The notes under the pieces: model-generated
Told to the model about the DNA's origin: nothing
Seen by the model: the letters and a program-made list of their open reading frames with translations, nothing else
The model's database searches: none
Shown here: positions 1-27,692 of the stretch, in pieces
How positions within the stretch are numbered: the stretch's first letter is position 1
Layout of the letters: the number at the start of each line of letters is the position of its first letter
Position numbers and translations under genes: made by a program
Virus record (IMG/VR): IMGVR_UViG_3300010318_000035
Location: 1-27,692 of that record
Length of the DNA: 27,692 nucleotides
Reading direction: 5' to 3' (one strand)
Source: a virus

Positions 1-2270
1 CTGCTGAAGGTGTGTTACAAGACAACATCGACGCAGAAGAAGCAAGAGCTTTGGCTGCTGAAGGTGTGTTGCAAGGTAATATTGATGCTGAAGCAAGTGC
101 AAGAGCATCTGCTGATACAACTCTTCAAGCTAACATTGATGCTGAAGAATCTGCTCGTATTGCTGGTGATGCTTCAACTTTGGCATCTGCTCAGAGCTAT
201 ACAGATGCGGCTATTAGTAACTTAATTGATGGTGCTCCAGAACTTCTAGACACTTTAAATGAACTTGCGGCTGCAATAGGTGATGATGAAAATTTTGTAA
301 CAACTATTACAAATCAAATTGCTGTTGTACAGGCTGCTGTTGATGCTGAAGAAGCAAGAGCATTAGCCGCAGAAGCTACACTTCAAGCTAATATTGATGC
401 AGAAGCAAGTGCAAGAGCTAGTGCTGATACAACTCTTCAAGCTAATATTGATGCAGAAGCAAGTGCAAGAGCTAGTGCTGATAGTGCTCTTCAAGCTGAA
501 ATTGATGCTGAAGAAGCAAGAGCATTAGCCGCAGAAGCTACACTTCAAGCTAATATTGATGCAGAAGAATCTGCTCGTATTGCTGGTGATGCAGATTTAC
601 AAGCACAATTAGACGAAGCTACTTCTGGTGCTTTTATTTCAAGAGAAGTGCCAACTGGTGCTGTTGATGGTGTAAACGCAACTTTCACTCTTGCTAATAC
701 ACCAAATCCAGACTCAGAGCAGGTATTTTTAAATGGTGTATTACAAAATGTTGGAGCCGAAAATGATTATACTATCTCTGGATCTACTATAACATTTAAT
801 GTTGCTCCAGAGAGTGAAAGTGTAATACTTGCCAATTACATATCTAATGCAATTATTGTTGGCAGTGGGGGATCAGATTTTAGTTCAGTTGGTATTAATG
901 ATCTTACTGATGTAACTATTACTTCGGCAACATCTGGACAAGTTTTACAATATGATGGTTCTGGTTGGATTAATGGCGAAGCACCTAGTACATTTAGTGG
1001 TTCATACAACGATTTAACAGATAAGCCAGATTTAAGTATATATGCAACTGAAGCAGATATGACAACTGCTGAAGCTGACATCGTTGCTTTACAATCTGCT
1101 GATTCTACACTTCAATCAAATATCGATGCTGAAGCAAGTGCAAGAGCTAGTGCTGATACAACTCTTCAAGCTAATATTGATGCAGAAGCTAGTGCAAGAA
1201 CATCTGCTGATTCTACACTTCAATCAAATATCGATGCCGAAGCAAGTGCAAGAGCATCTGCTGATACAACTCTTCAAGCTAATATAGACGCAGAAGAATC
1301 TGCTCGTATTGCTGGTGATGCTTCAACTTTAGCATCTGCTCAAAGCTATACAGATGCGGCTGTTGCAAATGTTGATTTATCTAGTGTTGAGTCTAGATTA
1401 ACAACTTTAGAAGATGACGCATTTATCACTCGTGAAGTTCCATCTGGTTCTATAGACGGTTCAAACACATCATTTGTATTAGCAAACACTCCTGTTTCTG
1501 GAAGTGAGCAAGTGTTCTTGAATGGTATGCTTCAACATGAAGGTGCTGGAAACGATTACACTATTTCTGGCTCTACTATAACTTTTGGAACTGCTCCTGA
1601 AACTGGTTGGAAACTTCATGTAAGTTATGCTACTGGTAGTTATTTGGTAGCTCCTGCTGGTAGTGGAAGTTCATATAGTGATGCTGATGTTTCTTCATTT
1701 TTAAATGGTAACATAGATGGACATTTAATACCAGATACAAATGTAGCATATGACTTAGGTACTGCTGAGAAAAAATTCAGAGATTTATATCTCTCTTCAG
1801 GTACAATACATTTAGGTGATGCTACTATTAGCTCAACTGGTTCTGATGTTACTGTTGGTGGAGTTGATCTATCTGCATTAAATGGTCGTGTATCTACATT
1901 AGAAGCCGCAGAGCCATCAGGTTCACAAATATTTACTAGTGATATAATATCAGTGCCAAATACTGGTGGAGATTCAATATATCAAGATAGATTGATTACT
2001 ACCATTACTCATAATTTAAATAAAAAACCTGAAATACAAGTTTATATTGATGAGACCAATGTGGCTACAAATTTGCATTATGATGCTCCAGGAGTAGTAA
2101 TTCCTCAAGCAGTTGGAAAAGGTAAACTTTTAAGAACAGACTGGATTTCAGAGGTTGCATATGGATATTCAGTGAGACATTTAAATGATAATCAAATAGA
2201 AGTTAGGTTTCACTTTTTGTTTGCGGTTGGAGCAAGTACTATGACAAAAGTAAGAGTAAAGTGTTCATAA
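1..2270 (+). CDS. Tail fibre / virion structural protein, 5'-truncated
   Basis: The reading frame is open from the first base and the repeat pattern continues upstream of the first possible start (GTG at 12), so the true start lies outside the window. About 752 residues are visible. Residues 1-205 and about 360-450 are 18-residue alanine-rich repeats (pattern LQANIDAEASARASADTT), probably a trimeric coiled-coil shaft. A DTLNELAAAIGDD motif lies near residue 78. Two copies of a compact domain with the signature EQVFLNGxLQ...NDYTISGSTITF lie at about 208-278 and 471-541. A module with YDLGTAEKKFRDLYLSSGTI follows, and the C-terminal 120 residues (HNLNKKPEIQVYID) look like a globular tip. These modules are typical of marine T4-like phage fibres, so a role in adsorption or baseplate attachment is likely. 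Which T4 fibre it replaces cannot be told. Confidence 0.8.
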   Translation, partial: AEGVLQDNIDAEEARALAAEGVLQGNIDAEASARASADTTLQANIDAEESARIAGDASTLASAQSYTDAAISNLIDGAPELLDTLNELAAAIGDDENFVTTITNQIAVVQAAVDAEEARALAAEATLQANIDAEASARASADTTLQANIDAEASARASADSALQAEIDAEEARALAAEATLQANIDAEESARIAGDADLQAQLDEATSGAFISREVPTGAVDGVNATFTLANTPNPDSEQVFLNGVLQNVGAENDYTISGSTITFNVAPESESVILANYISNAIIVGSGGSDFSSVGINDLTDVTITSATSGQVLQYDGSGWINGEAPSTFSGSYNDLTDKPDLSIYATEADMTTAEADIVALQSADSTLQSNIDAEASARASADTTLQANIDAEASARTSADSTLQSNIDAEASARASADTTLQANIDAEESARIAGDASTLASAQSYTDAAVANVDLSSVESRLTTLEDDAFITREVPSGSIDGSNTSFVLANTPVSGSEQVFLNGMLQHEGAGNDYTISGSTITFGTAPETGWKLHVSYATGSYLVAPAGSGSSYSDADVSSFLNGNIDGHLIPDTNVAYDLGTAEKKFRDLYLSSGTIHLGDATISSTGSDVTVGGVDLSALNGRVSTLEAAEPSGSQIFTSDIISVPNTGGDSIYQDRLITTITHNLNKKPEIQVYIDETNVATNLHYDAPGVVIPQAVGKGKLLRTDWISEVAYGYSVRHLNDNQIEVRFHFLFAVGASTMTKVRVKCS
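107..193 (+). repeat. 87-nt exact repeat, copy 1 (fibre gene 1)
   Basis: These 87 nt are identical to 2705-2791 in the next gene and are read in the same frame (SADTTLQANIDAEESARIAG...). A diverged third copy starts near 1257. Exact identity at synonymous sites points to recent recombination or gene conversion between neighbouring fibre genes. Confidence 0.9.
340..405 (+). repeat. 66-nt exact direct repeat, copy 1
   Basis: Identical to 502-567 in the same gene and in the same frame (AEEARALAAEATLQANIDAE). It shows tandem expansion of the coiled-coil shaft by duplication. Confidence 0.85.
502..567 (+). repeat. 66-nt exact direct repeat, copy 2
   Basis: Second copy of the 340-405 unit, offset by 162 nt (54 codons, three 18-residue units), so the frame and coiled-coil register are kept. 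Confidence 0.85.
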
Positions 2271-2278
2271 TATAAATA
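2271..2278 (+). promoter_or_regulatory. Late promoter motif TATAAATA
   Basis: Exact T4 late promoter consensus, starting one base after the stop codon of the preceding fibre gene and 38 bp before the next ATG. Expected start of transcription is about 2284, next to a run of 13 A (2288-2300). The motif is part of a small AT-only inverted repeat (2271-2276 with 2283-2288). Confidence 0.7.
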
Positions 2279-2315
2279 AAATTTTATAAAAAAAAAAAAA
2301 TAAGGAAAAGTTAAA

Positions 2316-5300
2316 ATGTCAAAGACAGAATTATCAGGAAAACAAGTAAAAGACGGTAGTGTTCAACGTGTTGATTTAGATGTAAGCACATCTGGTCAAG
2401 CTGTTACTACTAAAATTGTTGCTGGTGATAACATTAGTTTATCCTCAACTGGTGTAGATGCTGGTACTGGTGATGTTACAGTTAGTTTAGGTGGAACTAT
2501 AGCTAGTGATATAGCTTCTTTACAATCTGCTGATACAGCATTACAAGCTGAAGTAGATGCGGTTGAAGCTGATGTTGCTTCTTTACAATCTGCTGATACC
2601 ACATTACAAGCTAACATTGATGCTGAAGCAAGTGCAAGAGCATCTGCTGATACAGCATTACAAGCTGAAGTAGATGCGGTTGAAGCTGATGTTGCTTCTT
2701 TACAATCTGCTGATACAACTCTTCAAGCTAACATTGATGCTGAAGAATCTGCTCGTATTGCTGGTGATGCTTCAACTTTGGCATCTGCTCAAAGTTATGC
2801 AGATACTGCTGTTGCTGGTATTGTTAATTCTGCACCAGAAACTTTAGATACATTAAATGAACTTGCGGCTGCATTAGGTGATGATCCTAATTTTGCTACA
2901 ACTATTTCAACACAAATAGGACTTAAAGCTGATAGTTCATCATTAGCAACTGTAGCTACAAGTGGTGATTATAACGATCTTATAAACACACCTTCTGCTG
3001 GTGCATCAGATCTTGATGGACTTAGTGATGTTACATTAACTTCATCTGCTAGTGGAGAATTCCTAAAATATAGTGGCTCTGGTTGGGTTAATAGTAATAC
3101 TATAAATGCAAGTGCATCTAAAAGTGGTTTAATAATACAAACTGCTTCTGCTGTAACTGGTGAGGGAGAAGATGCGTTTTTAGTTAAAAATTCATCTAAT
3201 GCAACCAAATTTAAAGTAAGAGTTAGCACTAATGCCGCAAATAATTATATAATTATTGGTGACAAATTAGGTATTGGTAGCAACGAGAGGCCATCGGCAC
3301 AAATAAGTGCACATGCGGCTTCTGGATCATCAATTTTTCAAATGACTCAAGGGGTAGAAGGCCCTACTTATGAGAATGGTTTTAGAATAACATATAATGG
3401 AACTGATGTTATACAAAAGTTGCTTCCTGCAAGTGGTACAATTAAATTTTATACTGGTGGCGGCAATACCAACAGATTTCAAATTGCTTCTAATGGACTT
3501 GTAACTTCTCTATATGGGATGGTTGTTAATTCAGGAAGTGATGCAACTAAAGCATTAATTGTAAAGGGATCTTCTTCTCAAACTGCAAACTTACTTGAGA
3601 TACAGAATAGTGCAGGAACTGCTATCGCAAACATATCCGCTGCTGGTGAGGGAACATTTAATACAGTTAAAATTGGATTAGGAACTGGAGCTGTAGAAAC
3701 AAACACTGCTGTAGGATTTAACACACTTGAAGGATATGATGCCGGAGTGGGAGGTCTATGGGGTAGAAACGTTGCATTAGGATACCAAGCTGGCGCAAGT
3801 ATGTCTTACAGTGTAGCTATTGGATACAACGCACTTCGTGGAACAATGTCTGCTGGCTCAGGCAACAACGTAGCCGTTGGTTCGTCTTCTCTTTCAAATA
3901 TTACGACAGGAACTCACAATGTTTATATCGGAAGTCAAGGAAACGGTAATGCGAGTGCTTGTACTACAGGCGCAAGCAACGTAGCAATCGGCTCTGGAGC
4001 ATATACATTAACAACAGTTAGTAACTCTATAGCAATAGGTCGAAGCTCCTCGGCGGGTGCAAGCTCAAGCACCGTTGTAGGATACTCTGCAAATTCGGCT
4101 TCAACCGCACCAGAGTCTGTTGTAATTGGAAAATCAGCATCTGCCAGTGATGAACAATATAGCGCAGGTCGCTCTGTAGCTATTGGTAGTGGTGCAAGTG
4201 CAACGGGAGCTGACTGTGTTGCTCTTGGATTTCAAGCAACTTCGGGTTACTATGGACTTGCTATAGGACGTGCTGCAAATGCCGCTGCAAATTGTCTTAG
4301 CATTAGATTTGGTAATGCCAATCGCATCATCGGAGACGCAAATGGTCAAATAGGTATCAATGAAGCAGCACCTGGCGCACAGCTACAAGTAACCTCCGGA
4401 GCTGCTGCTAGAAAAGGTCTTATTGTCAAAGGTGCCGCATCACAAACTGCAAACTTGTTTGAGACACAGAATAGTGCAGGAACTACTTTATTCTCTGTTG
4501 ATAAAGATGGAAGTCTTTCTGCTGGAACAATTCCAGTAGCTCGTGTTGATGGTCTTTCTACTGTTGCAACTTCGGGTGATTATAACGATCTTATAAACAC
4601 ACCTTCTGTTGGTGCATCAGATCTTGATGGACTTAGTGATGTTACATTAACTTCATCTGCTAGTGGAGAATTTTTAAAATATAATGGTACTAATTGGGTT
4701 AATAGTAGCTTGCCTGAAGCTAGCAGTAGCGTCGCTGGCATAGTAACTACTGGAACACAAACATTCGCTGGCAAAAAAAACTACACAACATCTTCTGCAT
4801 CCGATACTCCTTTGACAATTACAAGACCAGCATCAGCAGATAACTATGGTCTTGTCGTAAGAAATAGTTCAAATATGCGATTGGTTGGTATCGGTAGAGA
4901 TGCTAATTATTCTGGCGGTCATAATTATGATAGCTCTGTGAGCCCTGCTTTAATTGAAATAGGATCTACTCGATATGGTCATGCAACACTTGCATATAAT
5001 GAGACTCAGGACACTTTGTCCATATTATCAAAATCATCAACCAATGTCCTTGAACTGGTTCCTGAAGATGGAGGATATGGTTTAACTAAATTAACTATTG
5101 TAAGAGCCCCATCATTTACTGCAAATGTGGGTAAATGGAATTTTAATGTTCAGCATCCTGTTGGCTCTGCTGGTGCAATTAACTTTAATGCCTATAATGG
5201 TGTAAGTATAAATCTTGCTGACTCTGATGCATTGGAAGGGAGTTTCCATGTTAAGTCAAATGCTTCAACAAGAAAAGGTGTTATAGTTCAAGCACATGCT

Positions 5301-5762
5301 TCACAGACTGCAAACTTGTTTGAGGCACAGAATAGTGCAGGAACTACTTTATTCTCTGTTAATAAAGATGGTAGAGTAGATGCAAAACAATATACTGAAA
5401 CTTCTGTTAATGCATTTGATACAGCATTAAGTCCAAGTTCTGGCACTTTAACTGTAGATGTTTCAAGTGCTGGCGCAGTATTTGGTGCATTAGATGCTTC
5501 AGTAACTACATGGGCATTTACAAACGTACCGACTGATAATAACAAAGTAACTACTGTTACTGTAGTATTAGATGGAAATGCTTCGTATACATATGGTGAT
5601 GCATGTTCAGTAAATGGAACTGCAATAACTGATGGTGTTATGTGGCAAGATGGTTCAGCTCCTGCAAGTACAGACGGAATGGATATGGTAACTTTTGTAA
5701 TAGCAAAAGATAGTGCAGGAACTGTTAAAGTATTTGGTTACGGTACAACAAACTTTAGCTAA
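2316..5762 (+). CDS. Large tail fibre protein with YadA-like head domain
   Basis: 1148 residues; the ATG is preceded by AAGGA and a late promoter at 2271. The N-terminus (SGKQVKDGSVQRVDLDVS, then GDNISLSSTGVDAGTGDV) is typical of marine phage fibres and probably the virion-attached end. Residues about 65-165 carry the LQANIDAE coiled-coil repeat, followed by TLDTLNELAAALGDD. A DLDGLSDVTLTSSASGEFLKY module occurs twice (about 231 and 768), and a SQTANLxExQNSAGT module three times (about 421, 709, 996). Residues about 455-675 contain repeated NVAxG/SVAIGxxA motifs like the YadA/Hia head beta-roll of trimeric autotransporter adhesins. The C-terminal 115 residues (TVDVSSAG, YTYGDACSVNG) form a tip domain. 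Likely role is trimeric host recognition. The YadA-like part is richer in GC than the rest. Confidence 0.85.
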   Translation: MSKTELSGKQVKDGSVQRVDLDVSTSGQAVTTKIVAGDNISLSSTGVDAGTGDVTVSLGGTIASDIASLQSADTALQAEVDAVEADVASLQSADTTLQANIDAEASARASADTALQAEVDAVEADVASLQSADTTLQANIDAEESARIAGDASTLASAQSYADTAVAGIVNSAPETLDTLNELAAALGDDPNFATTISTQIGLKADSSSLATVATSGDYNDLINTPSAGASDLDGLSDVTLTSSASGEFLKYSGSGWVNSNTINASASKSGLIIQTASAVTGEGEDAFLVKNSSNATKFKVRVSTNAANNYIIIGDKLGIGSNERPSAQISAHAASGSSIFQMTQGVEGPTYENGFRITYNGTDVIQKLLPASGTIKFYTGGGNTNRFQIASNGLVTSLYGMVVNSGSDATKALIVKGSSSQTANLLEIQNSAGTAIANISAAGEGTFNTVKIGLGTGAVETNTAVGFNTLEGYDAGVGGLWGRNVALGYQAGASMSYSVAIGYNALRGTMSAGSGNNVAVGSSSLSNITTGTHNVYIGSQGNGNASACTTGASNVAIGSGAYTLTTVSNSIAIGRSSSAGASSSTVVGYSANSASTAPESVVIGKSASASDEQYSAGRSVAIGSGASATGADCVALGFQATSGYYGLAIGRAANAAANCLSIRFGNANRIIGDANGQIGINEAAPGAQLQVTSGAAARKGLIVKGAASQTANLFETQNSAGTTLFSVDKDGSLSAGTIPVARVDGLSTVATSGDYNDLINTPSVGASDLDGLSDVTLTSSASGEFLKYNGTNWVNSSLPEASSSVAGIVTTGTQTFAGKKNYTTSSASDTPLTITRPASADNYGLVVRNSSNMRLVGIGRDANYSGGHNYDSSVSPALIEIGSTRYGHATLAYNETQDTLSILSKSSTNVLELVPEDGGYGLTKLTIVRAPSFTANVGKWNFNVQHPVGSAGAINFNAYNGVSINLADSDALEGSFHVKSNASTRKGVIVQAHASQTANLFEAQNSAGTTLFSVNKDGRVDAKQYTETSVNAFDTALSPSSGTLTVDVSSAGAVFGALDASVTTWAFTNVPTDNNKVTTVTVVLDGNASYTYGDACSVNGTAITDGVMWQDGSAPASTDGMDMVTFVIAKDSAGTVKVFGYGTTNFS
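2705..2791 (+). repeat. 87-nt exact repeat, copy 2 (fibre gene 2)
   Basis: Identical over 87 nt to 107-193 in the upstream gene and in the same reading frame. Identity ends at the next base on both sides. Confidence 0.9.
2964..3060 (+). repeat. 97-nt intragenic repeat, copy 1
   Basis: Matches 4575-4671 in the same gene with one mismatch in 97 nt. It encodes GDYNDLINTPSAGASDLDGL and the following SDVTLTSSASGE. The two copies flank the YadA-like segment, so recombination between them could delete or swap that segment. Confidence 0.9.
4575..4671 (+). repeat. 97-nt intragenic repeat, copy 2
   Basis: Second copy of the 2964-3060 repeat. The only difference is one C-to-T change, giving TPSVGAS in place of TPSAGAS. 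Confidence 0.9.
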
Positions 5763-5775
5763 TATATTAATTAGT

Positions 5776-5807
5776 AATGACTAGCTGATTTAAATTGGCT
5801 AGTCATT
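5776..5807 (+). terminator. Intergenic stem-loop, terminator-like
   Basis: AATGACTAGC (5776-5785) pairs perfectly with GCTAGTCATT (5798-5807). The stem extends inward by two G-U and two A-U pairs around a TTAA loop, giving about 14 bp. It lies between the stop of the large fibre gene and the LamG-protein gene. The downstream tract is only ATTTAATAAAG, not a clean U run. It may therefore be a weak terminator or an mRNA-stabilising or processing element. Confidence 0.55.
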
Positions 5808-5833
5808 TAATAAAGATTTAAAAGAGAGAAAAC

Positions 5834-8608
5834 ATGGCTCCAATAAATTTTGGTTTCGGAAGAACAAGTAGAATTGGTAAATTAATTAAAGAGCAAATTG
5901 TAGAAAGTTCAGATGTGCCTACTAATGGACTAAAAGTTTGGCTAAAGGCTGACGTTGGTTTATTAGATGCAAATGGAAATGCAATAACATCTGAAAATAC
6001 AAATGTTCATACTTGGCAAGATCAAAGTGGAAATAACTTACATGCAACGCAGTCTACAACATCACTACAACCAGTTGTTTCTAGTGTAAATGGAGTTTCT
6101 TCTGTATATTTTTCGGCAGATAGATTAGACATATCAAGTTTTGAATCTTCTGCTTCTTTTACAATTTTTTCCGTACACAAAGCTACTGGTCATGGACTTG
6201 TTTATGAAAGAAGTACAAATACAAATGCAACTAATGGTGAGTATCTATATACTGCTACAAACTATACAATAGCAACAAGACGTAACAATGTATTATCGGG
6301 GTATAATTATCCAAATAATAGTAATTGGGGTGTTACAAATGAAGTAAAAGTAGCTACTCATCAATTTGATGGTTCACATACTGGTCATACATTAAGAGAT
6401 GACGGAATTTCTGTTGATATGGGAGCTGGTTGGGGAGCTAATATAACTTCGCCAGAAACTATCAATCAGCCATTATATATAGGAGCTAGAGGTGCTGGTG
6501 GTGCTGGTATTACTGGTCATATATGTGAAATATTATACTACGATAGAGTTCTATCTGCTGAAGAAGTTTCTGAGATTGAATTATATTTAAATAATAAATG
6601 GGGCGGTTCAGTATCACTACTAACATTAAACTTAGATGCTAGTGACACTTCGAGTTATCCTGGCTATGGAACAACTTGGTATGATTTATCTGGAAATAAC
6701 AATAATGTAAATTTTTCTAGTCAACCTGAATTTAATAGTGAAGGTTACATAAATTTTCAAAAAAGTTCACCAAATCCAGCAACACTATCATCTGGATCAT
6801 CTGTAACTAATCTGCCGACAGGAAATTCTTCAGTTACAATAGAAACATGGATAAAGCATGGAGGAGTGGATTTAGCTGGGATTGTAGGATGGGGATCATA
6901 TGGAATACCTAGAAAAGTTCATGCATTGCGTACATATCAAACTGATAAGCTTGTATTTTATGGTTGGGCAGAAGATGTGTATGCTCACGCCAATCTAGTT
7001 GAGGGAGAATGGTATCATATTGTAGCTAGATATGATTCTGATTTAGCAGTCAAAGATATATGGGTAAATGGAAGTTTTGTAGCAAGAAGAACTAATTGTT
7101 TAGCTGATGTGACTAATAGCAATTTTACAATAGGTAAAACATTTAACACAGAATATTATGAAGGTGGAATTGCACAATTAAAAATTTATAACTATGCAAT
7201 TAGTGATTCTGATATTTTAGAAAACTATAATAATACTAAAGGTACTTTTCAAGATACTTCATTAGTTTTGCATTTAGATGCCAGTGACACTTCGAGTTAT
7301 CCTGGCTCTGGAACAACTTGGTATGATTTATCAGGGTATGAGAATAATGCAACTTTAAATTCTATAGATTATGGCACAAATAAAGATGGCGTGATGGTTT
7401 TCAATGCAACCAGTGATTATGCAAGTGTGTCTACAAGTAGTGGAGAAGTTTTATCAAACACAGAATATACTAAATGTGTTTGGGTAAATTTTGATAGTCT
7501 TTCAAATTATAATAATTTATTAAGTGGTGGTAATAGCGCACAACATGCTTTCTGGACTTCTAACACTCCATATCTTAAAGCAGGACATAATAATAATTGG
7601 GGTGTGGTAACATCATCGACTGCATTATCTACTAACACTTGGTATTTTGCTGTTGTTACATTTAGTACCGTAAATGGATTTAAGATTTACATAAATGGTA
7701 TTTTAGATGCAAGTAATAGTTCATATACTACTCCATTCACAACTTGGGCTGGATCTGAAGTTCTACAAATAGGTAGATATGATACAGGCACTAATGGACT
7801 TTTAGGAAAAATAGGTCTAGTTAGTGCATATAATAAAGAATTAAATTCTGATGAAATTTTAGAACTTTATAATAATACTAAAAGTAGATTTGAAACTAAT
7901 CACGACTTAGTATTAGATTTAGATGCTAGTAATACTTTAAGTTATTCAGGAACTGGAACAACTTGGTATGATTTATCTGGAAATAATAATCACGCAACTT
8001 TAAATGGAAGTCCAGCATGGAGTTCTTCTTATGGCGGTAAATTTACTTTAGATAATACAGATGATTGGATAGATATAAGTGTTGAGACTAATAGTGAATC
8101 GTTTACATTTGAAACATGGTTCTATAGTGATAGGCCTGAAACTGGCAGCAACGATGCTGGATATTTTTTTCAAAGTGATCAAATGACAGGTGCGGCACAT
8201 GGGCCTGGTATAGCTATGTTAGAAGGTGCTGCCATGACTATCGGAGGATATTATCCAATGCAGCCTGGAGATATGTATATCTATACTGGTAGTACTATCA
8301 GTGGTAGTAGCACAGTACCTTTAAATTATAATTTTCCAAAAAATTCTTGGACACATCTTACAATTTCATGGAATGTTGATAGTGATGAAGTTAAGCTATA
8401 TGAAAATGGTGTTTTAAAATCGACTGTTTCTGTTACTGCAACACCTGAAGATATAGAAAGAATGTCTATCTTTAAACTATCAACAGGTAGTTTTACAGGG
8501 AATTATCTTAAAGGAGATATAGCAACAGTAAAAGTATATCAAGGTGTTTTAAATATTGCGACAATCACAGATAACTATAATAATACTAAATCGAGATTTG
8601 GCTATTAA
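5834..8608 (+). CDS. Four-domain LamG-like (concanavalin A-type) virion protein
   Basis: 924 residues; the ATG is preceded by AGAGAG at good spacing. After a short N-terminal segment there are four consecutive modules (about 30-255, 262-470, 476-690, 692-924). Each opens with a variant of LDLDASxTxSY...TTWYDLSGNNNxATL and closes with a variant of YNNTKSRF. Internal motifs such as FTFETWFYSD and WTHLTISWN are typical of LamG_3 / concanavalin A-like jelly-roll domains, which bind sugars. Module 1 is the most diverged (VWLKADVGLLDANGNAITSE); modules 2 and 3 share almost identical DNA at their starts. There is no signal peptide or enzyme motif. The position inside the fibre cluster suggests a carbohydrate-binding adhesin or virion decoration protein; the exact virion location is unknown. 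Confidence 0.75.
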   Translation: MAPINFGFGRTSRIGKLIKEQIVESSDVPTNGLKVWLKADVGLLDANGNAITSENTNVHTWQDQSGNNLHATQSTTSLQPVVSSVNGVSSVYFSADRLDISSFESSASFTIFSVHKATGHGLVYERSTNTNATNGEYLYTATNYTIATRRNNVLSGYNYPNNSNWGVTNEVKVATHQFDGSHTGHTLRDDGISVDMGAGWGANITSPETINQPLYIGARGAGGAGITGHICEILYYDRVLSAEEVSEIELYLNNKWGGSVSLLTLNLDASDTSSYPGYGTTWYDLSGNNNNVNFSSQPEFNSEGYINFQKSSPNPATLSSGSSVTNLPTGNSSVTIETWIKHGGVDLAGIVGWGSYGIPRKVHALRTYQTDKLVFYGWAEDVYAHANLVEGEWYHIVARYDSDLAVKDIWVNGSFVARRTNCLADVTNSNFTIGKTFNTEYYEGGIAQLKIYNYAISDSDILENYNNTKGTFQDTSLVLHLDASDTSSYPGSGTTWYDLSGYENNATLNSIDYGTNKDGVMVFNATSDYASVSTSSGEVLSNTEYTKCVWVNFDSLSNYNNLLSGGNSAQHAFWTSNTPYLKAGHNNNWGVVTSSTALSTNTWYFAVVTFSTVNGFKIYINGILDASNSSYTTPFTTWAGSEVLQIGRYDTGTNGLLGKIGLVSAYNKELNSDEILELYNNTKSRFETNHDLVLDLDASNTLSYSGTGTTWYDLSGNNNHATLNGSPAWSSSYGGKFTLDNTDDWIDISVETNSESFTFETWFYSDRPETGSNDAGYFFQSDQMTGAAHGPGIAMLEGAAMTIGGYYPMQPGDMYIYTGSTISGSSTVPLNYNFPKNSWTHLTISWNVDSDEVKLYENGVLKSTVSVTATPEDIERMSIFKLSTGSFTGNYLKGDIATVKVYQGVLNIATITDNYNNTKSRFGY
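6632..6693 (+). repeat. 62-nt LamG-module repeat, copy 1
   Basis: Start of LamG module 2 (LDASDTSSYPGYGTTWYDLS). It matches 7274-7335 with three mismatches in 62 nt, which indicates recent duplication of the module start. Confidence 0.85.
7274..7335 (+). repeat. 62-nt LamG-module repeat, copy 2
   Basis: Start of LamG module 3. The rest of modules 2 and 3 differs strongly, so only the hinge-like start was duplicated or kept uniform. Confidence 0.85.
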
Positions 8609-8616
8609 AAATTAAA

Positions 8617-8663
8617 TTCATGAGTTCGTGAAAAATTAAATAGGAAGGTTCACGAACCATGAA
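8617..8663 (+). promoter_or_regulatory. Start-codon hairpin of the holin gene
   Basis: TTCATG(A)GTTCGTGAA (8617-8632) is the reverse complement of TTCACGAACCATGAA (8649-8663) except for one bulged A, giving a 15-bp stem. The loop (8633-8648) contains the AGGAAGG ribosome-binding sequence, and the holin ATG (8659-8661) is paired inside the 3' arm. In RNA this should limit initiation of holin translation. Confidence 0.7.
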
Positions 8664-9153
8664 TACAATTAAAGAAATACTATTTTTATTCATAAAAACA
8701 TTTCATTTGACTGATGTATTATCATTACTTAAAAAAGTATTCATATTGATTTATGCGTTTTTATCTCCAATAACCAAAGTAATATATACTATACTATTTC
8801 TCATATTTGTAGATTTAGTGACTGGTCTTTGGGCATCCAAAAAAGAAAAACAAGCAATTACTAGTTCTGCATTATCTAGAACTGTCGGAAAGGTATTAAT
8901 ATACTCAACAACTGTAATCTTAGCTTTTATTGTTAATAAATACTTATTAGAAGGCTTTGGATTTCCAGTGGAAAGGGTAGTTTCTGGATTTATAGCAATT
9001 ACTGAAATGACATCGATAATGGAAAATATGAATAGAATAAGTGATAGACCTCTTTTAAATGATTTAATATTAAGATTTTCAAACGAAAGAGAAAAAAGAT
9101 TGCCACCGAAGCCAAGACCTAATAGTAAAAAAGGTAGAAAAAATAAAAAATAA
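8659..9153 (+). CDS. Holin, phage_holin_4-like family
   Basis: 164 residues. The hydrophobic segment LFLIFVDLVTGLWASKK (about 43-62, with its conserved acidic D and TG-W), followed by SSALSRTVGKVLIYSTTVIL and SGFIAITEMTSIMENMNRI, fits the TcdE/phi29-type holin family (Pfam Phage_holin_4). About three membrane segments are visible and the C-terminal tail is strongly basic (KPRPNSKKGRKNKK), as expected for a cytoplasmic end. It would form the inner-membrane lesion for lysis timing; no endolysin lies in the window. Its position among fibre genes recalls T4, where holin gene t lies downstream of the long tail fibre genes, but this protein is not of T4 gpT type. Translation is probably restrained by the hairpin over its start codon. 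Confidence 0.75.
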   Translation: MNTIKEILFLFIKTFHLTDVLSLLKKVFILIYAFLSPITKVIYTILFLIFVDLVTGLWASKKEKQAITSSALSRTVGKVLIYSTTVILAFIVNKYLLEGFGFPVERVVSGFIAITEMTSIMENMNRISDRPLLNDLILRFSNEREKRLPPKPRPNSKKGRKNKK

Positions 9154-9184
9154 AAAATAAACTTGGTTTTGGGATCTATATACA

Positions 9185-11206
9185 ATGGCAACAACAATAC
9201 AAGTCAATAAAATTATTGATGTCGATAAATTAAAATATGAAATAGAATATTCTGGTGATTTTAAAGTAACTGGAATATTACCAAAAACCTCTTCTACAGA
9301 TGCTCAAATTTCAGTAGTAGATGCTTCTACTTTAGCAGATCTCGATGCTGGTCAAATAACTACAGTAACTGGAATAATTAATCTTCATATTAGTGAACAG
9401 AGAAAAAGAATTTTAGTAGAAGATTTACCAGATGATAGTGATGCCGCATCTAATAAACAATATATTGATCAAGAAATTGCTTCACTAGTAGATTCTGCTC
9501 CATCAACTCTAGATACATTAAATGAACTTGCAGCCGCATTGGGTGATGATCCTAACTTTGCAACAACCGTTGCAACACAAATAGGAGATTTAGATACAAG
9601 ATTAGATCAAGCAGAAGCAGATATACTTGCATTGGAAGGTGTAGATACTTCTATTAATACAAGACTAACAACTGCTGAAGGTGAAATAGATACACTTCAA
9701 ACTGATGTTACTGCTATAGATGGTAGACTAACAACTGCTGAAGGTGAAATAGATACACTTCAAACTGATGTTACTGCTATAGATGGTAGACTAACAACTG
9801 CTGAAGGTGAGATTGATACTCTGCAAAGTGATTTATCTAACATAGTTTTAAATGATATTACAGATGTATCTTTAGCATCTGAAGTAGATGGACAATTTTT
9901 AAAATATAATGGTGCTAATTGGGTTAATAGTGATTTACCAATAGCTAGTGCAACTCAATCTGGTATAGTAACAGCTACAAATCAAACTATTGCAGGACAA
10001 AAAACTTTTACTGGTACTGTAGTATGTAACAATCCAGGCAATACACTTTTTGTTGGGGGAATGGTTCATTACGGATCTCAAAATACAATTAGAGCTAACA
10101 CATTAAATATTGTATCATTTAATGGGAAAGATGGAAATGTATTAAGAATATTAAACGAGACTGGACATCCAAGTGGTACTGAACAAACTGCTGGAAGTAA
10201 AATTCATCTATTTTCAGGAGACACAAATCGTTCAATAATATTTACAAGTAATAATGAAGATAGAATAATTATTGCACACAATGGTGGAATTTCAATAAAT
10301 TCTGGTTCAGTGCCAGATGCTCAATTAAAAGTTACTTCAGATTCAGATTCGAGAAAGACACTTATTGTAAAAGGTGCTGTAAGTCAAACTGCAAATTTAA
10401 TTGAAGCTCAAGATAGTTCTGGAACTGCATTATTTTCTGTTGATGCTTCTGGTAATATTTCTTCACCAACAATAACCACATTACAAGCACAAACTGGTGT
10501 GCCTACAGGGTCAGTTATTTCTTTTGCTGGTTCTTCAGCTCCTACTGGTTGGTTAATATGTGATGGTAGTGCAGTATCAAGAACAATTTATTCAGATCTA
10601 TATTCAATAGTTGGTGACACTTATGGCTCTGGAGATGGTTCTACAACATTCAATACGCCAGATTTAAGAAGACGTACAGTAATTGGAAAAGGAACTTCAG
10701 ATGCTTTAGGTGATAATGAAGGATTAACAGAAGGCTCTCGACTTATAGCTCACGATCATTCAGTGCCAGCACATTATCATGGACTTGGAACTTTAGCTAT
10801 AACTGGCGACGGATCGCATGATACTAGCATATCACACGATCATGGAGCTTTTAATGCATCTGGCGATACTAGTGGTGGGGGTGCTCACACACACGGACTT
10901 AATATGGCAGAAACTGGAGGTGCTGGAACTGGTAGATATGTAATAAGAGATTTATCTCCATCATATTTAACAAATACTGCTGGTGGACATCAAGCTGTTC
11001 AAAGTGTTGGTGATCATACACATCCAGTAACACTTAGTATCAATGTGCCAAATTATTCGGCAAATTCAAGTAGTGATGGTTCCCATAGTCACGGTCTTGA
11101 TGGCTTAGTAGGTGATACAACTTCGGGTGTTAGTGGCGATGATTCTATGACTTCTGGTGATTATACACAACCACATTTAATTCTAAATTATATTATAAAA
11201 ATATAG
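9185..11206 (+). CDS. Short tail fibre-like protein with tail collar domain
   Basis: 673 residues. Residues about 90-115 carry STLDTLNELAAALGDDPNFA, followed by coiled-coil repeats of the type GRLTTAEGEIDTLQTDVTAID (about 145-215). A DITDVSLASEVDGQFLKYNG module and a SGIVTATNQTIAGQKTFTG module come next, then one SQTANLIEAQDSSGTALFSV module. Residues about 439-504 (GSVISFAGSSAPTGWLICDG ... TFNTPDLRRRTVIGKG) are the phage tail collar domain found in T4 gp12. Six HxH motifs follow (HDH, HYH, HDH, HTH, HTH, HSH) between residues about 523 and 637, and the end QPHLILNYIIKI is collar-like. In T4 fibres HxH motifs coordinate metal inside the trimer. The gene lies directly upstream of gene 13, near where T4 has 12 and wac. 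Ribosome binding site is weak (TGGGAT). Confidence 0.75.
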   Translation: MATTIQVNKIIDVDKLKYEIEYSGDFKVTGILPKTSSTDAQISVVDASTLADLDAGQITTVTGIINLHISEQRKRILVEDLPDDSDAASNKQYIDQEIASLVDSAPSTLDTLNELAAALGDDPNFATTVATQIGDLDTRLDQAEADILALEGVDTSINTRLTTAEGEIDTLQTDVTAIDGRLTTAEGEIDTLQTDVTAIDGRLTTAEGEIDTLQSDLSNIVLNDITDVSLASEVDGQFLKYNGANWVNSDLPIASATQSGIVTATNQTIAGQKTFTGTVVCNNPGNTLFVGGMVHYGSQNTIRANTLNIVSFNGKDGNVLRILNETGHPSGTEQTAGSKIHLFSGDTNRSIIFTSNNEDRIIIAHNGGISINSGSVPDAQLKVTSDSDSRKTLIVKGAVSQTANLIEAQDSSGTALFSVDASGNISSPTITTLQAQTGVPTGSVISFAGSSAPTGWLICDGSAVSRTIYSDLYSIVGDTYGSGDGSTTFNTPDLRRRTVIGKGTSDALGDNEGLTEGSRLIAHDHSVPAHYHGLGTLAITGDGSHDTSISHDHGAFNASGDTSGGGAHTHGLNMAETGGAGTGRYVIRDLSPSYLTNTAGGHQAVQSVGDHTHPVTLSINVPNYSANSSSDGSHSHGLDGLVGDTTSGVSGDDSMTSGDYTQPHLILNYIIKI

Positions 11207-11216
11207 GTAGCATATC

Positions 11217-12440
11217 ATGTCACAAACATATGTAATTAGAGAACAAGCTGTTAGAGTTAATGATACTACATATACTATAACAAATAGTCCAAGTCCAAAT
11301 ACTGAACAAGTATTTAGAAATGGTATTTTACAAAATGTTGGTGCAACAAACGACTACACCATTTTAGATAAAACAATTACATTTAATGCATCAATAGATT
11401 CCGATGAAGTTATTTTAGTTACTCATTTAATAGATGTAGCTACTCCAGCATCTCCACCATCATCAAGTATAGTCGGACTTAGTTCAAGAAAAGAATTAAT
11501 ACATTGGTGTTTAAGAAAATTAGGCGCACCAGTAATTGATATAAATGTGGATGATGATCAAATAGAAGATAGAATTGATGAAGCATTAATGTATTTTAGA
11601 GATTATCATTTTGATGGTGTTGAACGATGTTATTTACATTATCAAATAACTGCATCTACAATGACACTTCAAACTGCATATTCAGAAGATATAACTAGAG
11701 GTTCCATAATCACAGGACAAACAAGTGGTGCTACTGCTGTTGCGTATGATAAATCTCTAGATGGAAAAACAATTCGTTTTAGATCACAAAATGGAAAAGA
11801 ATTTACCAAAGGTGAAACAATTTCAATCGAAAACAACACAGAAACTGGTCAAATATTAAATTCAGATTCTGCAATAGTTATTGGAGACATCGATAACAAG
11901 TATATTAATGTTGGTCAAAAAGTTATTAGTATTACAAATATTATACCACAAGAATCTTCAACTATTGGTGGGAATCTTGGTGGTATGTTCGACTTTCAAT
12001 ATCAATTTGCTTTGAACAATATGTTTAATCTAGCATCTACCGATCTAGTTACATATGATATATATCAAAGATATATTAGTATGTGGGAATTCATGTTTAG
12101 GGGACAAAAAGGAGTCAGATTCAATAGAAAAACAGATAGAGTATACATAGATCTTCAAGATTGGATTGTTGATCAATGGATAATATTAGAAGCATGGGTA
12201 GCTTTAGATCCAGCACAATATACAGAAGTATACTCAGATGAATTTGTAAAACAATATGCATGTAGTTTAATTAAGCAACAATGGGGAACAAACCTAAAGA
12301 AATTTAGTGGAATACAGTTGCCTGGAGGTACTACCCTAAATGGAAAAGAAATATATGATGAAGCAACTGAAGAATTGGAAAAATTACAAGAACGATTAAA
12401 AATGGAATTTCAGTTGCCGCCAGACTTTATTGTTGGCTAA
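11217..12440 (+). CDS. gp13: Neck protein gp13 with added N-terminal domain
   Basis: 407 residues against 309 in T4. The gp13 core begins near residue 83 (SRKELIHWCLRKLGAPVIDI, DDDQIEDRIDEALMYFRDYH) and ends with QLPPDFIVG; this pattern matches T4/cyanophage gp13, which caps the head-tail connector together with gp14. Residues about 5-72 form an extra domain (EQVFRNGILQNVG ... NDYTILDKTITF) that also occurs twice in the fibre gene at 1-2270. A Pro/Ser-rich linker (PASPPSSS) joins it to the core. A second insert at about 158-235 (TRGSIITGQTSGATAVAYDK, GKEFTKGETI) interrupts the core. The ATG follows TAGGT 10 nt after the previous gene. Confidence 0.85.
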   Translation: MSQTYVIREQAVRVNDTTYTITNSPSPNTEQVFRNGILQNVGATNDYTILDKTITFNASIDSDEVILVTHLIDVATPASPPSSSIVGLSSRKELIHWCLRKLGAPVIDINVDDDQIEDRIDEALMYFRDYHFDGVERCYLHYQITASTMTLQTAYSEDITRGSIITGQTSGATAVAYDKSLDGKTIRFRSQNGKEFTKGETISIENNTETGQILNSDSAIVIGDIDNKYINVGQKVISITNIIPQESSTIGGNLGGMFDFQYQFALNNMFNLASTDLVTYDIYQRYISMWEFMFRGQKGVRFNRKTDRVYIDLQDWIVDQWIILEAWVALDPAQYTEVYSDEFVKQYACSLIKQQWGTNLKKFSGIQLPGGTTLNGKEIYDEATEELEKLQERLKMEFQLPPDFIVG

Positions 12441-12448
12441 CATAAATA
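12441..12448 (+). promoter_or_regulatory. Late promoter motif CATAAATA
   Basis: Matches the cyanophage-type late motif NATAAATA; it starts right after the gp13 stop codon and 38 bp before the gp14 start. No clear inverted repeat surrounds it. Confidence 0.5.
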
Positions 12449-12466
12449 CACTAACGGCAGTATTAT

Positions 12467-12470
12467 AGGA
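12467..12470 (+). promoter_or_regulatory. Ribosome-binding site AGGA deciding a GTG start
   Basis: AGGA lies 8 nt before the GTG at 12479. The nearby ATG at 12472 runs into a stop after four codons, so the GTG is the supported gp14 start. Confidence 0.65.
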
Positions 12471-12478
12471 AATGAATT

Positions 12479-13327
12479 GTGGCTAGTAACAAATATTTTA
12501 ACTTATATCATCAAAAACAAGAGCAAAAACTTGTTAATGATTTAGTAGAAGAAGCTATCAAAATTCATGCGATAGATGCTGTTTATATTCCTAGACAAAT
12601 AGAAAAAATAGATTCAACTTTTAGAGAAGATCCATTATCATATTTTAATGATTATCATCATATTGAAGTTTATATCAAAAACTCAGATGGTTTTGAAGGT
12701 GACGGTGACATATTCAGAAAGTTTGGTGTAGAAATTAAAAATCAAATAACTTTTACAATTTCTAGAAATAGTTTTGTTAAAACTTTTGGTAAAGAGTTAG
12801 AAAGACCAAGAGAAGGTGATTTAATTTATCTACCAATGAGTACAGCAGATGATCTATATGAAATACGATTTGTTAAAGAAGACTCTGTTTTTTATAACTT
12901 AGGCGAATTCTATACTTACGACATACAATGTGAAGTATTTACAGCTCAAGATGAAAGTATTTCTACTGGCATCGAAGAAGTTGATGACATTGGAAATGAT
13001 ATGTCAGAACTCTTTTTACTTTCTATAGAAAATTCTACTGGAGAATTTACAGATAACGAAATAATTTATCAAGGCGATTCTGCAATAGGTGCTACAGCAA
13101 GAGCTAACTTTGTAGAATATGTTTCAGATACTGAAATAAAAGTTAAAAATTTATTTCAATCATTTTTGCCAGAAAACGGTGTGGTAAAAGGGAATACCTC
13201 TGGTGTAGAAGCAATACTAACACAAGCAATCGACACTTCTGATATTCAAGACGACTTTTCTGCACAGAATAAAAGTTTTGTTGTCATAGATTTTAGTGAA
13301 AGTAATCCATTTTCTGAGGATGAATAA
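12479..13327 (+). CDS. gp14: Neck protein gp14
   Basis: 282 residues against 256 in T4, starting at GTG. The N-terminus (KYFNLYHQKQEQKLVNDLVE, AIDAVYIPRQ, DPLSYFNDYHHIEVYIKN) is characteristic of T4-type gp14, which closes the connector with gp13 after DNA packaging. Residues about 185-265 are a beta-type module (NEIIYQGDSAIGATARA, VVKGNTSGVEAILTQA) resembling the insert in gp13. The gene ends with an acidic tail (SNPFSEDE) and shares one base with the next gene (TAATG). Confidence 0.9.
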   Translation: MASNKYFNLYHQKQEQKLVNDLVEEAIKIHAIDAVYIPRQIEKIDSTFREDPLSYFNDYHHIEVYIKNSDGFEGDGDIFRKFGVEIKNQITFTISRNSFVKTFGKELERPREGDLIYLPMSTADDLYEIRFVKEDSVFYNLGEFYTYDIQCEVFTAQDESISTGIEEVDDIGNDMSELFLLSIENSTGEFTDNEIIYQGDSAIGATARANFVEYVSDTEIKVKNLFQSFLPENGVVKGNTSGVEAILTQAIDTSDIQDDFSAQNKSFVVIDFSESNPFSEDE

Positions 13328-14220
13328 TGTTTGGTGATCCATTTTATCATAACACACTAAGAAAGATTGTAGCAAGTTTTGGTTCTATCTTTGCAAACAT
13401 TTTTGTTGTTAAAAGAGCAGAAAATGGTAATGAAATAGAGAGACTTAAAGTGCCGTTAGCTTATGGGCCTGCTGAAAGATACTTAGCTAGATTAAGTAGT
13501 GGTGCTGATATAAAAAGAGGCTACTCTATTAAACTACCCAGAATGAGTTTTCAAATTACCTCTATAGCATATGATTCTGAAAGAAAATTAAATACAATAA
13601 GAAAAAATGTAAAAGAAATAAGAGATGTAAACAACAAGGTATCTAGACAATATCAAGGTGTTCCATACACTATCGGAATGGAAGTTTCAATTCTTTCAAA
13701 ATATATTGATGATGCAAATCAAATCTTAGAACAAATATTACCGTGGTTTACTCCAGCATTTACTATAACTCTGAATAGTATCTCTGAAATGAGCTATAAA
13801 GATGATGTTCCTATTATTCTTACTGGCGTATCTTTATCTGATAATTATGAAGATGATTGGGTATCAAGAAGAGAAATTGTTTTTACTTTAAATTTTGATA
13901 TAAAAACAATTTTCTATGGGCCAATCGTAGACAAAAATATCATTACAAAAGCTATTACCGATGTTTATAACTCTACCACCATTCAATCAACAAATGATAC
14001 AGATCTACAAGCTGTAGCAAGAGTTGGTAGAGCTACAGTGACGCCAAATCCACCAAATGCTTCTATTAATGATGATTATGGCTACACAGAAACTTATGAA
14101 GGTTTTTTTGATGGAAAGTTTAGAAATCCTGCAACAGGTCAAGATGTTATAGTCTATAATACAATTACACCAGAAGTTATTGAATCTGAAGAATATATTC
14201 CTGCACCAAAATTGAAATAA
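13327..14220 (+). CDS. gp15: Tail terminator / sheath stabiliser gp15
   Basis: 297 residues against 272 in T4. The start (MFGDPFYHNTLRKIVASFGS ... IFANIFVVKR, VPLAYGPAERYLAR) and the middle (YTIGMEVSILSKYIDDANQI, LEQILPWFTPAFT) match the gp15 family. gp15 forms the hexameric ring that ends the tail tube and sheath and docks the tail to the head. The start codon overlaps the gp14 stop, so the two are probably translationally coupled. Confidence 0.9.
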   Translation: MFGDPFYHNTLRKIVASFGSIFANIFVVKRAENGNEIERLKVPLAYGPAERYLARLSSGADIKRGYSIKLPRMSFQITSIAYDSERKLNTIRKNVKEIRDVNNKVSRQYQGVPYTIGMEVSILSKYIDDANQILEQILPWFTPAFTITLNSISEMSYKDDVPIILTGVSLSDNYEDDWVSRREIVFTLNFDIKTIFYGPIVDKNIITKAITDVYNSTTIQSTNDTDLQAVARVGRATVTPNPPNASINDDYGYTETYEGFFDGKFRNPATGQDVIVYNTITPEVIESEEYIPAPKLK

Positions 14221-14223
14221 ATA
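14216..14223 (+). promoter_or_regulatory. Possible late motif AATAAATA
   Basis: Fits NATAAATA and overlaps the gp15 stop codon, but only 7 nt separate it from the gp16 ATG. A transcript started here would be nearly leaderless, so this may be chance in AT-rich DNA. Confidence 0.2.
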
Positions 14224-14230
14224 AAACATT

Positions 14231-14785
14231 ATGAGTGATGATATTATAAAAAAATACGAATCAAAAGAAAATCAATTTATAGCAACTGAAGAAGATTTAG
14301 AATCTATTAAGTCTGTTGCCGTAGATGAGTCTAAAGAAAAAACTATTAAGCCAGAAATAGCAGATCCTGAAATAAAAAGAGGTGAATTCAAATCTACCGA
14401 AGTTTCAATAAATCGTATAGATGAGTTTGAAGAAAAACAATTAGCATTACCTCCAGAAACAGCAGATGATTTAAAAACTGATTATCAATATGTTAGAACT
14501 AACATCTATACAATCACAGAAAGATCTATAGAAGCATTAAATAACTTAGTTCAGATTGCAGATCAAAGTCAACATCCAAGAGCATATGAAGTGGTTGCTA
14601 CCCTTGTGAATAGTATAGCATCTGCTCAAAGAGATCTAATTAATGCTCATAAGGAAAAAGCAAAGATAGAAGGTAATGCTAAGAAAAATTCTCCTGATGT
14701 TGTAAATAATAATCTATTTGTGGGCAATACTGCACAATTAGATGAAATTATAGCTAATATGAGAAAGAAAGAGGAAGATGAGTAA
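14231..14785 (+). CDS. gp16: Small terminase subunit gp16
   Basis: 184 residues against 164 in T4. The C-terminal half (LKTDYQYVRTNIYTITERSI, EALNNLVQIADQSQHPRAYE, VVATLVNSIA, RDLINAHKEK) matches the conserved coiled-coil core of T4-type small terminases, which form rings that regulate gp17 and recognise DNA for packaging. The N-terminal 70 residues are charged and variable. It overlaps gene 17 by 8 nt; no good ribosome-binding site is visible, so coupling to upstream translation is likely. Confidence 0.85.
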   Translation: MSDDIIKKYESKENQFIATEEDLESIKSVAVDESKEKTIKPEIADPEIKRGEFKSTEVSINRIDEFEEKQLALPPETADDLKTDYQYVRTNIYTITERSIEALNNLVQIADQSQHPRAYEVVATLVNSIASAQRDLINAHKEKAKIEGNAKKNSPDVVNNNLFVGNTAQLDEIIANMRKKEEDE

Positions 14786-16475
14786 TAATGATGCTTTTCA
14801 ACAAATTGTGCCAAATGGTATAAGAAACTATAAGGGAAATCCTAATCTAAAAGCCGCAAATGTAGATTTTATCTTCACTAAAGAACAGATTGAAGAAAGA
14901 ATCAGGTGCATGAAAGATCCTATATATTTTATTCAAAAATATATGAAAATTGTGCATGTAGATAGAGGTTTAGTGCCGTTTGATCTGTATGATTTCCAAA
15001 AAGAATTATTAACTTCTTATATAGAAAATAGGTTTACCATAGCAAAATTGCCTAGACAGGTTGGAAAATCTACAGTAACTATTGCATATATTCTTTGGAC
15101 GGTTCTTTTTGGGCCAATGCAAAACATAGCAATCTTAGCAAATAAAGCTAGTACATCTAGAGACATCTTAGCGAAACTTCAGTTAGCGTATGAGTTTATT
15201 CCTTTGTGGATGCAACAAGGTATAGTATCTTGGAATAAAGGATCCATAGAATTAGAAAATGGTTCTAAGGTGATAGCGGCTGCAACTGCATCTAGTGCGG
15301 CTCGTGGTAGTACATACAATGTTATATTCTTAGATGAGTTTGCGTTCGTACCAAAAAATATTGCAGAAGAATTTATTACTTCAGTATACCCTACTGTTTC
15401 TTCTGGTAAAACTACAAAGGTTATTATGGTATCTACCCCAAATGGAATGAATTTATTTTACAAGTATTGGACAGATGCAGTTAATGGTAGAAATTTATAT
15501 AAACCAATAGAAGCTCACTGGTCTGTTGTGCCAGGACGTGATGATGCTTGGGCTGCTGATCAAGTTAAACAATTAGGTCAAGAAAAATTTGATCAAGAAT
15601 TTGGTTGTGATTTTCTTGGCTCATCAAATACATTAATATCAGCCTCGAAGTTATCTACTTTGACTTGGAAAAAATCAATTAAAAGAATAGATGGTTTAGA
15701 TGTGTATGAAACACCAATTAAAAATCATCTATATGTAATATCAGTAGATACTGCTGAAGGTCAAGGATTAGATCACTCAGCATTTACTGTTATAGACTGT
15801 ACGCAATCGCCATATAAAGTTGTTGCAAAATACTATAATAATACAATATCACCTTTAGTATATCCAACAATAATTCATAATATAGGTAGAATGTATAATG
15901 ATGCTTATGCATTGGTTGAGACAAATTCGATAGGTACTCAAATTGTAAATATATTACATTCAGAACTTGAATATGAAAATATATTTTCTACTACAAATAT
16001 GGGAAGAGGTGGTCAAAAATTATCTTCAGGATTTAAGAAAAATGCCAAACTTGGTGTAAAAATGACGCATCAAATAAAAAGTATTGGATGTGCAAACTTA
16101 AAAAGTATGATCGAGAATGATAAATTAATAATTGAAGATTTTGACATTATTTCAGAATTAACATCATTTGTATCTAAACATTCTACATTTTCTGCTGAAG
16201 CTGGTACTCATGATGATTTGGTAATGTCTCTAGTCTTATTTTCTTGGCTATCGGCACAATTACCATTTAAACAATTAACAGATACTGATATTAGAAAAAA
16301 AATAATAGAAGACAACAATTCTAATGTTGAAGAAGAAATACTACCTTTTGGATTTATAAATAATGGTTCAATAGATAATGAATCATTTATAGATTCTGAT
16401 GGAGATGTATGGGAACCAGTAGATAAAGGATTTTTTCCTTTAAGTACAGGTAGTTATTCTTGGGATGATGAATAA
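14778..16475 (+). CDS. gp17: Large terminase subunit gp17 (ATPase-nuclease)
   Basis: 565 residues against 610 in T4. The ATPase domain has a Walker A motif LPRQVGKST (91-99), a Walker B NVIFLDEF (D186, E187) and the coupling motif STPNG (219-223). The RNase H-like nuclease domain has SVDTAEG (D324), LVETNS (E381) and GTHDDLVMS (D479/D480) as likely metal ligands. It is the motor that packages DNA into the prohead through the portal and cuts headful lengths. No intein or intron interrupts it. Its start lies inside the gp16 gene (8-nt overlap), typical for the pair. Confidence 0.95.
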   Translation: MSNNDAFQQIVPNGIRNYKGNPNLKAANVDFIFTKEQIEERIRCMKDPIYFIQKYMKIVHVDRGLVPFDLYDFQKELLTSYIENRFTIAKLPRQVGKSTVTIAYILWTVLFGPMQNIAILANKASTSRDILAKLQLAYEFIPLWMQQGIVSWNKGSIELENGSKVIAAATASSAARGSTYNVIFLDEFAFVPKNIAEEFITSVYPTVSSGKTTKVIMVSTPNGMNLFYKYWTDAVNGRNLYKPIEAHWSVVPGRDDAWAADQVKQLGQEKFDQEFGCDFLGSSNTLISASKLSTLTWKKSIKRIDGLDVYETPIKNHLYVISVDTAEGQGLDHSAFTVIDCTQSPYKVVAKYYNNTISPLVYPTIIHNIGRMYNDAYALVETNSIGTQIVNILHSELEYENIFSTTNMGRGGQKLSSGFKKNAKLGVKMTHQIKSIGCANLKSMIENDKLIIEDFDIISELTSFVSKHSTFSAEAGTHDDLVMSLVLFSWLSAQLPFKQLTDTDIRKKIIEDNNSNVEEEILPFGFINNGSIDNESFIDSDGDVWEPVDKGFFPLSTGSYSWDDE

Positions 16476-16504
16476 TAATTTATAAGCATAATATCATTTG
16501 AAAT

Positions 16505-16534
16505 ATGATTTTTTATAAATATATCTAAAATCAT
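16505..16534 (+). promoter_or_regulatory. Late promoter TATAAATA (16514-16521) inside a hairpin
   Basis: The exact T4 late consensus lies in the loop formed by ATGATTTT (16505-16512) and AAAATCAT (16527-16534). An alternative pairing joins AAATATGA (16501-16508) to TCATATTT (16541-16548). Expected late transcription start is about 16527, so late RNA would lack the 5' arm. The gp18 ribosome-binding site AAGGAG lies further downstream and stays free. Confidence 0.7.
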
Positions 16535-16569
16535 GATTTTTCATATTTTAAGCACAAGGAGATAAAAAA

Positions 16570-18465
16570 ATGGCATTTCAAGTATCGCCTGGAGTTCTAG
16601 TAACCGAGAAAGATTTAACAACTATTGTACCTGCCGTTTCAACTACAGATGGAGCATTTGCTGGAGTTGCAACATGGGGGCCTATTAACGAAGTTGTTTT
16701 AGTTGGTGATGAAAATCAATTAGTTAAAAGATTTGGTAAACCAAACAATGAAACTGCAACGGCATTTTTCACATGTGCTAATTTTTTAGCATATGGTGAT
16801 AAACTTCGCATAGTTCGTATTGCAGGAGATGATGCAAGAAATGCTACTGCTGATGGAACTGGAATATTAATAAAAAATGATGATGACTATGATGCTAATC
16901 ATGCTAATGGAGAATCTGCTGTTGGTATAGTTGCGGCTAAACATGCTGGTGTATTGGGAAATAGTATTAAAGTTTCTGTATGTCCTAGCTCTGAAGCATT
17001 TTCAAAAACATTGACTGGAACGGTTAGTGGTGGAGTTGGAGATACAACATTACTGGGAGTTGGAACTGCATTTACAACCGAATTAGAAGTTGGGTCTATA
17101 TTAATTCATTCTGGTACAAAGCAAGAAAGGGTGGTTACTAGTATTGTTGATGATGAAGAAATTGTTGTAAATTCTGCATTAGATACTGCACTTGCTGGAG
17201 CAACATTAACTGCAAAATGGGAATATGCTGATGCTATTGGAATTGCTCCAAGCACATCTACGCAAGTTTCTGAAGCTGGTGGATCTAAAGATGAACTTCA
17301 TGTTGTAGTAGTTGACGTTGATGGCAAAATAACTGGAACTAGAGGAACTATACTAGAAAGGCATATATTTATGTCAAAAGCATCTGATGCTAAGAAAGAA
17401 GATGGTTCTACTGCAAATTATAAGCATATACTGAATAAAAATTCAGATTATATTAGATGGATGGATCATCCAGCCGCAAGTAATTGGGGTGGTGATATAA
17501 CAACCACATTTAATGCTGATTCTGCACCAACTACTATAACACTTGCTGGTGGAGTTGATTCTAATGATGTTAGCACCGATGCTACTGTTTTGGGAAATAG
17601 ACTTGCTGGATATGATTTATTTTCTAATGCAGAATTAGTCGATGTTTCTCTCGTTTTATTAGGAGAGGCAACACAAACAGAGATAACATATGTTATAAAC
17701 AATGTATGTGAAAGTAGAATGGATTGTGTTGCGTTTGCATCACCACCAAAAAATGCTGTCGTAGATAATGCTGGTAGTGAAGTTGCAGATTCTATTGCAT
17801 TTAGAAATTTATTACCATCTTCATCTTATGCTGTATTAGATTCTGGATGGAAATATCAATATGACAAGTATAATGATATTTTTAGATGGCTTCCACTTAA
17901 CGGAGATGTAGCTGGTCTTTGTGTTCGCACTGATACTACTAACGATGCTTGGTGGTCGCCTGCTGGATACAATCGTGGGAATGTAAAAAATGTTATAAAA
18001 CTAGCATACAATCCATTCAAAGCAGAAAGAGATGATCTTTACCTTTCTGGAATAAATCCAGTAATGTCTACGCAAGGTCAAGGAACTGTTCTATTTGGAG
18101 ATAAAACATTATTAGCAAAACCAAGTGCATTTGATAGAATAAATGTTCGTAGATTGTTCATTGTTCTTGAAAAAGCTATTGCTACTGCATCTAAGTTCAT
18201 GCTCTTTGAATTTAATGATGAATTTACCAGACAACAATTCAGAAATCTTGTTGAGCCTTTCTTGAGAGATGTTCAAGCAAGAAGAGGAATTTATGATTTT
18301 AAAGTTGTTTGTGATAGAACAAACAATACTGGAGAAGTGATTGATAGAAATGAATTTGTAGGAGACATTTATATTAAACCTGCTAGAGCAATTAATTTTA
18401 TACAATTAAACTTTGTTGCTGTTAGAACTGGTGTGGATTTCTCTGAAATTGTAGGAAAAGCATAA
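16570..18465 (+). CDS. gp18: Tail sheath protein gp18
   Basis: 631 residues against 659 in T4. The N-terminus (FQVSPGVLVTEKDLTTIVPA, AFAGVATWGP, KRFGKPN) and C-terminus (FDRINVRRLFIVLEKAIATA, FEFNDEFTRQQFRNLVEPFL, GDIYIKPARAINFIQLNF) are typical of T4-type contractile sheath proteins. Residues about 150-215 form a module (DTTLLGVGTAFTTELEVGS, ERVVTSIVDDEEIVV) of a kind found in many unrelated phage structural proteins; it is probably a surface insertion in the sheath. The start has a strong AAGGAG 7 nt upstream and its own late promoter at 16514. Confidence 0.92.
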   Translation: MAFQVSPGVLVTEKDLTTIVPAVSTTDGAFAGVATWGPINEVVLVGDENQLVKRFGKPNNETATAFFTCANFLAYGDKLRIVRIAGDDARNATADGTGILIKNDDDYDANHANGESAVGIVAAKHAGVLGNSIKVSVCPSSEAFSKTLTGTVSGGVGDTTLLGVGTAFTTELEVGSILIHSGTKQERVVTSIVDDEEIVVNSALDTALAGATLTAKWEYADAIGIAPSTSTQVSEAGGSKDELHVVVVDVDGKITGTRGTILERHIFMSKASDAKKEDGSTANYKHILNKNSDYIRWMDHPAASNWGGDITTTFNADSAPTTITLAGGVDSNDVSTDATVLGNRLAGYDLFSNAELVDVSLVLLGEATQTEITYVINNVCESRMDCVAFASPPKNAVVDNAGSEVADSIAFRNLLPSSSYAVLDSGWKYQYDKYNDIFRWLPLNGDVAGLCVRTDTTNDAWWSPAGYNRGNVKNVIKLAYNPFKAERDDLYLSGINPVMSTQGQGTVLFGDKTLLAKPSAFDRINVRRLFIVLEKAIATASKFMLFEFNDEFTRQQFRNLVEPFLRDVQARRGIYDFKVVCDRTNNTGEVIDRNEFVGDIYIKPARAINFIQLNFVAVRTGVDFSEIVGKA

Positions 18466-18471
18466 TAAATA
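18464..18471 (+). promoter_or_regulatory. Possible late promoter AATAAATA
   Basis: NATAAATA match that begins inside the gp18 stop codon and lies 28 bp before the gp19 start. It overlaps the short inverted repeat ATAATA (18462-18467) / TATTAT (18473-18478). Confidence 0.4.
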
Positions 18472-18499
18472 GTATTATCAAAACACTTAGGAGAAAAAA

Positions 18500-19105
18500 A
18501 TGACATTTAATATTAATCAATTTAAGAACCAATTAACTTTTGGTGGTGCTAGACCATCATTGTTTCAAGTTCAGTTGTCGCTTCCACTTAACCTTACGGT
18601 TCCAACTAATAATGGTATTGGTGATGCTGGTGCATTGTCATCAAGTCAAGTTGAAAGAAAGCTGGCTTTTATGTGTAAAGCAACTTCAATTCCTCAAAGT
18701 ACAGTTAGTGCGATTGATGTTCCTTATTTTGGGAGAAAAGTAAAAGTTGCAGGAAATAGAACTTTTGAAAATTGGACAATTACTGTAATAAATGATGAAG
18801 ACTTTATGATTCGTAAATCTATGGAACATTGGTTAGCATCAATAAATGGTCATGCAACTAACATAAAAAATTCTGGTGTAACATCAGCACCAGCTTCTTA
18901 TCAAGCAACTGCTATTGTTAGACAATTTAGTAAAGGCCCTGAACAATTAGCAATTAGATCATATAGATTTGCTAATATTTTTCCAACAGATCTTTCTGCT
19001 ATAGAACTTAACTGGGAGACAGTTGATGCTATAGAAGAATTTACAGTTACATTTGCATATGATTTCTGGGAAATTGATATATCTGCTGATCTTGGAGTTC
19101 TATAA
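18500..19105 (+). CDS. gp19: Tail tube protein gp19
   Basis: 201 residues against 163 in T4. NQFKNQLTFGGARPSLFQVQ, FMCKATSIPQSTVSAIDVPY, FGRKVKVAG, FENWTITVINDEDF and the C-terminal ANIFPTDLSAIELNWETVDA match gp19 of cyanophage-like T4 relatives. It polymerises into the inner tube that is pushed through the host envelope. It has a strong TAGGAG ribosome-binding site and follows the sheath gene directly, as in T4. A terminator-like stem lies downstream. Confidence 0.9.
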   Translation: MTFNINQFKNQLTFGGARPSLFQVQLSLPLNLTVPTNNGIGDAGALSSSQVERKLAFMCKATSIPQSTVSAIDVPYFGRKVKVAGNRTFENWTITVINDEDFMIRKSMEHWLASINGHATNIKNSGVTSAPASYQATAIVRQFSKGPEQLAIRSYRFANIFPTDLSAIELNWETVDAIEEFTVTFAYDFWEIDISADLGVL

Positions 19106-19123
19106 TATAGCAACTTTTTTCAG

Positions 19124-19131
19124 TATAAATA
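19124..19131 (+). promoter_or_regulatory. Late promoter motif TATAAATA upstream of gp20
   Basis: Exact consensus flanked by the inverted repeat AACTTT (19112-19117) / AAAGTT (19131-19136). Expected start is about 19137, only a few bases before the 19141-19165 hairpin. Confidence 0.65.
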
Positions 19132-19140
19132 AAGTTATCT

Positions 19141-19169
19141 CGCCTTCTTTATATTAGAGAAGGCGTTTT
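19141..19169 (+). terminator. Rho-independent terminator after gp19
   Basis: CGCCTTCT (19141-19148) pairs perfectly with AGAAGGCG (19158-19165) around a 9-nt loop and is followed by TTTTATT. It would end transcripts from the sheath/tube genes. A late promoter lies just upstream of it, so its stem would form the 5' end of gp20 late RNA. Confidence 0.75.
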
Positions 19170-19204
19170 ATTATGTGCATTGAATTTAAAAGGTATATCA
19201 TTTT

Positions 19205-20833
19205 ATGAAGTTTAATTTTTTTGGATGGGAATTAAAAAAATCTCAGGAAGAAGAAAAAAAGCAAAAAGCTGAGTCCTTTGTTTTACCCGAAAATCAAGAT
19301 GGTGCAATAAATGTAGAAGGTCTTGCTGGTGCTTATGGTGCATATATTGATTTTGACGGCACTGTAAAAAATGAATTTGAATTAATAACAAGATATAGAG
19401 AACTTTCACTTCTACCAGATGTAGACTCTGCAATAGATGATGTTATAAATGAAATGATTGTTATGGATGGTCATAAAGATCCAGTAAAAATCAATTTAGA
19501 TGATGTCAAATTAGCAAAATCTATAAAATTAAAAATAGAAGAAGAATTTCAAAATATATTAACTCTACTAGATTGGAATAATCAAGCATATGAGATTGCT
19601 AGAAAGTGGTATATTGATGGTAGATTATATTATCATTTAATATTAGATAAAAATAATAAGAAAAAAGGAATTTTAGAACTTAGGTACATAGATCCCAGAC
19701 AAATAAGAAAAGTAAGAGAAGTAAAAAGAGAAATTGACACTGCAACTGGAGCAAATTTATTAAAAGTAACAAATGAGTATTTTACATATAATACTAGAGG
19801 TATGCAATTTAACGCCCCAAATTCTTACAGTGCAGTGTCTACTGTAGGTGGGGTTAAAATAACAACAGATAGTATCTGTTATGTTCATTCTGGAATAGTA
19901 GATAAGTATTCCGCATCTATTTTATCTCATCTTCATAAAGCAATAAAGCCAATAAATCAATTAAAAATGATGGAAGATGCTCTTGTAATATATCGTATTG
20001 CCAGAGCACCAGAAAGAAGAATATTTTATGTAGATGTTGGTAATCTGCCAAAATCAAAAGCTGAAGATTATCTAAGAAGCATAATGACAAGATATAGAAA
20101 TAAACTTCAATACAATATTGAAACTGGTGAAATTAAAAATGAACAAAGATTTATGTCAATGTTGGAAGATTATTGGTTGCCTAGAAGAGAGGGTTCTCAA
20201 GGCACTTCTATAGATACCTTGCCTGGAGGAGAAAATTTAAGTGAACTTGCAGATGTAGAGTATTTTCAAAAGAAAGTTTATAAAGCATTAAATGTTCCAA
20301 TATCTAGAATGGAAGCACAGCAAGGATTTCAAGTTGGAAGAGCCGCAGAAATTACTAGAGATGAAGTTAAATTTTCAAAATTTATTCATAGAATTAGATT
20401 GAGATTTAGTCACTTATTTGATGAAATATTGCAAAAACAATTAGTTTTAAAAAATATTTTATCTAAAGATGAGTGGCTAGATATTAAAAATAAAATAAAA
20501 TTTGATTTTAACATTGATAATCATTATGCAGAATTGAAAGAAAGTGAAATTCTACAAAATAGATTAAATATATTACAATCTATTGAATCATATTCAGGTA
20601 GATATTTTTCGGATTCTTGGATAAGAAAAAATGTTTTAATGCATACTGAAGAGGAAATAAAAAAGATAGACTCTGAAATAAAATCTGAGAAATCAAATCA
20701 AGATGAAACATCTGGAGATGAAGATTCATTTATGTCACAAAACAATAATGATGAGCAAGGTGAGTTGAATAAAACTTCTTCAAATGATAGTCCTATAGAC
20801 TTGGATTCATTTGATAGTGATGAATATATTTAA
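19205..20833 (+). CDS. gp20: Portal vertex protein gp20
   Basis: 542 residues against 524 in T4. Features typical of T4-type portals include RYRELSLLPDVDSAIDDVIN, KWYIDGRLYYHLILD, LRYIDPRQIRKVREV, RIARAPERRIFYVDVGNLPK and GENLSELADVEYFQKKVYKA with ALNVPISRME. The dodecameric portal initiates prohead assembly and is the DNA channel for gp17. The C-terminal 60 residues are acidic and low in complexity. The ATG is preceded by AAAAGG. Confidence 0.93.
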   Translation: MKFNFFGWELKKSQEEEKKQKAESFVLPENQDGAINVEGLAGAYGAYIDFDGTVKNEFELITRYRELSLLPDVDSAIDDVINEMIVMDGHKDPVKINLDDVKLAKSIKLKIEEEFQNILTLLDWNNQAYEIARKWYIDGRLYYHLILDKNNKKKGILELRYIDPRQIRKVREVKREIDTATGANLLKVTNEYFTYNTRGMQFNAPNSYSAVSTVGGVKITTDSICYVHSGIVDKYSASILSHLHKAIKPINQLKMMEDALVIYRIARAPERRIFYVDVGNLPKSKAEDYLRSIMTRYRNKLQYNIETGEIKNEQRFMSMLEDYWLPRREGSQGTSIDTLPGGENLSELADVEYFQKKVYKALNVPISRMEAQQGFQVGRAAEITRDEVKFSKFIHRIRLRFSHLFDEILQKQLVLKNILSKDEWLDIKNKIKFDFNIDNHYAELKESEILQNRLNILQSIESYSGRYFSDSWIRKNVLMHTEEEIKKIDSEIKSEKSNQDETSGDEDSFMSQNNNDEQGELNKTSSNDSPIDLDSFDSDEYI

Positions 20834-20836
20834 AAG

Positions 20837-20844
20837 TATAAATA
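20837..20844 (+). promoter_or_regulatory. Late promoter motif TATAAATA before the core/protease genes
   Basis: Exact consensus 25 bp before the next ATG. It lies in the loop of an 8-bp AT-only inverted repeat, ATATATTT (20824-20831) / AAATATAT (20845-20852); such repeats can arise by chance in this composition. Confidence 0.65.
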
Positions 20845-20869
20845 AAATATATATTTTAGGAGAAATACA

Positions 20870-21037
20870 ATGTCAAATAATAAAGAATTAATTAGAAAAT
20901 CATTGAAAGAATTACTTAGTGATAATGTTTCTGGATTGAAAAGTGGTATAAAAAAAGTTTTATTTCAAAAAGTTAAATCTAAGATAAAAGAAAGAAAAGA
21001 AGAAATTGCTAGAAATTTAATAAACAAAGAGAGCTAA
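20870..21037 (+). CDS. Small prohead core-like protein between gp20 and gp21
   Basis: 55 residues, with TTAGGAG at good spacing before the ATG and a late promoter upstream. The sequence is basic and helical (LIRKSLKELL, KSGIKKVLFQKVKSKIKERK, EEIARNLIN). The ending KxxIxxRKxEIAxNLIN resembles the short C-terminal motif of T4-type prohead core proteins. T4 has the core genes 67 and 68 in this position, which supports a role in the prohead core, but at 55 residues it is shorter than T4 gp67 (80). The assignment is by position and motif only. Confidence 0.6.
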   Translation: MSNNKELIRKSLKELLSDNVSGLKSGIKKVLFQKVKSKIKERKEEIARNLINKES

Positions 21038-21038
21038 A

Positions 21039-21698
21039 ATGAAACTCATTTGCGAAGTAACCGAAGAAATTAAAGTTATAAAAGAAGGAAAAGAAGACTC
21101 TTCTAAGAACTATTATATAGAAGGAGTTTTCATGCAGTCTGAAATTAAAAACAGAAATGGAAGAATGTATCCAGAGCAAATGCTTAAAAGTGAAATTGAT
21201 AGATATGTTAAAGAATATGTAGATAAAAAAAGAGCCTTTGGTGAACTCGGACATCCTGAAGGGCCCACAATAAATCTAGATAGAGTTTCTCATATGATAA
21301 CGGAACTTAGACAAGATGGATCTGATTTTATTGGAAAAGCTAAAATATTAAATACACCAAATGGAAATATAGTTAAAGCACTGATTGATGAAGGTGCAAG
21401 ACTTGGTGTTTCATCTAGAGGTATGGGATCAATAAAAACAGAAGGTAGAGATGTTCAAATAGTTCAAGATGATTTTTATCTTGCTACTGCGGCAGATATT
21501 GTTGCAGATCCCTCTGCTCCAGATGCGTTTGTAAATGGTATAATGGAAGGTCGTGAATGGGTTTGGGAAAATGGAATATTAAGAGAAAGAGAATTGGAAA
21601 GAATTAAAAGAAGTATAAAAAATGCTCCACAAAAAAGAATAAAAGAAGTTAGTATAAAAGCATTTGAGCATTTTATAAAAAAATTGGAAAACAAATAA
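21039..21698 (+). CDS. gp21: Prohead core protease gp21
   Basis: 219 residues against 212 in T4. The motifs NRNGRMYPEQML and AFGELGHPEGPTINLDRVSH (H72), then RLGVSSRGMGSI (S125/S126) and ADIVADPSAPDAF are those of the T4/HK97-type serine protease; the Asp of the last motif is the probable third catalytic residue. It matures the prohead by cutting core and capsid proteins after (L/I)xE. It starts one base after the stop of the small core gene, which implies coupled translation. Confidence 0.93.
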   Translation: MKLICEVTEEIKVIKEGKEDSSKNYYIEGVFMQSEIKNRNGRMYPEQMLKSEIDRYVKEYVDKKRAFGELGHPEGPTINLDRVSHMITELRQDGSDFIGKAKILNTPNGNIVKALIDEGARLGVSSRGMGSIKTEGRDVQIVQDDFYLATAADIVADPSAPDAFVNGIMEGREWVWENGILRERELERIKRSIKNAPQKRIKEVSIKAFEHFIKKLENK

Positions 21699-21718
21699 TA
21701 ATTTCATGTGAGTTTTTT

Positions 21719-22147
21719 ATGGCTAATTTTTTATATGATAATGCAAGAGAAAAATTTTTGAATGGTGATATTTCTTGGTCAAGAGATACATTTAAAGTTT
21801 TGTTACTAACAAGTGATTATATTGCAGACAAGTCTAACCACACAAATTTAACAGATATTGCACAGACAAGTAGAATTGCAACATCAGATGCTTTAACAAA
21901 TAAAGGAATAACATCTGGTTCTGCTAGTGCATCTAATACTACTTTTACTGGTGTTGATGCAAATAAAGTTGTTAAATCGATGGTAATAGTAAAACAAAAT
22001 CCAACTGATACTGAAAATCAAACTATTTTAATTGCACATATAGATACTGCTGATGGCATAACAGGTCAAAATGGTGGATTAACCACTACAGGATCTGATA
22101 TTCAAATTGATTGGGCAGGAACTGATGATATAATTTTTAAATTGTAA
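21719..22147 (+). CDS. Putative virion protein of a widespread phage family
   Basis: 142 residues. The order of motifs (ANFLYDNAREKFLNGDISWS, DTFKVLLLTSDYIADKSNHT, LTDIAQTSRIATSDALTNKG, then TFTGVDANKV, LIAHIDTADGITGQNGG and IQIDWAGTDDIIFKL) matches a family seen in many tailed phages and prophages. Those members are usually annotated as structural proteins of unknown role. T4 has no gene here. It is followed after 6 nt by the 116-residue gene, so the two probably work together. The ribosome-binding site is weak (GTGAG). Confidence 0.6.
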   Translation: MANFLYDNAREKFLNGDISWSRDTFKVLLLTSDYIADKSNHTNLTDIAQTSRIATSDALTNKGITSGSASASNTTFTGVDANKVVKSMVIVKQNPTDTENQTILIAHIDTADGITGQNGGLTTTGSDIQIDWAGTDDIIFKL

Positions 22148-22153
22148 AAAAAT

Positions 22154-22504
22154 ATGAATATTGGATTATCACATTTAATAACACATATAAAACAACCAAG
22201 TGAGGTGTTGCCTATAGATGTGAGTTTCAGTAAACTTCATGTGTTACCTAGAGGTGCTACAGAAATAGTAGCAACTCAAGCATCTGCAAAAAGATGGAGA
22301 AGAAAATATCCTAATGATATTGAGCAAGTAGACAGTTTTTTACTATCGACCGAGCCAGAAATACTAGATCCAAACAAAACATCTGTAAGGGTGGTAGCGG
22401 TTGGTGGTGAAGATAACTATGATTATCAAATTACCCTATTGGTTACATTTGATAATTCATCCAAAATAGAACAAGAAATATTTGTTAGAGTAAGAGAAGA
22501 TTAA
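22154..22504 (+). CDS. Hypothetical protein paired with the 142-residue gene
   Basis: 116 residues, beginning 6 nt after the previous stop with no clear ribosome-binding site, so translation is probably coupled. The C-terminal strand pattern (TSVRVVAVGGEDNYDYQITL, LVTFDNSSKIEQEIFVRVRE) resembles small Ig-like beta domains that accompany the 142-residue family in other phages, where some are described as fibre-tail adaptors. That similarity is from memory of the pattern. The middle is basic (AKRWRRKYPND). Function is unknown. Confidence 0.5.
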   Translation: MNIGLSHLITHIKQPSEVLPIDVSFSKLHVLPRGATEIVATQASAKRWRRKYPNDIEQVDSFLLSTEPEILDPNKTSVRVVAVGGEDNYDYQITLLVTFDNSSKIEQEIFVRVRED

Positions 22505-22506
22505 AA

Positions 22507-22539
22507 TTATATAAATAAAGATGCCTTATTTTATATAAT
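22507..22539 (+). promoter_or_regulatory. Late promoter TATAAATA (22510-22517) on a hairpin arm
   Basis: The arms TTATATAAATAAAG (22507-22520) and CTTATTTTATATAA (22525-22538) pair at 12 of 14 positions around an ATGC loop, and one more pair joins 22506 to 22539. Expected late start is about 22523, in the loop, so late RNA would carry only the 3' arm. The gp22 ribosome-binding site AGGAG lies outside the stem. Confidence 0.65.
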
Positions 22540-22565
22540 AAAAAAATATCAGGAGATTATTAAAA

Positions 22566-23720
22566 ATGGCAATTACATCAAGATTTTTGAGAGATATTAG
22601 CGAGAGTGCTGAAATGGAAAAGAAAGAATTGGAAGTAGCAGAGAATCTAGAATCTGACATTCCAACACATGCTTCTGATGCAAGTGAAGAAATTCCAGAT
22701 GATGAAGAAAAGGCTGCAAAAGTTTCTAAAGTAGCGAAGCCTGAAGTTGACGGCCCTAAGGTTAATGATGAAATGGGTGGTGATGGAGTTGTTAAAGAAG
22801 GTAAAAATTTAGAAGAGGAAGAAGAAGTAGAGGAAGAAGAAGAAGTAGAAGAATCTAGCTGTAAAAAAGAAGAAGAGGAAGTAGAAGAAGAGGAAGACGA
22901 AAAAATTTCTGAAGAGGAATTAAAGTTATCTAAAGAAGAAGAGGAAAAAATAGAAGAAGAAACTGAAGAAGAAGTTAAAGAAGCAACAGATGCTTTAACT
23001 AAAGATGAAGAATTGCCAGAATCTTTTAAAACAAAAGTTTCTTCTATATTTGAATCTGCTGTAAAAAGAACTTCTAAAAGAAGATCTGATGCTCAAAATA
23101 AAAAGTTAGTTGAATCATATAATAGAAAATTAGAATCAACTAAACAACAAGTTTCTGAAACTCTTGTAAACAAAATTGATGGATACCTAGATTATGTTGT
23201 AGAAGAGTGGATGAAAGAAAATGCAGTGGCTATTGAAAGTTCACTTCGTTCAGAGGTAACAGAAGATTTTATCAATGGACTTAAAACACTTTTTGAAAGT
23301 CACTATATTGAAGTTCCTGTTGAGAAAGTAGATATACTTGCTGAACAAGAAGAAAAAATCAAAACTCTTGAGAAAGAACTTAACGATGAACTGCATAAAT
23401 CTGTAGAACTTCGTAAAGAAAATAAAAATCTCAAGAAGTCTGTAATTATCAAGAAACTCACTGAAGGTTTAACTGAAAGTGAGGCTTCTAAATTTAATGA
23501 ACTCTGTGAAGGGGTATCATTTAATGATAGTGCATCATTTAGTCAAAAGCTAACTGTAATTAAGGAAACTTATTTTCCTAATACACCAACAAGAGGCTCT
23601 AGAGACATTGATGCTGATTTATTGAGTGAAGGTGGTTTGGAACATGTTGAAGATACTCAGAAAATTACTACTGAAGTAGATTTATATGCACAAGCTATTT
23701 CTAGAATGGTGAAAAAATAA
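22566..23720 (+). CDS. gp22: Prohead scaffolding core protein gp22
   Basis: 384 residues against 269 in T4. The start SRFLRDISESAEMEKKELEV, a very acidic low-complexity stretch at about residues 82-140 (runs of E with K), and the C-terminal helices (AEQEEKIKTLEKELNDELHK, TLIKKLTEGL-like segment, TYFPNT, VDLYAQAISRMVKK) match cyanophage-type gp22. It forms the prohead core and is then degraded by gp21; several LTE, LSE and LAE triplets could be cut sites. The acidic block is encoded mainly by GAA/GAG repeats and probably varies in length between relatives. Confidence 0.88.
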   Translation: MAITSRFLRDISESAEMEKKELEVAENLESDIPTHASDASEEIPDDEEKAAKVSKVAKPEVDGPKVNDEMGGDGVVKEGKNLEEEEEVEEEEEVEESSCKKEEEEVEEEEDEKISEEELKLSKEEEEKIEEETEEEVKEATDALTKDEELPESFKTKVSSIFESAVKRTSKRRSDAQNKKLVESYNRKLESTKQQVSETLVNKIDGYLDYVVEEWMKENAVAIESSLRSEVTEDFINGLKTLFESHYIEVPVEKVDILAEQEEKIKTLEKELNDELHKSVELRKENKNLKKSVIIKKLTEGLTESEASKFNELCEGVSFNDSASFSQKLTVIKETYFPNTPTRGSRDIDADLLSEGGLEHVEDTQKITTEVDLYAQAISRMVKK

Positions 23721-23724
23721 AAAT

Positions 23725-23732
23725 AATAAATA
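23725..23732 (+). promoter_or_regulatory. Possible late promoter AATAAATA before gp23
   Basis: NATAAATA match 48 bp before the major capsid gene, where a strong late promoter is expected. No strong hairpin surrounds it. The gp23 ribosome-binding site AAAGGAG follows. Confidence 0.45.
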
Positions 23733-23780
23733 TGTCTTAGAGAAGAATGGTTTCAAAACTATAATAAAGGAGAATAAAAG

Positions 23781-25076
23781 ATGTACCTTACTGAAGAACT
23801 ACAAAACAAATGGGAAAAGGTGTTAAATCATCCTGATTTACCAGAAGTTCGTGATGCACACAAAAGGGCAGTATTAACTGTTCTTCTTGAAAATCAAGTA
23901 AATGAAGCAAAGAAATCTAGTATGACGATTACTGAGGCTGCTCCAGCAAACTCTGGTCTAGCAACACCTAGCACAAGTCATACTAATGCAAATATGGCTG
24001 GTTATGATCCAGTTTTGATTTCTCTACTTCGTCGTGCGCTACCAAATTTGATGGCGTTTGATGTTTGTGGAGTTCAACCTATGAAAGCTCCAACTGGACT
24101 CATATTTGCTATGAAGAGTAAGTATTCGACTCAAGGAGGAACTGAAGCACTACACGACGAAGCTCTTACATCTCATTCTGGTACAGGATCACATGCTGGT
24201 GGTGCTGATCCATTTGATGCGGCTTTAAGTTCAGGTACTGGATTGGGAACAACTGCTGGAGAAGCATTGGGGACAACTTCAGCTCCTGCTGGTGGAGTAT
24301 TTCAAGAAATGGCATTCAGTATCGAGAAGGTTTCTGTAGAAGCTAAGACTCGTGCTTTGAAAGCTGAATACTCAATGGAACTAGCACAAGACCTTAAAGC
24401 TGTTCATGGTCTTGATGCAGAAACTGAACTAGCAAACATTCTTTCTGCTGAAATTTTAGCAGAAATCAATCGTGAAGTAGTTCGTACCATCTATCAAAGT
24501 GCTGTTACAGGTGCTACGACAACTGCTACTCCTGGAACTTTTGACCTAGACGTTGATTCAAACGGTCGTTGGTCTGTTGAAAAGTACAAGGGGTTGATGG
24601 TTCAAATTGAAAGAGAAGCAAATGCGATTGCTAAGACTACTCGTAGAGGACGTGGAAACATTCTCATCTGCGATAGTGATACGGCAAGTGCTTTGAGTGT
24701 AGCTGGACTTCTTGATTGTGGTTCTGCTCTCAAAGACTCTCTCTCAGTAGATGATACTGGAAACACTTTTGTTGGTGTATTAAATGGACGTTTCAAAGTT
24801 TACATCGATCCATTTGCTCCACTTGGAAGCCACTTTATGGTTTTAGGCTTCAAGGGTGCAAATCAATATGATGCTGGACTATTCTACTGTCCTTATGTAC
24901 CTCTACAAATGGTTCGTGCAACTGACCAAGATTCTTTCCAACCAAAAATTGGATTTAAGACTCGTTATGGTCTAGTAGCAAATCCATTCTCGACTGCATC
25001 TGTTACTCAAGGTGCTGGTCTGAAAGATGGTGCTAATAACTACTACAGAAAGGTTAAGATTACTAACTTACTCTAA
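23781..25076 (+). CDS. gp23: Major capsid protein gp23
   Basis: 431 residues against 521 in T4; cyanophage gp23 proteins are similarly short. Characteristic segments are TEELQNKWEKVLNHPDLPEV, LLRRALPNLMAFDVCGVQPM, PTGLIFAMKSKY, KAEYSMELAQDLKAVHGLDA and KIGFKTRYGLVANPF. The sequence MTITE/AAPANSG gives a probable gp21 cleavage site after E52, fitting the (L/I)xE rule for removal of the N-terminal delta domain. Arginine is coded mostly by CGT (12 of 16) rather than AGA, unlike neighbouring genes, which suggests selection for high expression. A strong ribosome-binding site precedes it and a terminator follows it. Confidence 0.95.
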   Translation: MYLTEELQNKWEKVLNHPDLPEVRDAHKRAVLTVLLENQVNEAKKSSMTITEAAPANSGLATPSTSHTNANMAGYDPVLISLLRRALPNLMAFDVCGVQPMKAPTGLIFAMKSKYSTQGGTEALHDEALTSHSGTGSHAGGADPFDAALSSGTGLGTTAGEALGTTSAPAGGVFQEMAFSIEKVSVEAKTRALKAEYSMELAQDLKAVHGLDAETELANILSAEILAEINREVVRTIYQSAVTGATTTATPGTFDLDVDSNGRWSVEKYKGLMVQIEREANAIAKTTRRGRGNILICDSDTASALSVAGLLDCGSALKDSLSVDDTGNTFVGVLNGRFKVYIDPFAPLGSHFMVLGFKGANQYDAGLFYCPYVPLQMVRATDQDSFQPKIGFKTRYGLVANPFSTASVTQGAGLKDGANNYYRKVKITNLL

Positions 25077-25102
25077 TTCTGAAGTAGTATAATATATCAA
25101 AT

Positions 25103-25134
25103 AAAAAAGGGAGCCTTTATGGTTCCCTTTTTTT
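25103..25134 (+). terminator. Strong rho-independent terminator after gp23
   Basis: GGGAGCC (25109-25115) pairs with GGTTCCC (25121-25127), with one G-U pair and a TTTAT loop, flanked by A6 and T7. The flanking A and T tracts would let it act on both strands. It separates the capsid operon from the next transcription unit. Confidence 0.9.
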
Positions 25135-25191
25135 ATAGTTAAAATTGTAAGTTATTTTTATTATTATCTTTTTTTATAAAATATATTTTTC

Positions 25192-25221
25192 TTGACAGAG
25201 TTTGTATTATGTGTATATCAT
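25192..25221 (+). promoter_or_regulatory. Host sigma-70-type promoter
   Basis: The -35 box TTGACA (25192-25197) is perfect, and the -10 box TATCAT (25216-25221) matches 5 of 6 with an 18-bp spacer. It follows the gp23 terminator and faces the gp3-like, protease, uvsY and uvsW genes. It is probably an early promoter used by unmodified host polymerase. Confidence 0.65.
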
Positions 25222-25226
25222 AAATA
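25219..25226 (+). promoter_or_regulatory. Late promoter CATAAATA overlapping the host-type -10
   Basis: A NATAAATA match that shares bases 25219-25221 with the sigma-70 -10 box. It forms the loop of an 8-bp inverted repeat, GTGTATAT (25211-25218) / ATATGCAC (25226-25233, one G-U pair). Confidence 0.55.
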
Positions 25227-25259
25227 TATGCACTATAATAATATCACATAATAAATCAA

Positions 25260-25817
25260 ATGGCAACAGTAGATACCAGAAATTTTCAACCACCATTAAA
25301 TTTTGAGTTTGCAGTAGACAAACTAACTGACTTTAATTATTTTGTACAAAAAATAAATGTTCCTGATTTAAGTATAGGGCTTGCAAATAATGGTGGTGCT
25401 ACACCATTTTCACAAATTGCTTATACTGGAGATCATCTTGGATTTGGTGATCTTTCTATAGATTTTAAAGTTAATGAGGGTATGTATAACTGGTATGAAA
25501 TATTTTCTTGGATGCAGGGCATAGGTTTTCCAGAAAATATAGATCAATATGGAAAATTAAAAAGTGGAACAATACCAGATTTAAATGGAGATCTTCCATT
25601 AAAAGTAATACCACAAAGAACTCATGGTTTAATTTATGGTCAAGGAACATTAATAATAAACTCAAGTCAAAATGAGCCTGTATTAAAAATTTCTTTTATA
25701 GATATGCACCCAATATCTTTAGGTGAGCTATCTTTTGACACTAGAGAGAGCGACGTTTTATATGCTACAGCATCAGTAACTTTTAAATATGATTACTATA
25801 CAGTTGAAAAACTATAA
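25260..25817 (+). CDS. gp3: Tail tube-fold protein, probably gp3-like tail completion protein
   Basis: 185 residues against 176 in T4 gp3. The pattern FEFAVDKLTDFNYFVQKINV, LSIDFKVNEGMYNWYEIFSW and the C-terminal MHPISLGELSFDTRE...VTFKYDYYTVEKL is that of the tube-protein fold shared by gp19, gp3 and gp54. Size and position after gene 23 and before uvsY/uvsW, as in T4-like cyanophages, favour gp3, which ends the head-proximal tube. A second tube-like protein such as gp54 is less likely because of length. It has no clear ribosome-binding site and a 27-34 nt leader from the promoters upstream. Confidence 0.6.
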   Translation: MATVDTRNFQPPLNFEFAVDKLTDFNYFVQKINVPDLSIGLANNGGATPFSQIAYTGDHLGFGDLSIDFKVNEGMYNWYEIFSWMQGIGFPENIDQYGKLKSGTIPDLNGDLPLKVIPQRTHGLIYGQGTLIINSSQNEPVLKISFIDMHPISLGELSFDTRESDVLYATASVTFKYDYYTVEKL

Positions 25818-25830
25818 TAGGAGATTGTAA

Positions 25831-26187
25831 ATGTCAAAGAATAAAGTAACAAGAAAAATACCAAAAAGAATAAAAATAGGTTATTCAAATTTTAAAATAA
25901 TACCAAGATCCAAACATTGGGGCATTAGAAATAAAGCATATGGAATGTGTGAGCCAGAAAATGCTAAAATACAATACAATAATAACTTGAAAAAAGATGA
26001 ATTAGTTAATACAATACTACATGAAGTAATACATGGCATTGTATATATGTATGATATACCATTTAAAAATATGAAAGATGAAGAAAGTGTTGTGAGAAAA
26101 TTAGCAAATGGATTACATACCGTATTTAAAGATAACCCAAACTTTTTAGAATGGATTGCACAAAATTCAAATAAAAAAGATGATTAA
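25831..26187 (+). CDS. Small zinc metallopeptidase-like protein (HExxH)
   Basis: 118 residues; ATG preceded by TAGGAG. The motif TILHEVIHGIVYMYD gives HEVIH at 64-68, with DEESVVRKLANGL downstream (E84/E85 as a possible third zinc ligand) and the ending NPNFLEWI. This layout fits small HExxH proteins found in many phages and bacterial genomes, related in style to SprT/ImmA-type peptidases. The substrate is unknown. The N-terminus is very basic (KNKVTRKIPKRIKIG). It follows the gp3-like gene by 13 nt and overlaps the next gene by 8 nt. Confidence 0.6.
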   Translation: MSKNKVTRKIPKRIKIGYSNFKIIPRSKHWGIRNKAYGMCEPENAKIQYNNNLKKDELVNTILHEVIHGIVYMYDIPFKNMKDEESVVRKLANGLHTVFKDNPNFLEWIAQNSNKKDD

Positions 26188-26434
26188 CGATATACCAGAT
26201 TGGGTGTTTAAACTTAAAAAGGGTGATCATTTAATGATCACATTTCCATATACTAATGAGATTTTATTTGCTGAAGTTGTAGAAAATATTCCACAAGAAT
26301 TATACAGTTCATATATAGGAATACTAACAGTTAATTATATTAATAAGTTTACAAGACATGAAGATTTGTTGTATGATGATTATGCGTTAAATGGAACTAG
26401 CTTTAGTAGCTGGTATGCATATCAAGTGGTTTAA
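26180..26434 (+). CDS. Hypothetical protein between the peptidase and uvsY
   Basis: 84 residues from the ATG at 26180, which overlaps the previous stop by 8 nt, an arrangement also used at gp16/gp17. An upstream TTG at 26156 would add 8 residues but lies deeper inside the peptidase gene and is less likely. The sequence (INDIPDWVFKLKKGDHLMIT, FPYTNEILFAEVVENI, YALNGTSFSSWYAYQVV) is not one I recognise; it looks like a small beta-rich domain. It ends 2 nt before uvsY, so it is in the same operon. Confidence 0.6.
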   Translation: MINDIPDWVFKLKKGDHLMITFPYTNEILFAEVVENIPQELYSSYIGILTVNYINKFTRHEDLLYDDYALNGTSFSSWYAYQVV

Positions 26435-26436
26435 TT

Positions 26437-26868
26437 ATGAAATTAGAAGAAATTGAAGCTCTCTGGGAGCAAGATTCAAAAATAGATAGAACTGATTTAG
26501 ATAACGAAAGTCTAAAAATACCAAATTTACATAGCAAATATTATAAAATATATTTAAGAGAAAAGGTTCAGTTAAAATCTGAAGAGCAAGAGTATAAGCA
26601 ATACTATAAAGTAAAATATGAATATTATACTGGAAAAATGTCACAAGAAGAACTACAAGAACATGGATGGGAACCATTTCAATTTCTTTTAAAAAATGAT
26701 CTTCAAGTGTATATAGATTCCGATGCAGATATTTCAGATAGATTATTGAAGCTACAAGTTCAAAGAGAAAAAGTAGATTTATTAGAAAGTATAATAAAAA
26801 CATTAAATACTCGTGGCTTCTTAATAAAAAATGCTGTAGACTTCATTAAATTTACTAGTGGTAACTAG
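26437..26868 (+). CDS. uvsY: Recombination mediator UvsY
   Basis: 143 residues against 137 in T4. The start MKLEEIEALWEQDSKIDRTD, the central KYEYYTGKMSQEEL, and the end IIKTLNTRGFLIKNAVDFIK-FTSGN match T4 UvsY segment by segment (YTGR, IKSRGFAIKHAIEMRKFEAG in T4). UvsY loads UvsX recombinase onto gp32-covered single-stranded DNA for recombination-dependent replication and repair. Position next to uvsW, in the same direction, is as in T4. No separate promoter is visible, so it is probably read from the 25192 promoter. Confidence 0.9.
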   Translation: MKLEEIEALWEQDSKIDRTDLDNESLKIPNLHSKYYKIYLREKVQLKSEEQEYKQYYKVKYEYYTGKMSQEELQEHGWEPFQFLLKNDLQVYIDSDADISDRLLKLQVQREKVDLLESIIKTLNTRGFLIKNAVDFIKFTSGN

Positions 26869-26900
26869 TTAGTTCATCCAAAAACTACTATTTTTATCAA

Positions 26901-26908
26901 TATAAATA
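26901..26908 (+). promoter_or_regulatory. Late promoter TATAAATA of uvsW
   Basis: Exact consensus 39 bp before the uvsW ATG; the expected start is about 26914, just past the 5' arm of the hairpin at 26902-26945. T4 uvsW is also under late control. Confidence 0.75.
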
Positions 26909-26945
26909 TCCACAATATGAACACATTCCATAAGTGGATATTTGT
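26902..26945 (+). promoter_or_regulatory. Hairpin masking the uvsW ribosome-binding region
   Basis: AAATATCCAC (26904-26913) pairs perfectly with GTGGATATTT (26934-26943), extended by one G-U and one A-U pair to 12 bp, with a 20-nt loop. The 3' arm covers the 5-14 bases before the uvsW ATG (26948). Because the late promoter overlaps the 5' arm, only read-through RNA can form this stem. Confidence 0.7.
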
Positions 26946-26947
26946 TA

Positions 26948-27692
26948 ATGGAAAAAATTGTTGTAAAAAAACATAATGAAGTTTATATCAGTGTAGATAC
27001 ATCTTCATCAATACATAGAGAACTTTCCGACTTCTTTAAGTTTAAAGTGCCGGGCTATCAATTCATGCCAGCATATAAAATGAGAATATGGGATGGCTTC
27101 GTGCGTTTATATAATATGATGAATGGTCATATATATTATGGTCTTTTACCATATATACAAAAATTCTGCGAATCGAGACAATACCATTTAGAAATAGAAC
27201 CACAGCTTTTGGAAAAAAATTCTTTTTCAGAAAAAGATTGTGAAGATTTTTTAAAGACATTAGAACTACCATTTGAAGCAAGAGAATATCAAATAAAAGC
27301 AATACATAATGCAATAAAAAATAATAGGTCATTATTAGTATCTCCCACTGGTTCTGGCAAAAGTTTAATAATATACTCTTTGACAAGATATTACAACAAA
27401 AAAACATTAATTATTGTACCTACAATATCTCTTGTGTCTCAAATGTTTTCTGACTTTAAAGAGTATGCAAAGAATCAGCCACAATACCATGTAGATAAAG
27501 TTTGTCATCCAATTTATAGTGGAAAAGAAAAAATAACAGATAGTAATGTTGTAATATCTACATGGCAGTCAATTTATAAATTATCTAGAAAATGGTTTGA
27601 GCAGTTTGATGTTGTAATAGGAGATGAAGTTCACCTATTTAAAGCAAAATCATTAACTAGCATAATGGAAAAGTTGGATAAAACAAAATATC
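26948..27692 (+). CDS. uvsW: RNA-DNA / branch-migration helicase UvsW, 3'-truncated
   Basis: 248 codons are visible and the frame is open to the window end; T4 UvsW has 503 residues. The N-terminal part (FFKFKVPGYQFMPAYKMRIW, DGFVRLYN, YGLLPYIQKF) matches the UvsW substrate-recognition domain. It is followed by a superfamily 2 helicase core: EAREYQIKAIHNAI, Walker A SPTGSGKS (132-139), IIVPTISLVSQM, and DEVH (226-229). In T4 it unwinds R-loops and branched DNA, shutting off origin replication in favour of recombination-dependent replication. A late promoter and a masking hairpin precede it. Confidence 0.92.
   Translation, partial: MEKIVVKKHNEVYISVDTSSSIHRELSDFFKFKVPGYQFMPAYKMRIWDGFVRLYNMMNGHIYYGLLPYIQKFCESRQYHLEIEPQLLEKNSFSEKDCEDFLKTLELPFEAREYQIKAIHNAIKNNRSLLVSPTGSGKSLIIYSLTRYYNKKTLIIVPTISLVSQMFSDFKEYAKNQPQYHVDKVCHPIYSGKEKITDSNVVISTWQSIYKLSRKWFEQFDVVIGDEVHLFKAKSLTSIMEKLDKTKY

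Follow-up and report, generated by a model that had tools for sequence, protein, structure and literature searches.

Neck fibres such as the whiskers of T4 assist in the attachment and retraction of the tail fibres, and on other virions the fibre brings an anchor of its own, as with the N-terminal domains of the T7 gp17 type, which fix their fibres to the virion. In T4 the holding site is described as domain III of the neck protein gp13 (residues 190-239), which retains fibritin trimers around the neck, the fibres later touching the long tail fibres (PMC12270204). Different arrangements are described for two further phages: the fibres of XM1 sit on the neck through the N-terminal domain of gp40 (PMC10457771), and in A-1(L) the neck ring together with gp82 carries the neck fibres (PMC10966104). 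A small module found away from the neck is also relevant here, namely XD2/XD3, reported as a trimer-assembly motif through which T4 gp10 and CBA120 TSP4 bind further trimeric proteins of the fibre or baseplate (PMC8825819).

We report here a gp13 homologue that carries a fibre-type domain fused to its N-terminus, and we confirm that the fusion is real and conserved within one uncultured T4-like group. The DNA analysed, hereafter the window, is a 27.7-kb fragment (27,692 nucleotides) of an uncultured T4-like phage taken from a virus record, on which fibre genes are followed by a holin, a tail-collar-domain protein, gp13, gp14, gp15, terminase, sheath, portal, scaffold and more late genes (Table 1); the portal gene is a presumed one, named from its position. 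gp13 lies between the fibre/collar gene and gp14, gp15 and gp17, as expected for a homologue of T4 gp13. Among the matches listed, the window terminase is at best 54-57% identical to those of cultured cyanophages and a pelagiphage. Because the left edge of the window cuts fibre 1, the GTG start listed for that gene is an edge artefact; in relatives the same protein (protein B) starts MSTQIRGNKQIK. On one related contig (G006) there is no collar-domain gene between holin and gp13 and the extension is still present, so that the collar neighbour is not an obligate partner.

Several other features of this neighbourhood were recorded. The holin (8659-9153; PF05105, 44.9 bits at a cut-off of 22.2) lies within the structural cluster, two genes before gp13, and four other contigs have a holin-like gene of about 160-170 aa in the corresponding region. 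Tandem repeats of 54, 63, 108 and 117 bases, at 340-569, 1094-1296, 2507-2745 and 9657-9832 of the window, encode coiled-coil-like stretches in the fibre and collar proteins. Between protease and scaffold, 22154-22504 encodes a 116-aa protein whose match to PF23148 (podophage GP4 fibre-tail adaptor gp77; 21.8 bits, cut-off 27) stays below threshold. Rfam found nothing in the window at gathering thresholds.

Table 1. Neck and fibre features of the window, in window coordinates.
Feature	Position	Strand	Basis
Fibre 1 (protein B), 5' end missing, open at left window edge	3..2270	+	stop-to-stop frame, 755 aa
Fibre 1 copy B1, nearest kin of the neck domain	618..845	+	homology search, tree
Fibre 1 copy B2	1407..1634	+	homology search, tree
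Tail-collar-domain protein adjoining gp13 (T4 wac position)	9185..11206	+	PF07484, E 1.2e-22
gp13 (T4 gp13 / head-tail adaptor Ad2 homologue), 407 aa	11217..12440	+	phrog_211, residues 86-399, E 9.5e-42; T4 gp13 by profile alignment and fold
gp13 N-terminal fibre-type beta domain, residues about 2-74	about 11220..11438	+	fibre 1 homology, shuffle control, AlphaFold
gp13 linker, residues 75-86, Pro/Ser-rich in window	11439..11474	+	low model confidence; variable among relatives
gp13 core, T4 gp13 1-309 minus T4 residues 190-232	11475..12437	+	hhalign
Second inserted beta domain within core, residues 150-222	11664..11882	+	sequence comparison with relatives and T4; fold
gp14 (head closure Hc2)	12479..13327	+	PF11649, E 4e-30; phrog_460, E 1.2e-61

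As homology to phrog_211 begins at about residue 86, the first ~85 residues of gp13 are extra, and it is these that resemble fibre 1. A search within the record from which the window comes matched gp13 residues 12-73 to fibre 1 at 663-848 with 52% identity (E 7e-20) and residues 11-62 to the same gene at 1449-1604 with 42% identity (E 4e-12). The Smith-Waterman score of residues 1-75 against fibre 1 was 175, as compared to a mean of 35 and a maximum of 66 over 2000 shuffles and to 26-39 for five other window proteins used as a control. These E values and the shuffle control bear out the initial annotation, which had matched the gp13 N-terminus to two domains of the first fibre gene; the motifs that it took to be shared (EQVF-NG-LQ, NDYTI and TITF) are seen in the extension and in the fibre copies, and its boundaries of 11229-11433 were correct to within a few residues. 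The Pro/Ser-rich hinge that it described holds for the window; among the relatives the linker is often acidic instead. A PDB sequence search with the domain profile returned a weak match to K1 capsule depolymerase (E 0.0016), two weaker ones and nothing else. A Pfam search gave no match for window gp13 or its extension, and in a Pfam scan of 23 domain copies DUF4183 was the most frequent match (9/23, best E 0.0018), with one weak CBM_X2 (E 0.089).

The remainder of the protein is a recognisable T4 gp13. hhalign aligned window residues 83-407 to T4 gp13 1-309 with a probability of 99.9, and in a Foldseek search with gp13 the first six ranks were all T4 gp13 (E 2e-11 to 1e-8). The linker is the least confident stretch of the AlphaFold model between domain and core, with a pLDDT of about 63 that falls below 50 at residues 78-81. 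The core carries a second beta insert that is missing from T4 gp13 and present in gp13 relatives both with and without the extension; its predicted fold is similar to residues 765-844 of the T4 baseplate chain 5iv5_BJ (Z 7.2), and phrog_358 weakly matches residues 146-238 (E 6e-5). That this insert might be common to window gp14 or to baseplate or fibre proteins was considered and set aside, as the profile search was unsupportive (best other E 0.09). There is no in-frame ATG, GTG or TTG in window gp13 from codon 2 to the core, and therefore no core-only product would be made in frame from such a codon; one of the 23 relatives (L025) likewise has no ordinary start codon ahead of the core, and the others have some.

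The AlphaFold model of the extension (pLDDT mostly 87-91) has strands at residues 3-10, 18-20, 31-34, 47-50, 53-56 and 66-74, and the first fibre copy, predicted from fibre-type copies only (pLDDT 90.6), has the same strand order. The initial annotation would have been contradicted by unrelated folds among the three copies; for the two that were modelled the strand order was the same and the neighbours among solved structures were mostly the same. The extension superposes on XD2 of CBA120 TSP4 (residues 187-250) with Z 8.1 and an rmsd of 1.6 over 60 residues at 17% identity, and the fibre copy with Z 7.8 and an rmsd of 2.1 over 64; the match of the extension to the T7 gp17 N-terminus is at Z 6.7 (rmsd 2.7 over 64). 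Both models also resemble an LME-1 portal-tail chain, the T7 gp17 N-terminus and the T5/DT57C head-completion proteins, and the fibre copy is in addition similar to residues 157-258 of the T4 baseplate chain 5iv5_AC (Z 5.9), which we take to be gp10 from its chain length. The resemblance of the predicted folds to XD2, T4 gp10 and T7-type fibre anchors, at Z of about 7-8, is no more than suggestive, other beta proteins scoring 6-7.

A scan of viral contigs found 213 relatives, of which 80 were kept. Searching gp13 homologues for the extension, as had been proposed at the outset, found it in each of the 23 close relatives in which the start of gp13 was readable (L004-L025 and L029; core about 65-75% identical) and in none of the 15 next relatives with a readable start (L030-L036, L038-L045). 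In a wider profile scan it was absent from all of 79 further gp13 loci (L130-L208), which have at most 19 open residues ahead of the core. Loci L046-L083 were not scored for the gp13 start, the best core match there beginning within the core; L026 has a partial domain at a contig edge, and L027, L028 and L037 end inside the core. L024, with its gp13 frame cut short, and L029, with gp13 DNA identical to that of L008, were omitted from row set A1 and from the neck rows of the trees, and L119, a copy of L118, from row set A3.

Among cultured phages, 1225 records match gp13 and the extension was found in none of them. Searched alone against 50,697 phage records, the extension matched only gp359 of Bacillus phage G (two records of one phage, E 2e-4), and B1 as a query returned the same protein and one Moorella phage. 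Several apparent extensions were rejected: the alignments for S-CAM3 and AG-345-E15 cross stop codons, L151 and L165 have no open frame upstream, the match of P-SSM2 from residue 70 is not an extension as its gp13 starts at the core, and the extra length of S-CAM9 gp13 (373 aa, viral fold library) is an insertion within the core rather than at the N-terminus. The fusion has nevertheless been deposited in public databases already, judging by the length and identity of UniProt A0A6J5M2L2, a protein of 408 aa from an uncultured Caudovirales phage with 62% identity over 407 alignment columns; the entry is annotated just as 'Neck protein', and we saw no remark on the domain in it. Our searches of the open-access literature on fused neck proteins, fibritin binding and Ig-like neck domains found no report of such a fusion.

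Over the 231 pairs formed by 22 gp13s, the extension averages 52% identity and the core 69%. The six closest pairs give dN/dS values of 0.04-0.16 in the extension, as compared to 0.04-0.06 in the core; the extension is under purifying selection, though of a looser kind than the core.

The domain profile recovered 39 loci, 22 of them gp13 and 17 fibre-type proteins. Contigs of the clade that reach far enough upstream have four copies of the domain, one in protein A, two in protein B and one in gp13; the protein A copy is C-terminal in 5/5 contigs (the protein being about 856 aa where complete), and in protein B copy B1 is near the N-terminus and B2 at or near the C-terminus. Protein A (L227 8812-11382, with equivalents in G002, G003, G006 and G017) is encoded upstream of fibre 1 and ends one residue after the domain; its gene would be expected to the left of the window edge. 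Proteins A and B have in common an N-terminal TKIRGN/TQIRGN motif. Fibre-type copies occur in 5/5 clade contigs extending into the A and B genes as compared to 2/12 records with an extension-free gp13; of these twelve records, ten had no match to the fibre-type profile, one had five matches and one had a single weak one.

When 59 copies were placed in a tree, the 22 from the neck fell on one side of a branch with support of 94/86, short of the tool's star, and the neck and B1 copies together fall on one side of a branch with 99/94, the window's own B1 being the closest fibre copy. This topology fits a single transfer between fibre protein B and gp13 that would have preceded the divergence of the sampled members. 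The direction was probably from fibre to neck, because the domain is widely used in fibres and is confined to one group of gp13s. Fibre genes are mosaic on the contigs of L004, L011, L012, L015 and L029, with B1 97-99% identical where the gp13 cores are 68-70% identical, and these genes seem to move between the phages independently of gp13.

It had been suggested that the fused domain acts in place of wac. Window gp13 indeed has no counterpart of T4 residues 190-232 (43 residues), which hhalign places between window residues 329 and 330, and the C-terminal domain of fibritin (PF07921) was found in none of six contigs of the group, all of them fragments, with T4 as the positive control at E 2e-34. 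Fibritin was likewise not found in HTVC008M and P-SSM2, however, and the gp13s of these two phages and of S-CAM3 are without domain III and without the extension. As extension-free cyanophages and pelagiphages are thus also without fibritin and domain III, the extension is not a simple successor of fibritin and a dock at the neck is not required; the idea of a direct fibritin replacement was dropped, and the suggestion that the domain stands in for wac is not supported.

What might the neck copies do instead? We consider that their most likely role is to dock or hold fibres, a reading to which we give about an even chance. In this scenario a fibre module would have been duplicated once onto the N-terminus of gp13, with a short linker running from it to helix 1 of the core, and twelve copies would ring the neck if the assembly follows the T4 dodecamer. 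Residues 24-25 of T4 gp13 are reported to contact gp14 and D51 to contact the portal (PMC12270204), and going by these contacts helix 1 probably begins on the portal side, which would place the domain on the outer, head-proximal side of the neck ring. The neck copies might then attach fibre B through its related domain B1, or another fibre. Docking is favoured because the predicted fold resembles virion modules that dock fibres, and because the holding of fibritin by domain III of T4 gp13 makes the neck adaptor a known fibre-holding site; A-1(L) and XM1 likewise carry fibres at the neck.

Several observations count against docking, among them the lack of co-variation between B1 and the neck domain described below. 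Z values of 7-8 can come from a common beta arrangement, and head-completion proteins of T5 and DT57C are among the neighbours of the predicted folds. There is no simple correspondence between twelve neck copies and trimeric fibres. For 19 of the 23 fibre-type copies used, moreover, the domain forms the C-terminal end of its protein, which is not the attachment end of a fibre-type protein. Lastly, the L021 subgroup (contig G004), with its differing fibre region and weak matches to the fibre domain, still keeps the extension.

A more specific proposal is that of a built-in fibre socket, in which the twelve B1-like gp13 domains would pair with B1 of fibre B or with the end domain of protein A and fibritin would be unneeded; we regard this as a tentative possibility. 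The socket would be made from a copy of the joint domain of the fibre itself. The absence of co-variation between B1 and the neck domain counts against a tight pairing. B1 of L015 and of L004 are 99% identical and their neck domains 49% identical, the correlation of neck with B1 was 0.31 as compared to 0.61 for neck with core (15 pairs, six contigs, the gp13 of L029 being taken as that of L008 because their DNA is identical), and the neck domain was no closer to its own B1 than to the B1 of other phages. Co-evolution of the two domains found no support in these 15 pairs.

Alternatively, the domain might brace the neck at the portal vertex, clamping capsid or portal and absorbing the mismatch between 12-fold and 5-fold symmetry, with its fibre ancestry incidental. 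If the contacts of T4 gp13 apply here, an addition at the N-terminus would come out close to the capsid, the neck 1 protein of Milano is described with a beta-sandwich at the same place (PMC10491603), and the head-completion proteins of T5 and DT57C are described with a small beta domain of similar kind in contact with the portal (PMC10713586). Yet the closest kin in sequence are fibre domains, B1 specifically, the extension diverges faster than the core (52% against 69%), which would not be expected of a capsid contact, and the swing domain of T4 gp13 already does such bracing; we think this role unlikely.

Equally unlikely in our estimation is a decorated collar on which twelve beta modules would bind weakly to cell surfaces, polysaccharide or particles and hold no fibre. 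Weak binding of this kind is the role usually proposed for the Ig-like domains of other phage structural proteins. The extension does vary more than the core, most clearly between L016 and L017 (56% identity in the extension, 87% in the core), Ig-like domains displayed on head and tail proteins are described for DT57C (PMC10713586), and the collar spikes of XM1 have been proposed as host sensors (PMC10457771). The Pfam scan of the 23 copies gave no convincing carbohydrate-binding or Ig-like family match, however; the nearest folds are joint or anchor modules, and within the fibre proteins the copies are found at joints or ends and are not arrayed as display repeats. It is very improbable that the extension is a neutral recombination remnant, roleless in the virion or removed in maturation, as although a fusion could easily arise from fibre genes that lie upstream of gp13 and a fibre module that is mosaic, it is kept in every close relative with a readable start, with dN/dS of at most 0.16 in the closest pairs and the sequence signature of the fold retained at about 50% identity.

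Whichever role is correct, a fibre module has apparently been moved onto the neck ring in one recognisable step, with domains of the donor type still nearby. If the neck copies do dock fibres, this would be a simple route to building or replacing a neck-fibre system, and if they form a socket that pairs with B1 it would represent a second, independent solution to the problem of fibre retention that T4 has solved at its neck. Should no fibre dock there at all, it would still be a clear example of a connector protein on which a fibre domain has become fixed and is kept by purifying selection. In gp13 residues 1-90 and fibre protein B the group also offers a candidate pair of proteins whose in vitro study would need no phage in culture.

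Of the described systems, T4 gp13 with fibritin (Wac) comes closest in that the core protein is the same and, as described, an added gp13 domain holds neck fibres (PMC12270204); it differs in that domain III of T4 is an internal insertion at residues 190-239, whereas the added domain of the window is N-terminal and fibre-derived. The XD2/XD3 modules of CBA120 TSP4 and T4 gp10 also have the form of a short module on linkers, with a beta fold that the predicted one seems to resemble, but as reported they belong to trimeric proteins of the baseplate or tailspike, to which they recruit partners that are trimeric too (PMC8825819), while in the window the module is part of the neck adaptor. XM1 gp40 and A-1(L) gp82 are alike in that neck fibres of a myophage are held through a small N-terminal domain, which in these descriptions belongs to the fibre and not to the neck ring (PMC10457771, PMC10966104). 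With fibre N-termini of the T7 gp17 type (T7, P-SCSP1u, PhiM1) the domain again shares a similar predicted fold, and there the virion provides the socket and the fibre the domain, whereas in the phages described here the domain is on the ring protein of the virion itself.

Follow-up and report, generated by a model that had tools for sequence, protein, structure and literature searches.

Described late switches and the uvsW locus of T4

In phage T4, R-loops prime replication at origins, and their removal by the late helicase UvsW helps the change to recombination-dependent replication. A late promoter drives synthesis of this protein, and UvsW removes the R-loops at origins (PMC3016281). In T4, uvsW and uvsY converge, with segE ahead of uvsW, and early uvsY RNA therefore does not run through uvsW. 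In the part of the T4 uvsW leader that was folded, no hairpin overlapping a late box stood out. A start-masking switch is described for other T4 genes, namely e, soc, 49 and I-TevI: the start is sequestered in read-through RNA, while a late promoter located in the region of the 5' strand of the hairpin yields an RNA devoid of that arm (PMC3014915). Promoters within hairpins are also found in early or middle operons, in the leaders of the homing endonuclease genes I-TevI, I-TevII, I-TevIII, segB and mobE (PMC2988022). Late promoters of T4 are numbered with the first T of the box at -13 (PMC2988020). Cyanomyoviruses have a published NATAAATA late motif, and for them combined early/late promoters, known from RB49, have been proposed (PMC2984593).

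Here we analyse the uvsW locus in a 27,692-nt stretch of viral DNA (positions 1 to 27,692 of IMG/VR record IMGVR_UViG_3300010318_000035, hereafter the window). An earlier note on this DNA had proposed that a late promoter is built into a hairpin covering the uvsW ribosome-binding region, and had invoked T4 genes e, soc and 49 as precedents. As in T4, a predicted late promoter precedes uvsW; in contrast to T4, uvsW lies co-directionally behind uvsY. The parallel with T4 holds for the mechanism only, not for T4's own uvsW arrangement.

Genomic context of uvsW in the window

Among named phages, Pelagibacter phage HTVC008M and the Methylophilales phages Melnitz have the closest major capsid proteins, with 57-60% identity along the whole protein. 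A DNA search against named phages gave no close match to the window. At the end of a T4-like structural block, the genes are arranged in the order gp23, gp3-like, SprT-like, small orf, uvsY and uvsW (Table 1). The gp3-like gene is syntenic with the annotated tail completion protein/gp3 gene of HTVC008M and phiM12. Between this gene and uvsY, positions 25831-26187 hold an SprT-like or metallopeptidase-like gene (PHROG peptidase, 8.5e-5; Pfam score slightly below the cut-off), and most loci of the clade defined below have an ORF of similar size at this place. Directly 3' of gp23, the segment 25103-25135 (AAAAAAGGGAGCCTTTATGGTTCCCTTTTTTT) resembles an intrinsic terminator; it was not among the predictions of a consensus scan. 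In HTVC008M, Melnitz and phiM12 the next gene follows close behind uvsY, and this gene is uvsW in the latter two. In Melnitz, a late sigma factor gene lies directly 3' of uvsW.

Table 1. Genes and predicted control elements of the gp3-uvsW region, in window positions
Feature	Position	Strand	Evidence
Sigma70-like promoter of gp3-uvsY operon (TTGACA, 18-nt spacer, TATCAT)	25192..25221	+	11/12 consensus matches
Putative late-promoter box CATAAATA of gp3-uvsY operon	25219..25226	+	motif; overlaps -10 of sigma70-like promoter
First operon gene, tail-tube-like protein in gp3 position	25260..25817	+	PHROG tail tube 1.9e-23
uvsY	26437..26868	+	Pfam UvsY 2e-26; PHROG UvsY 3.8e-38
Putative late-promoter box TATAAATA of uvsW, positions -13 to -6	26901..26908	+	sequence; late motif 25-46 nt before uvsW in 17/17 clade loci
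5' arm of predicted masking hairpin, in read-through RNA only (ATAAATATCCAC)	26902..26913	+	fold
Predicted late transcription start, first base 3' of 5' arm	26914	+	T4 late-promoter numbering (PMC2988020)
3' arm of predicted masking hairpin (GTGGATATTTGT), 2 nt before uvsW ATG	26934..26945	+	fold
uvsW helicase gene, truncated by window end	26948..27692	+	Pfam UvsW_N 2.2e-14, ResIII 2.2e-25

A late box overlapping a hairpin at the uvsW start

The box before uvsW has the features of a T4-like late promoter: it is of the TATAAATA type, and no TTGACA-like -35 hexamer was found upstream of it. With the T4 register, +1 of the late RNA is placed immediately behind the 5' arm of the hairpin, and the arm would thus be removed from late RNA. 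The stem comprises 10 perfect pairs (26904-26913/26934-26943) extended by one U-G and one A-U pair to 12 bp, and closes a loop of 20 nt. The uvsW ATG occupies 26948-26950 and its weak SD-like GGA (26936-26938) sits within the 3' arm. From the uvsY stop codon it is 79 nt to this ATG and 33 nt to the 5' arm, a distance at which terminating ribosomes should not melt the hairpin. Folding of 101 nt gave -20.4 kcal/mol, compared with a mean of -11.3 kcal/mol for shuffled sequences (z -3.3; 1 of 200 shuffles as good). Over 26934-26953, the mean unpaired probability is 0.20 in the read-through RNA and 0.52 in the late RNA. The overlap of box and 5' arm, the length of the stem, its position just before the ATG and a predicted start near 26914 are all as the earlier note had them.

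Late boxes were also searched across the window, and their placement is not random. The motif ATAAATA is found on the + (coding) strand in 13 of 14 cases, and 11 of these 13 stand 15-81 nt upstream of a gene start; the genes so preceded include the homologues of gp18, gp19, gp20, gp22, gp23 and gp3. In the segment 14217-14231, the gene starting at 14231 has a late box just 14 nt ahead of its ATG, and a nearly leaderless late mRNA is predicted for it.

A fused promoter upstream of the gp3-uvsY operon

In the interval 25060-27000, the top-scoring sigma70-like site is the host-type promoter that the earlier note had placed at 25192, which recurs in relatives. Its -10 hexamer shares bases with a late box, forming a fused early/late promoter (Table 1). 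The same layout, TTG...-N17/18-TATCATAAATA (also written TTGA..-N17/18-TATCATAAATA) or a close variant, precedes gp3 in 13 of the 14 clade loci with sequence at this place, the exception being L091; it is absent at the gp23 and uvsW promoters. The promoter thus resembles the overlapping early/late promoters of RB49 and the cyanomyoviruses (PMC2984593) in combining sigma70-type and late elements, but differs from them in the constant register in which its -10 hexamer overlaps the late box (13/14 loci). These features suggest that the gp3-uvsY operon is plausibly read both early and late. A scan of 25060-27000 for + strand terminators found none between this promoter and uvsW. Given the fused promoter and this result, the gp3-uvsY RNA would be expected to extend into uvsW.

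Predicted accessibility of the uvsW start

For the read-through and the late RNA, we computed the cost of opening the region from -18 to +5 around the ATG. In the window, loss of the 5' arm lowers this cost from 16.9 to 5.9 kcal/mol. The start region is predicted to be paired in the longer transcript, as in T4 e, soc, 49 and I-TevI. Across the 17 loci of the clade described below, the read-through RNA costs 8.3-23.9 kcal/mol to open and the late RNA is cheaper in every case, by 4.1-17.3 kcal/mol (mean 10.4). The mean difference for 27 other late-promoter leaders of the same genomes is only 1.6 kcal/mol (Mann-Whitney p=1.6e-7 against the clade, kinship between loci being ignored). In a shuffle test that likewise ignored the relatedness between loci, the value of 14 of the 17 loci was reached by at most 4 of 200 shuffles; L089, L090 and L092 individually do not beat their shuffles (42, 26 and 32 of 200, respectively). 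In a scan of nine genome pieces, uvsW had raised values throughout, unlike every other gene family represented in many of the pieces.

The result holds when the start is shifted within -1 to +3 nt and when longer flanks are used. The 5' arm of L087-L089 starts only behind the box; the late RNA would thus retain part of the arm, whose removal would be partial. The difference in these three loci depends on the exact start, and it falls to nearly nothing when the start is moved upstream.

Isolated cases of strong predicted masking were seen at other late promoters, namely those of regA (L202 15560 (-)), of the portal gene (L208 12843 (-)), of gp5-like and gp25-like baseplate genes (L196 1441 and 4297), and of the gene for an unassigned membrane-like protein in two genomes (L193 12530 and L201 2941 (-)). 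The gp3 leader of L091 (1434-1468) also shows strong predicted masking.

The uvsW leaders of related phages

Related loci were collected solely through the similarity of their UvsW proteins, blind to the leader. The window's UvsW belongs to a monophyletic clade (support 100/99) of 17 loci with 59-78% identity, comprising the window's own (L001, the window sequence), L002-L007 and L083-L092. In all 17, the motif [AC]TAAATA stands 25-46 nt before the uvsW ATG, and the stem includes or abuts this motif and reaches the start codon. Among 253 distinct uvsW leaders surveyed, 236 lie outside the clade, and 224 of these are devoid of such a late motif within 70 nt. Three later scans of the collection returned known clade members and none that was new and had a leader, while enlarging the outgroup.

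The stem sequences differ entirely among the clade loci, as exemplified by TTAAGCATATAAA/TTTATATGCTTAA in L007, and the median identity of the leaders is only 48%, which indicates that pairing is kept despite sequence turnover. Clade leaders are too diverged to be aligned, and column-by-column covariation was uninformative; no variable pairs were present in the consensus fold of the closer pairs L085/L086 and L087/L088. The support from relatives is thus that each leader folds its own hairpin and that pairing persists while the sequence turns over. The comparison of homologous leaders that the earlier note had called for supports its reading through the recurrence of hairpin and late motif with largely different stems.

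A second UvsW clade comprises L093, L101, L117/L128, L130, L138, L154, L166 and L055/L065 together with a few relatives that have no motif (support 100/100). In the loci named, the late box stands 11-14 nt before the uvsW ATG and, in L117, directly after the uvsY stop codon. At T4 spacing, this position would place the late mRNA start at the ATG or within about 2 bases of it, making the mRNA nearly leaderless.

Alternative explanations of the hairpin

The hairpin could mainly be an RNA processing or stability element, such as an RNase III- or RNase E-type site or a stabiliser of the uvsY 3' end, that separates the uvsY and uvsW mRNAs. A long stem between two cistrons could serve in this way, and this role would be compatible with masking. 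However, the stem is tied to the uvsW start and not to the uvsY stop: it ends 0 to a few nt before the ATG and even contains it in L091, whereas the uvsY-uvsW gap varies from 38 to 783 nt across relatives. Moreover, its consistent overlap or contact with the promoter box is not needed for processing. We consider this explanation improbable.

Alternatively, the palindrome might be recognised by a translational repressor, for example RegA, or, at the DNA level, by the late RNA polymerase. Many T4 starts are targets of RegA (PMC3014915) and a RegA homologue is present in the clade, but stems and loops whose sequences are not conserved, only pairing and position being retained, speak against a binding site of this kind. 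This makes recognition by a protein less probable still.

Chance is a further possibility, as a late box in an AT-rich leader may happen to pair near the start codon. The GC content of the window is 33%, and TATAAATA occurs in it 7 times against 5.8 expected, which is not above chance. Against such a coincidence stand the hairpin and motif found in every clade locus despite diverged leaders, the small average difference of other late-promoter leaders in the same genomes, and the z value of the window's fold. The earlier note had thought an origin by chance from AT-richness less likely, and after the comparison across relatives we regard it as very unlikely.

An intrinsic terminator ending uvsY transcripts before uvsW would suit a stem located between genes, but is hardly credible for one that is followed by TTAATGG instead of a U tract, that the + strand scan did not report, and that in relatives extends up to or into the ATG. 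Equally hard to credit is a palindrome arising as a by-product of overlapping divergent late promoters, a layout apparently present before uvsW in Proteus phage phiP4-3 (TATAAATA...TATTTATA between the divergent inh and uvsW genes): on the - strand the 3' arm of the window reads ACAAATATCCAC, which holds no late box, and the genes upstream of uvsW are co-directional both in the window, where this gene is uvsY, and in the other clade leaders. In L183/L184 (~3926-3961), which are of the phiP4-3 type, the apparently overlapping divergent late promoters additionally give a hairpin across the uvsW leader.

Proposed timing of UvsW synthesis

A temporal switch combining promoter and hairpin probably explains the layout of uvsW, and this reading of the leader as a masking switch is supported by the sequence comparisons above. 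Layout, fold and clade conservation are read directly from the sequences; from these we infer which promoters are used and where the late RNA begins, as well as read-through, repression of translation and timing. A polymerase initiating at the fused promoter (25192-25226) early, and also late, would transcribe the gp3-like gene, the SprT-like gene, the small orf and uvsY, and continue into uvsW. In this long RNA the two arms would pair and hide the uvsW ribosome-binding region, leading to little UvsW. Late in infection, a gp55-type polymerase would initiate at the late promoter whose own sequence specifies the 5' arm, and the RNA beginning at about 26914, without this arm, would be translatable. 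UvsY would thus be made from early on and UvsW only late.

The predicted mechanism is that of the switch known from T4 e, soc, 49 and I-TevI, here on a new gene and in a new lineage. As at T4 gene e, the start region would be masked in the long RNA and the late RNA would be devoid of the 5' arm. The locus differs from gene e in the gene concerned, in belonging to an uncultured lineage nearest to HTVC008M and Melnitz by capsid protein, in its weak SD, and in a stem sequence that is not conserved among relatives. In contrast to the homing endonuclease leaders of T4-like phages, which control selfish elements, the hairpin of the window precedes a core recombination and replication helicase gene. 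We found no description of a start-masking switch at uvsW in the mostly open-access literature that was searched, and an earlier description is possible.

Our data point to a core replication-recombination helicase placed, in a distant lineage, under a structurally conserved late switch. The 17 loci would represent natural variants of one switch in which the sequence has turned over and the logic is retained, and they could be tested with reporters. That such a switch occurs at uvsW far from T4, in a seemingly early/late operon behind uvsY, suggests selection on UvsW timing well beyond T4. More tentatively, we envisage as possible rather than probable that in one T4-like lineage the uvsY-uvsW junction, ancestrally tight, was opened a single time and took up a gp55-only promoter with a hairpin kept by selection on pairing alone, which would imply strong selection against early UvsW, and that the near-ATG box of the second clade is an independent acquisition by uvsW of its own promoter. 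If this scenario is true, T4-like replication would generally require UvsW to be kept out of early expression, and this would not be peculiar to T4.
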